Positions 1-64,000 of a stretch of 64,000 nucleotides of DNA are shown here, piece after piece. The position numbers and the translations under genes are program-made. Below the pieces are notes generated by a model. The model did not search any database, was not told where the DNA came from, and worked only from the letters and a program-made list of their open reading frames with translations. Position 1 is the first letter of the stretch; every line of letters begins with the position of its first letter. Source of the DNA: Flavobacteriia bacterium (GTDB lineage: Bacteria; Bacteroidota; Bacteroidia; Flavobacteriales_D; Crocinitomicaceae); contig CANFHU010000004.1 of assembly GCA_947446925.1 (NCBI GenBank), positions 62,001-126,000 of the forward strand, in the 5' to 3' direction.

Positions 1-1
1 A

Positions 2-3000
2 TTAGTCCCTTTACCAATTGTGAATTCTATTTTAGATCAAACGGTTTGTGATGGTTCGAATTTTAATACGGTTATTTTTACTGGTTCACCAAATACACAA
101 TTTGATTGGACAAACTCTAAAACATCCATTGGTTTACTTGCTTCAGGTGTAAGTGATATTACTGCATTCAAAGCACGGGGTACTACACCAAATGGACCTT
201 CTGTAACTGGTAAAATAGTGGTTACACCAAAAATTAATGGATGTATTGGTACGCCAACATCTTTTGATTTGACTGTAAATTCCATGGATGCGCCTTATTT
301 TTCTTACCCAAAAAATTCTATTTGTCAGTTAGATGCAAATCCTACTCCAACAATTACTGGGACTACAGGTGGAGTGTTTACTTCAACACCTGTTGGTTTA
401 TCCTTGACTCCTAGTACCGGTAAAATTATCATTTCCACTTCCACTGTAAATACATACACAGTTAAATATACCACTACAGGTTCCTGTGTAAAAGATTCAT
501 CCATTTCTATTGTAATTAATCCTACTGCTTTTGTAAATCCAATATCAAGTCAACAACGTTGCCAAGACGATAGTTTTAACCCGATAATTTTTTCAGGTTC
601 TGCAAATACTATTTATAAATGGACAAATTCCAATACAGTAATTGGATTAGCAGATAGTGGTGAGGGTAACATCCCATCTTTTATTGCAACTGGTACTGTT
701 TTTGGAGGTGTATCTATCCTTGGAAATGTGCTTGTCACTCCTGAAATTAATGGTTGTACCGGTGCGACTAAGTCTTTTAATTTATCTGTTAACCCAATTG
801 ATAATCCAGCATTTGCTTATTCTGATAATTCGTTCTGTGCGGTGCAAGCAAATCCAACTCCAACGATTACTGGGACACCTGGTGGAACGTTTAGTTATTC
901 TCCTAGTGGTTTGGTAATAAATACATTTACTGGTGAAATAAATTTGTTAGCCTCTACGCCAAATAATTATTTGATAAAATATACTACAGCAGGTAATTGT
1001 AAAGATGATTCTACGGTAAGTATTGGTGTAGGTGGAAATCCATCCTTGGACGATATAGATGACCAAGATGTATGTGAAGGAACTTCGTTTGATCCTGTTG
1101 TATTCACTGGAAATCCTGGTTCTGTTTTTAGTTGGACAAACGCAAATGCAACTGTAGGTATTCCAACTACTGGAAACACAAATATCCCAGCATATGTTGC
1201 TAAAGGAGTAGTGAATTATAGAGATACATTAGCGCAAATGATTGTTACGTCTCGAATTGGTACGTGTATTGGAAACTCTGTAAACTTCAAATACAGAGTT
1301 CGTGCTAAACCACATATTCAAGGTAGAATCGTTCAAACTTCATTAACGAGTAAATTGGTCAAAGATACTGCTGTTTGTAAAGGTTCCAATATTAAATTAA
1401 TTGCAACTGGAATCACTAAAAATGCAGATTATCATTGGTCTCCAAATACAGCATTATTAGGCTTCCAATCTTCTGGTGCAAGTGTGACAACGAACCTGGA
1501 TTCTACGCAACAATTTGTAATTACTGGGCAAAACCAATTTGGTTGTAGTAATACGGATAGTGTAATAGTTCGTGTATATAATCCAAAAGTGGTATCTTCC
1601 CATAAGGATACAACCGTTTGTTCGGGTATTACCTTTAATGGAATTATTTTTAAAGGAAATACTCCAACACCAACATTTACTTGGACGAATACAAATACTA
1701 GTATAGGTTTGGGTGCATCTGGATCAGGAAATATTACTCCATTTATAGGGAAAAATGTTTCAGCAAATCAGATACAATCCGCAACTATTACCGTAACGCC
1801 AAAATATACCATTCCAACCTCTGGTGCAATTTGTACTGGTACACCAACAAGCATTAAATTAAATGTCAATAAATTGGATAATCCTTCTTTCACAGGTTAT
1901 TTATCACAATATTGTTCGAATGAGACAGCCTCAACAATTCCAACTATCTCAGGCACGAAAAATGGTGTTTTTACTTCATTGCCAACTGGACTGGTATTAA
2001 ATCCTATTTCTGGTCAATTATTCCCAACAGCATCCCTTGCTAAATCTTATTTTGTGAAATATTCTACAACTGGTGTATGTCCAAAATCGGATTCTATGAG
2101 TTTAACAATCAAACCATTACTTACTGCTTCTATTGCCGGTGAAAAAACGGTTTGTCGAGATGCTGCTCAACCTATAATTACATTTAAAGGGGCAAATGGG
2201 ACTGCTCCATATACTTTTAAATACACAATTAATGGTGGAGCTATTAAACAAATTACCTCTGCTGTATCAACGGATTCTGTGACATTGTCAGTATCAACTG
2301 CCAATGCAGGAACTTTTGTTTATGCATTAGTTGGTGTGGAAGAATCTAGTGCTTCTCAATGTAGTAACGGAGTTAGTGGAAGTGTAACCATTAATGTAAA
2401 TACTTTACCAATTGCACAGCTTAGCGGAACTGCAACGGTTTGTGAAGGAGGTACATCGCCAAATGTAACTTTTACAGGGGTTAACGGAACTTCTCCTTTT
2501 ACATTCACCTATGCAATTAATGGATTAACACAACCTTCAATATCAACAAAAACAGGTGAATATAGTGTAAACGTCGCGCAACCAACTACTACCAGTGCTA
2601 CGTATACCTACTCCTTAATCGGAATTAAAGACGGAAGTAGTTTGGCATGTTACCAACCACAAAATACTTCCGCGACAATTTCAGTGAAGAAATTACCAAC
2701 GGCTACTATCAAAGCAAGTATAAAATCTGTTTGTATTGATGGCACAGGTCCTACAATTACGTTTGCTGGGGCAAATGGTGTTCAACCTTATACTTTTGAA
2801 TATAAAGTGAATGGAGTTTCAAATTATATTAGTTCGAATAGTAATTCATTTGCAGTAATCGATGTCCCAACAAATGCAGCGGATAAATATGTATATGAAT
2901 TAGTCAGTGTGAAAGATGGAGGACAATATTCGTGTAAAAACACAAATATTTCAGGAAAAGATTCTGTAGAGGTAATCCCAGGTGCGTTTGTTAATCCGTT

Positions 3001-4258
3001 AGAAGACGTTACTGTATGTAAAGGAAATAATTCCGGATTAATTACATTTACGGGTTCTTCGAATACTACATTCAATTGGTATACAAATAATACAACAACT
3101 GGTTTGGTTTCTACTGGAAAAGATTCGATTGGCAATTTTAAAGGATTAAATACTTCTACAAATACGCCAAATATTTCACTTGTAACAGTAACCCCATCAA
3201 AAGGAGTTTGTAAAGGAAAAGCAATTACGTTTAAAATATTAGTAAGACCTAATCCAGATCCAAAAACAAGTCCGGTAACAATTATTTGTCCCGGTGATTC
3301 TTTATTAATCAAAGGGATTACTCCAAATGGTATTTCGCCAGATTATCAATATATCTGGACTCCTGATGCAACTTTAAGTTGTTTAGATTGTCCACAAGTT
3401 TGGGCAAAACCAACGAAAACAACCGATTATACGTTTATTGCGAAAGATGCCTTTGGATGTATTGGAAAAGATAAGTTTACGATGCTTGTTCGTGATACAC
3501 CATTGATTCAAGGGAAAGACACCACATTATGTGGGGAAACCAGTGCAATTATATTAAAAGGAACCGGTGGAATATCTTATGTTTGGAGCAATGGAATTGT
3601 GGATGGACAACCTTTTACACCCAACTTTGGAATAAATAAATATGCAGTAACAGGGAAAGATACGTATAATTGTATTTCTACGGACACAGTAATCGTGAGT
3701 GTATTAACGCAACCAAAAGCTTCATTCACCCTAAGTACGAATGAAGTGTTTGCAGCGCCAAATCAACCTGCAAGTATTCTTATAACGAATACAAGTAAAG
3801 ACGCTACTAAATATGTCTTTAATTACGGAAATGGTGAGCCACTTGTAACTGCAACTTCGTTAGAACCAAAAACGGCAATTTACCAATATCCTGGTATCGC
3901 TACTGTGGAATTAGTAGTATATAATGGTGCTTGTGCAGACGCATATAGTTTACCTATCATCATTAAAAAAATTGATACTACCTCCATTGTAAAATTACCA
4001 AACGTTTTCACGCCAAACGGGGATGGAGACAATGATGAGTTTATGATTGTTGTGAAAAACGCTAAAACACTTCATTTAACTATTTTTAATCGTTGGGGTA
4101 ATCCAATTCATGAAATAACAGATACTGCACCAACATGGGATGGTAAAATAAATGGGTACCTAGCAGCAGAAGGAGTATATTTCTACGAATATACAATTGA
4201 AACACAAAATGGCCCTCCAATGAAAGGGAATGGATATGTACAATTGATTCGAAAATAA
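2..4258 (+). CDS. Giant secreted adhesin-like protein with T9SS type B sorting domain (5' truncated)
   Basis: The reading frame is open to the left edge, so the start lies outside the window; the GTG at 20 is an internal codon. About 1,400 residues are visible. They consist of repeated 90-200 residue modules of the PKD-like/Ig-like kind, each beginning with a TVC-type cysteine motif and carrying FTG, a WTN-like tryptophan motif and TVTP/INGCTG signatures. The last 90 residues (LPNVFTPNGDGDNDEF, FNRWG, TWDGK, GVYFY) form the gliding-motility-associated CHU_C domain, the signal for type IX secretion and surface attachment. The protein is therefore predicted to be exported through the outer membrane and displayed on the surface. 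The repeats suggest adhesion, but no ligand can be read. Type B assignment is firm; function is inferred. Confidence 0.9.
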   Translation, partial: LVPLPIVNSILDQTVCDGSNFNTVIFTGSPNTQFDWTNSKTSIGLLASGVSDITAFKARGTTPNGPSVTGKIVVTPKINGCIGTPTSFDLTVNSMDAPYFSYPKNSICQLDANPTPTITGTTGGVFTSTPVGLSLTPSTGKIIISTSTVNTYTVKYTTTGSCVKDSSISIVINPTAFVNPISSQQRCQDDSFNPIIFSGSANTIYKWTNSNTVIGLADSGEGNIPSFIATGTVFGGVSILGNVLVTPEINGCTGATKSFNLSVNPIDNPAFAYSDNSFCAVQANPTPTITGTPGGTFSYSPSGLVINTFTGEINLLASTPNNYLIKYTTAGNCKDDSTVSIGVGGNPSLDDIDDQDVCEGTSFDPVVFTGNPGSVFSWTNANATVGIPTTGNTNIPAYVAKGVVNYRDTLAQMIVTSRIGTCIGNSVNFKYRVRAKPHIQGRIVQTSLTSKLVKDTAVCKGSNIKLIATGITKNADYHWSPNTALLGFQSSGASVTTNLDSTQQFVITGQNQFGCSNTDSVIVRVYNPKVVSSHKDTTVCSGITFNGIIFKGNTPTPTFTWTNTNTSIGLGASGSGNITPFIGKNVSANQIQSATITVTPKYTIPTSGAICTGTPTSIKLNVNKLDNPSFTGYLSQYCSNETASTIPTISGTKNGVFTSLPTGLVLNPISGQLFPTASLAKSYFVKYSTTGVCPKSDSMSLTIKPLLTASIAGEKTVCRDAAQPIITFKGANGTAPYTFKYTINGGAIKQITSAVSTDSVTLSVSTANAGTFVYALVGVEESSASQCSNGVSGSVTINVNTLPIAQLSGTATVCEGGTSPNVTFTGVNGTSPFTFTYAINGLTQPSISTKTGEYSVNVAQPTTTSATYTYSLIGIKDGSSLACYQPQNTSATISVKKLPTATIKASIKSVCIDGTGPTITFAGANGVQPYTFEYKVNGVSNYISSNSNSFAVIDVPTNAADKYVYELVSVKDGGQYSCKNTNISGKDSVEVIPGAFVNPLEDVTVCKGNNSGLITFTGSSNTTFNWYTNNTTTGLVSTGKDSIGNFKGLNTSTNTPNISLVTVTPSKGVCKGKAITFKILVRPNPDPKTSPVTIICPGDSLLIKGITPNGISPDYQYIWTPDATLSCLDCPQVWAKPTKTTDYTFIAKDAFGCIGKDKFTMLVRDTPLIQGKDTTLCGETSAIILKGTGGISYVWSNGIVDGQPFTPNFGINKYAVTGKDTYNCISTDTVIVSVLTQPKASFTLSTNEVFAAPNQPASILITNTSKDATKYVFNYGNGEPLVTATSLEPKTAIYQYPGIATVELVVYNGACADAYSLPIIIKKIDTTSIVKLPNVFTPNGDGDNDEFMIVVKNAKTLHLTIFNRWGNPIHEITDTAPTWDGKINGYLAAEGVYFYEYTIETQNGPPMKGNGYVQLIRK

Positions 4259-4315
4259 TGCTCGTTGTTACGTAAAGAAAAATTAAATTCGCACTTAAAT
4301 TAAAATTATATATAA

Positions 4316-5026
4316 ATGGGAAGAGCGTTCGAATATCGTAGAGCATCGAAAGAAAAACGTTGGGATAAAATGTCAAGATTATTTCCAAAATTAGGAAAAG
4401 CAATCACTATGGCAGCAAAAGAAGGAGGTGAAGATCCTGCTACAAATGCTAAATTACGTACAGCAATTCAAAATGCGAAGGCTCAAAATATGCCTAAGGA
4501 TAATATTGAGTCGGCTATAAAAAGAGCAACTCAAAAAGATACTGCTAATTTCAATGAGATAAATTACGAAGGAAAAGGTCCACATGGTGTATTAATTTAC
4601 ATTGAATGTGCTACCGATAATTCTACTAGAACCGTTGCAAATGTTAAATCATATTTTAATAAATCTGGAGGAACCGTTGTTCCAAATGGTCAATTAGAAT
4701 TTATGTTCGATAGAAAATCTGTTTTTGAATTAGCCTTGAAAGAAGGGTTAGATTCAGAAGAATTAGAGTTAGAATTGATTGATGCTGGTTGTGAATCCAT
4801 CGAAGTAGAAGAAGATAAATTTGTTGTTTATGGTGACTTTACTTCTTTTGGAACTTTATCTAAAGCAATCGACGATTTACAATTAGAAGTATTAAAAGCG
4901 ACTTTACAAAGACTTCCAACTTCTCCAATTGAATTGACAGAGGAACAAATGGTAGATATTGAAAAATTGTTGGATAAAATCGAAGAAGACGATGATGTTC
5001 AACAAGTGTTTACAAATATTGCCTAA
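4316..5026 (+). CDS. yebC: YebC/PmpR family protein
   Basis: A 236-residue protein beginning [20 protein letters not shown], the conserved N-terminus of the YebC/PmpR/TACO1 family in Bacteroidota. The motifs [20 protein letters not shown] and YEGKGPHGV follow the family order. Family members are cytoplasmic; some are reported as transcriptional regulators and others as factors that relieve ribosome stalling at proline stretches. Full length for the family. It lies 57 nt after the T9SS gene and is closed by its own hairpin terminator, so it is probably transcribed separately from rsmI. Family assignment is certain; the exact role in this organism is not visible. Confidence 0.95.
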
Positions 5027-5039
5027 TTAATAGTATTTC

Positions 5040-5070
5040 GAGGCTATCTGAAAAGATAGCCTCAATTTTT
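5040..5070 (+). terminator. Rho-independent terminator after yebC
   Basis: A perfect 10-bp stem (GAGGCTATCT / AGATAGCCTC) with a GAAA tetraloop, followed by AATTTTTTCT. It begins 14 nt after the yebC stop and ends just before the rsmI start. Confidence 0.9.
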
Positions 5071-5076
5071 TCTACC

Positions 5077-5769
5077 ATGCCTGAACTCATACTTGTACCA
5101 ACTCCCGTAGGGAATCTTGAAGATATTACCCTACGCGCGATTCGAATTTTAAAAGAAGCAACTATTATCTACGCAGAAGATACTAGAGTGACTAAGAAAT
5201 TATTAAATCATCTAGAAATTCAGAAACAAGTATACCCATTTCATGCTCATAATGAACATAAAATGTTGGGGAATGTGATGGAATATGTAAAGTCTTCTGA
5301 ATTAACTGTTTTAGTTTCAGATGCCGGTACACCTGCTATTTCAGATCCAGGATTTTTATTGGTGCGCGCTTGTATTGAAGAAGGAATAAAGGTTTCTTGT
5401 TTACCTGGACCAACAGCTGTAATTCCTGCATTAGTTGGTAGTGGTTTTCCATGTGATCGTTTCTGTTTTGAAGGATTCTTACCACATAAAAAAGGAAGAC
5501 AGACGAAGTTGATGGAACTCGCTCAAGAAGAACGAACCATTGTGCTATACGAATCTCCACATCGCTTAGTGAAATGTTTAGCGCAAATTGAAGAGTTTTT
5601 TGAACCAACACGAAAAGTATGTGTGGTTCGTGAGATTTCTAAAATTTACGAAGAATATCAACGCGGAGAAGTTACGGAAGTACGAAAACATTACGAACAA
5701 AAACCACCAAAAGGAGAAATTGTGGTTGTGATTGAAGGAAAAACGGCAACCAAAAAAAGTAAAGAATAA
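5077..5769 (+). CDS. rsmI: 16S rRNA (cytidine(1402)-2'-O)-methyltransferase
   Basis: RsmI transfers a methyl group from S-adenosylmethionine to the 2'-O of C1402 in 16S rRNA, in the ribosomal P site. The 230-residue protein has the tetrapyrrole-methylase fold signatures: PTPVGNLEDIT at residues 9-19, AEDTR near 33-37, the SAM-loop SDAGTPAISDPG at 81-92, and LPGPTA further on, with ESPHR in the C-terminal half. Length is close to the family's usual size. The start codon follows the yebC terminator directly. The flippase frame overlaps its 3' end, but that gene probably starts after the rsmI stop. Confidence 0.95.
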   Translation: MPELILVPTPVGNLEDITLRAIRILKEATIIYAEDTRVTKKLLNHLEIQKQVYPFHAHNEHKMLGNVMEYVKSSELTVLVSDAGTPAISDPGFLLVRACIEEGIKVSCLPGPTAVIPALVGSGFPCDRFCFEGFLPHKKGRQTKLMELAQEERTIVLYESPHRLVKCLAQIEEFFEPTRKVCVVREISKIYEEYQRGEVTEVRKHYEQKPPKGEIVVVIEGKTATKKSKE

Positions 5770-5779
5770 TTTTAAATTA

Positions 5780-7222
5780 ATGCAAAAGAAGTTTCTTTCA
5801 AATCTAGTATGGATGGTTTTTTTTAATCTATTGATTAAACCATATGCTATTTTTGGAATAGACGCAGAAGTGCAAAATAGGGTAGGTACTGAAGAATATG
5901 GACTCTACTTTACGCTGCTAAATTTTTCCTACTTATTTAATATTTTTCTGGATTTAGGTATTACGAATTATAACACACGGTACGTTGCGCAACACCCGAA
6001 TTTGGTAAGGCGTTACATTGGAAATATTTTGAGTCTACGACTTGTTTTATTTGGTGTTTATGTGGTTTTAAGTGTCGGTTTAGCTTTACTTTTAGGATAT
6101 GATACCAACCAATTTTGGTTTGTTTATGTGTTGATTTTTAATCAGTTTTTGATAAGTATTCTCCTCTATTTTAGAAGTTGTTTTGCGGGATTACTCCTTT
6201 TTAAATGGGATATTTTTCTTTCTATTTTAGATCGAATTCTTCTAATTTTGATCGTTTCTGTTTTATTATATCATCCATTTTTTAGGGGTAAGTTTGATAT
6301 AAAATGGTTTGCTTTGGCACAAACAGCATCCTTTTTAATTTCTGTTTTATTTTCAGTTTTGTTGGTTTTCAAACGAATTGGATTGCCACGCTTACATTGG
6401 GGTAGAGCATTTAATATGGTGATACTGAAAAAAAGTTTTCCCTTTGCATTATTGATTTTGTTAATGATGTTATATACGCGTGTTGATGCAATGATGATTG
6501 AGAGACTCCATGTGCATGGCAATAAACAAGTAGGGATTTACGCACAAGCGTTTCGTATGCTCGATGCAAGTTTGATGTTTATTATGTTATTTACTGGATT
6601 ATTGTTCCCACTTTTTGCAAGAATTTTAAAAGAGAAATCAAGTATTACACCCCTTTTAGATATTTCTTCTAAGTTAGTAGTTGCTTTCACCACATTGATG
6701 AGTTTTACGTGTTGTTTATTTGCTTTTTTTATCTTAGATACGATTTATTTACATGATATTTTATTCGTTGTACCTACATTTCAAATTTTAATGTTAAGTT
6801 TAATTCCTACTGCTTTCATCTTGGTATATGGTACATTGATGACGGCAAATGGGGATCTAAAACAGTTGAATATTTTATCTTTTATTGGATTGGTTTTAAA
6901 TGTCGTACTAAACTTTGTTTTAATCCCTAAACATGGCGCTTTTGGTGCGGCGATAGCAACTTTTACAACACAACTATTGATTGCATTTTTTTATTTTTTG
7001 TCTGTTTGGAAACAATTTGAATTACATTTTCAGGGAAAAGAATTGTTGCGCTATAGTGCATATGGAATATGGTGTTTATGTGCAACATGGGGGAGTGGTC
7101 AAATGCACGTAGATCACGATCGATTTTTTACATTTATAGGATTATTAATTTTAGGCATGCTATTGTTCGGATTAATTCCAATTAAAATGATGCTTTCCTC
7201 GTTTAAAAAAGAAATACAGTAA
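5780..7222 (+). CDS. Oligosaccharide/polysaccharide flippase (Wzx/MOP family)
   Basis: A hydrophobic protein of about 480 residues with some 12-14 predicted membrane helices. It begins MQKKFLSNLVWMVFFNLLIKP, typical of polysaccharide-biosynthesis flippases of the MATE/MOP superfamily, which move lipid-linked saccharides across the inner membrane. Conserved features include NRVGTEEYGLYF near the N-terminus and VGIYAQAFR midway. I chose ATG 5780 over an upstream in-frame ATG at 5732 because it avoids the overlap with rsmI and gives the usual N-terminus. It lies 2 nt before ctaA, so the two are probably cotranscribed. Substrate unknown. Confidence 0.85.
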   Translation: MQKKFLSNLVWMVFFNLLIKPYAIFGIDAEVQNRVGTEEYGLYFTLLNFSYLFNIFLDLGITNYNTRYVAQHPNLVRRYIGNILSLRLVLFGVYVVLSVGLALLLGYDTNQFWFVYVLIFNQFLISILLYFRSCFAGLLLFKWDIFLSILDRILLILIVSVLLYHPFFRGKFDIKWFALAQTASFLISVLFSVLLVFKRIGLPRLHWGRAFNMVILKKSFPFALLILLMMLYTRVDAMMIERLHVHGNKQVGIYAQAFRMLDASLMFIMLFTGLLFPLFARILKEKSSITPLLDISSKLVVAFTTLMSFTCCLFAFFILDTIYLHDILFVVPTFQILMLSLIPTAFILVYGTLMTANGDLKQLNILSFIGLVLNVVLNFVLIPKHGAFGAAIATFTTQLLIAFFYFLSVWKQFELHFQGKELLRYSAYGIWCLCATWGSGQMHVDHDRFFTFIGLLILGMLLFGLIPIKMMLSSFKKEIQ

Positions 7223-7224
7223 TT

Positions 7225-8250
7225 ATGAATTTTACCTACTCTCGTTTTTTTATTTCTCTGAATTGGACAACTTTGGTATTTATTTATCTTGTTGTAATTG
7301 CAGGTAGTTTTGTACGTATTACAGGCGCTGGAATGGGTTGCCCAGACTGGCCGAAATGTTTTGGACAATATATTCCACCTACGGATGAAAAAGTGTTGCC
7401 ACCCGATTATAAAGATATATATGCTTCTAAACGCGGTAAGAAAATTGAACGCTTCGCTAATTTTTTAGAGAAGATTGGATTTTCAGATGTAGCAGAAAAA
7501 ATGCGCAATGATAAAACGATGCTAATAGAGCAAGATTTTAATGCTAAAAAAACCTGGACGGAGTATATTAATCGCCTTTTTGGTGTGCTGGCAGGCTTTG
7601 GCGTACTTTTTATTTTTGTCGCTGTAATACGTAAATATCGATCCAAAAAAATGGTGTTATTAGCCACAAGTAACTTGGTTATATTAGTTATTCAAGCTTG
7701 GTTTGGATCAATTGTAGTTGCTACAAATCTGGTACCATGGACTATCACTTTGCATTTGTTTTTAGCACTTGTGATTATTATACTTCAGTTATTATTAGTG
7801 ATAGAGGTAAGTGGTTCTCAAAGTAAAAAGTTAATTGCTACATCGAAAATTAAATCCTTTGTTTGGATTGTTTTGATTATTACGTTTGTCCAATTATTTT
7901 TAGGAACGCAAGTCCGTGAATCCATTGATTTTTTAGTGAAACAAGGATACTCTAGACAATATTGGGTCAATCATTTAGGGGTACCATTTTTTATTCACCG
8001 AAGTTTTTCCTGGATTGTATTGATAGGTATGGGGTATATGTTTTGGCTGAATAAAAAATCCGAAAACTTAAAGATTATTTCAACCGCTTTTTATTTACTT
8101 ATATTGGAAATACTTACAGGAGTATTATTAGCATACGCTGATATGCCAGGGTTGGTTCAAACGAGTCATTTATTATTTGCTACTGTATTATTTGGTGTCT
8201 TGTTTACAGCTGCAATTCGTTTTGGAAAAAGGGAAGTACTAAATCCTTGA
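7225..8250 (+). CDS. ctaA: Heme A synthase (COX15/CtaA family)
   Basis: CtaA oxidises the C8 methyl of heme O to the formyl group of heme A, the cofactor of aa3-type cytochrome oxidases, in the inner membrane. The 341-residue protein has about eight membrane helices. The first periplasmic loop holds RITGAGMGCPDWPKCFG (residues 31-47), with the Cys39/Cys44 pair seen in this subgroup. Candidate heme-ligand histidines lie in LHLFLALVI, HRSFSWIV and TSHLLFATVLFG, in the duplicated four-helix arrangement of the family. It follows the flippase by 2 nt and ends 15 nt before a convergent gene. It implies a heme-A terminal oxidase elsewhere in the genome. Confidence 0.93.
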   Translation: MNFTYSRFFISLNWTTLVFIYLVVIAGSFVRITGAGMGCPDWPKCFGQYIPPTDEKVLPPDYKDIYASKRGKKIERFANFLEKIGFSDVAEKMRNDKTMLIEQDFNAKKTWTEYINRLFGVLAGFGVLFIFVAVIRKYRSKKMVLLATSNLVILVIQAWFGSIVVATNLVPWTITLHLFLALVIIILQLLLVIEVSGSQSKKLIATSKIKSFVWIVLIITFVQLFLGTQVRESIDFLVKQGYSRQYWVNHLGVPFFIHRSFSWIVLIGMGYMFWLNKKSENLKIISTAFYLLILEILTGVLLAYADMPGLVQTSHLLFATVLFGVLFTAAIRFGKREVLNP

Positions 8251-8265
8251 GATTGAATATTAAGA

Positions 8266-9087
8266 TTAATGTTTAAAACATTCATCCGGATTTCCTAGTC
8301 GAATCGTAAAGGTAATTCCATAAATAAAATACCAATCTTTGGTTTGACTATTCCCCCTTGGACCATAGGCTGATCCATTCAGATTCCGATTTGAAAGTGC
8401 TATGGTAAGTGGACTTGCGACTTCTGCTAATTGTGTTTTGTCTATAAATCGGTCACCGCTAACATCATCTAAGTAATCGGTAAACGTTTTGCGAACACCA
8501 TACTCCATACCGATACAAAAAATCTTCCCAAAAGGATATTTAAAACCGATGCCAAAAGGTAACGCTAGTTGATTTTTACTGTAATAATCTTGTGTATTCA
8601 AAGGAGTGCCTTGTCCTTCGGTACCTAAGGTACGTAGTTCCACTTTTTCACCAAGATAGGTTGTGGTTGGATTCATCTGAAAATAAGCGATTTCGGCAAA
8701 GAGATACCCGGAACCTCGATAGGTTTTATTTCCAAGTTGAAATGGAAAATAATTGAATTCAATTCCTGCACCTATTTCTGTAATCGTAGAGGAGAATGAA
8801 AGATTGCGATTTGTATAAACTCCTTGGTACCTGGAGGGTGAATTTGCATCCTCTGCAGAAACACTTCCCGTCATAAATAATCCCCGAAGTGCAATTCGTG
8901 GATTGATATTATATTTTGCAATAATACCAAGCGCAACATGCGAATTTTTAAAATGGTCTAACGAATTTAAGTCACCAATATAATAAGAAGCTCCACTAAA
9001 TAGCCCAATTTCACTTTTGGATAGATTGTTTTGACGTTGTGTAAAAACAACATAAGGTAATAATAGTATAATCAGTAAAATGCGCAT
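8266..9087 (-). CDS. Outer-membrane beta-barrel protein, DUF6089-like
   Basis: A 273-residue protein with an N-terminal signal peptide (MRILLIILLLPYVVFTQ). The body is rich in alternating aromatic/polar strands: SEIGLFSGASYYIGDLN, EIGAGIEFNYFPFQ, LPFGIGFKYPFG, YFIYGITFTIRLG. It looks like the DUF6089 family of Bacteroidota porin-like barrels. It is predicted to sit in the outer membrane as a small barrel. No partner is encoded next to it: ctaA is convergent and the next gene is divergent. Family call is from the overall pattern and is moderately sure; function unknown. Confidence 0.75.
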   Translation of the reverse strand: MRILLIILLLPYVVFTQRQNNLSKSEIGLFSGASYYIGDLNSLDHFKNSHVALGIIAKYNINPRIALRGLFMTGSVSAEDANSPSRYQGVYTNRNLSFSSTITEIGAGIEFNYFPFQLGNKTYRGSGYLFAEIAYFQMNPTTTYLGEKVELRTLGTEGQGTPLNTQDYYSKNQLALPFGIGFKYPFGKIFCIGMEYGVRKTFTDYLDDVSGDRFIDKTQLAEVASPLTIALSNRNLNGSAYGPRGNSQTKDWYFIYGITFTIRLGNPDECFKH

Positions 9088-9175
9088 ATATACTGCTATA
9101 ACGAAAAAAATTTTTTTTTGTTGCTTTGGAAGACGTATAAAGTCTAAGTATTTCGTTTTGTTGTAAATATATTTT

Positions 9176-9183
9176 TAATTTTG
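9176..9183 (+). promoter_or_regulatory. Candidate -7 box for the 9220 gene
   Basis: TAATTTTG matches the Bacteroidota -7 consensus TAnnTTTG exactly, 36 nt before the ATG at 9220. A TTTG lies 15 nt upstream (9157-9160), closer than the usual 19-nt spacing, so the -33 element is uncertain. Confidence 0.35.
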
Positions 9184-9219
9184 CTCAAATTATTATAAAA
9201 ACAATCAATTTTTTTGCTT

Positions 9220-10875
9220 ATGCGGTTTTTAGTATTAACAACTTTTATTATATCCCTAGCGTTTTCTAGTTGTAAAAAATTAGATGTGGATAGTATTAAA
9301 AATGCTTCTTGGAATACGAAATTTGCTACACCATTAGCCTATGGTACATTCACCGTGAAGGACATGTTAGCAAAGTTTGATTCTTCTGGAGTGATTAAAT
9401 CCTCGAATGGTGATCTATCCATTGTGGTTACTTCGAGTTTTCCTGCTTTGGAAGCTTCCAAATTCATTCAATTACCAACGGTTTCTCATGTTTTTGATTT
9501 AACGCCGCCTGAGATTGCTACGTATGGTGCAAAAGCCGCACCCAATAATCTTTTGCCTCTTGGGGTAGAACTACAAACACAAAACGCTAATACGCAAATT
9601 ATTGATTTTCCAATAAATTCAGGACAAGAAATTGCAAGTATCGATTTTACGAAAGGAGATCTTGAAATTACGCTAGCAACAACTTTAAAACAAGATATTA
9701 ATGTGAAGTTGTCATTTCCTGATTTTCAAGTGAACGGTGTAGCGTTAGAAGATTCTATAAAATTGATTTACTTGAATTCTACACCAATGTCTAAAAAAAT
9801 TAAATTTTCATTGGCAAATGTAAAAGCAGATTTTACGAATTTAGGTACTTCTTCCAATAAAATCAGAATCAATGCATCGGGTAAAGTGACAGGAACAGGT
9901 CAAACTGTTACTGGTTCTGAATATTTAAATCTTACATGTGCCATGTCCAATTGTGAATTTGGAGTTGTAAAAGGATATTTCGGTCAAATTTCTGTCGCTA
10001 ACCCAGCGGATTCTATCATGCTAGATCAATTTGAATCATTTAAAATTTCAAAAGGGGTAATAGCGTTAACAAATCCGAGTATAAAAATGAATATCTCAAA
10101 TACTTTTGGTTTTCCGGTGGAATTAGGATTTGATAAATTCTTATTTCAAAACAAAGCAGGCGGTCCAATTGTAACTATGAACCATACTCCTTCATCGACA
10201 TCGATTAACTATCCGAAATTTTCAGCAAAAGGAATTCCTGCAAAGACACCGATTACAATTAACACTTCCAACACAACTAATTTAGATCAATTAATTAGCA
10301 GTGTGTCGAAATATTTAATTGTTCAATCTTCTGCAACAACAAATAAAGATGGAAAAACAGCAGAATTAAATTACATTTTAGGGAATAGTCAATTAACAGT
10401 AGATACAGAAATTGAGGTCCCAATGGAAGGATATGCAACTGGTTTTGAAAGACAAGACACCATCGATGTGGATGGAACATTTGATGTGGATAATGCATTA
10501 GAAAGTGTAATCATTCGTTTGGTGTTAAATAATGGATTTCCAATAGAAATTGCTGGTTCTATGTGTTTTATAGATGCTTTTGGAAATACACTTAAGAACA
10601 ATGGTGTGGTGATTGACTTATTAAAACTGAATCCAACCATTTTAGCATCTGGTAAAGTAGATGCTAATGGAAATGTAACAGCATCTACAACAACAATAAA
10701 TGATATTGTTATTTCCTCAGAAATACTTCCGCTATTAAAAACTGCTAAAAAATTAATTTTTAAAACCAGTATCGGAACAGCGAATGGCGGAACGAATATG
10801 TCTGTGAAATTAAGAGATGATTATACGATTGGGTTTAAGTTAGGGGTGAACATCCAAGCTGGATTAAAAAAATAA
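9220..10875 (+). CDS. Large surface-type lipoprotein of unknown function
   Basis: A 551-residue protein with a lipoprotein signal peptide: MRFLVLTTFIISLAFSSC, with LAFSSC as the lipobox and the Cys followed by KKLDVDS. I chose ATG 9220 over the TTG six bases upstream. The mature part is beta-rich with many Asn/Thr/Ser residues and no recognisable catalytic motif. It resembles Bacteroidota envelope lipoproteins that accompany outer-membrane proteins. A DUF5723 protein gene follows after 22 nt on the same strand, so the two probably form an operon and may act together in the envelope. Function unknown. Confidence 0.85.
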   Translation: MRFLVLTTFIISLAFSSCKKLDVDSIKNASWNTKFATPLAYGTFTVKDMLAKFDSSGVIKSSNGDLSIVVTSSFPALEASKFIQLPTVSHVFDLTPPEIATYGAKAAPNNLLPLGVELQTQNANTQIIDFPINSGQEIASIDFTKGDLEITLATTLKQDINVKLSFPDFQVNGVALEDSIKLIYLNSTPMSKKIKFSLANVKADFTNLGTSSNKIRINASGKVTGTGQTVTGSEYLNLTCAMSNCEFGVVKGYFGQISVANPADSIMLDQFESFKISKGVIALTNPSIKMNISNTFGFPVELGFDKFLFQNKAGGPIVTMNHTPSSTSINYPKFSAKGIPAKTPITINTSNTTNLDQLISSVSKYLIVQSSATTNKDGKTAELNYILGNSQLTVDTEIEVPMEGYATGFERQDTIDVDGTFDVDNALESVIIRLVLNNGFPIEIAGSMCFIDAFGNTLKNNGVVIDLLKLNPTILASGKVDANGNVTASTTTINDIVISSEILPLLKTAKKLIFKTSIGTANGGTNMSVKLRDDYTIGFKLGVNIQAGLKK

Positions 10876-10897
10876 AATAATAGATAGTACTTTAGTT

Positions 10898-12376
10898 ATG
10901 CAAAAAAAATTAAATAAAATAGGTGTACTACTTTTTGGAATAATAGTAGCTTCTTCCCTTTTTGGTCAACGTGATTTGACACTCTACTCCATGAGTAACA
11001 TTTCACAATCGATGACCGTAAATCCTGCTTTTAGACCTAAAACAAATGTTTTTGTCTCTTTGCCTCTAGGCATGCAGACTTTCGGAATTACGAATTCTGG
11101 ATTTGGGGCCGCAGATTTATTCTCTTCGGATCAAAAAAGTTTTACTGCAGACGAACAATTTTTTAAAGGGATGCGTTCTATCAATTATTTGCAAATGCAA
11201 ATGAAAAACGAACTTTTCGGATTTGGATTTCGTGTAAAGAAAAATTATTTTACATTCAATATAAGTAATAAATATTCGTCGGAATTTAATTATACACCTC
11301 ATTTTTTACAGTTATTATTACAAGGGAATGGCAGTGGCTTAGCAGGGAAAAGAGCTAGTTTTGATGGGCTTGGATTGCATGTTACAGATTATGTGGAATA
11401 TGCATTAGGGTATAACCGAGAGGTGAATGATAAATTAGTTGTAGGTGGAAAAATCAAATTGCTTTCTGGTATTACCAATTTGACAACGTCTAAATCTACG
11501 TTAGGATTGACCACCGGAGTAAATGGTACTTCCATAGGATTTGATGGTTCCGCATTTGTAAATTCAAGTAATTTAGGGGTTATATTAGACACCAACAATA
11601 ACACGCAATTTCCTATTGAATCTGGGTTTAATTTTGCGAACCTTGGTTTAGGGTTTGATTTGGGAGCTACATACAATTTGAATGAAAAAATAAAACTTTC
11701 TGCTAGTATTATTGATTTAGGATTTATATCCTGGAAAAACGATGTAAGAAATTATGAATTGAAACAGTTTGGGTATACATTTAATGGGGTAGATGCGAGT
11801 GCTGTGTTAACGGATACTGCAGCAAATGTATTTGATCAAATTAATGATACGCTAAATAACATGTTTAAAACAGAAGAAAGCAAAAATGCCTATACAACAA
11901 GTTTGGCAACACGTTTTTACATAGGAGGAAATTATCATTTCAATAAATATTTTAATGCTGGTGTATTGTGGTATAGTCAATTTGTACGAAATCAGTATCG
12001 TCCTGGTTTAGTACTTTCTGCAACTGCTAACGTTCGTTCTTGGTTGTCCGCTTCTGTAAATTATGGAATGTATGCAAATTCATTTACAAATATCGGTTTT
12101 GGATTAAGTCTTCGTGGTGGACCAATTCAATTATTTGTATTGACAGATAATATATTAGCACCATTTAACCTAGGTGGTACGCATACAGCATCTGTAAGTG
12201 TTGGTTTAAATTTGGTGTTTGGTAAAGGTTCAGATAAAAGTGTTTCATTAAGCAACGAAAAAACGAAAGCACCTGAAAATGTACCAACAACCAATGTGGA
12301 TTCTCAAAAATCGGAAGTAGTTCCGAGTGCCCCAGCGACACCTTTAACACCTGCACCTTCAGAACCAGCAAAATAG
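10898..12376 (+). CDS. DUF5723 family outer-membrane protein
   Basis: A 492-residue protein with signal peptide (MQKKLNKIGVLLFGIIVASS...FGQ), then RDLTLYSMSNISQSMTVNP, the conserved opening of DUF5723 in Bacteroidota. The body alternates short beta strands with glycine/aromatic residues (YALGYNREV, LGFDLGATYNL, GFGLSLRGGP), as in FadL/PorV-like barrels. The last 45 residues are a Pro/Ala/Ser/Thr-rich tail after the barrel. It forms a pair with the upstream lipoprotein gene and is closed by a strong terminator. Function is unknown; outer-membrane location is inferred. Confidence 0.85.
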   Translation: MQKKLNKIGVLLFGIIVASSLFGQRDLTLYSMSNISQSMTVNPAFRPKTNVFVSLPLGMQTFGITNSGFGAADLFSSDQKSFTADEQFFKGMRSINYLQMQMKNELFGFGFRVKKNYFTFNISNKYSSEFNYTPHFLQLLLQGNGSGLAGKRASFDGLGLHVTDYVEYALGYNREVNDKLVVGGKIKLLSGITNLTTSKSTLGLTTGVNGTSIGFDGSAFVNSSNLGVILDTNNNTQFPIESGFNFANLGLGFDLGATYNLNEKIKLSASIIDLGFISWKNDVRNYELKQFGYTFNGVDASAVLTDTAANVFDQINDTLNNMFKTEESKNAYTTSLATRFYIGGNYHFNKYFNAGVLWYSQFVRNQYRPGLVLSATANVRSWLSASVNYGMYANSFTNIGFGLSLRGGPIQLFVLTDNILAPFNLGGTHTASVSVGLNLVFGKGSDKSVSLSNEKTKAPENVPTTNVDSQKSEVVPSAPATPLTPAPSEPAK

Positions 12377-12393
12377 TATACACGCATGCATAT

Positions 12394-12440
12394 AAAAAAC
12401 CCAGTAGAGCCGCAATGCGTTGCGGCTCTACTGGGTTTTT
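12394..12440 (+). terminator. Strong Rho-independent terminator after the DUF5723 gene
   Basis: A long, perfect stem of about 20 bp: the left arm starts AAACCCAGTAGAGCCGCAA, the loop is about 4 nt (TGCG), and the right arm ends CTACTGGGTTTTT. A T-run follows on the plus strand and an A-run precedes it, so it could work in both directions. Confidence 0.93.
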
Positions 12441-12493
12441 GTTTGCCGTATAAAAATCTTTGGCCATAGGTCATAGGTATCCTATCTTTTATC

Positions 12494-12501
12494 TATTTTT
12501 G
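12494..12501 (+). promoter_or_regulatory. Candidate -7 box for asnS
   Basis: TATTTTTG matches TAnnTTTG exactly, 39 nt before the asnS ATG and just after the upstream terminator. I see no well-spaced TTTG -33 element, so support is partial. Confidence 0.35.
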
Positions 12502-12540
12502 TTTATAAGATTAACAGATAATATTTCAACACAAATTAAT

Positions 12541-13980
12541 ATGAAAAGAATTAGAATCATCGATATTTTAACGAATCCTGAAATTGGGAAAGAGATAAAT
12601 GTAAAAGGTTGGGTAAGAGCATTTCGAAGCAATCGTTTTATACAACTAACAGATGGTTCTACAATCAATACTTTACAAGCAGTTGTTGATTTTGAACAAT
12701 TCGATGAAGCTCTATTAAAAAAAATTACTACGGCAGCCGCTGTAAGTTTAACAGGAACATTAATTGAATCGCAAGGTGCTGGTCAAGCAGTGGAATTACA
12801 AGTTGCTAACATTGAAATTTTAGGAGAAGCAAATCCAGATGATGTTCAAAAAACGGTGATGCAACCTAAAAAACACAGTTTGGAGTTTTTGAGAGAACAA
12901 GCACATTTACGTTTTAGAACAAATACCTTTGGTGCGGTTTTCCGTATTCGCCATGCAGTAGCGTATGCGATCCATAAATTTTTCAACGACAAAGGTTTCT
13001 TCTATTTGCATACACCAATCATTACTGGTTCGGATGCAGAAGGAGCAGGGGAGATGTTCCGTGTTTCTACCTTAGATGCTAAAAATCCTCCGTTGACAGA
13101 AGATGGAGAAGTAGACTTCTCGAAAGAATTTTTCGGGAAACAAGTGAACTTAACGGTTTCGGGACAATTGGAAGCGGAATTAGCTGCCTTAGCATTGGGT
13201 CAGGTATATACATTCGGTCCTACATTCCGTGCAGAGAATTCGAATACTTCTCGCCACTTGGCAGAATTCTGGATGGTTGAGCCTGAGGTTGCGTTCAACG
13301 ATTTGAATGACAACATGGATTTGACGGAAGAATTCTTGAAGTATATCTGTAATTATATCATGGATAACTGCGCGGATGATTTGAAATTCTTAGATGATAG
13401 AGATAATACAGAGCAACAATCCAAACCACAAAACGAGCGCAACGAATTGCGTTTAACAGAGCGTTTACAATTTGTAGCGAACAATCCTTTCAAACGTATT
13501 ACGTATACAGAAGCAATCGATCTATTATTAAATAGTGCGCATTATAAAAAGAAAAAATTCAAGTTTGATGTTGCTTGGGGTACCGATCTTCAAAGTGAGC
13601 ACGAGCGTTTCTTGGTAGAAAAAGAATTCAAATGTCCAGTAATTATTACGGATTATCCAGCTTCTTTCAAAGCATTCTACATGCGTCAAAACGAAGATGG
13701 AAAAACAGTTGCCGCCATGGATGTATTGTTCCCAGGAATTGGTGAAATCGTTGGTGGTTCCCAACGGGAAGAGCGTTTAGATATCTTATTGGAAAAATGC
13801 AAAGCATTCAACATCCACGAAGAAGAATTATGGTGGTATTTGGAAACACGTAAATTTGGCACAGTTCCGCATGCAGGATTTGGTTTAGGATTTGAGCGTA
13901 TGGTGATGTTCGTAACGGGTATGTCTAACATTCGTGACGTAATTCCTTTCCCAAGAACACCACAAAATGCAGAGTTTTAA
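12541..13980 (+). CDS. asnS: Asparagine--tRNA ligase
   Basis: AsnRS charges tRNA-Asn with asparagine in the cytoplasm. The 479-residue class IIb synthetase has an N-terminal OB-fold anticodon-binding domain ([20 protein letters not shown]), the motif 1 region ([16 protein letters not shown]), motif 2 ([21 protein letters not shown] region) and motif 3 ([15 protein letters not shown]). I chose the ATG at 12541 over an earlier in-frame start at 12460 because MKRIRIIDI fits the family N-terminus and the earlier start would run through the promoter area. Single gene between a terminator and a T9SS gene. Confidence 0.97.
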
Positions 13981-13992
13981 AAAGTGAGATAA

Positions 13993-16900
13993 ATGAAGTT
14001 ATTTTCTGTCATATTTTTTATAATATTCTTCATTGGCACTATTTTTTCACAAGTAGTTCATATTAAAGATGTTAACAACTCTCATTATAATTTTATAGAA
14101 ATTAATGAAAAATATAATATTTCTATAATAGGAGAATTTTTATTATTAATATCTTATGATAATTCTAGTACTTTTTCATATTTGAATATTCCAGATCAAC
14201 TGTTAATAGCGGATGAATATTTAGATGCGGAAATTATAAATAGTACAACATATATAATTTACGGGAAAAAGTATTTTTATAAAACGATTGATTCAGGAAA
14301 AAACTGGAAAAAAGTATTTCAGGTAAATAATCAAATTTTAATTAATGATTCTGAATTTGATGAAGACAAAATATTAGTAGGAGTAGGTTATAATGGAACT
14401 ACTATCATCTCTTATGACAAAGGTGAAACTTGGATTTTGAAGAAAATTTCATCTAGCAACAATCTAAATAAAGTAAAGTTTCTAAAAGAATCAAATTCAT
14501 GGTATATTGGAGGGGATAAATTATATTTAAAATCGTTTAAGTTTTCAGATTCAACGATTGCTTGGGTCACGTATTCGTTGTTAAATAATATAATTGATTT
14601 ACAAGTCTTAAATGGTCAAATTCTAGAATTACAGCAGTCGAGTAACAACAGTGTTGATAATTTCATTGTAAAATACAATTCTAGTTTGTCACCTTTAAAG
14701 AAAATTGAAGTTAAAGGAAAAAGTTTATTAGGTGCGAAAATGTTTTCTAATGGTGATATAGTCTGTAATAATGAAAATAATTTATTTCTTATTGAACAAA
14801 ATTCAAGTCAATTACTCTTCGTTAAAGATTCAATATATAAAGATAATTCTAATAAGAGTTCTATTAAAAATATGAATCTAGATAAAGAATATTTATTAAT
14901 TACCGGAAATGAAGGTGCTATTGGAAAACTAAATAATACCACAAATTTATTAAAATACATACCTGCAACTTTTACTTCTAATATTTCTGAATGTATGAAG
15001 GATAGTCTAAAAGCAAATTCGGATTATCAATATGCTGATTCATATGAATGGAGATTAAATAATGAGTTAATTTCTACTTCAAAAAATATTCAAATTAAAT
15101 ACCCAGAAAAAATTGGAGATCATTTATTAACCCTAAAAGTTGTATATAAAAACAATTTTGATTTTACATCAGTTTATTTTAAAGTTTTAGAAAATCAATT
15201 TAGTAATTTGATCACATTTCCAAAAAAAGATACAACACTTTGTTTTGGTGATTATTACACTCCGAGAGTGAAAGTAAAATCTTCTTATAATGACCAATTT
15301 TATATAAATATTTTTGATTCGACAAACAATTCAATGTTGTTAGAGAAACAAAAATTAAATAACAGTACTTTTTACGGGTTTTCAAAAGTATTTAAAAAAA
15401 CCACTACATTATTAATAACAATTTCAGGTGATACAAAATGTGGATATCAAGAAGAAATATATAGAGTAAACCTAAAAGTACGTGAGGATTTATCAAAGTC
15501 TTTTGTGTCATTAAATGATAAATTAATTTTTTGTGCAAATGAAAAACAAATTGCTAGATACATTTTAAAAGATACAAATAATATTTATACTCTCAATAAT
15601 ATAGAAATTCAAAAAGTTAATCCAAAAGATACAATAAGTCAAGAATTGAAATATTACTGTTGTGATCTGTATCGTTTTGCTTTCGATAAAATACAATCAA
15701 AGATTACACAATGTATTTCATATCGTGCAAACAATATTATTTCTGATATAATTATTAGACCATTTCCAGAATCAACAATTAAATTTTCGGATAATGTTTT
15801 TTTGAATACAGATTCCATTGATGTTTCGGATTTTAAAGGAGGTAAAAAAAATTTGCTTACTATTCATAATGCTAATAATTCATTAGTTTATTCTGACACA
15901 CTAAATAATAAAATTTCAATTAAGCAATCTGGAAAATATATTTTAAATTTTAAAACAACTAATGAATTTAATTGTACTAATAATTTCACTAAAGAATTTT
16001 ATGTTTCAGAGAGAAAAAATCAGATTGATACAACATTATGTTACAGAACTGAAAGAAATGATATCGTTTTTACAAAAACAAAAATAGATAGAAATCAAAA
16101 TATTATACAGGCAGGATTTTTCGCTGTTAAATCATCAAATGTTGACCATAATGCCCCAAGGCACACTAACTTTTATTTACGTAAATTAGATAAACAGGGT
16201 GTATTAATTTGGGAAAAAATGTATCCGATAGATAGCTTAAAAAAAGATGTTATAATAAAATATTTTTTTATATCAGACATTGATATAGATAAAGAAAATA
16301 ATATAAATGTATTATTTAATTTTCGTTTTACTAGTGTTAATTACGATGAAAATGAACGTGTTGTAATTAATTTTGGTTTGATTTTAGATACTTTAACTGA
16401 TAATAAATTATCGAGAGTAAATAATTTAAATTATTTTACTAAATTCAATGAAAAGGGAGAAATGATAGTAAGTAAGAAAATTTCCCGTTTTTTTACTGGT
16501 ATTAATAATTTTTTAATTTCCAATTCAAATAAAAACTTTTATATAGAGAATAGTGTTTATCAAAATGGAATTGATTGTTTTGTTGAAATAGATAAGCAGG
16601 GTGTCCATCTGAATAGGATTGGTTTTGAAAGATTATGGCAGGTTGGGTCTCAATATTATCCTCCTTTTGAAGGTTATTATAAGGGACATGATTTTATTGA
16701 TAATATTACTGATCAGAATCCTCAATCTGGAATGAAACAACTTCACAATGGTGATTTTGTTGTTTATCAATACTATCACGATCAAAGTGTAAATAAATCA
16801 ATTTTTCTTACATTGTTTGATGCAAGATTAAATATTAAAAAGAAATTTTATATTGGAGAAAATACTAATATAGGATGTATTGAGGTTGATTTGAATGATA

Positions 16901-18558
16901 ATATTTATTTTGCTCATTCAAACACAATATATAAATTCGATAAAGAATTAAATCTAGTATGGAAAAAAAGTACAACTAACTTATCACACAGATTTTTAAA
17001 GTTTATTCCTCAAAACAATACTCTTATAATTTCTTCATATTCTAGTACTAATTCTTGTATTTTTGATAGAGATAAATATATATCAATTAATCAATCTAAA
17101 ATACTAAATAATTCAATTATTATTCTTGATGCTCATTCAGGTAATTTCTTAAATTATTTTATAAAAAAATTCGCTCAAGAACCTATATGTTTTACATCTT
17201 TTGTAGATGATAATTCAAATGTATATTTTAATGAAGGATATTGTAAAGATCTTTCTTACTATAGCGCAACAAGGTACAATGAATATGTTTCCTTTTTTTC
17301 AAAATTAAGTTTAGGTAATTGTAAATCGGCTGATAAAATATTTAAATTATCTTATTTAGATACTATTAAATATTGTCAATATGATTCATCAGAAAGTCGG
17401 TACGCATTTTCAATAAGCAATAATATAGGATACGACTCATTAAAATATAAGATAATTGATAATATAAGTCAATTAGAATCTTTTGATTTAGTATCTGACT
17501 ATACTTTAGATATTAAATACTCAACAAATAGTGATTATTTTACTCTAATAACATATTCCAACAGTTCTATTGATACTTTCTATGTGAAACGTTTATTAAA
17601 TAAAAAACCAATATTTGATATTCCTAAAATAAATTGTTCAAATGCGACTTCGTTAATCAAGTTTGATTTTAATGAAAAAATTACAATTGATAACTCACTC
17701 AATTATTTAGTGAATGCATATAATCTCGATTTAAGTAAAAGTAAAAACGATCAATATTTATTACCTTATACTGGATATTACAAAAATGAATGTATTTTGA
17801 ATGATTCATTACAAATCGTTAAAACGTTGCCAATTAAAAATGAATTATTATTTAAAACGGATAATTGTATAAACGAAATACAAAAAATAGTTGCTAAACC
17901 TTTTGATTCAAAGCATTACTTTTCATTAAATAATAAATCTTCTTTTACAACTGATACAGATTCAGTTGCTTATAGTAAATTTAATAAAGGGATAAATCAA
18001 ATTTTTGTAAAATCAATTGACACAAATGATTGTATTTTATTAGATTCTATATTAATTAATCATATTGATAATAGTTTTACATTAAATAAAAATTATAAAT
18101 TAAATTGTGGTGGTAATGTTGATATTCGTATTCCAAATTCAATGAAATCAGTTTTATGGTCTGATAGCACAACTAGTTTTTCACATAATTTTAAAAATCA
18201 ACTTCCATATAAAAATGATACTTTGAGTTATTATGTATCTTCTATTGATTCTTTCGGTTGTAGGTATTTGAATTATTTTGACGTAATATATAATTGTCAA
18301 ACAAATTCAATTAATCAAAATTATTTTTCAGAAAAAGTTCTTTATCCTAATCCTTTTTCTGATTTACTTTACATTCAATTTGTAAATTCATTACCAAAAT
18401 TTATCTCAATACATTCCCAACAAGGTAATTTAGTATATTCAAGAAATTCAATTTTAGATTCTGAAGAATTAAAACTTGATTACCTAGCATCAGGAGTATA
18501 TTTTTTAACGATTGAAGAAGAAGGAAATACATACACACAAAAGATTGTAAAATTGTAA
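13993..18558 (+). CDS. Giant secreted protein with T9SS type A sorting domain
   Basis: A 1,521-residue protein with a signal peptide (MKLFSVIFFIIFFIGTIFSQ). The first 300 residues resemble BNR/Ycf48-type propeller blades (KTIDSGKNWKKVF, YDKGETWILKK). PKD-like segments follow, then a central region with reporter-like repeats (KFDKELNLVWKK). The last 80 residues (LYPNPFSDLLYIQF, GVYFLTIEEEG, QKIVKL) are the Por_Secre_tail type A sorting signal. It is rich in Asn, Ile and Lys and looks more AT-biased than asnS or rpoN on either side. It is predicted to be secreted through T9SS; role unknown. Its stop is 2 nt before rpoN. Confidence 0.88.
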   Translation: MKLFSVIFFIIFFIGTIFSQVVHIKDVNNSHYNFIEINEKYNISIIGEFLLLISYDNSSTFSYLNIPDQLLIADEYLDAEIINSTTYIIYGKKYFYKTIDSGKNWKKVFQVNNQILINDSEFDEDKILVGVGYNGTTIISYDKGETWILKKISSSNNLNKVKFLKESNSWYIGGDKLYLKSFKFSDSTIAWVTYSLLNNIIDLQVLNGQILELQQSSNNSVDNFIVKYNSSLSPLKKIEVKGKSLLGAKMFSNGDIVCNNENNLFLIEQNSSQLLFVKDSIYKDNSNKSSIKNMNLDKEYLLITGNEGAIGKLNNTTNLLKYIPATFTSNISECMKDSLKANSDYQYADSYEWRLNNELISTSKNIQIKYPEKIGDHLLTLKVVYKNNFDFTSVYFKVLENQFSNLITFPKKDTTLCFGDYYTPRVKVKSSYNDQFYINIFDSTNNSMLLEKQKLNNSTFYGFSKVFKKTTTLLITISGDTKCGYQEEIYRVNLKVREDLSKSFVSLNDKLIFCANEKQIARYILKDTNNIYTLNNIEIQKVNPKDTISQELKYYCCDLYRFAFDKIQSKITQCISYRANNIISDIIIRPFPESTIKFSDNVFLNTDSIDVSDFKGGKKNLLTIHNANNSLVYSDTLNNKISIKQSGKYILNFKTTNEFNCTNNFTKEFYVSERKNQIDTTLCYRTERNDIVFTKTKIDRNQNIIQAGFFAVKSSNVDHNAPRHTNFYLRKLDKQGVLIWEKMYPIDSLKKDVIIKYFFISDIDIDKENNINVLFNFRFTSVNYDENERVVINFGLILDTLTDNKLSRVNNLNYFTKFNEKGEMIVSKKISRFFTGINNFLISNSNKNFYIENSVYQNGIDCFVEIDKQGVHLNRIGFERLWQVGSQYYPPFEGYYKGHDFIDNITDQNPQSGMKQLHNGDFVVYQYYHDQSVNKSIFLTLFDARLNIKKKFYIGENTNIGCIEVDLNDNIYFAHSNTIYKFDKELNLVWKKSTTNLSHRFLKFIPQNNTLIISSYSSTNSCIFDRDKYISINQSKILNNSIIILDAHSGNFLNYFIKKFAQEPICFTSFVDDNSNVYFNEGYCKDLSYYSATRYNEYVSFFSKLSLGNCKSADKIFKLSYLDTIKYCQYDSSESRYAFSISNNIGYDSLKYKIIDNISQLESFDLVSDYTLDIKYSTNSDYFTLITYSNSSIDTFYVKRLLNKKPIFDIPKINCSNATSLIKFDFNEKITIDNSLNYLVNAYNLDLSKSKNDQYLLPYTGYYKNECILNDSLQIVKTLPIKNELLFKTDNCINEIQKIVAKPFDSKHYFSLNNKSSFTTDTDSVAYSKFNKGINQIFVKSIDTNDCILLDSILINHIDNSFTLNKNYKLNCGGNVDIRIPNSMKSVLWSDSTTSFSHNFKNQLPYKNDTLSYYVSSIDSFGCRYLNYFDVIYNCQTNSINQNYFSEKVLYPNPFSDLLYIQFVNSLPKFISIHSQQGNLVYSRNSILDSEELKLDYLASGVYFLTIEEEGNTYTQKIVKL

Positions 18559-18560
18559 CC

Positions 18561-20006
18561 ATGGCACTAAAACAACATCTTGCACAGAAGTTAGAGCAAC
18601 GTCTCTCTCCGCAACAAATTCAGTTGATGAAATTGTTGCAAGTGCCAACGATGGAGTTAGAGCAACGTATTAAACAAGAAATTGAAGAAAATCCTGCGTT
18701 GGAAGAAGGTCTGGATACAGTCGAAGAAGACTTTGAAAACGAAGAAGATTATACGGAAGAATTGGATGGTTCGACGGACTTTGATTTATCGGAATACATG
18801 GATGATGATAGTCCAGATTATAAAACGCAAGTCAATAACCGATCTAACGACGATGAAGAATATTTTGTACCGCTTTCAGGGGAACAATCGTTTCAAGAAA
18901 AGTTGATTGAGCAATTGCATTTATTGGATTTAGATGATACCCAATTCAGTATTGCCGATGTTATCATTGGTAATTTGGATGAATCTGGCTATTTGAATCG
19001 AACTGTGTATGCTATCGTCGATGATTTGGCCTTTTCTGCGAACATATATGTGACAGAAAAACAAGTAGAAGAAGTTTTGTCTTTGGTGCAAGAATTGGAT
19101 CCTGCTGGGGTAGGAGCGCGCGATTTACGTGAATGTTTACTGTTGCAATTAAAGCGTACCCAATCAGGTGATATTACACGCTTTACTGCAAAGAAGATTG
19201 TAGAAGCTCATTTTGAAGAATTTATCAAAAAACATTACGATAAAATTCAGTTAAAATTAGAAATTGAAGACCAAGATTTAAAAGAAGCCATCGATGAGAT
19301 TTTGAAATTGAATCCCAAACCAGGTGGATCCATGAAAGAGTCTGCTAAACCGATGCAGCAAATAACACCAGATTTTACCATCATCGAATTTGAGGGTAAA
19401 TTAGAATTATCCATACACGGACGTAACGCACCGGATTTAAAGGTGAGTCGCGAATACGAGAACATGTTACGCGGTTATTCCGAGGGTGCTAAAACTTCTA
19501 AGTCGGATAAAGAGGCCGTTAGTTTTGTAAAGCAAAAATTGGAAAATGCGAAGTGGTTTATTGATGCAATCAAGCAGCGTCAAAACACCTTGTTTGTTAC
19601 CATGACCGCAATTATGAATTACCAACGTGCTTTTTTCTTGACTGGCGACGAAACTAATTTACGCCCAATGATTTTAAAAGACATTGCAGAATTGGTTGGG
19701 TTGGATATTTCTACTATTTCTCGTGTAGCAAATAGTAAGTACGTTCAAACAAATTATGGGATATATACTTTGAAGTATTTCTTTTCTGAATCCATGTCAA
19801 AAGATACGGGGGAAGAAGTTTCAACGCGTGAGGTTAAAAAGATCCTCTCAGAAGCCATTCAAAGTGAAGAAAAGAACAAACCCTTAACGGATGACAAACT
19901 AACGCTTATATTGCAAGAAAAAGGGTATAATATCGCACGACGTACCGTTGCCAAATACCGGGAGCAATTAAATTATCCTGTAGCTCGACTTCGTAAAGAA
20001 TTGTAA
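18561..20006 (+). CDS. rpoN: RNA polymerase sigma-54 factor
   Basis: Sigma-54 directs RNA polymerase to -24/-12 promoters and needs AAA+ activators. The 481-residue protein has region I (QKLEQRLSPQQIQLMKLLQV and an acidic stretch near residues 35-85), the core-binding region (LNLDESGYLNRTV-like segment, VQELDPAGVGARDLRECLL), the HTH region (LKDIAELVGLDISTISRVAN) and the C-terminal RpoN box ARRTVAKYRE. Full length for the family. It starts 2 nt after the T9SS gene, yet the two look unrelated in base usage. A hairpin terminator follows. Confidence 0.97.
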   Translation: MALKQHLAQKLEQRLSPQQIQLMKLLQVPTMELEQRIKQEIEENPALEEGLDTVEEDFENEEDYTEELDGSTDFDLSEYMDDDSPDYKTQVNNRSNDDEEYFVPLSGEQSFQEKLIEQLHLLDLDDTQFSIADVIIGNLDESGYLNRTVYAIVDDLAFSANIYVTEKQVEEVLSLVQELDPAGVGARDLRECLLLQLKRTQSGDITRFTAKKIVEAHFEEFIKKHYDKIQLKLEIEDQDLKEAIDEILKLNPKPGGSMKESAKPMQQITPDFTIIEFEGKLELSIHGRNAPDLKVSREYENMLRGYSEGAKTSKSDKEAVSFVKQKLENAKWFIDAIKQRQNTLFVTMTAIMNYQRAFFLTGDETNLRPMILKDIAELVGLDISTISRVANSKYVQTNYGIYTLKYFFSESMSKDTGEEVSTREVKKILSEAIQSEEKNKPLTDDKLTLILQEKGYNIARRTVAKYREQLNYPVARLRKEL

Positions 20007-20075
20007 ACTTAAAATATTATATTTATATTTGTGATGAATCTGAAATTTAGTTAGTCTATCAAGTAGGATTCCTCC

Positions 20076-20101
20076 GGTAGCTTTATGCTACCTTTTTTTT
20101 T
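20076..20101 (+). terminator. Terminator after rpoN
   Basis: Stem GGTAGC / GCTACC, five-nucleotide loop, then a run of T. It is short but has a clear T-tract and stands between the convergent rpoN and DUF3800 genes. Confidence 0.75.
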
Positions 20102-20801
20102 ATATGGATATTATTCCATTTTCATCAGCTAAATTATTCTTAATTACAACATTTTTTATTCTTTTAAAATAGTTGTGACCACCCTTTTTTTTCATGTAGG
20201 CGTTGGGTTCAAAATTTTGTCTAACACAATATGCAATTACATCATTCATTTGATGTAAAAGTGAGTTTTTAGAATCTCTAAAAATAGGATCTTCAATTAG
20301 GTTTTCAATTTTATTATTTATTGCATGTCTTTGCTTTCTTACTATAATTCTAAGTTTCTCTCCTTCTGTGTTATCGGATAATATTAACCCTTTTTCATAT
20401 TGGTGTTTAGATTTTAAATTTTCCTCAAACGTTTGTATTAATTGAATCCATGTTGAATTAAAAACATCTACATTAGGGTCTGATTTGAATTTTACGACAC
20501 TGAAAATTTCAATGTTTTCTTGTGAATTTAACCAATCGATACATTTTTTTATAATATCTAATCGATCATTCCTCTTTATTCTTACTAATTCTTTAGGACG
20601 ATTAATTAATTCATTACAATGAATTTCTTCTCTTAGTTTTAGACCTTTAGTATCCCTTAGTTTTTTTCTAAAATTTACTAATTCATCTAATGTCTCCCTC
20701 CATTTTGATTCATGAACAATTATTGCTGATAAAACAAAATATTTTGTAGGGCTGTTATTTAATCCAACATCACCGCTTTCGTCTACATATAATAAATACA
20801 T
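20100..20801 (-). CDS. DUF3800 domain protein
   Basis: A 233-residue protein beginning MYLLYVDESGDVG. The VDESGD motif at residues 6-11 is the hallmark of DUF3800, a family with a predicted RNase H-like fold. Further family features are KYFVLSAIIV, the mid-region IHCNELIN and ILSDNTEG. Members are often found among mobile or defence genes, but here the gene stands alone between rpoN (convergent) and a membrane-protein gene (divergent). No signal peptide or membrane segment. Function unproven. Confidence 0.85.
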   Translation of the reverse strand: MYLLYVDESGDVGLNNSPTKYFVLSAIIVHESKWRETLDELVNFRKKLRDTKGLKLREEIHCNELINRPKELVRIKRNDRLDIIKKCIDWLNSQENIEIFSVVKFKSDPNVDVFNSTWIQLIQTFEENLKSKHQYEKGLILSDNTEGEKLRIIVRKQRHAINNKIENLIEDPIFRDSKNSLLHQMNDVIAYCVRQNFEPNAYMKKKGGHNYFKRIKNVVIKNNLADENGIISI

Positions 20802-20868
20802 CTCTTAAATTTGTCTACCTAAGATAATTAACATTTTTATTAAATAAAAGTTTCAGTACATTTGATTC

Positions 20869-21516
20869 ATGAAATTTCTCGCTAACCTAATCTCTTGGAT
20901 TTTCCTTCCACTGTTCATGCCTGTCTATGCATTGATCTTAACGATGTATATTCCTTCCTTAGAAGCGGGATCTTTTGAAAACAAGACGATTTATCTATTG
21001 GACCCACGTTTGAAGTTAGCTTTGTTAGGTATCTTCTTTCTTTTTTCATTTTTAGCGCCTGCAATTTCTTTGGTGATTTTGAAGCGAAATAACAAAATTT
21101 CTAATTTAGAGATTGATAATCGTTCGGAGCGTTCGATACCAATTTTAATTACCGCAATCTATAGTGCCGTTCTTGCTTGGTTTTTGATGGTAAAGACTCC
21201 TGCAGGAATTTTACCACCTGCTATCTATTTATTACCAGCCGGCGGTACGATAGCGATTTTATTCGTTTTGCTTATTACCCGATTTGATAAGATTAGTTTG
21301 CATGCCTTAGGTGTTGGTATGTTAATGGGGTTTTTGATTGCTTATTTCCAAACTCAGGCTCAATTTCAATTAGGCATTTTGTTTCTGGCGACGATTGTAA
21401 GTGGTGTAGTAATGTCAGCGCGTTTATATTTAGGTAAACATAATTTACGCCAATGTTTGATGGGGTATTTTTTAGGGATGTTAGTTATTTATATTACCAT
21501 TAAAATGTTTGGATAG
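20869..21516 (+). CDS. Integral membrane protein, PAP2-like
   Basis: A 215-residue protein with about six membrane helices. The C-terminal SARLYLGKHNLRQCLMGYFLG resembles the SRxYLGxHxxxDxxxG end of PAP2-type membrane phosphatases. The usual upstream KxxxxxxRP and PSGH catalytic motifs are not evident, although a NRSERSIPI segment sits after the second or third helix. It may therefore be a non-catalytic relative of PAP2. No operon partner: the next genes are convergent. Function unknown. Confidence 0.65.
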   Translation: MKFLANLISWIFLPLFMPVYALILTMYIPSLEAGSFENKTIYLLDPRLKLALLGIFFLFSFLAPAISLVILKRNNKISNLEIDNRSERSIPILITAIYSAVLAWFLMVKTPAGILPPAIYLLPAGGTIAILFVLLITRFDKISLHALGVGMLMGFLIAYFQTQAQFQLGILFLATIVSGVVMSARLYLGKHNLRQCLMGYFLGMLVIYITIKMFG

Positions 21517-21628
21517 TTTCTATCTTTTTTATTTGTCGATTTCGGTGTTTTAAGTAAATACCTCCATCATTAAGATGGTTTCTAAATGTAAGTTCATTCT
21601 TCTTTAATTCTATTTCACCCTCCTCTTT

Positions 21629-21644
21629 CCTCCCTCAAGGGAGG
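21629..21644. repeat. Small perfect hairpin in the 21.5-21.7 kb intergenic gap
   Basis: CCTCCC TCAA GGGAGG is a perfect 6-bp stem with a tetraloop and stands out as GC-rich in AT-rich surroundings. No T-run follows, so it is not a classical terminator. The rest of this 261-nt gap holds only the accC terminator and a run of short GTCTAAT/GTCTTT-like near-repeats at 21740-21780. Confidence 0.5.
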
Positions 21645-21697
21645 ATGCCTTTAAATTATTTATAAAACTCTGTTTATCTCGTTTCTTGATTACAAAA

Positions 21698-21729
21698 AAA
21701 AGGCTGTTTCAATCAAGAAACAGCCTTTT
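21698..21729 (-). terminator. Terminator of the acc operon
   Basis: A perfect 13-bp stem (AAAAGGCTGTTTC / GAAACAGCCTTTT) with a 6-nt loop. On the minus strand a long T-run follows, about 50 nt after the accC stop. Confidence 0.9.
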
Positions 21730-21777
21730 AATTTAGTTGTCCAAAAGTCTAATGTCTTTCGTCTAATAGTCTTTTGT

Positions 21778-23112
21778 CTAGTATTCAAAAGTCTCCATGA
21801 ACTTAGTCGTAAAGTTTCCATTACAGAAATCTTCGTTCATCATTAATTTTTGGTGGAAAGGAATGGTAGTTTTAATACCTTCAATGATGTATTCATCCAA
21901 TGCTCTTCGCATTTTAAGAATTGCTTCTTCACGTGTTTGAGCTACTACGATCAACTTTGAAATCATTGAGTCGTAGTTTGGTGGTATTGTATATCCTGAG
22001 TATGCGTGTGTATCGATACGAACTCCGTGACCACCTGGACAGTGGTATGTTGTAATTAACCCTGGTGAAGGTCTAAAATCATTGAACGGATCTTCTGCAT
22101 TGATACGACATTGAATCGCGTGTAATTGTGGGAAGTAGTTTTTACCAGAGATTTTTTCACCAGCAGCAATTTTAATTTGCTCTTTAATTAAGTCGAAGTT
22201 AATTACTTCTTCTGTAATGGTGTGCTCCACTTGGATACGTGTATTCATTTCCATGAAATAGAAATCACGGTTTTTATCCACCAAGAACTCAACTGTACCT
22301 ACACCCTCGTAATTTACCGCTTTCGTAGCTTTAATTGCAGCTTCACCCATACGTTGACGTAAGTCCTCTGTCATGAATGGGGATGGTGTTTCTTCTACTA
22401 ATTTTTGGTGTCTACGTTGGATGGAACAATCACGCTCGGACATATGACAAGCATTACCATATTGGTCACCCGCAATTTGAATTTCAATGTGACGAGGTTC
22501 CTCAATGTATTTTTCCATGTAGATACCATCGTTACCGAATGCAGCAGCAGCTTCTTGTTTTGCGGAATTCCAAAGCGCTTCCATGTCTTCCTCTTTCCAA
22601 ACAATACGCATCCCTTTACCACCACCACCAGCAGTTGCTTTGATGATCACTGGGTAAACGATTTGTTTCGCTTGAACGATTGCATCTTCTAAACTTTCTA
22701 CTAAGCCAACAGAACCTGGAATACAAGGAACTCCTGCAGCAATCATTGTTGCTTTTGCAGTTGCTTTATCTCCCATGTTACGGATTTGTTCTGGTAATGC
22801 ACCAATGAATTTAATTCCGTGTTGTTGACAAATTTCGGAGAATTTTTCATTCTCAGACAAGAAACCATATCCTGGGTGAATTGCATCCGCATTCGTTATT
22901 TCAGCCGCAGCTATAATGTTTGCGATTGATAAATAGGATTTGGAACTTACAGGAGGTCCGATACATACAGCTTCATCTGCAAAACGAACAGGTAAACTAT
23001 CTTTATCAGCTGTCGAATATACAGCAACAGTTTTAATTCCCATTTCTTTACATGTACGAATCACACGTAAAGCAATCTCACCTCTGTTTGCAATTAATAT
23101 TTTTTTAAACAT
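21778..23112 (-). CDS. accC: Acetyl-CoA carboxylase, biotin carboxylase subunit
   Basis: AccC carboxylates biotin on AccB using ATP and bicarbonate, the first half-reaction of malonyl-CoA synthesis. The 444-residue protein has the biotin-carboxylase N-domain ([20 protein letters not shown]), the ATP-grasp glycine loop ([14 protein letters not shown]), [13 protein letters not shown], the metal/catalytic stretch [15 protein letters not shown] and the C-domain [15 protein letters not shown]. Full length. It is the last gene of the fatty-acid block, 82 nt after accB. Confidence 0.97.
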
Positions 23113-23194
23113 CTGTTACTAATTTAATATGAAAAAGGGACTTGCATTTTAGATTATATCTAAAATTTCAAATCCCAATTAAATGAATGAATTA

Positions 23195-23674
23195 TTAAGC
23201 TGGATCAACCAAGAATAATGGTTGGTCGTATTCTACTGGAGAAGCATCGTCCACTAATACTTTAACGATTTTACCAGAAATTTCTGCTTCGATATCGTTA
23301 AATAATTTCATTGCTTCAATGATACAAACTACCTTACCTTTTTCGATTGAATCCCCAACGTTTGCTAATGCTGGTTTATCAGGTGATGTTGCACGGTAAA
23401 AAGTTCCAATCATTGGAGACTTAATAGTAATGTATTTTGATTCTTCAGAGGCAGCTGGTGCTTTTGGTGCTTCAGGAGCAACAGAAGTTGGAGCGGCAAC
23501 AGGTGCAGGAGCAGCAATTTGTTGTGGAGCTTGTACGTATACTGTATGCTCTTCTTTTTTACTTTTATTCTCTGCTTTGATAACGATTTTAAAATCTTTT
23601 TGTTCGATTTCAACTTCGCTAACGCCTGATTTAGAAACAAACTTGATTAAATCTTGAATTTCTGTTAAGTTCAT
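23195..23674 (-). CDS. accB: Acetyl-CoA carboxylase, biotin carboxyl carrier protein
   Basis: AccB carries biotin between the carboxylase and carboxyltransferase subunits. The 159-residue protein has a short N-terminal domain, an Ala/Pro-rich flexible linker at about 49-75, and a biotinyl domain. The biotin acceptor is Lys123 in EAMKLFNDIE; the residue after KL is Phe rather than the usual Met, a tolerated variant. Other landmarks are SPMIGTFYRA and VGDSIEKGKVVCIIE. It lies 24 nt after fabH and is followed by accC. Confidence 0.96.
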   Translation of the reverse strand: MNLTEIQDLIKFVSKSGVSEVEIEQKDFKIVIKAENKSKKEEHTVYVQAPQQIAAPAPVAAPTSVAPEAPKAPAASEESKYITIKSPMIGTFYRATSPDKPALANVGDSIEKGKVVCIIEAMKLFNDIEAEISGKIVKVLVDDASPVEYDQPLFLVDPA

Positions 23675-23698
23675 GTTTTGATTTATTAGTTCTTAATA

Positions 23699-24688
23699 TT
23701 ATGAATTATAGGCCCATTTTAAATAAACGGATCCCCAAGTAAATCCTCCTCCAAAAGCAGATAACAATAAATTATCTCCTTTTTTCAATTGTTTTTCCCA
23801 ATCCCACAAACATAAAGGTAATGTTCCTGCTGTTGTATTACCATACTTTTGTATGTTAATCATCACTTTTTCTTTTGGAATTCCACATCTTTCTGCAGTC
23901 GCATCAATGATACGTAAGTTTGCTTGGTGTGGTACTAACCAATTGATATCTTCACTTTTCAAATTGTTTTTCTCCATGATTTCTGCAGAAACTTCTGCCA
24001 TGTTAGTAACTGCAAATTTGAAAACTGTTTTTCCTTCTTGTTTTACGTAGTGGTCTCTGTTTTGTACAGTTTCTAGTGTTGCAGGATTTGCAGAACCACC
24101 AGCTGGTTGAATTAGGTAATGTCTACCAGAACCGTCGCTACGCAAGATAGCATCCATCACACCTAAATTTTCGGTGTTTGGTTCTAATAATACAACTCCT
24201 GCACCATCTCCAAAGATAACACATGTTGTACGATCCTCATAATCGATAATCGAACTCATTTTATCTACACCAACCACAAGTACTTTTTTGTGTGTTCCTG
24301 CTTCAATGAATTTTGAACCTGTTTGTAGTGCGTAAATAAATCCAGAGCATGCTGCAATTAAGTCGAATCCCCATGCATTTGTCATTCCAACTTTATCACA
24401 AATAATATTTGCTGTACTAGGGAATGGGTGATCTGGGGTAACTGTTGCAACAATTACTAATTCAATATCTAATGGATCAATCCCTTTTTTTGCGAGTAAA
24501 GCCTTTACAGCTTCTGCGCCCATGTCTGAAGATGCACCATTTTTCATGATTCTTCTTTCAGATATTCCGGTTCTTGTCAGAATCCACTCGTCTGTTGTAT
24601 CAACGATTTTTGCCAAATCGTGATTTGTTACAACAGTTTCTGGTAAATATCCATGAACTCCGGTAATTGCGGCTGTAATTTTGCTCAT
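23699..24688 (-). CDS. fabH: 3-oxoacyl-ACP synthase III
   Basis: FabH (KAS III) condenses acetyl- or branched acyl-CoA with malonyl-ACP to start fatty acid synthesis. The 329-residue protein shows the catalytic triad: Cys114 in AACSGF, His in VPHQANLRI and Asn in [12 protein letters not shown] chose ATG 24688 ([17 protein letters not shown]). The longer start at 24715 would overlap plsX and adds residues not seen in the family. The start lies 5 nt after the plsX stop, consistent with tight co-transcription. Confidence 0.96.
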
Positions 24689-24692
24689 ATAA

Positions 24693-25631
24693 CTAGTTAA
24701 ATGCTTCGTTAACACGTGTGGCTAATCCGGATTTTGCTACTTCATAGGAATGTAACAACATGTTTTTTACTGCGATATCATTGGAGATACCATGTCCAAT
24801 AATCACATTACCTTTCACTCCTAAAATTGGAGTACCACCGTAATTTTCATAATTGAAACGATCGAAATATGCATCTTGTATACCTCGTTTTTTCATCATG
24901 TAATACAATCCTTCCGCTTGCTTAAGCACAATATTCCCTGTGAATCCATCACAAACAATAACATCTGCCTTTCCTCGGAAAATGTCTCTACCTTCTATGT
25001 TTCCAATGAAATTTACTTCCTCGGATTCTGCGAGTAATTTGTGTACTGCAATCGTTAGTAGGTTTCCTTTTGTTTCTTCTTCCCCTATGTTCAATAATGC
25101 TACTTTAGGATTTTCTATACCGTATACGTTTTTAGCATACAATGAACCTAAAACAGCAAATTGATAAAGTACATCTGGTTTACAATCTGCATTAGAACCA
25201 ACGTCTAATAATACAGAATTACCTCCGTCAAACGATGGTATAACCGAAGTAATACATGGGCGAATAATTCCAGGAATTGTATTGACTTTATAAATCGCTC
25301 CCACTAACATTGCGCCTGTGTTTCCAGTACTAGCAAAAGCATCAATTTCTTTTTTTGCTAATAAGTCAAAGCCTACAGAAATAGAACTGTTAGGTTTTTG
25401 AGGAATTGCACGCGTTGGATGGTCATGCATTGTGATGACATCTGGTGCATGTACGATTTCGAAATCATCAGGATTGGCTCCACGCGCCTTTAGGTCATCA
25501 ACGATAGTATCGTGATCACCTAATAGTACGAGTTTTACGTCCCGAGGAAGTTCTTTTTGAGCGAGAATCGCACCAGATATATTTGCATCTGGTGCGAAAT
25601 CGCCACCTAAAATATCTATTCCTATCTTCAT
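24693..25631 (-). CDS. plsX: Phosphate acyltransferase PlsX
   Basis: PlsX makes acyl-phosphate from acyl-ACP for phospholipid synthesis, at the membrane surface. The 312-residue protein begins [20 protein letters not shown] and shows the family blocks [37 protein letters not shown] and [12 protein letters not shown]. Full length. It stands between rpmF and fabH in the classical rpmF-plsX-fabH order. Confidence 0.97.
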
Positions 25632-25648
25632 CAGGAAGAATGAATTAA

Positions 25649-25840
25649 TTAAATCGCTACTTCTTTTTCAGCTACTACTTTACCTTTGTAGTAAAGTTTT
25701 CCTTCATGCCAGTGCGCATGGTGGAATAAATGAGGCTGACCTGTAGTTGGACAAATCGCAATATTGTCAGCTACTGCTTTAAAATGCGTTCTTCTTTTGT
25801 CTCTTCTAGTTGTCGAAGTTCTTCGTTTAGGATGTGCCAT
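25649..25840 (-). CDS. rpmF: 50S ribosomal protein L32
   Basis: A 63-residue protein beginning [20 protein letters not shown], the L32 signature. The zinc-ribbon half is degenerate: only one Cys remains ([12 protein letters not shown]), where zinc-binding forms have two CxxC-type pairs. This looks like a zinc-independent variant. It lies between the DUF177 gene and plsX, as in many bacteria. Confidence 0.95.
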
Positions 25841-25864
25841 TTTACTTTGTTTATATTATAACGT

Positions 25865-26488
25865 TTAATTCAAATTTTTTAATATCGCGAATTGCGGATT
25901 AATTGGTCTGTCAAGAGGGTCGTCTTCCGGTTCTTCTTGGTCGTCTGAATCATTTTCGTCTTCATCTTCCCAATCTTCGTCGTCTTCCCAATCTTCGTCC
26001 TCATCCCAATCCTCATCGTCAAGTTTTTCCTCTTCTACATGCGCATTGATAGTATGCTTTTGTATTAATTCCCACATTTCTTCATCACATTCACCAGGTT
26101 TATGTGTTGCTCTCAATGGTAATAAGGAAGTAATTAATTCATAAATCGGGAACGTAACGTCTATTTGATAACTATCCGGGTGTAATACCACTAAATTTTC
26201 ATCTTCTTCGTCTTCTGTTCCGAATTTGTAAATCAATCTATATTCTCCTTGAACATCCAAATTCATTGGCGTATCACAGCGATCACACGTAGTAGAAACA
26301 GAACCTTTAACTGCAAATAATGCGATTAACATGGTTTCTTTTTTTTCTAATTCTAACGTCGCTTTCAACGCGCCTTCATGAATTATGGAGTATTCCATGG
26401 ATTCAAAGAACGGTGTATTTATCTCGTATTCGAAATAATGTTTTCCTACTTTTAAACCAACAAATGGAATGTTAAATTCGTTCTTCAT
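25865..26488 (-). CDS. DUF177/YceD family protein
   Basis: A 207-residue protein of the YceD/DUF177 family, which is encoded next to rpmF in many bacteria and has been linked to 23S rRNA processing. It contains TCDRCDTPM with a CxxC pair. The last 60 residues are unusually acidic, with WDED/WEDE repeats, before a short basic-neutral tail. I chose ATG 26488 (MKNEFNIPFVGLKVG) over the start ten codons upstream, because the extra residues are not typical. It heads the rpmF-plsX-fabH-accB-accC block. Confidence 0.88.
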   Translation of the reverse strand: MKNEFNIPFVGLKVGKHYFEYEINTPFFESMEYSIIHEGALKATLELEKKETMLIALFAVKGSVSTTCDRCDTPMNLDVQGEYRLIYKFGTEDEEDENLVVLHPDSYQIDVTFPIYELITSLLPLRATHKPGECDEEMWELIQKHTINAHVEEEKLDDEDWDEDEDWEDDEDWEDEDENDSDDQEEPEDDPLDRPINPQFAILKNLN

Positions 26489-26595
26489 TCTTTTCGTTTC
26501 ATTAAAATAGGAAAACAAAGGTAATAAAATTAAACGAAGATTGTTTATATCTTTTTAATTTTTACTCTTTTTATTCCTTTTACGTTGCTTTTTCT

Positions 26596-27690
26596 TTATT
26601 CAACGCGATTGTTTGCGAATGGTTTTCGTTTAAATTCAGGCGATTTTTGTTCCGTTAATGGGTTCGTTTGAATTTCTTTTACAAATTTTCGTGTTTTATA
26701 AATATCTACTGCTAAGTATATTGCATTTCGCATAGATTGCGCAGATGCAATTCCTTTCCCTGAAATATCAAAAGCAGTTCCGTGATCTGGGGAAGTACGT
26801 ACAATTGGCAGTCCAGCGGTAAAGTTTACTCCTTCATCAAAAGTTAATGCTTTAAAACCAGTTAGACCTTGGTCATGATACATGGCTAATACCGCGTCAA
26901 ATTGATTGAATTGGGATGATCCGAAAAATCCATCTGCTGGGTAAGGTCCGAAAACAAGCATTCCTTTATCAAAATTTTCTTTAATAATTGGAATGATTAT
27001 TTCTTCTTCTTCCTTGCCTAATTTACCATTTTCACCTGCGTGTGGATTTAATCCAAGAACAGCAATTTTTGGTCTAACTATCCCGAAATCTTTTTTCAAA
27101 CTGTTTTCCAAAACGGTAAGTTTCGCTTGAATTTTTTCTTTCGATAAATTATCTGAAACTTCTTTTACGGGGATATGACTCGTTGCTAAAGCAACCCGTA
27201 AATTTTGACCAACCATCATCATTAGTGCTTCTTCTTGATTCGAAAGATGCGCTAAATATTCGGTGTGACCGGGGAATTTAAAATCTGCTAAAGCAATTGC
27301 TTCTTTAGAAATTGGTGCCGTGACAAGTACATCTATTTTACCAGATGCTAAATCTTGCGTTGCTCTTTCTAATGATGCAAAGGCATATTTACCTCCTGTT
27401 TCATTCATTTCACCAATTTGAAAACGTACTTCGTCATTCCAAACGTTGATCACATTGATTTTATGTGCAATTGCATCATCTGCGGTTCTACAAGATTGGT
27501 AAGCGAACTCTTCCTCTTTCACCATTTTTTTATGGTAAGAAATAGTTTTTGTTGAACCGTATATAATTGGTGTAAATTCAGTTAAAATACGTGCGTCACC
27601 TAGCGCTTTGATGATTACTTCCGGACCAATTCCATTGACATCTCCGATGGTGATGCCTACGCGAATTACTGCTTGTTTATCCTTTTCCAT
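26596..27690 (-). CDS. pdxA: 4-hydroxythreonine-4-phosphate dehydrogenase
   Basis: PdxA oxidises 4-phosphohydroxy-L-threonine in the DXP-dependent pathway of pyridoxal phosphate synthesis. The 364-residue protein begins with RVGITIGDVNGIGPEVIIKA and has the family blocks TAPISKEAI, FPGHTEYLA, LGLNPHAGENG, the metal-ligand motif YHDQGLTGFKAL and TSPDHGTAFDISGKG. Length is slightly above the E. coli enzyme, as common in Bacteroidota. Its start overlaps the end of the upstream aminopeptidase gene by 14 nt, so translation is probably coupled. Confidence 0.96.
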   Translation of the reverse strand: MEKDKQAVIRVGITIGDVNGIGPEVIIKALGDARILTEFTPIIYGSTKTISYHKKMVKEEEFAYQSCRTADDAIAHKINVINVWNDEVRFQIGEMNETGGKYAFASLERATQDLASGKIDVLVTAPISKEAIALADFKFPGHTEYLAHLSNQEEALMMMVGQNLRVALATSHIPVKEVSDNLSKEKIQAKLTVLENSLKKDFGIVRPKIAVLGLNPHAGENGKLGKEEEEIIIPIIKENFDKGMLVFGPYPADGFFGSSQFNQFDAVLAMYHDQGLTGFKALTFDEGVNFTAGLPIVRTSPDHGTAFDISGKGIASAQSMRNAIYLAVDIYKTRKFVKEIQTNPLTEQKSPEFKRKPFANNRVE

Positions 27691-29080
27691 GGTAGTTGTT
27701 TTCTAAGAAATGTGTTAACAAACGAATTCCAACACCGGTACCTCCAAGTCCTTTATAGTTTTCTTTCGCTTCTAAGAAAGAAGGTCCAGCAATGTCTAAA
27801 TGAACATAAGGGGCTGTTACGAAATGTTCTAGAAATTTACCTGCAGTTATCATTCCTGCATTTCTTCCGCCGATATTTTTCATATCTGCAATGGAAGACT
27901 TTAATTGGTCTTTATATTCATCCCAGAATGGAAGTTGCACTACGCGTTCGTGTACTTCATTTCCAGATTCTGTTAATTTATCCAATACTTTTTGTTTTGC
28001 GTTCCCCATCATACAGGAAGCTTTTGTTCCGATAGCTACCACTGCGGCACCCGTTAACGTAGCAGCATCAATGACTAATTCAGGGTTAAATTTATTGGAA
28101 TATGCTAAAGCATCGGCTAGTATCATACGACCTTCTGCATCTGTGTTTAATACTTCGATCGTTGTTCCGTCGTACATGTGAATCACATCCCCTGGTGCAT
28201 ACGCATTAAGTCCTGGTCGGTTGTCAGTCGCTGGAATTAATCCTATGATATGTACGGGAAGTTTATTTAATGCAGCGGCATAAATTGTACCAGCCATACA
28301 AGCAGCACCAGCCATGTCACTTTTCATTAAGTCCATGGAACTAGCAGTTGGTTTTAAACTTAAACCACCCGTATCGTACACAACCCCTTTACCTATTAAC
28401 ACAACTGGTTTTTTGTTTGTTGCATTTTTAGGTTTATACTCGATAACTGTAAACGTTGGTGGATCAATAGAACCCTTGTTTACAGCAAGTAAACCACCCA
28501 TTTTTAGTGCTTCGATTTTATTTTTTTCAAAAATTTCCACAGAAAAACCAGCGATTTCGCCAAGGGTAGCAATTTCATTTGCTAATTGAGTTGCTGTTAA
28601 AAAAGAAACTGGTTCATTCACCATGTCTCTTGCCCAAAGAACAGATTTAATTACGTTGTTTAGGTTTGTAATTTCTTCTTTGCCGAATTTTCCGATTACA
28701 AAAATATTCTCCAGTGCATATTTTTTCTTGTCCGCATCTTTGAAGTATTTTAAGAATTGGTAGTTTGACAGTGCGAAACCTTCAGCGACACTTAAAACGC
28801 CTTCTTTTTTACCAATGATGGTGATGTTTTTTTCAGCACGCGGAAGTTTTGCTCTTACATCATGCCCTGCAATGCGTAATTTTTCTTTGTTTTCATTTTC
28901 ACGGATGAAGAAAATGTGTTGGTTCCCTAATTTAAGGAAATCGAAATCTTCTTTTCCTTTAACAAATTCAGCCGCTTGTTGAAAAACAATTGTGTTTTCA
29001 GATTCTGCAACCGTGTTTTTTTTGTCCAATAGAAAAACGAGGCTTTCCGTTGGCGCGTAATTTTTTATTTCTTTTATCAT
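27677..29080 (-). CDS. Leucyl aminopeptidase family (M17) metallopeptidase
   Basis: An M17-type aminopeptidase that removes N-terminal residues from peptides in the cytoplasm, using two metal ions. The 467-residue protein has a variable N-terminal macro-like domain and a conserved C-terminal catalytic domain: IGKGVVYDTGGLSLKP, MKSDMAGAACM and the NTDAEGRMILADALAY signature that holds metal ligands and the catalytic Arg. It is shorter than E. coli PepA. pdxA follows with a 14-nt overlap. A gene symbol such as pepA is plausible but the family has several paralogues. Confidence 0.92.
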   Translation of the reverse strand: MIKEIKNYAPTESLVFLLDKKNTVAESENTIVFQQAAEFVKGKEDFDFLKLGNQHIFFIRENENKEKLRIAGHDVRAKLPRAEKNITIIGKKEGVLSVAEGFALSNYQFLKYFKDADKKKYALENIFVIGKFGKEEITNLNNVIKSVLWARDMVNEPVSFLTATQLANEIATLGEIAGFSVEIFEKNKIEALKMGGLLAVNKGSIDPPTFTVIEYKPKNATNKKPVVLIGKGVVYDTGGLSLKPTASSMDLMKSDMAGAACMAGTIYAAALNKLPVHIIGLIPATDNRPGLNAYAPGDVIHMYDGTTIEVLNTDAEGRMILADALAYSNKFNPELVIDAATLTGAAVVAIGTKASCMMGNAKQKVLDKLTESGNEVHERVVQLPFWDEYKDQLKSSIADMKNIGGRNAGMITAGKFLEHFVTAPYVHLDIAGPSFLEAKENYKGLGGTGVGIRLLTHFLENNYHGKG

Positions 29081-29094
29081 AGTAAATCTTTTTA

Positions 29095-29102
29095 CAAAAG
29101 TA
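29095..29102 (-). promoter_or_regulatory. Candidate -7 box for the aminopeptidase-pdxA operon
   Basis: On the minus strand TACTTTTG matches TAnnTTTG exactly, about 15 nt before the start codon. No TTTG is found at the expected -33 spacing, so this is a weak call and implies a short leader. Confidence 0.3.
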
Positions 29103-29169
29103 AAGGTAATGATTCCTTGTTAGATTTGGGATACTAGATAAAAGTCAATCAATAATAGGTGCGAAATAA

Positions 29170-29481
29170 TTATTTTTTTGTAAGTTGTTTTAATAATTTC
29201 TTTGGATCTTGTCTATTATCCCAAAACGCTAGTATTATTATGTCTCTGTCTTTAATTGTATAGAAAATACTGAAATGACCCATAGCAGATTCGTATACAT
29301 TTTGGATTTCAGTTTGTTTACATAGCAAAGGATTTTTTTGAATTAAATTGACATGGGATGATGTAATGTCAATTAAATCTTCTACATACTTCATATTTCC
29401 ATTTCGCTCTATCCAATATGTAAAAATATTTCTTCGTTGTTTAAAGGCAGTTTTTGTCCAAATTATTTTCCTTTTAACCAT
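29170..29481 (-). CDS. RelE/ParE-type toxin
   Basis: A 103-residue basic protein of the ParE/RelE superfamily: IIWTKTAFKQRRNIFTYW at the start, NPLLCKQTEIQNVYESAMGHFSIFYTI in the middle and IIILAFWDNRQDPKKL at the end, the usual strand order and length. ParE toxins target gyrase and RelE toxins cut mRNA at the ribosome; which applies cannot be read. It overlaps the upstream antitoxin gene by 19 nt, typical of a type II toxin-antitoxin operon. Confidence 0.88.
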   Translation of the reverse strand: MVKRKIIWTKTAFKQRRNIFTYWIERNGNMKYVEDLIDITSSHVNLIQKNPLLCKQTEIQNVYESAMGHFSIFYTIKDRDIIILAFWDNRQDPKKLLKQLTKK

Positions 29482-29705
29482 TCTAAATCAGATTTTAAAA
29501 CATCTTCATTAGAAATAATGTCTCCATTTTTGATATCGTTCAAACTAAATTGCAACATTGTTTTTTGCTCTTTAGTTAATTTAATTTTTTCGGAATGTAC
29601 ATTACTATTATCTAATAAATTTAGAATTGAAGAAAGGTAATTTTTATCTGTAATGGTTAATAATTTGTCAATTATTCCATTTCTAATAATATCTATTTGA
29701 GTCAT
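29463..29705 (-). CDS. Antitoxin of the ParE-type pair
   Basis: An 80-residue protein preceding and overlapping the toxin gene. The C-terminal half (LQFSLNDIKNGDIISNEDVLKSDLEWLKGK) resembles toxin-wrapping tails of Bacteroidota antitoxins; the N-terminal half should bind DNA or dimerise. No Pfam family is obvious by eye. The assignment rests mainly on position, length and overlap with the toxin. Confidence 0.78.
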   Translation of the reverse strand: MTQIDIIRNGIIDKLLTITDKNYLSSILNLLDNSNVHSEKIKLTKEQKTMLQFSLNDIKNGDIISNEDVLKSDLEWLKGK

Positions 29706-29743
29706 CTTTTCTTTTTTACTAAAATAAAAAAAATGAATCTATT

Positions 29744-30148
29744 TTACAGTTTTTCCACATGTTTTTTGAAATTATTCAAAATCATTTGCCAGCCTTGTTG
29801 TTGTAGTTCGTGGGAATTTTGCGATTCTGGATCAAAAGATTCAACGATGTTTACTAAACCATCTTCGTTTTTGAAGGTAATTTCGACATTTCTTCCGTCT
29901 GGTAGGGTATAGGCTATGAATGTGTGTAGCTCTACTTTCGTATAAACACCTTCTAAATCAAAACTAAAACTTCCGTCTTTAGCCGCCATGGTCGTTTTGA
30001 AAGTTCCATCTACTCGTACATCATTATCTGCATAAGGTGCATGCCAGTCGTCGGATGCCTGACACCATTGTGTAATGTGTGTTGGATTCGTCCAAGCATC
30101 CCATACTTTTTCGATGCTTGCTTCAATTGTTGTTGTTACAGTAATCAT
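29744..30148 (-). CDS. SRPBCC/AHSA1 domain protein
   Basis: A 134-residue START-like protein of the AHSA1 family: MITVTTTIEASIEKVWDAWTNPTHITQWC at the start and QQGWQMILNNFKKHVEKL at the end are characteristic. The fold makes a hydrophobic ligand cavity. Ligand unknown. It is the first of a run (this gene, broken DUF4287, DoxX, broken second AHSA1) commonly met as a cluster in Bacteroidota. Confidence 0.88.
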   Translation of the reverse strand: MITVTTTIEASIEKVWDAWTNPTHITQWCQASDDWHAPYADNDVRVDGTFKTTMAAKDGSFSFDLEGVYTKVELHTFIAYTLPDGRNVEITFKNEDGLVNIVESFDPESQNSHELQQQGWQMILNNFKKHVEKL

Positions 30149-30151
30149 ACA

Positions 30152-30364
30152 TTAATTTGTTTTTCCTTTAAATGCTGCGAAAATGGCCATGGCGTGCCCA
30201 TGACCAAGTTCGAAATCTTCTTTTAACCAGTTGACAATTTCTGTGGCTTTAACGGTTAATTTTCCCTACACAAGAAATCCTTTGTCAGTCGCTATTTTTT
30301 TTAAATCGTCGAGGTTTTTACCTGTTTTTTTCTCGATGTTATCCAAATATGCTTGAAAAGACAT
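30152..30364 (-). pseudogene. DUF4287 domain gene interrupted by an amber codon
   Basis: Reading from ATG 30364 gives MSFQAYLDNIEKKTGKNLDD and so on to GFLV, then TAG at 30268-30266, then in the same frame GKLTVKATEIVNWLKEDFEL and GHGHAMAIFAAFKGK to TAA. Both halves match the DUF4287 family, which runs through this point without a gap. A single CAG-to-TAG or AAG-to-TAG change explains it. Either the gene is inactivated, or the read is in error, or the stop is suppressed. Its neighbours are AHSA1 and DoxX genes. Confidence 0.85.
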
Positions 30365-30365
30365 G

Positions 30366-30734
30366 TTAGTTGTTCGTGTTTAATTTGGTGTAGTTGTAGT
30401 AAGAAGTTGCTAAAATAGCCAGTATGATAAATGGAAAAAATGTTTGAAAGTTCACGCCATCCACTGCGCCATGACTGATACTTGCGAATAAGAAATTAAA
30501 TGTAAATCCTGCATAAGCAAGTTCTTTTAATTTGCGTGGTAATTTAGGAATGATTAAAATCAATGCGCCAAATACTTTAAAAATTACGAGTGCATTTCCA
30601 AAATATTCAGGGTAGCCTAGGTGGCTAATTCCTTCTTTCGCAAGTTTTGTTTGTGAAGTTAATGCGGGCATTACACCTTCCATTAAAAAAATTAAACTGG
30701 TTGTAATCCAGTAAGCAATTTTGTTCTTTTTCAT
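30366..30734 (-). CDS. DoxX-like membrane protein
   Basis: A 122-residue protein with four predicted membrane helices. It begins MKKNKIAYWITTSLIFLMEG, with LGYPEYFGNALVIFKVFGAL in the second helix and FLFASISHGAVDG before the third-fourth loop, matching DoxX-like family proteins of Bacteroidota. Inner-membrane location; biochemical role not established. It is one nucleotide away from the broken DUF4287 gene, so the two were probably cotranscribed. Confidence 0.82.
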   Translation of the reverse strand: MKKNKIAYWITTSLIFLMEGVMPALTSQTKLAKEGISHLGYPEYFGNALVIFKVFGALILIIPKLPRKLKELAYAGFTFNFLFASISHGAVDGVNFQTFFPFIILAILATSYYNYTKLNTNN

Positions 30735-30765
30735 AGTTAGTTAGTTTTTAAGACAATAAATATAT

Positions 30766-31259
30766 TTAAATATTTTCTTTTTCTAACAAAGTCGCCAATT
30801 CCTCAAAGGTCATTGTAATTCCTTGTTCGAAACCCATTTCTACGATTTTTCGAACTTCTTCTTCCGAATTATATACTGTTTTGAATATAACTAAGGTACC
30901 AGTTTCCGTTTTTGTAAAGGTGTTTTTCCGCGTGATGTTGGTAATTCCATATTAGTATTTCCTTGTTCATCACAAAATTCATCCTGGATTGTGTAACTTA
31001 CCAATGTATCAATCGTTAGGAAGTTCATTTTTCCCCAATGTTTTTGATTTTCAGGACTCACCATGGCATATAACCAGAAACCACCTTCGGAAAAATGCAT
31101 TGTTTTTGTTTCAGCGCGCCAAGGTTTAGGAGCCCACCATTTTTCTAATGATTCACTTTCTGTGAACGCTTTCCAAACTGTTTCTAATGGTGCATTGAAT
31201 TCCCTGGAAACTAAAATGGATTTTTCTTTAAAATCTTTTTTGACAGTTGTTTTATGCAT
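30766..31259 (-). pseudogene. SRPBCC/AHSA1 domain gene with a frameshift
   Basis: The 5' frame from ATG 31259 encodes a typical AHSA1 start (LVSREFNAPLETVWKAFTES, LEKWWAPKPW) but stops at 30891 after an out-of-family tail. From the A5 run (plus-strand T-run at 30923-30927), one extra A would restore RGKNTFTKTETGTLVIF and continue to EMGFEQGITMTFEELATLL, ending at TAA 30766. The continuation is clearly the family C-terminus. The gene is either frameshifted in a homopolymer or carries an assembly error. Confidence 0.85.
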
Positions 31260-31464
31260 GAAATTGGATTTATTTTATCCTTTAAATTACAGAATGTTTT
31301 TAAATTCTCAGACGAATTGTAAACAGTTTTTGAATTTGTAAAATTTACATCGTAGATATCCTTGTTTAATCGGGAGTATCGCTTACTTCATCGATTATTG
31401 TTTGATTCGGATTTAGTAAAAATTAAACATTTACAATTAATTATTAATTTTAAATGGAAGAAGC

Positions 31465-32220
31465 ATGGAAACTATATATGTAGAACGAAATAAAGAAAAG
31501 CACGTGAAAAAGATTGTTTTTGGGATATTAGTGGTGTTAGCAGGTGCTACCTTGATGGCATTCAATTTGGGATATTTTCCAATGGAATATAAATCGTTCG
31601 TGTTTTCTTGGCAAAGTTTAATTATCGCGATTGGATTTATAAGTCTTTTTGGTAAGGAAAGTTGGATCATGGGAATCATCATGATGGCTGTTGGGAGTTT
31701 TTATTTAAGTTCCAAAATGCATAATTTACCTTTTGATATGGATGCGGTATTTTGGCCTTCTATACTCATTTTGATAGGGGTCTCGATTATTTTAAAGCGG
31801 ACTTTAAAATCTAAAAACGCGGTCAAAAAAAGATGGGAAAAATGTAATCCTAATAGAATAGACACTTTTACATTTGAGGAAGGAATGATCAATGAGTCGA
31901 ATATTTTTGGTGGAAGTAAACGGGTAATTTCCGAGGAAAATTTTAGAGGTGGTCGTATTGAAAATGTTTTTGGAGGAACAGAAATTGATTTAAGAAATAG
32001 TAAGTTGGCTCCTGGAATAAATACGCTTGAAGTAAGTTGTGTTTTTGGAGGGATGAGTTTAAAGGTACCTTCGGATTGGCATGTGCAAATTGAAATGCAG
32101 AGTGTTATGGGTGGATTTGTCGATAAACGAAGAATTATTCAGTCTGACGCTCTTTCTTCTACAAAACTGATAATCAAAGGATCCTGCGTTTTTGGAGGTG
32201 GTGATATCAAATCCTATTAA
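31465..32220 (+). CDS. LiaF-like cell-wall-stress response membrane protein
   Basis: A 251-residue protein with about four N-terminal membrane helices (residues 15-110) and a C-terminal beta-solenoid-like domain with repeats FGGSKRVI, VFGGTEIDL, VFGGMSLKVP and VFGGGDIKSY, as in the LiaF C-terminal family. In Firmicutes LiaF restrains the LiaSR cell-envelope sensor. Here it stands directly before a LytS-type kinase and a LytTR regulator (gaps of 2 nt and a 14-nt overlap), so it probably modulates or reports to that pair. Confidence 0.85.
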   Translation: METIYVERNKEKHVKKIVFGILVVLAGATLMAFNLGYFPMEYKSFVFSWQSLIIAIGFISLFGKESWIMGIIMMAVGSFYLSSKMHNLPFDMDAVFWPSILILIGVSIILKRTLKSKNAVKKRWEKCNPNRIDTFTFEEGMINESNIFGGSKRVISEENFRGGRIENVFGGTEIDLRNSKLAPGINTLEVSCVFGGMSLKVPSDWHVQIEMQSVMGGFVDKRRIIQSDALSSTKLIIKGSCVFGGGDIKSY

Positions 32221-32222
32221 CC

Positions 32223-33260
32223 ATGCAACATCCATTTCTTCAGCATTTAAAAGGGTTATTTATTTATCTTGGAATGTGGGGTGTCGTTGGGGTAATTCAT
32301 GTAGTAATATTGATTTATCTAAAAGAAATGGGCTGGGTAAATGCTATAATTACATCATTTGTTTCCAGTGGGATTTTTAGTATTCTTGGCTTTTTTTTAT
32401 GGTATGTAGTGGTGTATAATCGTCCAACTAAATCCATTATTTCCAATTTGTTTTTTTCTCATCTTTTAATAGCAAGTACTACCATCTTAATTTGGTATGG
32501 GTTAAGTACTTTATTATTAACACATCTTATTGAAGGTAAGGATAAGTATATCAATGGGGTTGTAATTCCACCGATGATCTTTTACTATATTATAATTATC
32601 TTGATATATTATTTAATTATCTATTACAAAGATTTACAAGGGAAGTTACAAGACGAAAATTTTTTGAAGGAATCTTTGCGTGTGACCGAATTGAATTTAT
32701 TAAAGTCGCAGATAAATCCTCATTTTTTATTTAATAGTTTAAATTCTATTAGTTCCTTAACCCATATCTCAGCGACAAAAGCCAATGAAATGATTCAAAG
32801 TTTATCGGAATATTTACGTTATTCGATTGCATTTCCGGATAAGGAGCGCGTATCGTTGCATAACGAAATAGAAAACGTACATCGTTTTTTAGCCATTGAA
32901 AAAATTCGATTTGGGGACCGATTGTCGTATGAATTTTCCTATGATATAACTTGTTTGGATACGCTGATTCCTCCTATGATTTTACAACCAATTTTTGAAA
33001 ATGCGGTGAAACATGGTGTGTATGAAAGCATTGATACGATTCATATTACTACACGTTTGGAAAAGAAAGAACAGTATTTGGAAATTGTGGTAGAAAATAA
33101 TTTTGAAGTTTCAACTTCTTCAAAAACTGGAACTAAATTAGGTCTACGTAATTGTTCAGATCGTTTACGCATTTTGTATGGAAATGAAAACTTGATTCAA
33201 ACAAGTATTGTAGGTAATATATATAGTGCAAAATTATTAATTCCTTATGAACTCAAATAA
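32223..33260 (+). CDS. LytS/YehU-type sensor histidine kinase
   Basis: A 345-residue kinase with four predicted membrane helices in the first 135 residues, a short coiled segment and a His_kinase domain whose phospho-acceptor is His167 in KSQINPHFLFNSLNSIS. The ATP-binding part includes IPPMILQPIFENAVKHGV (N box) and TGTKLGLRNCSDRL (G box). It is expected to sense an envelope signal and phosphorylate the LytTR regulator encoded next, with which it overlaps by 14 nt. Confidence 0.93.
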   Translation: MQHPFLQHLKGLFIYLGMWGVVGVIHVVILIYLKEMGWVNAIITSFVSSGIFSILGFFLWYVVVYNRPTKSIISNLFFSHLLIASTTILIWYGLSTLLLTHLIEGKDKYINGVVIPPMIFYYIIIILIYYLIIYYKDLQGKLQDENFLKESLRVTELNLLKSQINPHFLFNSLNSISSLTHISATKANEMIQSLSEYLRYSIAFPDKERVSLHNEIENVHRFLAIEKIRFGDRLSYEFSYDITCLDTLIPPMILQPIFENAVKHGVYESIDTIHITTRLEKKEQYLEIVVENNFEVSTSSKTGTKLGLRNCSDRLRILYGNENLIQTSIVGNIYSAKLLIPYELK

Positions 33261-34002
33261 TCTGGAACGTAAGTATAAAGTAATCATCATCGATGATGAA
33301 GAATTGGCGCGTGCATTAGTTGTACGTTATGTAGAAGCGTATCCTATGTTGGAGATTGTTGCTACTTGTTCTAATGGTTTTGAAGGATTAAAAGCCATCG
33401 AGGAGCATCGGCCAGATTTAGTGTTTTTAGACATACAAATGCCAAAGTTGACTGGTTTTGAAATGTTGGAGTTAGTTGAAAAGCAACCGTTAGTCGTTTT
33501 TACAACTGCGTATGATGCATTTGCAATTAAAGCGTTTGAAGAAAATGCGCTAGATTATTTATTAAAACCATTCTCCCTAGATCGTTTTGATAAATCAGTA
33601 CAAAAAGCCCTAGAATTGTTATCCTTCAAAACACCCTTACCTTCCTTGCGTGATGATGTTCCGATGCAGCAAAATTTTTTAGATCGAATTGCTATTAAAC
33701 AAGGTTCGAAGATTCATATTGTTTCCACGGAACAAGTCTTTTTTATTGAGTCGAACGGAGACTATGTATTGATTCATACCAATGAAGGAAGGTTCATCAA
33801 AGAGAAAACGATGAAGTATTATGAGACAAATTTGGAAAAGCGTTCTTTTGTACGTATCCATCGTTCCTTTATTGTAAATGTAAACTATATCCAACGCATT
33901 GAGAATTTTGAAAAAGATTCCCATGTGGTGATATTGAAAAATGATGCTCGATTGAAGGTGAGTGCAGAGGGGTATAAGTTGTTAAGGAAGAGTTGGGGGT
34001 GA
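33247..34002 (+). CDS. LytTR-family response regulator
   Basis: A 251-residue regulator with an N-terminal receiver domain (acidic pocket D16/D17, phospho-acceptor D62 in VFLDIQMPK, conserved Lys in LLKPFS) and a C-terminal LytTR DNA-binding domain (about 155-251: IFFIESNGDYVLIHT-like stretch, FVRIHRSFIVNVNYI, VSAEGYKLL). It is the last gene of the LiaF-like/LytS/LytTR operon. A structured repeat element follows within 7 nt. Confidence 0.95.
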   Translation: MNSNNLERKYKVIIIDDEELARALVVRYVEAYPMLEIVATCSNGFEGLKAIEEHRPDLVFLDIQMPKLTGFEMLELVEKQPLVVFTTAYDAFAIKAFEENALDYLLKPFSLDRFDKSVQKALELLSFKTPLPSLRDDVPMQQNFLDRIAIKQGSKIHIVSTEQVFFIESNGDYVLIHTNEGRFIKEKTMKYYETNLEKRSFVRIHRSFIVNVNYIQRIENFEKDSHVVILKNDARLKVSAEGYKLLRKSWG

Positions 34003-34008
34003 GGGTTT

Positions 34009-34163
34009 CTTACTTTTTTCTGCTCAAAAAAGTAAGCAAAAAGAGTTAGTGCTGTAAAAGCAACCACCCATAACGAAACGTAAACTAGAAAAAATCAACT
34101 CGTCGTACCTCCTCAAACACTATTTTTTCTTGCGTTTACTTTTTCTATGGGTCCCGGTTTTAC
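34009..34163. repeat. Structured intergenic repeat element A
   Basis: First comes a perfect hairpin, CTTACTTTTTT / AAAAAAGTAAG (34009-34019 and 34026-34036, 6-nt loop), followed by CAAAAAG. Then comes a long imperfect inverted repeat: the arm 34054-34095 (GTAAAA..CCCATA..GTAAAC..AGAAAAAAT) pairs with 34122-34163. The first hairpin may terminate the lytTR operon. The layout is the same as element B near 37 kb. The remaining part of this 365-nt gap holds a pseudogene fragment at 34250-34339. Confidence 0.6.
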
Positions 34164-34249
34164 TTTTACTAAGCACAAAAACACTAATACATGTATAGGT
34201 TAAAATATTGAAGTTTCAACCGCTTTATTATTTTGAGCTCTTTGTTAAT

Positions 34250-34339
34250 TTAGAAAACTTTTATTTCCACAAAAACATACTGACTCCATTCGTTTGAAAT
34301 ATTTAAATAATTCAGTTCGTAGCGGACAAATAATGTGAT
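34250..34339 (-). pseudogene. C-terminal remnant of a duplicated outer-membrane protein gene
   Basis: Read on the minus strand this gives TLFVRYELNYLNISNEWSQY and a few more residues to a stop. It matches the last 30 residues of the intact barrel gene at 34959-35561 (AVFVRYEMNYLRIS, EWSQDVFLGF). DNA similarity is also plain (TGACTCCATT, AAATAATTCA, CGGACAAA shared in order). Upstream of this remnant the frame is closed by stops. It is the leftover of a tandem copy; the DUF4160-DUF2442 pair now lies between the remnant and the intact gene. Confidence 0.75.
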
Positions 34340-34367
34340 TTATGTATTAATTCAGAGATTTATTCTG

Positions 34368-34655
34368 TTAATTTATTTTTGTAGAATTAAAGTATGCAAA
34401 TTCTGGACTTATGTCATATTCACATGTCAATATAGATCCATCGTAATTCTTTATTTCTCCTATATTGTCCCAATAAATTTCACCGAAACTTCCAATTTTT
34501 GCAAGATGAAAAACTGCATCATTTAATACCTTGCTTTTGTATTTATTTGAATCGTCAAGCACTTTGAATAAATCCAATACTTTTTTTTCACCATTGTTAA
34601 AAATACAACAGATTTTAAAAGCTTCTAAAATCGATATGTTCGTTATTTTATGCAT
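34368..34655 (-). CDS. DUF2442 domain protein
   Basis: A 95-residue protein resembling DUF2442: an N-terminal strand-rich part with ICCIFNNGEKKVLDLFKVL, a middle part that ends near FGEIYWDNIGEIKNYDG and a short tail. DUF2442 genes are often paired with DUF4160, sometimes proposed as toxin-antitoxin-like modules. Here the DUF4160 gene precedes it and shares one nucleotide. Function unproven. Confidence 0.8.
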   Translation of the reverse strand: MHKITNISILEAFKICCIFNNGEKKVLDLFKVLDDSNKYKSKVLNDAVFHLAKIGSFGEIYWDNIGEIKNYDGSILTCEYDISPEFAYFNSTKIN

Positions 34656-34903
34656 TATCTCAACGGTTCAATTTTGTGAAAATCTTTAGAATCCCACATT
34701 TCAAGTAATTCCACTTTGTGAATTTCCGCCCAAGCAGCAACTAGTTTTAATTTGCTTATAGGTAAATCTCCATTCAATATACTTCCATTTTCAATCAAAA
34801 TATTTGCTTCAAATTCAGAATATTTTACTTTGAAGTGTGGAGGATTATGATCATTGAAAAACATATAAATTATAATTCCATAAAATCTACTAATCTCAGG
34901 CAT
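34655..34903 (-). CDS. DUF4160 domain protein
   Basis: An 82-residue protein: MPEISRFYGIIIYMFFNDHN followed by PPHFKVKYSEFEANILIENG, then LKLVAAWAEIHKVELLEMW, the DUF4160 signature with the conserved HNPPHFHV-type motif. It forms a pair with the DUF2442 gene that follows with a 1-nt overlap. The pair is small, mobile-looking and flanked by remnants of a duplicated gene. Confidence 0.87.
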   Translation of the reverse strand: MPEISRFYGIIIYMFFNDHNPPHFKVKYSEFEANILIENGSILNGDLPISKLKLVAAWAEIHKVELLEMWDSKDFHKIEPLR

Positions 34904-34958
34904 AGTACCAAATATAATTCATTTAGAAAAAATCTTCAAATTTATTTATAATAATCAA

Positions 34959-35561
34959 TCAGAAATTTAAAGTAAAACCCAAAAAAACATCTTGACTCCA
35001 TTCCCTGGAAACATTTTTGGAAATGCGTAAATAATTCATTTCGTAACGGACAAAAACTGCGTTTTTTTCATTCAACTTCCAATTTAGTTGAGGTAAGATA
35101 GCATACGACATTCCGTTTGTATACCAACGTGTCCAAAGTGGGACGGAGTATGAAACTTTTTTATAATTCCCATGTATTGCTATATTCACTAGTGGTTCTG
35201 CCGATGAGGTTGCAGTACTTCGACTATCATTAACTAGACGAATACGCGTATCCAATCCAATTCCTGCAGAAAAATACAAGGGCTTTTCTGTTTTGGAGGA
35301 ATAATATTCTAGAAGTGGCGTAATATCATACGCTGTTTTAGAGAAGAAATAAAGGGTTCCATAGGAACGAAGTCGCGCGGAGAAACGAAAAGCACTCGAT
35401 TTAATCAAGGCGGTCGTAAAGTTGATATCCGTTTTTGGATAAATGTATCTGTTTCGCAAACTTCCAAAGTCAACCGAAATAGTATTTTTCTTTAGGGCAT
35501 TCTCTTCTTGTGCATGGATGAAATTGCCAATTAAAAAGCAAAGGAAGAGTACTTTTCTCAT
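34959..35561 (-). CDS. Small outer-membrane beta-barrel protein
   Basis: A 200-residue protein with signal peptide (MRKVLFLCFLIGNFIHAQ) and an alternating-hydrophobic strand pattern ending in an aromatic residue (SQDVFLGFTLNF), as expected for an outer-membrane barrel recognised by BAM. No domain name recognised. Its start overlaps the stop of the heparin-lyase-like gene by 4 nt (ATGA), so it belongs to that operon. A broken copy of its 3' end lies about 620 nt downstream. Confidence 0.75.
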   Translation of the reverse strand: MRKVLFLCFLIGNFIHAQEENALKKNTISVDFGSLRNRYIYPKTDINFTTALIKSSAFRFSARLRSYGTLYFFSKTAYDITPLLEYYSSKTEKPLYFSAGIGLDTRIRLVNDSRSTATSSAEPLVNIAIHGNYKKVSYSVPLWTRWYTNGMSYAILPQLNWKLNEKNAVFVRYEMNYLRISKNVSREWSQDVFLGFTLNF

Positions 35562-36364
35562 GGCGCTACTTCATTATACGTTGATCCAATCTTTACTTCA
35601 TCGAAATAGATAATGTTGGTGTGTTCGGATTTATTTTTTCCGCGGTATTGACCGAATTTGAAATAATTTCCTGCGCGATTGAACAAGTTTCGGTGGTAAT
35701 ATTTAAAATCTACCCCGTTAAATGGTGTAATTGGCTCCCCGTTAATCCAAATCTCTTGATACGCGGAATTATCTTCGTTCCAATAGATATGAGCGACCAT
35801 ATCATACCATTTGCCCTTATGAATTTTTAACGGAGTACTTACATTAAAAGTTTGATTCGATGCGGAAGGATTGTCGTTCATTTTTAGTTCGACGTTATTA
35901 TTTACATAGGTTAACGAAATTGGAGGCGGAGAACCATGCAATGTAGGACTTGGAGACCAATCTTCCCCTTGCAGATAATAAGGTAAATCTTGCCACTGAC
36001 AGATTAAATTGTACGATGTATCTTGGTAGTTAGTATCTACCCAAAAACTAAATCCATAAAATACTTCTGATTTATAGTTTGCACAATCGTAAATTGCTAA
36101 TTCTGTGCGATAACCGTTATTGACATAATCCTCTGTTTTTAAGGTATTTTTGAGTGCGTATTTTCCTTTACGAACTGGGTAGGTAACGATTTGAGTGTTA
36201 AAAGTAGTATCCGCTACAAGATAATGAAAATCGGAAATTGTACCATTTTCAAAATCGCCAATAAATGGATTGAAAGGTTGATTTGGTTCGGTGGTAGGAA
36301 CTTTACCACACGCAACGAAAAATAAGGTAGAAATAGTATAAAGTACACGTAGAAAGGTGTTCAT
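35558..36364 (-). CDS. Heparin-lyase-like (polysaccharide lyase) lipoprotein
   Basis: A 268-residue lipoprotein (signal MNTFLRVLYTISTLFFVAC, lipobox FVAC). The mature part looks like the heparin lyase I/polysaccharide lyase beta-jelly-roll family: FENGTISDFHYL at the start, FYGFSFWVDTNYQD, a QWQDLP stretch, and the strongly conserved end YFKFGQYRGKNKSEHTNIIYFDEVKIG. Such enzymes cleave acidic glycans, but the substrate is not readable and catalysis is not proven. Neighbours are a DUF6438 lipid-exported protein and a small barrel, so it is probably part of a small envelope operon. Confidence 0.72.
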   Translation of the reverse strand: MNTFLRVLYTISTLFFVACGKVPTTEPNQPFNPFIGDFENGTISDFHYLVADTTFNTQIVTYPVRKGKYALKNTLKTEDYVNNGYRTELAIYDCANYKSEVFYGFSFWVDTNYQDTSYNLICQWQDLPYYLQGEDWSPSPTLHGSPPPISLTYVNNNVELKMNDNPSASNQTFNVSTPLKIHKGKWYDMVAHIYWNEDNSAYQEIWINGEPITPFNGVDFKYYHRNLFNRAGNYFKFGQYRGKNKSEHTNIIYFDEVKIGSTYNEVAP

Positions 36365-36838
36365 CTATTTGTAATTTGCATTTACGCGTTTCATCTGGGA
36401 AGTCTGACAAATTTCATATAAAACATCCAATAAAGCATCCGCTTGTTTTGGCGGAAACATGGAAACCAATTCTTTCTGTATTCCATCGTAGTTTACGGTT
36501 AATGAAATTAAAGAACCATCGCAACATTTTACACCATCAAAGGTTAGGTTGCACATATCGCTTCGTTGAAATTCTACGATAAATTTTTCGTACATTTTTT
36601 TATCTAATTTTCCAATGAAGTAACCCATTTTAGCAGAGTCTAATTCACGGGTTTGGCTATTTTCTAAAAAGACAATTTCAGTATGCAGTTTGAATGACTT
36701 GTCTGCTTTTAATTCAAGGTGATATACCGGACATGTTCCGAAACAATACGAAGTTTGGAAGGTGATTTTTTCAAAGATTTGAGTTTTACCTAGTTGTGCA
36801 AAAAAGCATAACAAACTAATTAAAAGGTACTTTTTCAT
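36365..36838 (-). CDS. DUF6438 domain exported protein
   Basis: A 157-residue protein with a signal peptide (MKKYLLISLLCFFAQLGKTQ). FQTSYCFGTCPVYHLELKAD is the defining DUF6438 motif with its CxxxCP pair, followed by a second cysteine group (DMCNLTFDGVKCCDG). It is predicted to be periplasmic, possibly disulfide-bonded. First gene of the DUF6438/lyase/barrel operon; the stop directly abuts the next start. Function unknown. Confidence 0.8.
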   Translation of the reverse strand: MKKYLLISLLCFFAQLGKTQIFEKITFQTSYCFGTCPVYHLELKADKSFKLHTEIVFLENSQTRELDSAKMGYFIGKLDKKMYEKFIVEFQRSDMCNLTFDGVKCCDGSLISLTVNYDGIQKELVSMFPPKQADALLDVLYEICQTSQMKRVNANYK

Positions 36839-36927
36839 ACTGGTTTAACGAATTTTAAAGTGGATTCGTATTCCAAATGTAGAAATTAATTAAACGATTT
36901 TTGCTACGTATAATTTTTATTTTTAAT

Positions 36928-37129
36928 CCACCTTTTTGCATTACCCAAAAAGGTGGAGCCAAAAAGTCTAGGCCTCTAGGAAGTAACTTTGAAAAATACG
37001 TTTAATTCACTGTCTGCACCCAAACTCACAAACGCCTTTTGCTGATTTTTTTATTAAAAATCAGAAGGCTGGGTTCAAACAAGGGTTTGACAACGTGCAT
37101 TTAAACTTATTTTCTACTGCAACTTCCTA
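36928..37129. repeat. Structured intergenic repeat element B
   Basis: A perfect hairpin CCACCTTTTT / AAAAAGGTGG (36928-36937, 36947-36956) is followed by AGCCAAAAAG. Then a nested imperfect inverted repeat follows: outer arms 36977-37005 (TAGGAAGT..TTTGAAAAATACGTTTAA) and 37100-37129, and an inner perfect stem TGATTTTT / AAAAATCA at 37043-37063 flanked by GCCTT/AAGGC. The arrangement copies element A at 34.0 kb with different arm sequences. The rest of this 397-nt gap shows nothing else. Confidence 0.6.
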
Positions 37130-37235
37130 AATGGTCATTTTATTGCTTCGAAAAGAATTTTTTGTTTCTTAAACTAATTCATTCTTGTTTGCTATAGTTG
37201 ATAATCCATAAAAACATAGTAACTTAACGTCAATT

Positions 37236-38468
37236 ATGAAATTTACAGAATTACAATTACACGAGAGTATCCTTGAAGCGGTCTCTCACATGGGGTTTGA
37301 AAATGCAACTCCAATCCAAGAAAAGGCAATACCGAGCATCCTTGCAAATAAAGACTTGATTGCTTGTGCACAGACAGGTACAGGAAAAACAGCAGCCTTT
37401 ATTTTGCCAATATTACATAAATTAGTAGGAAAAGAAGATACCACAATTGATACATTGATCATTGTTCCAACACGCGAATTAGCCATCCAAATTGAGCAAG
37501 AAATACAAGGATTATCCTATTTTGTTTCGGTAGGTTCACAAGCAGTATATGGAGGAACAGATGGGAAAGATTGGGATATTCAAAAAGATGCACTCAAAAA
37601 CGGAACAGATATTATTGTTGCTACTCCTGGAAAATTGCTTTCTCACTTAAAAATGGGATATGTGAATTTTAAACATGTGAAGCACTTAGTGTTGGACGAG
37701 GCAGACAAAATGTTAGATATGGGATTCACAGAGGATTTAGAACAAATTTTCTCTTATTTACCGAAGCAGAAACAGACATTATTGTTTAGTGCGACGATGG
37801 CTCCAAAAATTCGAACATTAGCAACAAAAATACTTACTTCCCCAGAAGAAATTACCTTATCTATATCTAAGCCAGCAGCTGGTGTTTCTCAAAATTTGTA
37901 TTTGACTTTTGATAATCAGAAGATTCCTGTAATTAAACACATTTTGGAATCACGACCTGAATATACAAGCATCATTATTTTTACTTCTTCGAAAAGTAAA
38001 GTTTCGGAAATCGTGCATGGCTTGCGCAAAGCTGGGTTTAAATCACAAGGGATTTCTTCCAATTTAACGCAGACAGAACGCGAAGAAGTGTTGATTGGTT
38101 TTCGTTCTAAACGTATTCGCATTTTGGTTGCAACCGATGTGATGAGTCGCGGAATTGATATTAAGGAAATTAACATGGTCATAAATTACGATGCTCCACA
38201 TGACGCGGAAGATTATGTGCACCGAATAGGTAGAACTGCACGTGCAAATACCAAAGGGGAGGCGTATACCTTAATCAATGAGAAAGACATGTTGCGTATG
38301 CAAAATATTGAGAAATTGATTGAAGCAGAAATACCACGTTGTGTTTTACCAGAAGCGTTAGGAGCAGGGCCAGAATGGAAAGTGGTTACTGGGGGAATTA
38401 AGCGAAAAAAGAAAAGTGGTTCTTGGAAGAAGAAAAAGAAACCAGTAGTTAGTTCGCCACAAATATAA
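37236..38468 (+). CDS. DEAD-box RNA helicase (RhlE-like)
   Basis: A 410-residue ATP-dependent RNA helicase with all standard motifs: Q motif (GFENATPIQEKAIP), I (AQTGTGKTAAF), Ia (PTRELAIQ), Ib (TPGKLL), II (VLDEADKMLDMGF), III (SAT), V (RGIDI), VI (HRIGRTAR). The last 25 residues are a lysine-rich tail (KRKKKSGSWKKKKK) that should bind RNA. RhlE, SrmB and DeaD types act in ribosome assembly or mRNA decay; which one is not certain. Its 3' end overlaps the convergent exchanger gene by 20 nt. Confidence 0.93.
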   Translation: MKFTELQLHESILEAVSHMGFENATPIQEKAIPSILANKDLIACAQTGTGKTAAFILPILHKLVGKEDTTIDTLIIVPTRELAIQIEQEIQGLSYFVSVGSQAVYGGTDGKDWDIQKDALKNGTDIIVATPGKLLSHLKMGYVNFKHVKHLVLDEADKMLDMGFTEDLEQIFSYLPKQKQTLLFSATMAPKIRTLATKILTSPEEITLSISKPAAGVSQNLYLTFDNQKIPVIKHILESRPEYTSIIIFTSSKSKVSEIVHGLRKAGFKSQGISSNLTQTEREEVLIGFRSKRIRILVATDVMSRGIDIKEINMVINYDAPHDAEDYVHRIGRTARANTKGEAYTLINEKDMLRMQNIEKLIEAEIPRCVLPEALGAGPEWKVVTGGIKRKKKSGSWKKKKKPVVSSPQI

Positions 38469-39495
38469 GTCCCAAGACACCAATTGCATAAATAAGTACT
38501 ACAGTCCAAGAATCAAATCCAAGTCTGAAAAACTGTTTGGGAGTTTTTATGATTAATCCAATTAAATAAACTCCGGTTAGAATAATTCCGAGTGCAGTTA
38601 GGTACATATCTGTTGTGTCGATGGAAGTGATAGCTGGAGTTTTTGAGATTAACGACCCCATGAGTAAGAGAACTGGTAAAAATGCATTTCCCCCAAAAAT
38701 ATCACTCACTGCCATTTGGTAATCTTTTAGTTTCGCAGATTCAATTCCAGTAGATATTTCTGGTATAGCAGTCACCATCGCTAGGATTGTAGCACCAAAT
38801 AGAACGTTGCTAATCTCAAAACGTGTGGCTAATGCCTCGCTGCATAACTCTAAAATTAAACCACTTATTAATGTAATTATTGCCAATAAGATAAATATAA
38901 AAACAGCCATTCGGGCTTGTTTTGGTGTGATACTTTCCGTATTCGTTTCTGCGCTTGTTTCTTTTTTTAATGCGAGTGATTTTTTACGCGTATTTACATG
39001 TGGATTTTTGTAAATCAGGTAAATTCCAATTATCCAGGTGCCAAAAATGACCCATTCTACAATAGAGCCATGTAAAAATGTGAAGTCAGTGTGCATTTGT
39101 TTCCCAATAATTACCATGGAAAGAATTAAAATCAAGATAATTCCTTCTAATAATAGTCCGACAGAAGAAGATTTATAGGATAGAGGTGCAGTTTTTCCTA
39201 CCCCAAAAAAATCGATTAGCGCTAAAACAACGGTTTGAATTGCGATACCCCCAAGAATATTACTCACTGCAATGTCCAAGTTTCTATTCCATGCAGCGAT
39301 TCCTGTAATTGCAATTTCAGGTAGGTTTGTCACGATGGCTAAAAATATCATCCCACCCATTGCTTCACCAAAGTTGAAATATTTAGACATTTTATCGAGT
39401 GCAATTGTCAGTTTCACCCCAGAAATCCAAATTGCAATTCCTGCAATGATAAAAAGGATTATTAACCAAGGAGTAGAAAGAAATAGTAATGACAT
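38449..39495 (-). CDS. CaCA-family sodium/calcium exchanger
   Basis: A 348-residue inner-membrane protein with about ten helices in two homologous halves. The alpha-repeats are visible: IFLAIVTNLPEIAITGIAAW with AVSNILGGIAIQT in the first half, and ATILAMVTAIPEISTGIESA with AVSDIFGGNAFLP in the second, carrying the family's PE and G-N/D-x-x-G residues. A hydrophilic loop with ETSAETNTES separates the halves. Ion specificity is not readable. The 3' end overlaps the helicase gene tail-to-tail. Confidence 0.9.
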   Translation of the reverse strand: MSLLFLSTPWLIILFIIAGIAIWISGVKLTIALDKMSKYFNFGEAMGGMIFLAIVTNLPEIAITGIAAWNRNLDIAVSNILGGIAIQTVVLALIDFFGVGKTAPLSYKSSSVGLLLEGIILILILSMVIIGKQMHTDFTFLHGSIVEWVIFGTWIIGIYLIYKNPHVNTRKKSLALKKETSAETNTESITPKQARMAVFIFILLAIITLISGLILELCSEALATRFEISNVLFGATILAMVTAIPEISTGIESAKLKDYQMAVSDIFGGNAFLPVLLLMGSLISKTPAITSIDTTDMYLTALGIILTGVYLIGLIIKTPKQFFRLGFDSWTVVLIYAIGVLGLIFVAN

Positions 39496-39512
39496 ACAGC
39501 GGAAGTTAGGGA

Positions 39513-40151
39513 TTATACATCAAAACCAAGGATAAATTTGGAGTTGTATAACTCTTTAACCAGATTTTCATGATTTTGTGCGCTTCCTTGGATGGAAAAC
39601 AAGCACGAATGCATTTGTTGATTTTTAATTTTTTTAGTGATTGAAACGCTTAAATCGTGGTTTTTTATCAATACCAATAATTCTTCCAAGTCAAATTCAT
39701 TGGAATGCACAAAAGTGATGTTATAAATTTCAATTTTATTGGAGCGTTCAATTAGGCGTTGTATCCAGGTAAAACTGAGTAAAACAATCATTACAATTAT
39801 TAGCGCTGCAAATGCGAATTCATACCTGCCTATTCCGATGGCCATTCCAATGGCTGCTGAAATCCAGATGGTTGTTGCGGTAGTTAAACCTTTGACGTTC
39901 ATTCCTTCCCGGAAAATTGCACCAGCGCCTAAAAAACCGATACCTGTAACGATGTTGGAAGCGACCCTGCCATCGTTGCTTATGTAGTTGGATATCAATG
40001 TGAATAGGGTAGAACCTACGGTGATTAAAATGACTGTTCGGAAACCTGCAGCCTTACTTTTATATTCTCTTTCCGCGCCGATAATTGCACCAGCGAAAAG
40101 TGCAACCAAAAGTTTTGTTATTTCATCGACGAATAGGTGGTTGATGTACAT
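39513..40151 (-). CDS. MgtC/SapB family membrane protein
   Basis: A 212-residue protein. The N-terminal domain has about four to five membrane helices with the family motifs GAIIGAEREYKSKAAGFRT, VGSTLFTLIS and GIGFLGAGAIFREG, NVKGLTTATTIWISAAIG. The C-terminal part is a soluble ACT-like domain. MgtC proteins are linked to growth in low magnesium and membrane-potential control. I chose ATG 40151 (MYINHLFVDEITKLLVALF); the start seven codons earlier is less typical. It lies 17 nt before the exchanger gene, so the two may form an ion-homeostasis operon. Confidence 0.92.
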   Translation of the reverse strand: MYINHLFVDEITKLLVALFAGAIIGAEREYKSKAAGFRTVILITVGSTLFTLISNYISNDGRVASNIVTGIGFLGAGAIFREGMNVKGLTTATTIWISAAIGMAIGIGRYEFAFAALIIVMIVLLSFTWIQRLIERSNKIEIYNITFVHSNEFDLEELLVLIKNHDLSVSITKKIKNQQMHSCLFSIQGSAQNHENLVKELYNSKFILGFDV

Positions 40152-40348
40152 ACTTTTTTTTTCAAGATACAAATAATTGTTTTAATTCCGTACATGCTCC
40201 TTTTATCCTACATTGCCGAACCGAAATAAATCAACACTTGCCGCTTTTTATAAGCGTGTTTAATTTTGTTATTACTTAAAAAAGAGATGTATTTATTAGT
40301 TTTAATCAGAACATTTATTGTATCTTTAAATTACAAAAACTATAACCT

Positions 40349-40621
40349 ATGAACAAACAAGAATTAATTGATGCAATCTCAGCTGAGTCTGGATTGACTA
40401 AAACAGATGCTACAAAAGCATTAAACGCACTTGTAAACGCAACTTCTACTGCATTGAAAAGTGGAGATAAATTATCTTTAGTTGGATTTGGATCTTTCTC
40501 TGTTTCTAAAAGAGAAGCAAGAACAGGACGTAACCCACAAACAGGTAAAGAAATTCAAATTGCTGCTAAGAATGTTGTTAAGTTCAAAGCTGGTTCTGAA
40601 TTAGAAGCAAACGTGAACTAA
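40349..40621 (+). CDS. HU family DNA-binding protein
   Basis: A 90-residue histone-like protein: MNKQELIDAISAESGLTKTD, then LVGFGSFSVSKREARTGRNP and QTGKEIQIAAKNVVKFKAGS, which are the dimer core and the DNA-binding beta arm. Dimers bend DNA and organise the nucleoid. It is a monocistronic gene with its own terminator; the codon choice is that of a highly expressed gene. Confidence 0.97.
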   Translation: MNKQELIDAISAESGLTKTDATKALNALVNATSTALKSGDKLSLVGFGSFSVSKREARTGRNPQTGKEIQIAAKNVVKFKAGSELEANVN

Positions 40622-40644
40622 TTATAGGTTTTCTTTGAAAGAGG

Positions 40645-40681
40645 AAAGGTTGATTCAGAGATGAATCAACCTTTTTTTTTG
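40645..40681 (+). terminator. Terminator after the HU gene
   Basis: A perfect 13-bp stem (AAAGGTTGATTCA / TGAATCAACCTTT) with a GAGA loop and a run of nine or more T. Confidence 0.94.
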
Positions 40682-40751
40682 TTTGTTATCAATTTTAATA
40701 GGTGATGACAAAATTAGTTTCAAACAATCTTTATAAAGTATTTTTAAATGT

Positions 40752-41546
40752 TTAAAATTTATTAATGAATTTTTCTTTCAATCGATTTATTTGATTCTCA
40801 CTATCTCCACCATAAACAGTACCATTAATTGTTGCTTTATTATTTAAGTTTAAGAAGGTATAATTTAATCCGGACTCCCAATTCATACCTCCATATTCAA
40901 ATTCAAATGCTGGAATCAAACAGTTTTCATCCAATAACCAATAAATTTCTTGTTGTGTTCCAGAGCCGAAAGCAAAAGTTACCCAATATGTTTTCTCACT
41001 AATTCTTTTAATTTCTACTTTTTCACCATTACTGCCTAATCCATTAGGATAATAATCGTTTAGGTATTGAATGTATTTTTTGTCAATTTCAGCATTAGAG
41101 ACCTCGTTATTTTTATTTCTTGTTTTTACTTCGAAAGAATCATTTTTAAATACAACATTACCTTCAGTATCTTCGATGTAAAAAATATAATTACCCGATG
41201 GTGGAACATCATCAGTACCAATATTATTCTGTTTAAGTTCTTGGAATTCTTTTTCGAAGGATAAATTTTTATAAATCAATGTGTATTTTTTTCCTTTAAC
41301 TAATTTATCAGCAATTTTATTCCAACTTTCATTATCATTATATGCAACAAAGAAACTTTTTTCTTTATTATCGTTTGACTTAAAAATAAAATCTTCAAAC
41401 ATTTGAGCATCAATTCTATCAAAACATAATTCAGTTAATTTTTCATCTTTTTTCAAATCAAATTTTGATTCTTCCGATAACTTAGACTTTGTATTACAAC
41501 TAATAATTAAGATAATTAAAATAAGTAAAATATATAATTTTTTCAT
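40752..41546 (-). CDS. Lipoprotein of unknown function
   Basis: A 264-residue lipoprotein: MKKLYILLILIILIISCNTK with the lipobox LIISC. The mature part is acidic and Asn/Lys-rich, with no recognised domain; NYIFYIEDTEGNVVFKNDSF and the C-terminal GTVYGGDSENQ stretch suggest beta sandwich repeats. It is the last gene of the ten-gene minus-strand zinc-ribbon/lipoprotein cluster, 24 nt after the preceding gene. Function unknown. Confidence 0.8.
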   Translation of the reverse strand: MKKLYILLILIILIISCNTKSKLSEESKFDLKKDEKLTELCFDRIDAQMFEDFIFKSNDNKEKSFFVAYNDNESWNKIADKLVKGKKYTLIYKNLSFEKEFQELKQNNIGTDDVPPSGNYIFYIEDTEGNVVFKNDSFEVKTRNKNNEVSNAEIDKKYIQYLNDYYPNGLGSNGEKVEIKRISEKTYWVTFAFGSGTQQEIYWLLDENCLIPAFEFEYGGMNWESGLNYTFLNLNNKATINGTVYGGDSENQINRLKEKFINKF

Positions 41547-41570
41547 TTTCTAAACTTTATAAAATAAATA

Positions 41571-42341
41571 CTAATAACTTCTAACTCCTTTTCCTTCACA
41601 CATTGGACAAATACGCCCTTCAACTTTACCGGATATAATATTTTGACCTTTTTCAATGCCAGTACCTCTACATAATTCACATTTATCATTTTCATATACA
41701 CGCCCATCATTTTCCATATGATAACCCTCTGGGTCTTCACTGTATGAATTATTGCTAGAGTTTACATCTATCCCATATTTTTCTGATATATTATCCCATT
41801 CAGCATCATTTTTGTTTTTGCCTTGTTGTGCACATGAACTGCTACAATAATTACCAGTATAAGGATATTCTACTGGAGCTACTTCTCCATGAGCAAAACC
41901 GTAACCTCTTCCAGTAAACCTATTACCACAATTAGAACAGTTACTCGTATTCTCTTCTTGTTTTTGTAAATTCTTTTCTTGAATTATTTCGTTAAAATAA
42001 TCGTCTTTTTTCTCTTTCAAAATTTTGTAATTAACATCTGATACTATGATTACTTCACCATTGATAGTGAATGTAATATCATCATAAAAAATTCCATCAT
42101 CGTATACAGCACTATACCAATTACTTAGTGCAAAACTTTTAGAGTCTATATCCCATATATTTGATAACCCATCACTTTTACTAACAAGAATCCAATTTGT
42201 TTTCTTGATTTCTTCAAATTTTTCACAGTCAATACATTGTTCTTTTATTAAATCTTCATTTGATTTGTGAAAATAATTGAAGTAAATAGCCATAAATAGG
42301 ATTGCTCCAACGAAAATAAATAAATACCACTTTGATTTCAT
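41571..42341 (-). CDS. Membrane-anchored protein with treble-clef and DnaJ-type zinc fingers
   Basis: A 256-residue protein with one N-terminal membrane helix (WYLFIFVGAILFMAIYF). The C-terminal half carries CSNCGNRF with a partner YCSSSCAQQ (four cysteines, treble-clef-like) and a double CxxCxGxG element (CELCRGTGIEKG and CPMCEGKGVRSY) like the cysteine-rich domain of DnaJ. An earlier CIDCEKFEE pair sits close to the membrane. It resembles no family I can name. The topology suggests extracytoplasmic or cytoplasmic zinc domains tethered to the inner membrane. It sits within the zinc-ribbon/lipoprotein cluster. Confidence 0.8.
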   Translation of the reverse strand: MKSKWYLFIFVGAILFMAIYFNYFHKSNEDLIKEQCIDCEKFEEIKKTNWILVSKSDGLSNIWDIDSKSFALSNWYSAVYDDGIFYDDITFTINGEVIIVSDVNYKILKEKKDDYFNEIIQEKNLQKQEENTSNCSNCGNRFTGRGYGFAHGEVAPVEYPYTGNYCSSSCAQQGKNKNDAEWDNISEKYGIDVNSSNNSYSEDPEGYHMENDGRVYENDKCELCRGTGIEKGQNIISGKVEGRICPMCEGKGVRSY

Positions 42342-42352
42342 GAGTTTTATTT

Positions 42353-42874
42353 TTAAAAAATCACATTAGTGATTTCATCTAATCTTATTGATTCAAATTT
42401 TTTTTCTTTTTCATTCCAATTCCAAATACCAGTAGAATTCGTTTGCATATCTTTTGACCAAGCCCCATCCGCTTGAACAACTATAATAGAATTGTTTTTA
42501 GAAGATAGTACGCCAACATTTCCATTTCCTTCCCAATTGTCTAATCGAGGAAATTCGTAAGCCTCTCCAGTTCTTGTATCAATTATATATCTTAAAAGAC
42601 ATCCAGTACCACAAGAAGTTGATACTTGTATGTAATAATTTGCAAAATTTATATCGGATTTTAAATATTGTTCATTCATTTCAGCATTTTTTTCTTCATA
42701 CATATATGATAAAGGAATATGTTGAAAAGGTGCTTTTTTTATATTTATATCAGCATTTGGTAATTCATATTTTTTAAAATCAAGTTTTAAAGATTCAACT
42801 TTAGTTTCTGTTTTAGATCCATTAGAACATCCGAATATTGATAATATTCCAATAAATAAGATAATATTTTTCAT
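42353..42874 (-). CDS. Lipoprotein of unknown function
   Basis: A 173-residue lipoprotein (MKNIILFIGILSIFGCSNGS, lipobox IFGC). The mature part has STSCGTGCLLRYIIDTRTGE with a CxxxC pair and the downstream WEGNGNVGVLSS, reminiscent of beta-propeller-blade-like or immunity-type lipoproteins of Bacteroidota. No named family. It lies 11 nt before the zinc-finger gene and 20 nt after the next lipoprotein gene; predicted to be in the same operon. Confidence 0.78.
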   Translation of the reverse strand: MKNIILFIGILSIFGCSNGSKTETKVESLKLDFKKYELPNADINIKKAPFQHIPLSYMYEEKNAEMNEQYLKSDINFANYYIQVSTSCGTGCLLRYIIDTRTGEAYEFPRLDNWEGNGNVGVLSSKNNSIIVVQADGAWSKDMQTNSTGIWNWNEKEKKFESIRLDEITNVIF

Positions 42875-42894
42875 GCTATTGATTTTCAGTTCAA

Positions 42895-43629
42895 TTATTT
42901 AATTTTCTTGTCACTTGTTTTAGTGTAACAATAATCATAACCTTCTAGGTGATAACAAAGACTATTTTCAGTTAAGATATAGTTTACCTCTTCATCATCC
43001 ATAAGTAGTTTTTGATTAATATAAGACCCTTTAATAATTCTAATAATTTCGTTATCTCTGTAAAATTCCATCGAAACATCTTTTCCATCGAGGACTAATT
43101 TTATATACTCATTCGTATTATCGTCTGAAACAAAATTCATTAACCTTTTTACTGGCTCTACCATATTTGAAGTTTTCGCCTCAGTTAACGGGTCATTTTT
43201 AGCATTAAAAATATTTGCTTTAAATAATAATTTAGCATCAACGAAACCTTGTATTTCTATTACTTCCATAGAAACAATAACTTCTTTCTTTTTTTGAAAT
43301 AGATATAATAAGTTATATCTACCACCACTTGTTTTGCAATAAGAAGTGTTTACCAATTTATACGTTGAATCTATTTTATAATTTAATCTTGTTTGAGATT
43401 CTACATCTTTTTGGTATGCATGTTTTTTCCCCGATACTAATATTGGTTCATCAAATTGATAGATTACTTTACTACCACCATTTGGTAAATTTAATCTTAC
43501 TTCTGTAAAATCTCCATTTTCTATATATGAAATAGATGGGGTGAAACTTTTATCTTCTTTCAATTCATTTTTAGAAGTACAAGCGATAATAGATATACTA
43601 ACTGCTATTAAAATGATTATTTTTTTCAT
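42895..43629 (-). CDS. Lipoprotein of unknown function
   Basis: A 244-residue lipoprotein (MKKIIILIAVSISIIACTSK, lipobox IIAC). The mature protein is mostly beta-strand with basic-acidic alternation (NGDFTEVRLNLPNGGSKVIY). No recognisable domain. It follows the zinc-ribbon/TonB gene by 9 nt. Function unknown. Confidence 0.78.
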   Translation of the reverse strand: MKKIIILIAVSISIIACTSKNELKEDKSFTPSISYIENGDFTEVRLNLPNGGSKVIYQFDEPILVSGKKHAYQKDVESQTRLNYKIDSTYKLVNTSYCKTSGGRYNLLYLFQKKKEVIVSMEVIEIQGFVDAKLLFKANIFNAKNDPLTEAKTSNMVEPVKRLMNFVSDDNTNEYIKLVLDGKDVSMEFYRDNEIIRIIKGSYINQKLLMDDEEVNYILTENSLCYHLEGYDYCYTKTSDKKIK

Positions 43630-43638
43630 ATATTTAGT

Positions 43639-45495
43639 TTATAAATTATTAATAACTATAGGTAAGCTAAACCGACTTCTAACAGGTACACCACCATTCT
43701 TGCCAGGTTTCCACTTTGGCATTGACCGTATTACTCTAATTACTTCTTCACTAGACTCTTGAGAAAGACCTCTTGCAATCTCAACATTTGAGATAGAACC
43801 ATCTTTCTCGATTACAAATCGAACAATAATTTTACCTTCAAGATCAGCAACTACATCTGGATTTAAATGAGATGCTATATAGTCACTTGGTCTACCACTT
43901 GGAAATTCAGCATCTTGATCTACAGCTTCGTAAATATTATTATTACCCTCATTATGATAATTATTCTCACTATAATTATTATCTACGTATTCGTTGTGTT
44001 CATTACTCTCATTATAATTATTATCTACTTTTTCGTTGTATCCATCATCCATTGGTTCGTTTTCGAATTCAGATTTAGAATTTGATTCTGAAGAATGACT
44101 TTTCTCTTCAATTTCAGATGTATTTTCTTTAAAATCTATATTTCTTGTCTCTTTAGTTTCCGATTTATTAGCTTTATTATCTAGACCTTCATCATTACTT
44201 TTCATAAAAAAAAATATTCCAATAGTTAAAATTAAAAGGATAATTGCTATCCATAATGTAGGTTTTTGAAGTTCAGTTTTGTATTCTGTTGAATTTTTAG
44301 TTGAGGTTTTTATTGGTTCAATATTTTCATTTTCAATAATTTTTACATTTTGAAAACTCTCTTTATTATTTTGATGTTCAATATATGGAAAACCACATTT
44401 AGAACACGCTTCCTCATTATTATCTCTAGAACTATAACATTCTGGACAACTTGTAAGAGTTGTAATTGGATTTATAATCTTTGCAGATTGAACTTGATTA
44501 TCATTAAATGGAAAACCACATTTAGAACAAGTAACTTCTTGATTAAGCCTAGCATTATTACAATCTGGACAACTTTTTAAAGCAACTATTATATTGTTAT
44601 TATCATATAAATGCGATTGATTATCATCGAATGGAAAACCACATTTTGAACACATGGGTTCATTGTTATATCTGATATTATTACATTCTGGACAATTCTT
44701 ATTTTGCGTTACTTCTCTTATTTTTTCCTCTACCTTTTTTCCACACTTTGTGCAAAATTTATCACTTAAATTAAGAGAATTATTGCATGAAGTGCATGTA
44801 TCTTTATTCTTATTTTGAAGGTAGTCGTGAACATTAAATCCACATGAAATACAAAAGTTATCCCCCTCTTTAAATTTATTATTACAATTGGGACAGCATT
44901 CATTATATGAAGAAGCTGTATTGTTAGAATTGTATTCTTTTATTTCTTCAACGTTTAATAATTTTTTTCTTAGAACAGAAATTCTATTCCAATAAATTAT
45001 CCAATTGATTAATCCTATTAAAGAAATTATTAAAATAAGCAAGCCTAAAATTGTAGTTACTTGAGATGAGAATATTTCCTCAAATGCTTTTTCATCAGAT
45101 AAATTACCATAGGGATAATTATTGTTGTTTTGCAACTTTTCTAAACTAATATTAAAGTAGATCACATAGGAAATGTTCAAAAAGAAATTAACCATATTGG
45201 CTATACTAAATACTTTTCCAGCAATTATTCCAAATCGAGAACTTTCAATTTTAATATTTCTGTATTTAAACTCTTTTTTCAGAGTATTATCTATTTCCAA
45301 TATATGATGATAATGAATAAATACCCCGACAATTGGAATGAAAACCAACCAAACACTCGATGGTTTTATAAATCTATTTTCAACTTTTGTTAGTTTTATT
45401 ATTCTTTGAAGGTTTGTTAAGTATATGAATGGTATAAGTAAAATACCAAGCAAAACCAACAAAATTAACAGCTCTGATCCACCAAATTTCCCCAT
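43639..45495 (-). CDS. Five-zinc-ribbon membrane protein with TonB C-terminal domain
   Basis: A 618-residue protein of unusual make-up. There are membrane helices near 9-28, 46-62, 95-115 and 148-168, then five CxxC..CxxC zinc ribbons (Cys at 201/204/215/218, 234/237/248/251, 268/271/282/285, 309/312/323/326, 350/353/364/367). A further helix lies at 413-431, an Asn/Glu-rich low-complexity stretch at 440-525, and a TonB C-terminal domain at about 530-616 (GKIIVRFVIEKDGSISNVEI, WKPGKNGGVPVRSRFSLP). TonB domains normally contact outer-membrane receptors in the periplasm, so the last helix would place the zinc ribbons in the cytoplasm. The last three ribbons are recent duplicates (CSKCGFPF repeated). 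I know no family with this order. Confidence 0.83.
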   Translation of the reverse strand: MGKFGGSELLILLVLLGILLIPFIYLTNLQRIIKLTKVENRFIKPSSVWLVFIPIVGVFIHYHHILEIDNTLKKEFKYRNIKIESSRFGIIAGKVFSIANMVNFFLNISYVIYFNISLEKLQNNNNYPYGNLSDEKAFEEIFSSQVTTILGLLILIISLIGLINWIIYWNRISVLRKKLLNVEEIKEYNSNNTASSYNECCPNCNNKFKEGDNFCISCGFNVHDYLQNKNKDTCTSCNNSLNLSDKFCTKCGKKVEEKIREVTQNKNCPECNNIRYNNEPMCSKCGFPFDDNQSHLYDNNNIIVALKSCPDCNNARLNQEVTCSKCGFPFNDNQVQSAKIINPITTLTSCPECYSSRDNNEEACSKCGFPYIEHQNNKESFQNVKIIENENIEPIKTSTKNSTEYKTELQKPTLWIAIILLILTIGIFFFMKSNDEGLDNKANKSETKETRNIDFKENTSEIEEKSHSSESNSKSEFENEPMDDGYNEKVDNNYNESNEHNEYVDNNYSENNYHNEGNNNIYEAVDQDAEFPSGRPSDYIASHLNPDVVADLEGKIIVRFVIEKDGSISNVEIARGLSQESSEEVIRVIRSMPKWKPGKNGGVPVRSRFSLPIVINNL

Positions 45496-45503
45496 AAAAC
45501 ATT

Positions 45504-45833
45504 TTATAATATAAATAAAAAAAGATTAACAAAAACACCAATTATACCAAAGAAAATTGATATTGCTATTTGAATTAGTCCATGAACATAATTACCTTTA
45601 ACGATATTAAAAGACCCAATAAATAAGGCAACTAATACAAACATAGGGTGTAAAAGAAGTGCTAAAAAGGGAGTTAAATAGCCACTAATAATCCAGGCTG
45701 AATTATTGTATTTTACAGTTTCATTTTCTCTCTTTTGATGGTGGTAGTTTTGTATCGAATATCCGCAATTATTACAACTCTTAGCATATTCAGAAACTTT
45801 TATTCCACATTCTCTGCAAAATATTAAACTCAT
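45504..45833 (-). CDS. Small zinc-ribbon membrane protein
   Basis: A 109-residue protein. The N-terminal zinc ribbon MSLIFCRECGIKVSEYAKSC and NCG is followed by two to three membrane helices (PFLALLLHPMFVLVALFIGS, IQIAISIFFGIIGVFVNLF). It shares the MALIFC/MSLIFC start with the next two genes, so the three are paralogues. Its start overlaps the preceding gene's stop by one nucleotide. Function unknown. Confidence 0.8.
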   Translation of the reverse strand: MSLIFCRECGIKVSEYAKSCNNCGYSIQNYHHQKRENETVKYNNSAWIISGYLTPFLALLLHPMFVLVALFIGSFNIVKGNYVHGLIQIAISIFFGIIGVFVNLFLFIL

Positions 45834-46285
45834 TATAAAAAGCTAAAGAAATCTAATGTAAATAAAACAATCCAAACCCAAAAATATGCTTGGTCATGAC
45901 CTAAATACTTTGCTCTTCTGTATAAATATACTGGAACTAACCATGTAGAACCAAACTCTTCTGTGTCAATCCCTTGATTTTTAAGTTTATTCTCATCTAT
46001 ATTACAGAGCAATATATTCAATACGATGGTTACAATCCAAAATTTGTCATAGTATATTTCCCAAAAATCACCATACACAAGCCCAGCTATAAAGCATTGT
46101 AACAGTTCACCAATTAAAGGTGCAAAAGCTAGTATCCAAACTACAGTATTATCAACCTTCACTTTTTTTTCAGCTTCAGAAAAAGAGTTAGTTCCCAATT
46201 TATTTATAGGATAAGAACAATTTAAACATCTTGAAGCGAATTCTGAAACTTTATTTCCACATTCTGGACAGAAGATTAAAGCCAT
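45833..46285 (-). CDS. Small zinc-ribbon membrane protein
   Basis: A 150-residue protein. It has a zinc ribbon (MALIFCPECGNKVSEFASRC, then CSYPI with the last Cys of the second knuckle missing, so it may bind zinc weakly) and about three membrane helices (ILAFAPLIGELLQCFIAGLV, WIVTIVLNILLCN, AYFWVWIVLFTLDFFSF). Overlaps the preceding gene by 10 nt and the following one by 1 nt: a tightly packed operon. Function unknown. Confidence 0.8.
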   Translation of the reverse strand: MALIFCPECGNKVSEFASRCLNCSYPINKLGTNSFSEAEKKVKVDNTVVWILAFAPLIGELLQCFIAGLVYGDFWEIYYDKFWIVTIVLNILLCNIDENKLKNQGIDTEEFGSTWLVPVYLYRRAKYLGHDQAYFWVWIVLFTLDFFSFL

Positions 46286-46716
46286 ATATTTTTATTTAGC
46301 ACTTTTTTATTGTACAAAATATAGTTTGCTCGTATCATACCATGAACTGACAAACCTAATCCAATAAATCTATATATACCCTCGTTAACTCCGTATCCAC
46401 CAACGTTTAATAATTCAAATATGATTGTAAACAAAACTATTATTATAACATATGCTAACCCAGTAGCCCAACATCCTTTTGCGAAAAACCAAAATAATTG
46501 AAAAAAGAAAGCATATCCATTTTTTTTACCTTTGTATTCTCCTTTAGAATCGTGAAATTTTTGGAATTCTTCAGCATACTTTTTATCAATTGATTTGAAG
46601 TCTAAAACTTCATCAATAACACTTGTTGCTGTTCTCATTGGGTTACCACACTTAATGCAATTAACCGCTTTGTCCGATATTTCCGAACCACATTCGTTAC
46701 AAAAAATTAAAGCCAT
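46276..46716 (-). CDS. Small zinc-ribbon membrane protein
   Basis: A 146-residue protein with zinc ribbon (MALIFCNECGSEISDKAVNC, IKCGNPM), a charged linker (residues 35-65) and two to three membrane helices (FFQLFWFFAKGCWATGLAYV, IIIVLFTIIFELL). Paralogue of the next two genes. Function unknown. Confidence 0.8.
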   Translation of the reverse strand: MALIFCNECGSEISDKAVNCIKCGNPMRTATSVIDEVLDFKSIDKKYAEEFQKFHDSKGEYKGKKNGYAFFFQLFWFFAKGCWATGLAYVIIIVLFTIIFELLNVGGYGVNEGIYRFIGLGLSVHGMIRANYILYNKKVLNKNIWL

Positions 46717-46727
46717 ATGTATTTTAT

Positions 46728-47018
46728 TTAATTATTAATTTTCCAGATAAAACCTTCTTCATCTACATTTACCACAACTTCATAAGAGAACTCTTCACCA
46801 TCCTCAATAGTTTTAAGTATTCCATCGTATTCATTACCTCCTTTATGTACTAAAATTAAATCCTTAATTTGATAATTAATTCCTTCGGATTTAGCTTGAG
46901 ATTTAAAAGACTCATTTATGTCATTTCGAACCTCTTCTGTTAATCCTGAAGTTGACACTCCGTTATTGCAAGAAGTTGCAAGAAGTAAAGTAATTAGGAG
47001 TATAAAAAGAATTTTCAT
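46728..47018 (-). CDS. Small lipoprotein of unknown function
   Basis: A 96-residue lipoprotein (MKILFILLITLLLATSCNNG, lipobox ATSC). I chose ATG 47018; a longer start 14 codons upstream would overlap the previous gene and put residues before the signal peptide. The mature part ends EYDGILKTIEDGEEFSYEVV and VDEEGFIWKINN, a small beta-domain. Function unknown. Confidence 0.78.
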   Translation of the reverse strand: MKILFILLITLLLATSCNNGVSTSGLTEEVRNDINESFKSQAKSEGINYQIKDLILVHKGGNEYDGILKTIEDGEEFSYEVVVNVDEEGFIWKINN

Positions 47019-47022
47019 TTTT

Positions 47023-47853
47023 TTAATTACATTTTGTTTTACCATATTCAACTCTATCAAAATGATTTACAACTTTTATTTCAACAATCTTTTTGTTGCA
47101 ATTTGAAGTAATTGTTTTGGCTGTTTTCGCATTTATTGCCCATGGAATTGCTCCTAACAACGTTGCATAAATCCATCTTCTTGATGGAAACATTTTAATC
47201 TTAACTATGTCAGTATAATAAATTTTAGTGTTGTTTTTTTCTAAAGTCATATAACTTGGTGTTATAGCAATAATATTACTTGCTACTCTTAATCCTCCTT
47301 TAGTTTTAACTGTAACTGCAGCACGATATTTTAGAATAAATTCTTTCGACATTGTTCTAATACGAACTGCGGGACTAATAATTTTTTCATTTTCACTAAT
47401 TTGTGTATTTGATTTTGTAATACTTGAATTTTTACTGTTTTTATTATCAACTGCTGGATTTATAGTTGTTGAGTCAATAACTAAATTGAAATTTATTTTA
47501 TTTGTTTTGATATCCATAACAGCTCCAGTTTTGTAATCAACAAGAGTACCAACTTCCATTGTAAGAATATTTCCGACTAAAGAGATACCTGACCATAGAT
47601 AATTAAACTTTGTTTCAATTAAAGCATTTGAATCTTTATAGCCTTCTTTTTCAATTCTAACAGTATATTCTTTTCTTTTTTTGACTTCATAATTGAGAGG
47701 TGATTTCCCAACCAATTCATTATTTACATAAACATTGGCATCTTTCGGAGTTCCCGAAATCCTAACAATTTCATTTGTTTTACCTCCTCTTAATATTGTT
47801 GCACATGAACCAAAGAGAAATAATGCGGCACTTAATAATACTAATTTTTTCAT
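47023..47853 (-). CDS. PEGA-domain lipoprotein
   Basis: A 276-residue lipoprotein (MKKLVLLSAALFLFGSCATI, lipobox FGSC). Residues about 25-80 form a PEGA-type domain (VRISGTPKDANVYVNNELVG, KSPLNYEVKKRKEYTVRIEK), then a short hydrophobic segment and a C-terminal strand-rich part ending VVNHFDRVEYGKTKCN. I chose ATG 47853; two earlier in-frame ATGs (47895, 47868) lie in Lys-rich sequence before the signal peptide. First gene of the zinc-ribbon/lipoprotein cluster and divergent from the XRE gene, with a palindrome between. Confidence 0.8.
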   Translation of the reverse strand: MKKLVLLSAALFLFGSCATILRGGKTNEIVRISGTPKDANVYVNNELVGKSPLNYEVKKRKEYTVRIEKEGYKDSNALIETKFNYLWSGISLVGNILTMEVGTLVDYKTGAVMDIKTNKINFNLVIDSTTINPAVDNKNSKNSSITKSNTQISENEKIISPAVRIRTMSKEFILKYRAAVTVKTKGGLRVASNIIAITPSYMTLEKNNTKIYYTDIVKIKMFPSRRWIYATLLGAIPWAINAKTAKTITSNCNKKIVEIKVVNHFDRVEYGKTKCN

Positions 47854-47983
47854 TTTATTTTTTTTCATTTTATTTTTCAAAACTACTTTATCCATTTCTT
47901 CTATTTTTCATCATTTATTTTACGTAGATATTTCCAACCTAATCGTATAATTATGCTAAGTTTTCGTTTCAAAATTATGTAAA

Positions 47984-48003
47984 TTATAGCACAAATGCTA
48001 TAA
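47984..48003. promoter_or_regulatory. Palindromic operator candidate between divergent promoters
   Basis: TTATAGCA CAAA TGCTATAA: a perfect 8-bp inverted repeat with a 4-nt spacer, located in the gap between the PEGA lipoprotein gene (minus) and the XRE regulator gene (plus), 33 nt before the latter. A further ATGCTA half-site occurs at about 47953. It is the expected kind of site for a dimeric XRE repressor. Confidence 0.6.
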
Positions 48004-48035
48004 CATTATTATTTTAATTGTTCTCATTTTGGCAT

Positions 48036-48287
48036 GTGAAATCAAATGAAGAAAATAAAAGAAAGTTAATCTTTGATGAAGAGGGATTGAAGCTGTTAGC
48101 ACAACGCTTAAAACAGTTGCGTTCTGAAAAAAAAATCACACAAGAAGAGTTGGCTTATCGTTCTGAATTAACACTTTCTCAAATTGCACGAATAGAAACT
48201 GTAAAGATTAATCCAACGGTTTCAACCATGTTTCGAATTGCAAAAGCTTTGGATGTAAGTTTATCAGAATTATTCGATTTTTCTTAG
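48036..48287 (+). CDS. XRE family helix-turn-helix regulator
   Basis: An 83-residue protein with a Cro/C1-type HTH: KLLAQRLKQLRSEKKITQEE, LAYRSELTLSQIARIETVKI, NPTVSTMFRIAKALDVSLSE, ending in LFDFS. No ATG fits; I chose GTG 48036 (a TTG at 48018 is the alternative). It is divergent from the ten-gene cluster and has a perfect palindrome upstream, so it is the likely local regulator and may autoregulate. Its 3' end overlaps the first block of a 100-bp-spaced repeat. Confidence 0.88.
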   Translation: MKSNEENKRKLIFDEEGLKLLAQRLKQLRSEKKITQEELAYRSELTLSQIARIETVKINPTVSTMFRIAKALDVSLSELFDFS

Positions 48288-48431
48288 TCGTTACTTAGTT
48301 ACTTACTTAGTCGTTACTGAGAAACTTGATGAAAACATCAATAATGTTAATTAATTGAAAAACAGTTTTTTAAATTATTTTTCTTAATCGTTATTTAGTT
48401 ACTTACTTAGTTACTTACTTAGTTACCTAGT
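48281..48431. repeat. Direct repeat with 100-bp period and TTAGTTACTTAC iterations
   Basis: Block 1 (48281-48320, TTCTTAGTCGTTACTTAGTT and ACTTACTTAG) and block 2 (48381-48431, TTCTTAATCGTTATTTAGTT and ACTTACTTAG) are offset by exactly 100 bp. Inside each, TTAC and TTAG units alternate several times. Block 1 covers the stop codon of the XRE gene. The 278-nt gap to the next gene otherwise holds nothing I recognise. Confidence 0.7.
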
Positions 48432-48565
48432 AGAGTTTTTCCTGTAAAAGTTGTAATGTATTTTTGGTTTCTATCTTTTGGATTTTCGGGAATTGTCAGT
48501 GTAAGAATTTTTATTTCGAGTAAGGGAAAAATATTTTTTTTACCGCACAAGAATGATTTGTATGT

Positions 48566-49402
48566 TTACAATCTGTTTAACTGCTCTTTAGTTAGACCGG
48601 TAGACAACATGATAATTTCTAATGAAACTCCATTCTTAAACAGTTCTTTAGCGACTGCTAATTTTCCTTCTAAAATTCCTTCATCCCTAGCATTATCTAA
48701 TACTCCTTTCAAATCACGGTAAATTTTCAAACTATTTTCGTAATTATCAACTTCTATCGCGTTGAGTTTTGAAAGTTCTGCTTTCTCAAAAGCTTGACTG
48801 ATAATGTCATTATTAAAAATATGAGGTATTGACTGAAAGTCTTCTAGATGTTTGATAAAATAGAGCCATTTGTCTAAACGAGTAGTTAGTAGTGATTCTT
48901 CCTTAACAAAATTGGGCATTTCAAGATAAATATAGGTCAATTTATCGTAAAAGATATTTCCATGTTGATTTTTCAGTTTTACTGTGTGAATTACGTCGCT
49001 TCGCTCAGGTTCAGCAGCATAGTCATCAAACGTAAAGTCCAAAATTCCAATACAGTAAACGGCATTTAAATTATAATTCCATTCTCCTTTTTCAGCTTGT
49101 TCTCTTATTGGAAATGTAGAGTAATAAACGGTTCTTTCTTTGAAGTAATTTTGTTTTGCTTTTTGTAACTCTACAATAAATTTTTCCCCGCGATCATTTT
49201 CACAGTAAATGTCATATATTGCTTTTCTATCACTATCCGTTTGACCTAATTGTTCCGTATTCTTAAAAGTTAAGTCGCTGATCGTATGTTTCTCAGGTAA
49301 TAGTGCATTCAAAAAATCCATCAATAATGGCTTACTAGCCTCTTCTCCAAAGATCTTTTTAAAACCGAAATCTGTAAAAGGATTAATGTATTTTGCTTTC
49401 AT
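48566..49402 (-). CDS. Rpn family recombination-promoting nuclease/putative transposase
   Basis: A 278-residue protein of the Rpn/PD-(D/E)XK transposase-like family: YINPFTDFGFKKIFGEEASK at the start, IYDIYCENDRGEKFIVELQK with the catalytic-type D...ExQ/K pattern, YSTFPIREQAEKGEWNYNL, and the C-terminal GILEGKLAVAKELFKNGVSL helix typical of the family. Rpn nucleases make DNA breaks and promote RecA-independent recombination; several have been tied to phage defence. Stands alone between the repeat and the kinase gene. Confidence 0.9.
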   Translation of the reverse strand: MKAKYINPFTDFGFKKIFGEEASKPLLMDFLNALLPEKHTISDLTFKNTEQLGQTDSDRKAIYDIYCENDRGEKFIVELQKAKQNYFKERTVYYSTFPIREQAEKGEWNYNLNAVYCIGILDFTFDDYAAEPERSDVIHTVKLKNQHGNIFYDKLTYIYLEMPNFVKEESLLTTRLDKWLYFIKHLEDFQSIPHIFNNDIISQAFEKAELSKLNAIEVDNYENSLKIYRDLKGVLDNARDEGILEGKLAVAKELFKNGVSLEIIMLSTGLTKEQLNRL

Positions 49403-49556
49403 GCTAGTTTAATGAATACTTGTGTTTATAAACAAATTTACAAAAACAGAAACAATATTTTTATTTAAGTTTGATTTATTTCAAATACGTAATTAAGCTT
49501 CAGAAAGAACAGCTTCTTGTGATTTATCTGCTTTGGTTAAGAAAGGTATATATAGC

Positions 49557-52500
49557 TTACTCCAACAGCAAAAGAAAAGCAATCCTTACTTGTGTTCCAG
49601 ATAAATTAGAATCTAGTATCTTTAAGTTTGTTATTTCGTAATTAAAATCCCTTGTTTCAAACTCTCGATTGAGTAAATCCAATCTATCTTTTGTCAACTT
49701 TTGACCAAATGATTTATGAAAAGAATTTGTAGCACCTTCCTGGAATCCAATGCCATTATCTCGGATTGTACAAATTAGTTTTCCTGCATCGATGAAGAAA
49801 TATATATCAATCGTTTGTTGCTTATCCGAATCATTTTCAAAGGCATGCTCAAAGGCATTTTCTATGAAAGGTTGCAAAATCAAAGGTGGTATAAGCGTTC
49901 TATATTTATCAATTGAATTGTCCATTTTAATTGAAGTTGTCACCCTATCAAATCGCATTTTCTGCACATTCATGTAACTTTCAAGAAAACGAATTTCAGT
50001 TTCTAAAGACATCAATTTTTCAGAAGCATTTTCCAGTGTTTGACGAATCAGTTTCGAAAACTCTCCAAGGTAATGCAACGCATTGGTCGTATCATTATCA
50101 ATGATGTAATTCTGAATGGAATTCATTGCATTGAATGTGAAATGCGGATTCATTTGCGCTCTTAACGCTTCTAATTTGGTTTCTGTCAGTTTATTTGTTA
50201 CTTCCGCTTTTTCTCGCTCTCTGTGTTCAATAATTCGAATTCGATATCGAATGATTAGATAAGCTAACGTTATCAAGATAAGCAATACCAAAGTAATAAA
50301 CCAAGTTGTTTTCCAGAATGGTGGGGTAATTTCAATATGAAAGTGAAGTGGTTTAAATGATTCGCCAGTACCTAAATTTTTACCTTCTATTATTAAATCA
50401 TAGTTTCCAAATGGAATACCATACAATCGAAGATTGTTTTCCTGGGTGTATGAAGTCCATACTTTACTTAAACCATTGATTTTATATCGAAAAACATGTT
50501 TGTCAGAATTATATAAATTGGTGGAGGTAAAATTTACTATAATGTTATTTTTATTATAAGGTAGTTGCATATGATTTGATACTATTCTCCCCCAATTAGA
50601 AATTGTATGAAATTTGGATTTCTCTCCATTTACTTCAAGTGAAGTTATTTTTATATTTCTATTTTTTCTAAGAGGTGAGACTATTAATTTATCCACATTT
50701 AATTCTATCAAACCTTTTGATGAAGTTATCCAAAGTGTATTTTTTTTATCAAAAACTGCATCGTTAAATTGATTATCAGCTAATCCTTCAGATTGATTAA
50801 TTAGTTTAACAAAACGATTGTTTCGAACAATATTGATTCCTTTGTTAGTTCCTATGAAATAAGTTCCTTTAGCATATTCAATAAAAGAAATCGAAGTGCC
50901 AAACAATTCTTTATCTGGTTTAAGGACATTTTTAATCATTAATTTTTTACCATTCCAACGTGTGATATATACTATGCCACTATTGGTTCCAATCACTAAT
51001 TCATTTCGCGTATTTACTAAGATGTCGTTGATGTTTTTTTCCATAAAAAGTCCATTCCACATAAAAGAGGTGAAATGCCCATTCTCAAGTAGGTATAAAC
51101 CATTGGAACTAGAGGCAAACCAATGTTGGTTTTTAGTTGAAAATGTTTTTTTTATGTCTCTTGGAATATTTTTGTTTTTTAAATGAATATGTTCGTATGT
51201 TTTTAAGTTCATAGCATTGTTATACTTAAACATGATGCCATACATATTTCCGTAATACAAACTATTATTTTTAGTAATAATACTGTGACCACCATCGGAT
51301 GGAAAAAAATTCAAAAGGTTGAATTTTTCATCAAAACACATGATACCCCAAGTAGTATTAAACCAAATTTTATGGAAGACATCACTATGAATATTAAAAG
51401 TGGTAAAGCCATTTTCTGCTTTTTTCGCTGTTAAAATTGTGTCAAGTGAAAACTTTGCATACTTAGATTTTATAAAATTTACAACCTTGTTACGAAGTTT
51501 TGTTTTGTCTAATAGTTTTGTTTTTTTCTCTTTCGTCATACTAATTAGATAGTCTTTTGCTCCCATCCATATAGTTTGATTATCATCAATAAACAATTCT
51601 TGTAAATTAAGTTCTTTCTCTCCAAAATAGGTAGAGGTATACAACTTCATTTTGTCACTTAAATCGTTTATATATATACCATTATCGATAGATCCAACCC
51701 AAAGTTGATTGAATGATTTGTCAAAATAGAGACACCAAAGTCCGGTACTTTTTATCTGGAATGTAGACGTTACGTTTTGTAATGTTTGTTTTGAATATTT
51801 AAAAAGCCCTCCATTCGGGTCTGTGACGTTCCAACCAGCACCGTATAAATTATTGGCATTGTCTTTTTGAAAATCCCAAAGTATTGGACAAGCGAAAGTT
51901 TTTTCTTTGTGCGTTTTTAAATTTCGCATAAACAAGAAATGTCCAGTGCCCCCACCATAGTATGTGTTTTTATCTATAAAAGATGAATATGAAAATAAAG
52001 GTTTAAATATTTTAACAAGTTTCGATTTTTGTATGTTTTTATTTAATTCTAATTGATAATTATTATCGTATGATATGGTAAGCATAATTTTATCCAAATA
52101 ACCATCTATACCTACAACTTGGAAATGATTTATAACCGTTTTCTTTTTGAAAGACTTGAATTTTTTCTTATTAAAAATAGATAATCCATCTTCTGTTCCT
52201 AAGACCAAATAATCGAATTTTTTAGAATAATATATTTTCCGAATACGGTTGTCTACTAATCCATCTTTTTGCGTATAATATTTAAAAGATTTACCATCAT
52301 ACTTTGCTAACCCTAAACCATAAATTGATATCCATAGATTACCAAATTTATCTTCAACTATATCCCAAATTTGATTCGTTTTTAACTGATTTAGTTCGGT
52401 GAATGTTTTAATGTTTTTCCCGTCGTACCTACAAAGTCCAGCTTCGGTTCCAAACCACATATAACCTCTAGAATCTTTGAAGAAACATTTGATGTTATTA

Positions 52501-52604
52501 CTTGGTAAACCATCATTTACAGTAATATTTTTGCTAGGTATTGATTGAGCAATGGTAATTCCAATACAGCTAAAACTTAAAATAAAACAAAGAATTAACC
52601 GCAT
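49557..52604 (-). CDS. Two-component regulator propeller sensor kinase (LytS-type)
   Basis: A 1,015-residue protein with a signal peptide (MRLILCFILSFSCIGITIAQ). A periplasmic sensor part follows, made of about 14 Reg_prop-like blades (SNNIKCFFKDSRGYMWFGTE and GLCRYDGKNIKTF as the first), then a Y_Y_Y domain near 680-760, a membrane helix near 765-785, and a cytoplasmic His_kinase domain with NPHFTFNAMNSIQNYI (phospho-acceptor His about 827) and LILQPFIENAFEHAFEND. Ligand unknown. It follows the LytTR regulator gene with no intergenic space, so they are a cognate pair. Confidence 0.93.
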   Translation of the reverse strand: MRLILCFILSFSCIGITIAQSIPSKNITVNDGLPSNNIKCFFKDSRGYMWFGTEAGLCRYDGKNIKTFTELNQLKTNQIWDIVEDKFGNLWISIYGLGLAKYDGKSFKYYTQKDGLVDNRIRKIYYSKKFDYLVLGTEDGLSIFNKKKFKSFKKKTVINHFQVVGIDGYLDKIMLTISYDNNYQLELNKNIQKSKLVKIFKPLFSYSSFIDKNTYYGGGTGHFLFMRNLKTHKEKTFACPILWDFQKDNANNLYGAGWNVTDPNGGLFKYSKQTLQNVTSTFQIKSTGLWCLYFDKSFNQLWVGSIDNGIYINDLSDKMKLYTSTYFGEKELNLQELFIDDNQTIWMGAKDYLISMTKEKKTKLLDKTKLRNKVVNFIKSKYAKFSLDTILTAKKAENGFTTFNIHSDVFHKIWFNTTWGIMCFDEKFNLLNFFPSDGGHSIITKNNSLYYGNMYGIMFKYNNAMNLKTYEHIHLKNKNIPRDIKKTFSTKNQHWFASSSNGLYLLENGHFTSFMWNGLFMEKNINDILVNTRNELVIGTNSGIVYITRWNGKKLMIKNVLKPDKELFGTSISFIEYAKGTYFIGTNKGINIVRNNRFVKLINQSEGLADNQFNDAVFDKKNTLWITSSKGLIELNVDKLIVSPLRKNRNIKITSLEVNGEKSKFHTISNWGRIVSNHMQLPYNKNNIIVNFTSTNLYNSDKHVFRYKINGLSKVWTSYTQENNLRLYGIPFGNYDLIIEGKNLGTGESFKPLHFHIEITPPFWKTTWFITLVLLILITLAYLIIRYRIRIIEHREREKAEVTNKLTETKLEALRAQMNPHFTFNAMNSIQNYIIDNDTTNALHYLGEFSKLIRQTLENASEKLMSLETEIRFLESYMNVQKMRFDRVTTSIKMDNSIDKYRTLIPPLILQPFIENAFEHAFENDSDKQQTIDIYFFIDAGKLICTIRDNGIGFQEGATNSFHKSFGQKLTKDRLDLLNREFETRDFNYEITNLKILDSNLSGTQVRIAFLLLLE

Positions 52605-53366
52605 CTATATAGATCTATTTTTATAGATGAAACTTACCAATTGTTCGCTTTTACGCACAGAAACATCTAGTTTCACTCCAGTAGTCATTGTTACAGAGTA
52701 ACCGTCTACTCGGCTATAACTTGAAATGTAATTCAAATTGACTAATGTAGATTTATGTATTCGAAAGAAAACGGTGTTGGGTAAGGTTTCTTCCAAATAC
52801 TTCAACGTTTTAGTTACCGTAATTTCACGACCTTGAAGCGTTATGATTTTCGAATAGTTGTCCATGCCTTCACAGTAGATAATGTTGGATATCTTTTCTA
52901 ATTCGTACCCAGTTGAAGTAGGTAAGGCTATTTTATTGAATTGCGTGGAGTCCGTATTTAAATTCTCTAGCAATGCTGAAATTCTTTGTTGATTCGTAGA
53001 AGCTGTTTGTTTACGCTCAAGACGTTTAATAGCATCATTTAAGTCAACAAAATTGATTGGTTTTAAGAGGTAATCGATGGCAGAATGTTTGATAGCATCG
53101 ATTGCGTAGTTTTTATGTGCAGTAGTAAAGATGATATCAAAAAACACATTGTCAAAGTATTTGAATAACTGAAATCCATCTTCGCCTTTCATTTCAATAT
53201 CTAAAAAGATAAGTTCTGGATGAAGCTTGTTAATCAATTCCACACCTTGACTTACAGATTCCACAGCACCCAAAACAATAAGTTTCGTTCCGAAGTATTG
53301 ATTGATTAACTTTTCAAGAAATTCTCTCGCTGGCTTTTCGTCATCGATAATAATGCATGTAATCAT
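52605..53366 (-). CDS. LytTR-family response regulator
   Basis: A 253-residue regulator: receiver domain with acidic pocket (IIIDDEKPAREFL), phospho-acceptor D56 in LIFLDIEMKGEDGF, Lys in LLKPINF, and a LytTR DNA-binding domain at about 150-253 (FRIHKSTLVNLNYISSYSRV, VSVRKSEQLVSFIYK). First gene of the operon, ahead of the propeller kinase. Inverted repeats upstream at 53517-53558 could be regulatory. Confidence 0.95.
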   Translation of the reverse strand: MITCIIIDDEKPAREFLEKLINQYFGTKLIVLGAVESVSQGVELINKLHPELIFLDIEMKGEDGFQLFKYFDNVFFDIIFTTAHKNYAIDAIKHSAIDYLLKPINFVDLNDAIKRLERKQTASTNQQRISALLENLNTDSTQFNKIALPTSTGYELEKISNIIYCEGMDNYSKIITLQGREITVTKTLKYLEETLPNTVFFRIHKSTLVNLNYISSYSRVDGYSVTMTTGVKLDVSVRKSEQLVSFIYKNRSI

Positions 53367-53516
53367 GTGTGATAGTGTAATGAGTAATTCATATATACTT
53401 ACGACAAAACTAAAGTAATTTATTAGAATTATATTCTTGTTTTATTTTTCGTTGGGATATTTTGGTGAACGATATATTTCGAAGTAGGAGTGTTAAAATT
53501 CCAGATATTCCAGTCG

Positions 53517-53558
53517 TTTTTAGTTTTAAAAAGAACCTAAACTAAAATCTTGTACAAG
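53517..53558. promoter_or_regulatory. Inverted repeats upstream of the LytTR/kinase operon
   Basis: TTTTAGTTT and AAACTAAAA form a perfect 9-bp inverted repeat (53517-53525, 53539-53547), directly followed by the perfect 10-nt palindrome CTTGTACAAG (53549-53558). They lie about 150-190 nt before the regulator start on the minus strand. The 476-nt gap 53367-53842 holds these, a terminator and the tRNA fragment; otherwise nothing. Confidence 0.4.
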
Positions 53559-53657
53559 TATTTCATATACCAAGTACCGAAAATCTCTGTTTTTGACACT
53601 ATAAAGTAATGATTCAATAAATAAGTTTGTTTATCAAAAGGAAGAGTGTAGAAGCAG

Positions 53658-53691
53658 AAAACCCAGTAAACACTGTGTGTTCACTGGGTTT
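53658..53691 (-). terminator. Terminator downstream of the tRNA-Asn fragment
   Basis: On the minus strand AAACCCAGTGAACAC and GTGTTTACTGGGTTT pair over 15 bp (one G-T wobble) with an ACA loop, then TTTTCTGC. It begins 6 nt after the tRNA fragment's 3' end, as expected for the terminator of the original tRNA transcript. Confidence 0.75.
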
Positions 53692-53697
53692 CTCTAG

Positions 53698-53739
53698 CGC
53701 TCTCTCCTGGGCTCGAACCAGGGACCCTCTGATTAACAG
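53698..53739 (-). other. 3' fragment of tRNA-Asn: attachment-site remnant
   Basis: On the minus strand, in order: CTGTTAA (anticodon loop, GTT = Asn), TCAGA (3' anticodon stem), GGGTC (variable loop), CCTGG-TTCGAGC-CCAGG (complete T-arm), AGAGAGC (3' acceptor strand), G (discriminator). The parts that should precede it, namely the 5' anticodon stem TCTGA, the D-arm and the acceptor GCTCTCT, are absent. The similarity ends at the start of the anticodon loop. Such a cut-off 3' half is the usual mark left at one end by integration into a tRNA gene. The intact tRNA should be at the other end, to the right of the window. Confidence 0.8.
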
Positions 53740-53814
53740 AGGTTAAAACGTTAAAATTATAGCCTAACAATCAGAATGTTAACTTTTTTTATTTGTACAA
53801 AAGTATGCATTTTT

Positions 53815-53828
53815 GTGCATTTATGCAC
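53815..53828. repeat. Palindrome just inside the element's left end
   Basis: GTGCAT TT ATGCAC is a 14-nt inverted repeat with 6-bp arms. Related TGCAT and GTGCAC sequences flank it (ATGCATTTTT before, AAGTGCAC after). It lies about 75 nt inside the attachment fragment and could be an arm-type integrase or directionality-factor site. Confidence 0.4.
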
Positions 53829-53842
53829 CTATTAAGTGCACT

Positions 53843-54607
53843 CTAAATTTCTTTTTTCCCAACCACTATTAACTCTTCCACAAGCTTGTAAATTTGAGTA
53901 GAAGGAACCCTCATATGTAATGGTAAATTCTTTTCATTAAAATATTCATCTATTTTTTTTGCACGTGTGATAGCTTGTTTTGTTTGTTTGATTATGTGTG
54001 GAATTACAATATTGCTGAAATTCTTTTTAGATTTCAAGTCTTTTTTATAACTAAATGTATCAAACAGTTCTCTGATTTTAGATAAATTACCTTCTGGATT
54101 TTCTACGTTTTTAAAAATATTTGTTAACTGATTATAGTAATAGTCTCTCGATTTTACTTCAAAATTTTCAGTATCTATACTTTCAAAATGTAGTAATATC
54201 CACAATTCAAATGCATCATTACTCCAAGCTGTGTTTATGTTATATTTTTCAGCTTTTTCTATAGATGTATTAAATTCTATATCTGAAGGATAAATATTGT
54301 CATATGACTCGATTTGGTGATTTTTATCTCTATCATAAACACTCCAAATAATTATATCATTGTTTATTCTTGTAAGTTCTGAATCAATATATTTCATGAT
54401 ATTATTATCTAGACAATATTTTATTGTTCTAGTTAAATTATCATTCATACTTTTTTGACCTCTTATAAGATTGATTTTTATCAATGGGGTTTCAAAGTAT
54501 TTAATATAATCTGGTTCACTATTTTCATCTTCACAAAAAATCAGATAAGTTGGCAATGAATCAATTTCTCTATCATCATTAGATTTATACTCCCAAGGTT
54601 CTAACAT
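53843..54607 (-). CDS. RloB-like protein (Toprim-type nuclease candidate)
   Basis: A 254-residue protein of the RloB family. It has LIFCEDENSEPDYIKYF (the family's CEGExTExxYF motif), SVYDRDKNHQ (D-x-D) and AWSNDAFELWILLHF (SNxxFELWLLLHF). These acidic residues suggest a Toprim-like metal site. RloB pairs with RloA in restriction-linked loci; the AbiL abortive-infection system (AbiLi/AbiLii) and the PARIS pair AriA/AriB have the same kind of partnership. It follows the ATPase gene by 2 nt and is the outermost gene at this end of the element. Confidence 0.88.
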   Translation of the reverse strand: MLEPWEYKSNDDREIDSLPTYLIFCEDENSEPDYIKYFETPLIKINLIRGQKSMNDNLTRTIKYCLDNNIMKYIDSELTRINNDIIIWSVYDRDKNHQIESYDNIYPSDIEFNTSIEKAEKYNINTAWSNDAFELWILLHFESIDTENFEVKSRDYYYNQLTNIFKNVENPEGNLSKIRELFDTFSYKKDLKSKKNFSNIVIPHIIKQTKQAITRAKKIDEYFNEKNLPLHMRVPSTQIYKLVEELIVVGKKEI

Positions 54608-54609
54608 AA

Positions 54610-55908
54610 TTAATCGATTAAATCATTGTGAAAGGTTCCCAAAATAGGTAGTCCCCCATAAAAACCAGCTAAATATTGTCTTGCGAAATCCGCATCGTTT
54701 CTTATACCTTTTAAGTCCGCTAATGAATATAATCTTGTCGCATCTTGATTATCTTTTTCAGTAAAATATACTTGGTCTCTCCTTAATAATGATGGGTTTA
54801 ATAAGTTTGTATCATGACTTGTAAATAATATTTGTACCCCAGCTTTGTTTATTAATGGGTTATTAAATAATTTGATTAATTGAATTACTAGTGAAGGATG
54901 AAAATTACTATCTAATTCATCAATTACTATTAATCCACTTGTTTTAAGATTAAAAGCATGAATCAATAATCCAGAAATATCAAATATTTTTTTGGTTCCT
55001 TCAGATTCCGTATACATTAAATTCAATGTTGCATACTCATTATTTATGGAATTAATTTTTTTTGTTAGTGAAATTTTATTTTGAGGCACAACTCTTTTCT
55101 TATGTAACTCATCGTCTTTTATTAATGATATATCAGAATAATTTAACTGAAATTCTGATAAAAATTGTAATAATTTTTCTTTACCACTATCTAAACCTTC
55201 AATCAAATTAATTGTATGAAATCTAAAAGATTCTATTCCGTTCCTATAATTTGAAATCATATATCCACCTAGATAATTTCTAATTTTTGAACAAATACCT
55301 TCTCTATCATATGATGCAACGTGTGTTAAATAAAGACTATGTTTGTATTCTAATTCTGGGATTAATTTTTCTGTAGATAAGTTATCATTTTCAAGTTTTA
55401 AATCTTTTCTAATAAAATATTTTACTTGATTAGTTTCTTTCGGACCATATAGCCATTCATTTGTTATTATTTCATTACTTTCTGCTTGTTGGCTATTTGA
55501 TTCTATTTGATTTTTGATTTTATAATTACTCTTTCTGACAGTAAAACCATATCTATATTTTTTACCTTCAAGTAATATCGTAATTTGAAAAAATGAATCT
55601 GTTTCATTAAAATTTTCTTGAAATAGGTATGGGTCTGCTAAGTTTGACAATCTAGAAACTGGACTAGGTAAATCAGAGATAGCGTTATAAAAATATTCTA
55701 AAGCTCTTATAATATTACTTTTTCCACTTGCATTTGCACCATATATTCCAACTGTTTTTAATAATCTGAAATTTTCTTTTTCAACAATATTATTCAAATC
55801 GGTATCTGGAAATTTTTCTTGATTACTGTCTAATTTTGTTGCAATAAAACTAATTGTTTGTAAGTCTTTTATTGACCTAAAATTTTTAACGCTAAAATCT
55901 ATTATCAT
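54610..55908 (-). CDS. RloA-like AAA/ABC-type ATPase
   Basis: A 432-residue SMC/ABC-like ATPase of the AAA_15/AAA_21 type: IIDFSVKNFRSIKDLQTISF at the start, Walker A GANASGKS at 57-64, the Walker B region GLIVIDELDSNFHPSLVIQL near 330, the switch stretch VQILFTSHDTNLL and a C-terminal arginine-rich helix. Such ATPases act as sensors that gate a nuclease partner. It directly precedes the RloB-like gene. The ATPase/RloB pairing supports a phage-defence role; specificity is unknown. Confidence 0.9.
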   Translation of the reverse strand: MIIDFSVKNFRSIKDLQTISFIATKLDSNQEKFPDTDLNNIVEKENFRLLKTVGIYGANASGKSNIIRALEYFYNAISDLPSPVSRLSNLADPYLFQENFNETDSFFQITILLEGKKYRYGFTVRKSNYKIKNQIESNSQQAESNEIITNEWLYGPKETNQVKYFIRKDLKLENDNLSTEKLIPELEYKHSLYLTHVASYDREGICSKIRNYLGGYMISNYRNGIESFRFHTINLIEGLDSGKEKLLQFLSEFQLNYSDISLIKDDELHKKRVVPQNKISLTKKINSINNEYATLNLMYTESEGTKKIFDISGLLIHAFNLKTSGLIVIDELDSNFHPSLVIQLIKLFNNPLINKAGVQILFTSHDTNLLNPSLLRRDQVYFTEKDNQDATRLYSLADLKGIRNDADFARQYLAGFYGGLPILGTFHNDLID

Positions 55909-56035
55909 GACTTTTGTACTTTATAAACAAAAACTAGGATAAAATTAAGATAATTTTCAGTTTTATTTTAATTTTTGTAAAATATTGTCAAATATTAAAA
56001 TAAAACATCAAATTGTGTTGTAGTTTAGTTTTTTA

Positions 56036-56197
56036 TCAAGATAATTGCTGAATCTTTAATCTGATTTCAGCAATTTCTTTTTCTAACCTTTTCTTCCTCA
56101 ACTTTTTCTCCAATCGTTCTCGCTCATCTGGAGTTCTTGCAATTGTGATTTGTTGTGATATAATGTGAATCTGTTGGTCATATTCTTGTGGCGTCAT
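56036..56197 (-). CDS. Small basic coiled-coil protein
   Basis: A 53-residue frame starting ATG 56197: MTPQEYDQQIHIISQQITIA followed by RTPDERERLEKKLRKKRLEK and EIAEIRLKIQQLS. Nearly all of it should be one charged helix with heptad spacing, i.e. a coiled coil. No family recognised. It lies between the helicase/polymerase-like gene and the RloA-like gene on the same strand. Reading frame and amphipathic pattern support a real gene, but homologues would be needed to confirm. Confidence 0.6.
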   Translation of the reverse strand: MTPQEYDQQIHIISQQITIARTPDERERLEKKLRKKRLEKEIAEIRLKIQQLS

Positions 56198-56390
56198 ACT
56201 CTCGTTTTAATGATAAATATCTCATCAAATAACCAAACATCTAACTTTTTCAAAATAATTCGTTAAATCGAGGCTAATACTCACACATAGCATTATGTTA
56301 ATGATTATAAAGCTATGATTATGTTTAAAATCAAAAGAATAAAAGTTTGCTAATCATGGTGCAAATGGAACAAATAAAATAGCCGAAAAT

Positions 56391-56440
56391 CCAAAAAAAT
56401 ATTTTTTGGGAAATGGACCTACAAAATTGTAAGCCCATTT
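56391..56440. repeat. Two adjacent perfect-stem hairpins in the 56 kb intergenic region
   Basis: CCAAAAAA ATA TTTTTTGG (56391-56409, 8-bp arms) is followed by a nested stem AAATGG..TACAA-AA-TTGTA..CCATTT (56411-56440). A T-run follows the second. On either strand they could terminate transcription; as a pair they resemble a structured RNA. The remaining sequence to 56557 holds a G6/C5 pair (AGGGGGG near 56505, CCCCCTT near 56550) and nothing else I recognise. Confidence 0.45.
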
Positions 56441-56557
56441 TTATGGAAAATTTTAAAAGCCTATTCAAGTGCTGTATTTTACAACTTAGAAATATTGAAC
56501 ACGTTAGGGGGGTAACGATTGATTATCAATACAAAACCTCATCGAGTCCCCCTTAAA

Positions 56558-59260
56558 TTAAATAGGTTTAATTTCAAACTCACAATTTCCAATCTTTGAA
56601 TGAAGATTTTGATACATTGGAAGATTAGGAAGGAAAATAGCATCATGTAAGCGTATAGCATTTTCATCTAATCTATTCCATTCCTTGAAATCTTTTATTA
56701 CTTGTTCTTCTTTCTTGGTCATTTCTCTGTAAAATCCACCTTTTTCTTTTGACGTAATTTGGATAATTTTTTGGATTTGTTCATTTGAATAGCCACAAAT
56801 CCTAAAAAAAGCTCTCGCCTCAATTGTGTTTCTTCTGTAATCATTTAGCATCGAGTTGTAAAGTGTTTTTGCTTGACTTCTATCTACTTTTTTATTTTTC
56901 ATTATGTTTCCATATACATCTAGAGCAATGTTGCTTCCAACCATAACATCCAAAAATGTAGCAAATGCACTTTTTATGTCACACTGTAACATTTGATAAG
57001 GTGTATATCCTCGCAATTGTCTTGTAGTTTTGGTTGCTGGATTAAATACACGATTGTCACTTCTTGTAGTTTTGAATCCAAATATATGACCAGCACAAGA
57101 AATTGAAAGGAGAGAAAGAATATAGTATTTATGTCTTTCAACTTGTTTTCTAATACTATAGGTATTCATTTTGATTGTATTGCGAATTCCGTGTTTACAT
57201 TCTATCAAAGATGATTTTATGTTTGCCGCTTTATCCATAATTTGATTTATTTCTTCTTGATTATAGTGCTCAAATCCATCTAGTTTTCTTAATTTTTTCA
57301 CTATTTTTCTATTCGTATTTCTGAAAACTTCACTTGATTTTAATTGATTAGCAAACTCCTTGGATAATTTATGTAGTTTTTCTTTATCATCACTTATTAT
57401 CAAAGCCTCTACTTCAATTCCAGATATATCAGAAAGAGCTTTGATATAATCATCAATTAAACATTCACTTACAGAACTGAAGCCATGAACTATTCTTTCT
57501 GTATTGGTTGAATACTGACCATTTTCCACAAGATTTATTGCATACAAACTGTTTATGATTTGTTTAGCTTTATTGAAAGTATCATCAAAATATAGATTGC
57601 TCATTTTAGTATACATTGTATCTTCATAAACATCAATAAATTCGATTTTATTGTCGGAGTTTTTTATGATTTTTTGAGCTTTGATTTGATTACACAATGC
57701 ACCATCTTTGATTGCAATCTTTTGAATATTTTCAGAAACTCTAAATTTTGTTACCTTATCCATTTCTGTCATTTTGTTTGGATGTGCTAAATCATTTACA
57801 TCAATGAATGTTTTCACTCTTAATAAAAGTCTCTCGTATCTTTCGGGAATATAGTTGGTCAAATAATCTGAATCAGTAACAACACCTATATATGCAGCTG
57901 CCCACAATAGTAGTTGTTTTTGGTTGTAGCCATTGTAACTAGAATCATCACCTTTGATTTTGCTATAAACTTTTATCAACTCTTTCTGTAAGTAGAACTG
58001 GTCCTTGTTTTCTTGATTTATTAAATTTTGATATTTATCTCCAAACGTTGAACTAGTGCTTCTGACTTCATTTGAAGTTTCATCTACTTTAACTTCAAAA
58101 CCATATTCAGTCAACGATTTGATTAAATTAGATTGAGGATAACTTAAAGAATTATTTAGGCTTCCAAGATGAGATTGTATATTAGTAAGATAAACAGAGT
58201 TGTATTCAACCTGGTTAATCATTTTTTCAATCTCGGTGATGCCTTCGTTTTCTATTTCGTTTGAGTTATAGAAGATACTAGCTTCAATTACATTTTTTCT
58301 AATTCTACCATAAGCTTGAACTAGTTGATTTGCATTGAAATTGTCAACTTCAGAATTTTCATTCATTATAATTCCAACTGACGCATCGAATTCCAAATCG
58401 AATCCAATAAGATATTTGGTTGATAGAATAAAAACATTTGCATCTAAATCAACCATAGATTTCTCTAGTAGGTTATACTCTTTGAGAGATTTGGTTTTGA
58501 TTGCACTTGTTTTAATTGCAAGTGTTTCCCCAATCAATAGCTGAATCTTATATCCAAATTCTTCGTTGTTTATCAAGTTTTTAATCTTATTGATATCGTT
58601 AGTGAATAGGACCACTTTATTTCCTCTATCACAATTACTCTTGATGAAATTGTAATAATTATTCAGTGGTTCAATAGTTAATTGTTTCTCTCTTTTTTCC
58701 ATTCGTTTGATTGTAATAAGTTCCATACTTGTCAATATATGATTTGGAATATCAAGGTTTTTATAGGTAGGAGTTGCAGTTGAAAGTGTGAAATTTCCTC
58801 CATGCTCATTAAAGAGAATGTTATAGAATTCATTCATACTTTTTCTATAGTCACTTTCACCGTATACTTGGAATTCATCCACAAAAAATGGAATATCCAT
58901 TATCCTTTGAAATAAAGTAGAATTATTCTTTTTAAGTTCAATTATTTGTTCTGGAGTTGTGTTTAAGATAATAAATCCACCACTTCTTACTTCTTGTTCG
59001 TAATGATGCCATTTGTCTTTGGAGTTTTGATAAATGAACATTTGGTTTGATTTTCGGTCACTTTTTTGTTCTTTACCAACTATCATTCCAGCCAAAGGTG
59101 ATATTATAATCACATTTTTATCCGTTATGTTTAGGATAGAAGTTGTTCCACCTATTCCAGTATCACCTTTTACAACAAGTTTATTGTTATCGAAGTTTGT
59201 TATTATTGTGTTTGCAATTTCATCATTGCTTACGAAGTCATTAATTAAAATAGTTCTCAT
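56558..59260 (-). CDS. SF2-type helicase fused to a polymerase-like C-terminal domain
   Basis: A 900-residue protein. The N-terminal half looks like a superfamily 2 helicase: P-loop region KGDTGIGGTTSIL at 31-43, DEFQ at 128-131 (motif II), STATP at 160-164 (motif III), LSTKYLIGFDLEFDAS at 279-294 (motif V position) and QLVQAYGRIRKN at 312-323 (motif VI, QxxGRxxR). The P-loop has G-G-T-T where G-K-T/S is expected. The C-terminal 145 residues contain QCDIKSAFATFLD near 759-771 and RLHDAIFLP near 870-878, which recall polymerase motif A (D-x-K-S) and motif C (HD). The middle is unassigned. Probably a replication protein of the element; the polymerase part is inference. No neighbouring gene supplies a separate primase. 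Confidence 0.75.
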   Translation of the reverse strand: MRTILINDFVSNDEIANTIITNFDNNKLVVKGDTGIGGTTSILNITDKNVIIISPLAGMIVGKEQKSDRKSNQMFIYQNSKDKWHHYEQEVRSGGFIILNTTPEQIIELKKNNSTLFQRIMDIPFFVDEFQVYGESDYRKSMNEFYNILFNEHGGNFTLSTATPTYKNLDIPNHILTSMELITIKRMEKREKQLTIEPLNNYYNFIKSNCDRGNKVVLFTNDINKIKNLINNEEFGYKIQLLIGETLAIKTSAIKTKSLKEYNLLEKSMVDLDANVFILSTKYLIGFDLEFDASVGIIMNENSEVDNFNANQLVQAYGRIRKNVIEASIFYNSNEIENEGITEIEKMINQVEYNSVYLTNIQSHLGSLNNSLSYPQSNLIKSLTEYGFEVKVDETSNEVRSTSSTFGDKYQNLINQENKDQFYLQKELIKVYSKIKGDDSSYNGYNQKQLLLWAAAYIGVVTDSDYLTNYIPERYERLLLRVKTFIDVNDLAHPNKMTEMDKVTKFRVSENIQKIAIKDGALCNQIKAQKIIKNSDNKIEFIDVYEDTMYTKMSNLYFDDTFNKAKQIINSLYAINLVENGQYSTNTERIVHGFSSVSECLIDDYIKALSDISGIEVEALIISDDKEKLHKLSKEFANQLKSSEVFRNTNRKIVKKLRKLDGFEHYNQEEINQIMDKAANIKSSLIECKHGIRNTIKMNTYSIRKQVERHKYYILSLLSISCAGHIFGFKTTRSDNRVFNPATKTTRQLRGYTPYQMLQCDIKSAFATFLDVMVGSNIALDVYGNIMKNKKVDRSQAKTLYNSMLNDYRRNTIEARAFFRICGYSNEQIQKIIQITSKEKGGFYREMTKKEEQVIKDFKEWNRLDENAIRLHDAIFLPNLPMYQNLHSKIGNCEFEIKPI

Positions 59261-59296
59261 TTTCTTGTTTTTTATAGGTTATTATTACAATTTTTT

Positions 59297-59370
59297 TTGG
59301 TTGAGAAGGGCAACCAACCCCCTAGTTGCAAGCTAGGAGGAACCCTATACTTAAGGACATAGTTATCCTT
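59297..59370 (-). promoter_or_regulatory. Structured 5' leader of the helicase/polymerase-like gene
   Basis: In the 372-nt gap 59261-59632: a perfect 7-bp hairpin TTGGTTG AGAAGGG CAACCAA (59297-59317), a second one CCTAG-TTGCAAG-CTAGG (about 59321-59337), and AAGGA-N8-TCCTT (59353-59370). Their distance of 40-110 nt from the start codon suggests RNA folding or protein binding upstream of this gene. A 7-bp stem TGAGCGA-AAATA-TCGCTCA also occurs at 59464-59482. Confidence 0.45.
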
Positions 59371-59545
59371 TTAGCATAGTCAATTATACTATCACTTTGA
59401 TTGAAAGTAAAGCTTATTGGATACGATTCTTTATGAATCTAATTGAATTAGTGATTAAAAAAGTGAGCGAAAATATCGCTCATAAAATCAGTTAATAAAA
59501 TCACTTAAATGCATGTATATCAAATGTCTGACTATGCATATTGTG

Positions 59546-59593
59546 CTTGCCAATATTGATGTTATTATTAAAAAGATAAGGATAATTGGCAAG
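59546..59593. repeat. Inverted repeat downstream of the integrase gene
   Basis: CTTGCCAAT (59546-59554) and ATTGGCAAG (59585-59593) are a perfect 9-bp inverted repeat with a 30-nt AT-rich spacer, 40 nt after the integrase stop. Possible terminator, origin or protein-binding site. Confidence 0.5.
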
Positions 59594-59632
59594 ACTCAAC
59601 ATTAATACAAATCCACTCTTTTTAATCATATT

Positions 59633-60919
59633 TCATTCTTTAAAATATCCAAATCCTCGATTAGCAATCTCTTGTACTATCTTTCTTTTATCAATGTAGT
59701 TCTTATGAATCACGTTAGCTGTTTTTTGATATCCAGCAGCTGTTGTTAATCCAGTTTGTGTTTCAAGCTTTGTAAGAAACGTTTTTCTAAGGTGTTTGAT
59801 GCTGATATTTTTAGGAACACCAGCTTTATCTCTAAAGAAAGTGAAAGAATGACTCATTTGTTTCGTTACCGTATTCCTACTAAGGTTTTCTTCTTCATCA
59901 AGAATGTATTTATCACTATTTATGTGTTCTTTATAGTTTAAACGATTAAACAAATCTTCTAATTCTGGAGTGATTGGAATGTATACTATCTTTTTTTCTC
60001 TTGTAGAATCCAAATTATGTGTTCTTTCAAACTTCAAATCAGTACCTTCAAGATAAGCCATTCTTCCGTCTGGATGAAATTTTAGGTCTGAATACTTGAA
60101 TATTGCAATTTCTTCCAATCTCATTCCAGTGTATGCAGCCAGCTCAATACTAGTTCTAATGTATGGTCTAAACATATTTTTCTTCACGCCATTTTTATAA
60201 ACTTTGATGTTTGGTTCATTTGAAATCTCATCAATCTTATTAAGAATTTTAGTTAAGTCATCATCTTCAACACTTCTTGGGTCTGGATTCTCATATTTCA
60301 ATTTGATTTTCTTAACTAAATTCGGAATCACATATTCTTTTTCGTTGATTAAAAAGTTATAGAAATTCTTTAAAGCACGAATATTATGGTTGTATGTTGT
60401 TGCTTTATCTGTCAATATCAAAAGATATTCAACATATTCACCAATGATATATTTGTTCATTTCATAGATGGTGAATTTATTGAGATTGTATCCACTTCTT
60501 CCAATAAAATCAACCATCCGTTGAACATAACCAATACATTCTTTAATGTACTTATCTGTTCTAATCTTTTGCTCGTGTTTTGGAACATCCACATTTTCTA
60601 ACCAATCCCCAAACATCAAAACACAATCAGTTATTAAATCGTGTTTTACTACCTTCTTTTGTTTTGGAATTACAATAGATATTGGGTTCGCCAATTCTTC
60701 TTTAAAATCTAATAGTTCTTTTACAGCTTCATCATATTCCAACGATTTTAAATCTTTGGTTTTACGTCCTCCATTTATCGTAATTACAGCTTTGTATCGC
60801 TGTTTTTCAATAGGATGATTACAACCTTTGTATTCAACATTTGAAATTTCAATTTGCTTTCCACACTTCTTGCAAACGATGTGCAAGCCTTGGAATTTTT
60901 TATACTTAAGTTTTTTCAT
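59633..60919 (-). CDS. Tyrosine recombinase (integrase) with N-terminal zinc-finger
   Basis: A 428-residue site-specific recombinase. The N-terminus has a C-x2-C..C-x-H group (HIVCKKCGKQIE, YKGCNH) before an arm-binding segment, then a SAM-like core-binding domain (about 105-215), and the catalytic domain: Arg in AAYTGMRLEEIAIF, a K-H-L-R motif in ISIKHLRKTFLTKL, and the nucleophile Tyr in VIHKNYIDKR. In place of the common H-x-x-R the first residue is Lys, and the second His/Trp position appears to be Tyr (AGYQ). It should catalyse integration and excision of the element at tRNA-Asn. Confidence 0.9.
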   Translation of the reverse strand: MKKLKYKKFQGLHIVCKKCGKQIEISNVEYKGCNHPIEKQRYKAVITINGGRKTKDLKSLEYDEAVKELLDFKEELANPISIVIPKQKKVVKHDLITDCVLMFGDWLENVDVPKHEQKIRTDKYIKECIGYVQRMVDFIGRSGYNLNKFTIYEMNKYIIGEYVEYLLILTDKATTYNHNIRALKNFYNFLINEKEYVIPNLVKKIKLKYENPDPRSVEDDDLTKILNKIDEISNEPNIKVYKNGVKKNMFRPYIRTSIELAAYTGMRLEEIAIFKYSDLKFHPDGRMAYLEGTDLKFERTHNLDSTREKKIVYIPITPELEDLFNRLNYKEHINSDKYILDEEENLSRNTVTKQMSHSFTFFRDKAGVPKNISIKHLRKTFLTKLETQTGLTTAAGYQKTANVIHKNYIDKRKIVQEIANRGFGYFKE

Positions 60920-60956
60920 TTTACTTGTTTGTTAATGCGAGTGTAACTCATTTATA

Positions 60957-61295
60957 TTACTTATTCAAAAATTTACTTGTTATTTTCCCTTTTGGTATAT
61001 AACTGGACTTGGAACGTGTCGAAACAGTAGACATTTCTAACATCTTGAATAGCTCATCTTTGTTATATGCTTCGTAGTAATCTATCCAACCATCTCGATA
61101 CTTTGCTTTTAATTTCAAAATCAAGGGACTATCATATGCCAAATCAAAATCGTTTTCATATACAAATTCACCCGATGAATCTTTGAACATTTGGAGATGG
61201 TTTTTTTTGCACCATCTACTAATTGTTCTTTTGTCTGTTCTATGAATCAATTCTCCGATTGATTTCAAATAGATTCTATTTATAAAAAAATACAT
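60957..61295 (-). CDS. Small putative DNA-binding (HTH) protein
   Basis: A 112-residue protein. The first 40 residues look like a helix-turn-helix (IGELIHRTDKRTISRWCKKN) of the excisionase/MerR kind, followed by FVYENDFDLAYDSPLILKLK and a Ser/Lys-rich tail. It lies 37 nt before the integrase gene and 9 nt after the previous gene, so it may be the recombination directionality factor. Family not certain. Confidence 0.6.
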   Translation of the reverse strand: MYFFINRIYLKSIGELIHRTDKRTISRWCKKNHLQMFKDSSGEFVYENDFDLAYDSPLILKLKAKYRDGWIDYYEAYNKDELFKMLEMSTVSTRSKSSYIPKGKITSKFLNK

Positions 61296-61304
61296 CTTGA
61301 TTGT

Positions 61305-61640
61305 TTAGATACATAAATAAATGATTTTATCACTTCCTTCATATTTACATAATTCAAACTCTCTTAAAATGAGATTTTCATAGTCATCAATTGTAATATC
61401 AGTTATATATCCCTCATGATTACCCATTATAATATTTACTCTTATACAAATACTATCATCATAATTTTTATGAAGCATAACGTGACCGACTGGGTAGTAA
61501 TGATTTTCATCATCTATTATAATACCTTCATTAATGATTTCTTCTATGTCGATTGTTCTATTAAAATCTTCAATTTCCGAGTTCATATTGATTTCTATCA
61601 GTTCTTTCAGAGTAACTGATTTTAAAGTTTTTATTACCAT
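61305..61640 (-). CDS. Unknown protein of the element
   Basis: A 111-residue acidic protein (MVIKTLKSVTLKELIEINMN, IIIDDENHYYPVGHVMLHKN). No recognised domain, signal peptide or membrane segment. It is the first of a three-gene run with the HTH and integrase genes, and its leader contains one of the three palindromes described at 61725. Confidence 0.65.
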   Translation of the reverse strand: MVIKTLKSVTLKELIEINMNSEIEDFNRTIDIEEIINEGIIIDDENHYYPVGHVMLHKNYDDSICIRVNIIMGNHEGYITDITIDDYENLILREFELCKYEGSDKIIYLCI

Positions 61641-61724
61641 TTATTTGTTTTTTTAAGGTTAATAGGATTCTAGTCCATTCAAAAATGGATATTCTAGTTC
61701 CCGATAAATTATTGTGTTTTTTTG

Positions 61725-61742
61725 CTTATCTGAATTGATAAG
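61725..61742. promoter_or_regulatory. 18-nt palindrome, copy 1 of 3
   Basis: CTTATCTGAATTGATAAG, with 6-bp arms, lies 85 nt before the start codon of the 61305-61640 gene. The other copies are at 62291 and 63224. Consensus CTTAT-N8-ATAAG. Downstream leader sequence is only weakly similar to the other copies. Confidence 0.6.
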
Positions 61743-61770
61743 ACTTTATTTTGATTTTGTAAAAATCTAA

Positions 61771-62202
61771 TTACATCTTGAATTTTTTATTCAAGCAAAG
61801 ACAAAATCCATAGAAGTTTGAAATTTCGTCAAATGGGTCGTTTGAATTTCTATGATATTCTTCCCCATTTAAGCTCACCACATTGTCTGTAACCAATACT
61901 ATCTCTAAATTGGTATGGTAAAACGCACCAGCTCTATTTGCAATATCTATCATGCAATTCAAATTGAATCTTTCTTTGTTGTCACCTTCAAAGATGGTGT
62001 CCAAATATTCAGAATACAAATTATCCAATATCCACTCGTGTGTTTTTTCCTTATTGATAAGTTTGTTTCTTGTATCAATGATTTTTTCAATTTCATTTAG
62101 GTCATTTTCCTCTAATAGAAATTTAACTTCTGCTACAATGTTTTTGAAGTCTACTCCATTTTTGAACATTGCTTTTACTGTCTTTTTTTGATAATTTTTC
62201 AT
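61771..62202 (-). CDS. Unknown protein of the element
   Basis: A 143-residue protein (MKNYQKKTVKAMFKNGVDFK, then an acidic helix-rich middle, ending ISNFYGFCLCLNKKFKM). No recognised domain. It has its own leader with a CTTAT-N8-ATAAG palindrome 89 nt upstream. Confidence 0.65.
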   Translation of the reverse strand: MKNYQKKTVKAMFKNGVDFKNIVAEVKFLLEENDLNEIEKIIDTRNKLINKEKTHEWILDNLYSEYLDTIFEGDNKERFNLNCMIDIANRAGAFYHTNLEIVLVTDNVVSLNGEEYHRNSNDPFDEISNFYGFCLCLNKKFKM

Positions 62203-62290
62203 GTGTGTTTTGATTTTAAAGTTTAAACAATATGATTCTACTCAACTTCATTGTTGATTTTTTTGAACCATAAAATATTTGATTGTTTTA

Positions 62291-62308
62291 CTTATTCGAT
62301 TGAATAAG
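62291..62308. promoter_or_regulatory. 18-nt palindrome, copy 2 of 3
   Basis: CTTATTCGATTGAATAAG, 7-bp arms, 89 nt before the start of the 61771-62202 gene. The 100 nt following it on the minus strand matches the leader of the 62433-63134 gene (TTGAGTAGAATC, TTTAAACTTTAA). Confidence 0.68.
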
Positions 62309-62432
62309 ATTTTTAGATTTTATTGTGAATTTTGATTAAGATTTTAAGGGTTCATCTACTATTGTTCAATGAGTCCTAATTGTTTAATGATTCTATGTCA
62401 TTTTACTTGTTTTTAGAGGTTATTCACTTTGA

Positions 62433-63134
62433 TTAAGCTACATTATTTAACTTTGAAAGGGGTAATGTATTTTCAATTATTTCATAAATATCACTCATAA
62501 TTTTATCCATATCATTAATCGAATTATTCTCCAAATACTTATTAATTTCTTTCTGTGCTTTTTTTAATTCTCTATCAGTTGCAAGTCTTGTAGTCGTACA
62601 ATTATCATTTAGAACATTGTCTCCGTTTTGGGTGCCAATAGTCCATCTGAACCAAACCATTTTTTCTGACTCATTCCAATGACTAACTGAAACAAAATAT
62701 CTTTGATTAACTCTTGTTAATTCCAATATATTAACAAACTTTAATATCAGTTTTTGCATGAAATTTCTTTCTCTACTAAATTCTTTTGTAAAATACACAT
62801 ACCCTCCTTTTTGACTTGAATATGTACTTCCTTCTGGGTTATTCTTAATAAATTCCTGGTTTAATTTTTTACAAGCATTTATAAAATCTTCACCCATTTC
62901 AGTTTTTCTCCTACCAAATTCGTCACTGATAAAACTCAATGAACTATCAAATAATATTTGTTCAATCAAATTATGTTCAATTACACAGTTATGTAACTTC
63001 ATATCTAAGTTATTTGCTGCCTCAAGAACATCTAGTATCAAAGTAGCATAGATTCTTTCTTTTGGCGTAAATTTCATTTCTCTTAATAGGCAGATAATGT
63101 ATCCGTTTCTTTTTTGGTTTGCTTTAGTTCTCAT
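62433..63134 (-). CDS. Unknown protein of the element
   Basis: A 233-residue protein (MRTKANQKRNGYIICLLREM, KFTPKERIYATLILDVLEAA), with a mid-region YFVSVSHWNESEKMVWFRWT and a C-terminal helical part. It may include a winged-helix in its first half, but I cannot name a family. Leader with palindrome copy 3 lies 90 nt upstream. Confidence 0.65.
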   Translation of the reverse strand: MRTKANQKRNGYIICLLREMKFTPKERIYATLILDVLEAANNLDMKLHNCVIEHNLIEQILFDSSLSFISDEFGRRKTEMGEDFINACKKLNQEFIKNNPEGSTYSSQKGGYVYFTKEFSRERNFMQKLILKFVNILELTRVNQRYFVSVSHWNESEKMVWFRWTIGTQNGDNVLNDNCTTTRLATDRELKKAQKEINKYLENNSINDMDKIMSDIYEIIENTLPLSKLNNVA

Positions 63135-63223
63135 AATTTTTAATATTAAAGTTTAGTCAATTGTATTCCATTCAACAGAGTTGTCCATTTTTTTGGAAGT
63201 AATAATTTTTGTTTGATTTGTTG

Positions 63224-63250
63224 CTTATTCGGTTGAATAAGACGAATAAG
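63224..63250. promoter_or_regulatory. 18-nt palindrome, copy 3 of 3, plus half-site
   Basis: CTTATTCGGTTGAATAAG (63224-63241), then CGAATAAG (half-site at 63244-63250). It is 90 nt before the 62433-63134 gene. The gap 63135-63439 holds this and otherwise AT-rich sequence in which I see no gene. Confidence 0.68.
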
Positions 63251-63439
63251 ATTTCATTTAACTTTCTCTCGAAAAGTTATAATGTTTTGTTTCATATAGA
63301 AACTAAGTTGTATTTTTTTCTTTCATTGTATCATAGTTTTTAAATTAAACATTTTCAGTATAGATTATTTCTAATTGAAATATTGTTTGCTGTTTGTATG
63401 ATACAAATGTATATTGGGTCAAATTGGGGGTTGACCCTT

Positions 63440-64000
63440 TTATTTACTTTTTAGCATAACCGATTGACTTACAAGGTATTCATTCAGAGTGTTTATATCT
63501 TTGTCACTAATTTCCTTGTATGTTCTATTATGTAACTGTTTAGCATTGTCTGGATTAATCCCCATAATTAGAGCTAAAATCTTGTATTTTGACATTTGTT
63601 TATCAGTATCCAATTTAGAAATGATATCTTCAAATCCAAGTCGTTTAAATAATTCGAATCGCTGTTGAACATTTAACTTAGGTAGTCCACTTAACTGCAA
63701 ATCTTCTTCTTTGAATTCTTCTAGTTGAATCAATTTGATTTTTAAATTGTCACCAACAGCATATGTCTCATCTAAATGACCTAATTTCTTAAGTTCATTT
63801 CGAAGAAATTGTATTTTCTTCATTTTTTCTAATTGAAACAATTGTGATGTTTCTCTTGATAAAAATTTTCGATAATTAACTAATGCTAAATAATCATTAC
63901 TTTGTTCATTTAAATGGGAAAGATTAGTATCTAAATCATTATCAGATAAAAAATATTCTATTTCGTTTTTGATAAAATCCAATTCATTTGAAAATGAATT
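63440..64000 (-). CDS. Unknown protein of the element (5' truncated by window edge)
   Basis: At least 187 residues; the frame is open to the right edge, and no ATG or other preferred start is seen before it. It is helix-rich, with KMKKIQFLRNELKKLGHLDE and, near the end, KYKILALIMGINPDNAKQLH followed by YKEISDKDINTLNEYL. The last segment resembles a helix-turn-helix-like C-terminal part common in Bacteroidota mobile-element proteins, but this is a weak resemblance. Function unknown. Confidence 0.6.
   Translation of the reverse strand, partial: NSFSNELDFIKNEIEYFLSDNDLDTNLSHLNEQSNDYLALVNYRKFLSRETSQLFQLEKMKKIQFLRNELKKLGHLDETYAVGDNLKIKLIQLEEFKEEDLQLSGLPKLNVQQRFELFKRLGFEDIISKLDTDKQMSKYKILALIMGINPDNAKQLHNRTYKEISDKDINTLNEYLVSQSVMLKSK

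Follow-up and report, generated by a model that had tools for sequence, protein, structure and literature searches.

A probable TV-Pol-type integrative element encoding a putative helicase-polymerase fusion protein at a tRNA-Asn gene of a flavobacterial genome

The window analysed here (the whole stretch of 64,000 nucleotides, from a host genome of 3.15 Mb; window position 53700 is position 115700 of contig C4) contains the left part of an integrative element, element A, seated in a tRNA-Asn gene. We consider it likely, with a probability of roughly two in three, that element A is a self-replicating element of the TV-Pol type that carries a new fusion of an SF2-helicase-like region with a TV-Pol-like polymerase domain. 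The original prediction, made from the window's sequence, had called the element undescribed. Because mobile elements with TV-Pols, a family for which a primase-polymerase role in transposons and viruses was predicted, were described as a class in 2008 (Iyer, Abhiman, Aravind, PMC2579912), that word can apply to the lineage and to the SF2-TV-Pol fusion, of which no published description was found in the literature searched.

Borders and relatives at the tRNA-Asn site

The left border of element A is a 42-nt tRNA-Asn 3′ half on the minus strand (window 53700–53741; C4 115700–115741), accompanied on its 3′ side, outside the element, by a terminator-like hairpin of the host tRNA-Asn (53661–53692, minus strand), as the original prediction had stated. 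A search of the whole 3.15-Mb genome for the 42-nt pattern with up to three mismatches retrieved three copies, all on C4, at positions 115700 (0 mismatches), 134229 (1) and 140172 (2), and the reversed-pattern control at the same threshold gave 0 matches. Copies 2 and 3 lie 18.5 and 24.5 kb rightward of copy 1, well inside the distance of about 100 kb that had been set beforehand as a test, and the last copy, alone among the three, is part of an intact tRNA-Asn(GTT) (C4 140169–140243). An intact gene with an identical repeat had been expected on this side; the gene is there, with two mismatches in its copy. The presence of three 3′-half copies, the last within an intact tRNA, therefore indicates two elements in tandem where a single one had been predicted. 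Element A (18.5 kb) has its right end at C4 134228 and thus does continue past the window, though by 8.2 kb and not far beyond it as had been suggested, while element B (5.9 kb) occupies the stretch between element A and the intact tRNA-Asn. In two genomes of the same genus (G326 and G157) the host flanks are joined, with 43–44 nt of the tRNA 3′ half in common, so the site is empty there; the sequence following the intact tRNA in these genomes is similar to the hairpin flank. An Rfam scan returned nothing except tRNAs.

Element A was recovered from three further genomes (G346, G341 and G382), all of which have the same tRNA-Asn border when checked for it, together with the same end block (53742–53845). 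This block, presumably a recombinase-binding arm, is kept though the adjoining cargo differs, being an AbiL pair in this genome, type II restriction-modification genes in G346 and AbiE in G382. The integrase-polymerase block is 96.8%, 91.4% and 99.7% identical in G346, G341 and G382, respectively, against 78%, 78% and 90% for the host segment, and this difference (91–99.7% vs 78–90%) shows that element A moves between species and genera. Beyond the block, element A and G346/G341 have only patches of 74–93% identity in common, so element A is a mosaic. No terminal repeat was found in a search of the other SF2-type loci (G1164 and G1152).

Element A could also be a decayed or passive island, immobile by itself, with the integrase and polymerase as leftovers and the tandem occupancy caused by an attractive tRNA site. 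The site does gather arrays, with three repeat copies in this genome and likewise three in G230, and a decayed copy of the repeat is visible in G400; in addition, the integrase gene is placed 5.9 kb inside element A, at neither end. However, the reading frames of both integrase and polymerase are uninterrupted; a different genus, which has the same border, carries them at 89–98% identity, and the end block is conserved. This makes decay a very improbable explanation.

Gene content of element A

All genes of element A described in the window are on the minus strand. Adjoining the end block is exchangeable defence cargo, the RloAB-like pair of the original prediction, comprising an RloB/AbiLii-like gene (53843–54607; PF13707, 6e-28; PADLOC AbiLii, 8e-23) and an RloA/AbiLi-like AAA ATPase gene (54610–55908; PF13304, 3e-29; PADLOC AbiLi, 5e-80). 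The gene of the 900-aa fusion protein (56558–59260) and that of a tyrosine integrase (59633–60919; PF00589, 3e-6; PHROG integrase, 9e-20; 94–98% identity in G341 and G346) follow, the latter again as anticipated. A 112-aa protein (60957–61295), which had been taken for a small HTH protein, gave no Pfam match to HTH or any other family, and is a conserved core protein with 91–92% identity in G341/G346 and 43–53% in G1164/G1152. Four more genes encode proteins of 111 aa (61305–61640; without Pfam or PHROG match), 143 aa (61771–62202; without Pfam match, 90% identity to a G341 homologue), 233 aa (62433–63134; without Pfam match, 30% identity over 99 aa in G346) and 332 aa (63440–64000, with its start beyond the window at C4 126438). 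The small core ORFs of the element are those of 104, 111, 112 and 143 aa. The predicted shared leaders are present as a pair (62208–62309 and 63138–63242, minus strand) with 71% identity over 82 nt (62208–62289 vs 63138–63219), including a palindrome-like block of 22 nt with 91% identity. The portion to the right of the window, up to C4 134228, encodes a serine recombinase, a C5-methyltransferase, UmuD/UmuC-like proteins and DUF262 proteins.

In line with the original prediction, a Pfam scan of element A ORFs of at least about 100 aa (a 53-aa ORF falls below this size) detected no relaxase, conjugation or virion family. A search of element A for iterons or an origin gave nothing clear, and no origin was found. 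The host possesses a Pol I of its own.

This content invites comparison with phage satellites (PICI or P4-like), which excise, replicate with their own proteins and are packaged by a helper phage. Satellites have such a size, an integrase and a replication protein, a tRNA site and defence cargo, an anatomy that element A fits, and they often lack virion genes. Defence hotspots of P2 and P4 have been reported (PMC9122126). Nevertheless, neither virion nor packaging genes were matched in the scanned ORFs of element A, and non-exhaustive scans of phage records and IMG/VR yielded no relatives of the 900-aa protein, nor did the domain profiles find any in IMG/VR; we regard a satellite origin as improbable. 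A plasmid search likewise returned no relative of this protein.

The 900-aa fusion protein

The protein was predicted to be helicase/polymerase-like, which was nearly right. Its helicase match is below threshold, and its polymerase likeness comes from the domain alignment and the predicted fold. The N-terminal SF2-helicase-like region (approximately residues 1–420; 58001–59260) has a sub-threshold Pfam DEAD match (E-value 2e-4, 21.7 bits vs a cut-off of 26), and sub-threshold matches were also obtained for the G346, G1164 and G1152 proteins. In an alignment of four sequences, DE, STAT and QAYGRxR can be read as candidate helicase motifs. The Walker A lysine is missing, with GDTGIGGTT in all five proteins showing the region, and a PDB sequence search with the N-terminal profile gave nothing credible. 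Given the sub-threshold match, the lack of a PDB sequence match and the lysine-less Walker A, the region may not be an active motor.

The C-terminal domain (residues 541–900; 56561–57640) had no credible sequence match in Pfam, PHROGs, NCBIfam or PDB, the PDB having been searched with both the domain and the whole protein, and when the 24 domain members were scanned against Pfam and PHROG, the matches were few in strength, scattered and to unrelated families. In the 24-row domain alignment, R197, D221, H332 and D333 (domain numbering) are invariant (24/24), with H332 and D333 in an R-[LIG]-H-D motif, and D231, in the fingers, is kept in 23 of the rows; the candidate catalytic aspartates are D761 and D873 of the full-length protein. 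An R-x3-K of the fingers is present in 14 of the 24 rows, including the window protein, where R254-K258 sits on helix 254–266, and is absent from the 10 SF3-fused rows. In the AlphaFold model of the domain (pLDDT 81), R197 lies within a beta-hairpin (strands E192–194/E197–199) preceded by long helices (128–147 and 163–183), which may correspond to the thumb of two antiparallel helices published for TV-Pols; a model of the single 900-aa sequence had a pLDDT of 32 and was discarded. All of the best 50 PDB entries listed by Foldseek were A-family polymerases, with no match at an E-value of 0.001 or below (best 0.016, TM-scores 0.14–0.37). The best 50 listed by VIA were A-family polymerases as well; its top match, DNA polymerase theta, had a Z of 10.5 (rmsd 6.0, 245 aligned), to be read against best Z values of 7–8 that are typical even without a true match. 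By profile the comparison was negative (hhalign of the domain profile vs 26 PolA sequences, probability 1.6), and the single short alignment obtained was located on the R-x3-K helix. The predicted fold of the domain resembles that of A-family polymerases, with active-site residues kept. A B-family reading, prompted by DIKxAFPS, which we take to resemble the B-family SLYPS motif, was abandoned after the fold search.

Element A probably copies itself, because it encodes a fusion of helicase-like and DNA-polymerase-like parts. We infer that the tyrosine integrase, and not the serine recombinase, acts on the element. Insertion would take place at the anticodon-loop/3′ half of tRNA-Asn, so that the host 3′ half stays behind at one end and an intact tRNA is restored at the opposite end. 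The element would excise as a circle, which its own 900-aa protein would copy, with the SF2-like region opening the duplex or moving along it and the TV-Pol-type domain making DNA and perhaps priming as well, as CCPol does with its partner MP in SCCmec, and the exchangeable anti-phage genes at the ends would benefit the host. More tentatively, the protein could be a replisome on a single chain, arranged like polymerase theta, in which an SF2-type motor was fused once to a TV-Pol-type A-family domain and which opens, primes and copies the excised circle. The fusion would have spread over four genera in two families, and its motor, lacking the usual P-loop lysine, would be either an atypical ATPase or a scaffold that grips DNA.

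Related loci and known systems

No fewer than 25 loci from Bacteroidota genomes make up the family of related domains. Several have tRNA-repeat borders, and an integrase is found near the polymerase-like domain at 21 of 25 loci. The domain is fused to helicase-like partners from two or more superfamilies (SF2-like and SF3-like) and to one unassigned kind of partner, and the SF2-N fusions form one group in the tree (support 100/96). Terminal repeat searches gave none for L096, L097, L098 and L109, none beyond a neighbouring tRNA-Met for L094, and only a match of about 13 nt for L101. A non-exhaustive scan of IMG/VR, using the domain profiles as short peptide patterns, found no such domain; SF3-type relatives match phages and plasmids via the helicase half only, and a member with the unassigned partner had one weak phage match (E-value 0.2) and no plasmid match.

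These loci bear on whether the 900-aa protein might be defence or repair cargo that targets the DNA of invaders or DNA breaks (for instance in Pol theta-like end joining), with the element being a defence island that owes its mobility to the integrase. The abundance of defence genes, the UmuD/UmuC-like repair genes and the Pol theta-like domain order would suit such a role, and the absent Walker A lysine and lack of a visible origin are compatible with a non-replicative one. However, the protein stays constant in G346, G341 and G382 while neighbouring cargo varies, and the tRNA-bounded 6.1-kb element L093 consists almost wholly of polymerase and integrase, its only ORFs of at least 80 aa encoding an integrase, an HTH_17 protein, a 103-aa protein and a polymerase-SF3 fusion. 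Helicase partners are also swapped among related elements, a pattern already described in TV-Pols and in other replication modules (PMC2579912). A cargo role is thus unlikely in our view, and replication of the element is the reading we prefer. With its varied helicase-like partners, the family lends itself to the question of how so minimal a core can prime and copy DNA. In the SF2-type fusion, motor and polymerase could be purified together as a single protein, and L093 is a near-minimal unit for testing island replication. The same islands carry anti-phage genes between genera.

Among known systems, DNA polymerase theta likewise has an N-terminal SF2 helicase and a C-terminal A-family polymerase, by analogy only, as no sequence kinship to it emerged when the PDB was queried with the protein and with the domain and N-terminal profiles. 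It is also a chromosomal repair gene, whereas the 900-aa protein is borne by a mobile element, has a very compact polymerase and has no Walker A lysine. Pipolins, to which the original prediction had likened the layout, integrate at tRNA genes. They are likewise integrative elements that encode both a DNA polymerase and a tyrosine recombinase (PMC7385651, PMC9710591), so the comparison holds for integrase, tRNA site and polymerase, but not for the polymerase family, which is B in pipolins (piPolB) and A-family/TV-Pol-like in fold, with an HD motif, in element A. The GP55 'four-in-one' replicase of lactococcal phage 1706 also has a helicase and a DNA polymerase on a single chain, for replication, but combines an archaeo-eukaryotic primase with a B-family polymerase and belongs to a phage (PMC12205980). 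In the main text of a 2026 survey of bacterial polymerases (PMC12926913), 'helicase' and 'TV-Pol' have 0 occurrences.

The closest likeness is to the TV-Pols as described in PMC2579912, with a compact core without nuclease domains, a beta-hairpin with an invariant Arg, two palm Asp, a conserved Asp and an R-x3-K in the fingers, a helicase fused or adjoining, an integrase and a resolvase near, and restriction-modification genes close by. Set against the features in this description, the modelled C-terminal domain has most of the published features: D221 and D333 agree with the RRM-like palm and are predicted to be catalytic, and the integrase and serine recombinase of element A correspond to the neighbourhood of TV-Pol mobile elements. 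The published alignment includes Flavobacteriales members, and our SF3-fused relatives resemble the described D5-helicase fusion. The only partners named in that paper are a D5-like helicase on the C-terminal side and an all-helical domain on the N-terminal side, whereas the partner here is N-terminal and SF2-like; since standalone TV-Pols exist, the missing published partner does not bar membership (PMC2579912).

The CCPol-MP-Cch2 module of SCCmec similarly combines a nuclease-less A-family polymerase, a helicase and a site-specific recombinase in an integrative element, whose excised form the module has been suggested to replicate (Bebel et al. 2020, PMC7581432); to its authors' knowledge, CCPol was the sole TV-Pol characterised biochemically as of 2020. 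Such modules are described for Bacillota (PMC7581432, PMC10061031). In SCCmec the helicase is separate and of the D5/Primase_Cterm type, and the SSB partner MP gives primase activity (PMC7581432; PolA-SSB primases, Rice 2023, PMC10061031), whereas in element A the helicase-like and polymerase parts are united in one protein.

Tandem elements and empty sites at tRNA-Asn

By its sequence, element A, the 18.5-kb island that enters the window, is a real and mobile element, targeted to tRNA-Asn, that encodes a polymerase-like protein. All of the 3.15-Mb draft host genome was searched for the 42-nt 3' half of tRNA-Asn, which occurs on the minus strand of contig CANFHU010000004.1 (C4) at 115700–115741 (window 53700–53741), 134229–134270 and 140172–140213; the reversed 42-nt pattern, used as a control, gave no match in the same genome. 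The window covers C4 62001–126000. Only the right-hand copy belongs to an intact tRNA-Asn(GTT) (C4 140169–140243), and we therefore place two elements in tandem, element A (C4 115700–134228, 18.5 kb) and its neighbour element B (C4 134229–140171, fetched stretch L005:9229–15171, 5.9 kb). A different terminator comes after the middle repeat, while the sequence beyond the left repeat continues as at empty sites, which fits an insertion order in which A would have arrived first and B then entered the tRNA rebuilt by A.

The two host flanks were compared with six loci in five genomes of the same genus. In G326 and G157 the flanks meet and have a 43–44 nt tRNA 3' half in common, representing the empty site; in G230 a different array occupies the tRNA-Asn site, and G335 and G382 match, beyond the tRNA itself, on the tRNA side only. 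The G230 array (G230:C37 8660–18891) carries three tRNA-Asn 3' halves in series, indicating that the site also holds arrays of other elements, and no homologue of the 900-aa protein of element A was found there in a protein search covering 399 sampled genomes from the order. In another genome, the sequence downstream of tRNA-Asn contains a second 3' half in rearranged form (G400:C39 near 260, L036), apparently the degraded border of an element since lost. Inside element A, right by its tRNA-proximal end and past the terminator, a degenerate tRNA-Asn 5' half stands in inverted orientation (39 nt, with 85% identity to the tRNA; C4 134140–134190, L005:9140–9190). Such copies also occur at G346:C18 after 12205 and after 29556 and at G246:C46 18152–18230, and are common to element ends with different integrases. 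The further element end at G346:C18 29556–31056, outside element A, has its own arm-domain integrase and abuts the same tRNA-Asn repeat.

Gene content and relatives of element A

Element A encodes a RloB/AbiLii-like and RloA/AbiLi-like pair, a 900-aa fusion protein (window 56558–59260, minus strand), a tyrosine integrase, a serine recombinase, a C5-cytosine methyltransferase, a UmuD-like S24 peptidase, a UmuC-like protein, a 191-aa protein, a 759-aa GmrSD-N (DUF262) protein with a weak HEPN match, and proteins of 112, 111, 143, 233, 332 and 104 aa without family assignment. Element B is unrelated to A; it encodes RadC, an LRR protein, a 323-aa protein and a protein matching SHOCT weakly, and its own integrase, which carries an arm-binding domain, adjoins the intact tRNA. 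Relaxase, conjugation and virion families had no match among the scanned ORFs. Near-identical palindrome-like blocks (CTTATTC..GAATAAG) at window 62288–62309 and 63221–63242, 5' of two unassigned genes, are possibly operators of an element regulator.

The search with the 900-aa protein gave matches in 8 of the 399 genomes, own genome included, with full-length homologues in G346 (98%) and G341 (89%), a homologue in G382 (100% over 326 aa, the contig end cutting off the rest) and matches confined to the polymerase domain in the other four. The G346, G341 and G382 versions, also present as Flavobacteriales/Flavobacteriia MAG contigs, have as left border a tRNA-Asn 3' half with the same ~100-bp block before it; among them the far end is seen in G346 only, with an intact tRNA-Asn 17.4 kb off. 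The integrase, 112-aa protein, serine recombinase, 104-aa protein and methyltransferase are core genes common to A, G346 and G341 (36–98% identity), while the G382 contig stops after the polymerase end, leaving only that end of the element visible. Cargo between polymerase and border varies, comprising the AbiL pair in the window, two C5-methyltransferases and an HNH/MTaX1 protein in G346, AbiEi/AbiEii in G382, and in G341 genes resembling the latter by length and matching end sequence only. The integrase–polymerase block (G346 96.8% over 5.3 kb, G341 91.4% over 4.8 kb, G382 99.7% over 1.5 kb) is more alike than a 3.4-kb host segment (78%, 78% and 90%, respectively), which points to recent transfer of a mosaic element, across genera in two cases; other patches shared with element A are only 74–93% identical. 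On its conservation together with the border (94–98% in G341 and G346), the tyrosine integrase of A is presumably the active recombinase.

The polymerase-like domain and its family

Residues 22–169 of the 900-aa protein give a DEAD match below cut-off, as do the G346, G1164 and G1152 proteins. The motif GDTGIGGTT stands at the expected Walker A lysine position in four aligned N-terminal regions, G346 supplying a fifth protein; despite the substituted lysine, all 5 proteins showing the region (window, G346, G341, G1164, G1152) have the identical motif.

The C-terminal domain (residues 541–900; domain numbering plus 540 gives protein numbering) was aligned in 24 proteins, omitting G346 as a near copy, with R197, N200, R210, P214, D221, Y243, N266, E311, R330, H332, D333 and F355 (domain numbering) invariant. 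The AlphaFold model from this alignment had a mean pLDDT of 81 and pTM of 0.69. The best 50 matches listed by Foldseek against the PDB were all A-family polymerases (best E-value 0.016, low TM-scores), as were the best 50 entries listed by VIA, led by Pol theta 9au5 (Z 10.5, rmsd 6.0, 245 aligned), with T7 polymerase at Z 10.3. A viral structure library gave a single match passing E 0.001, an unnamed 409-aa protein, followed by a 403-aa 'Putative DNA polymerase I' (E 0.002). Profile comparison of the domain with 26 PolA sequences was negative, which counts against A-family kinship, and none of the Pfam, PHROG, NCBIfam or PDB sequence families matched credibly. A separate Pol I is encoded on the host chromosome at C4 150982–152112.

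The domain profile matched 10/240 genomes of the family, 2/395 of the class and 4/395 of the phylum (each counting the own genome) and 15/239 in the genus of G909, the samples overlapping; matches in G351, G509 and G1108, weak or fragmentary, were dropped. We examined 25 loci (window, G346, G341, G252, G361, G179, G157 and L092–L109), excluding the truncated G382. An N-terminal SF2-like partner occurs in the window, G346, G341, G1164, G1152 and G407 (start cut), spanning genera g1, g16, g9 and g127 and families f1 and f65. Ten loci have a C-terminal SF3-like partner (42–82% identical to that of G252; Walker-type P-loop in 9/10; of three scanned, one with a DUF5906 match below threshold), eight share a C-terminal region without assigned family, and G1144 has a C-terminal SF2-like partner. 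In the tree of 24, a supported branch sets off each of the three larger groups, G1144 aside (SF2-N 100/96, SF3 100/100, unassigned partner 98/95).

An integrase lies nearby in 21/25 loci, counting those of G252 and G179 by resemblance to Pfam-confirmed ones; none was found within 20 kb at L096, and the other loci without one (L108, L109, G361) are all at contig ends. Beyond the window and G346, 13 fetched stretches include a tRNA, with a 16–32-nt copy of its 3' end just outside an integrase in seven (L092, L093, L100, L106, L024, L026, L027), a weak ~13-nt copy at L101 and no copy found at L094, L096, L097, L098 and L109. The L093 element is 6.1 kb long and has just four ORFs of at least 80 aa, for an integrase, a polymerase–SF3 protein, an HTH_17 protein and a 103-aa protein. 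Near other polymerase-domain loci, 4 of 10 proteins scanned had PADLOC defence matches (L106:6941–8035, L098:3201–5222, L097:4817–6433, L018:12398–14170), to SoFic, type I methyltransferase, AriA-like ATPase and PDC-S39 models.

Possible mechanism and known systems

The core order in A is 112-aa protein, integrase, polymerase, and that in G1164 and G1152 is polymerase, 112-aa homologue, integrase, cyclically the same; a circular intermediate could account for this, with rearrangement a possible source of the difference instead. In the proposed mechanism, the tyrosine recombinase would excise and insert element A at the tRNA, the fusion protein would copy the excised circle and the cargo genes would be payment to the host. 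Priming by the polymerase domain would follow by analogy with published work on TV-Pol, a compact A-family polymerase kind, and on the SCCmec polymerase CCPol (PMC7581432).

Element A resembles pipolins in layout but is not a pipolin, and the 900-aa protein resembles Pol theta in domain order but is not a member of it. Element A shows these published TV-Pol features: the hairpin with its Arg, the pair of Asp, the fingers motif and a recombinase nearby. Where the TV-Pol thumb has two antiparallel helices, the model has long helices ahead of the hairpin (128–147 and 163–183, domain numbering). Iyer et al. (PMC2579912) name two TV-Pol fusion partners and no others, a D5-like helicase at the C terminus and an all-helical domain at the N terminus; the SF3-fused relatives resemble the kind described there, whereas the partner in the window protein is an N-terminal SF2-like region. 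Since their account names no SF2-like N-terminal partner, the predicted SF2-like/TV-Pol fusion is, as far as the literature searched extends, a new architecture.
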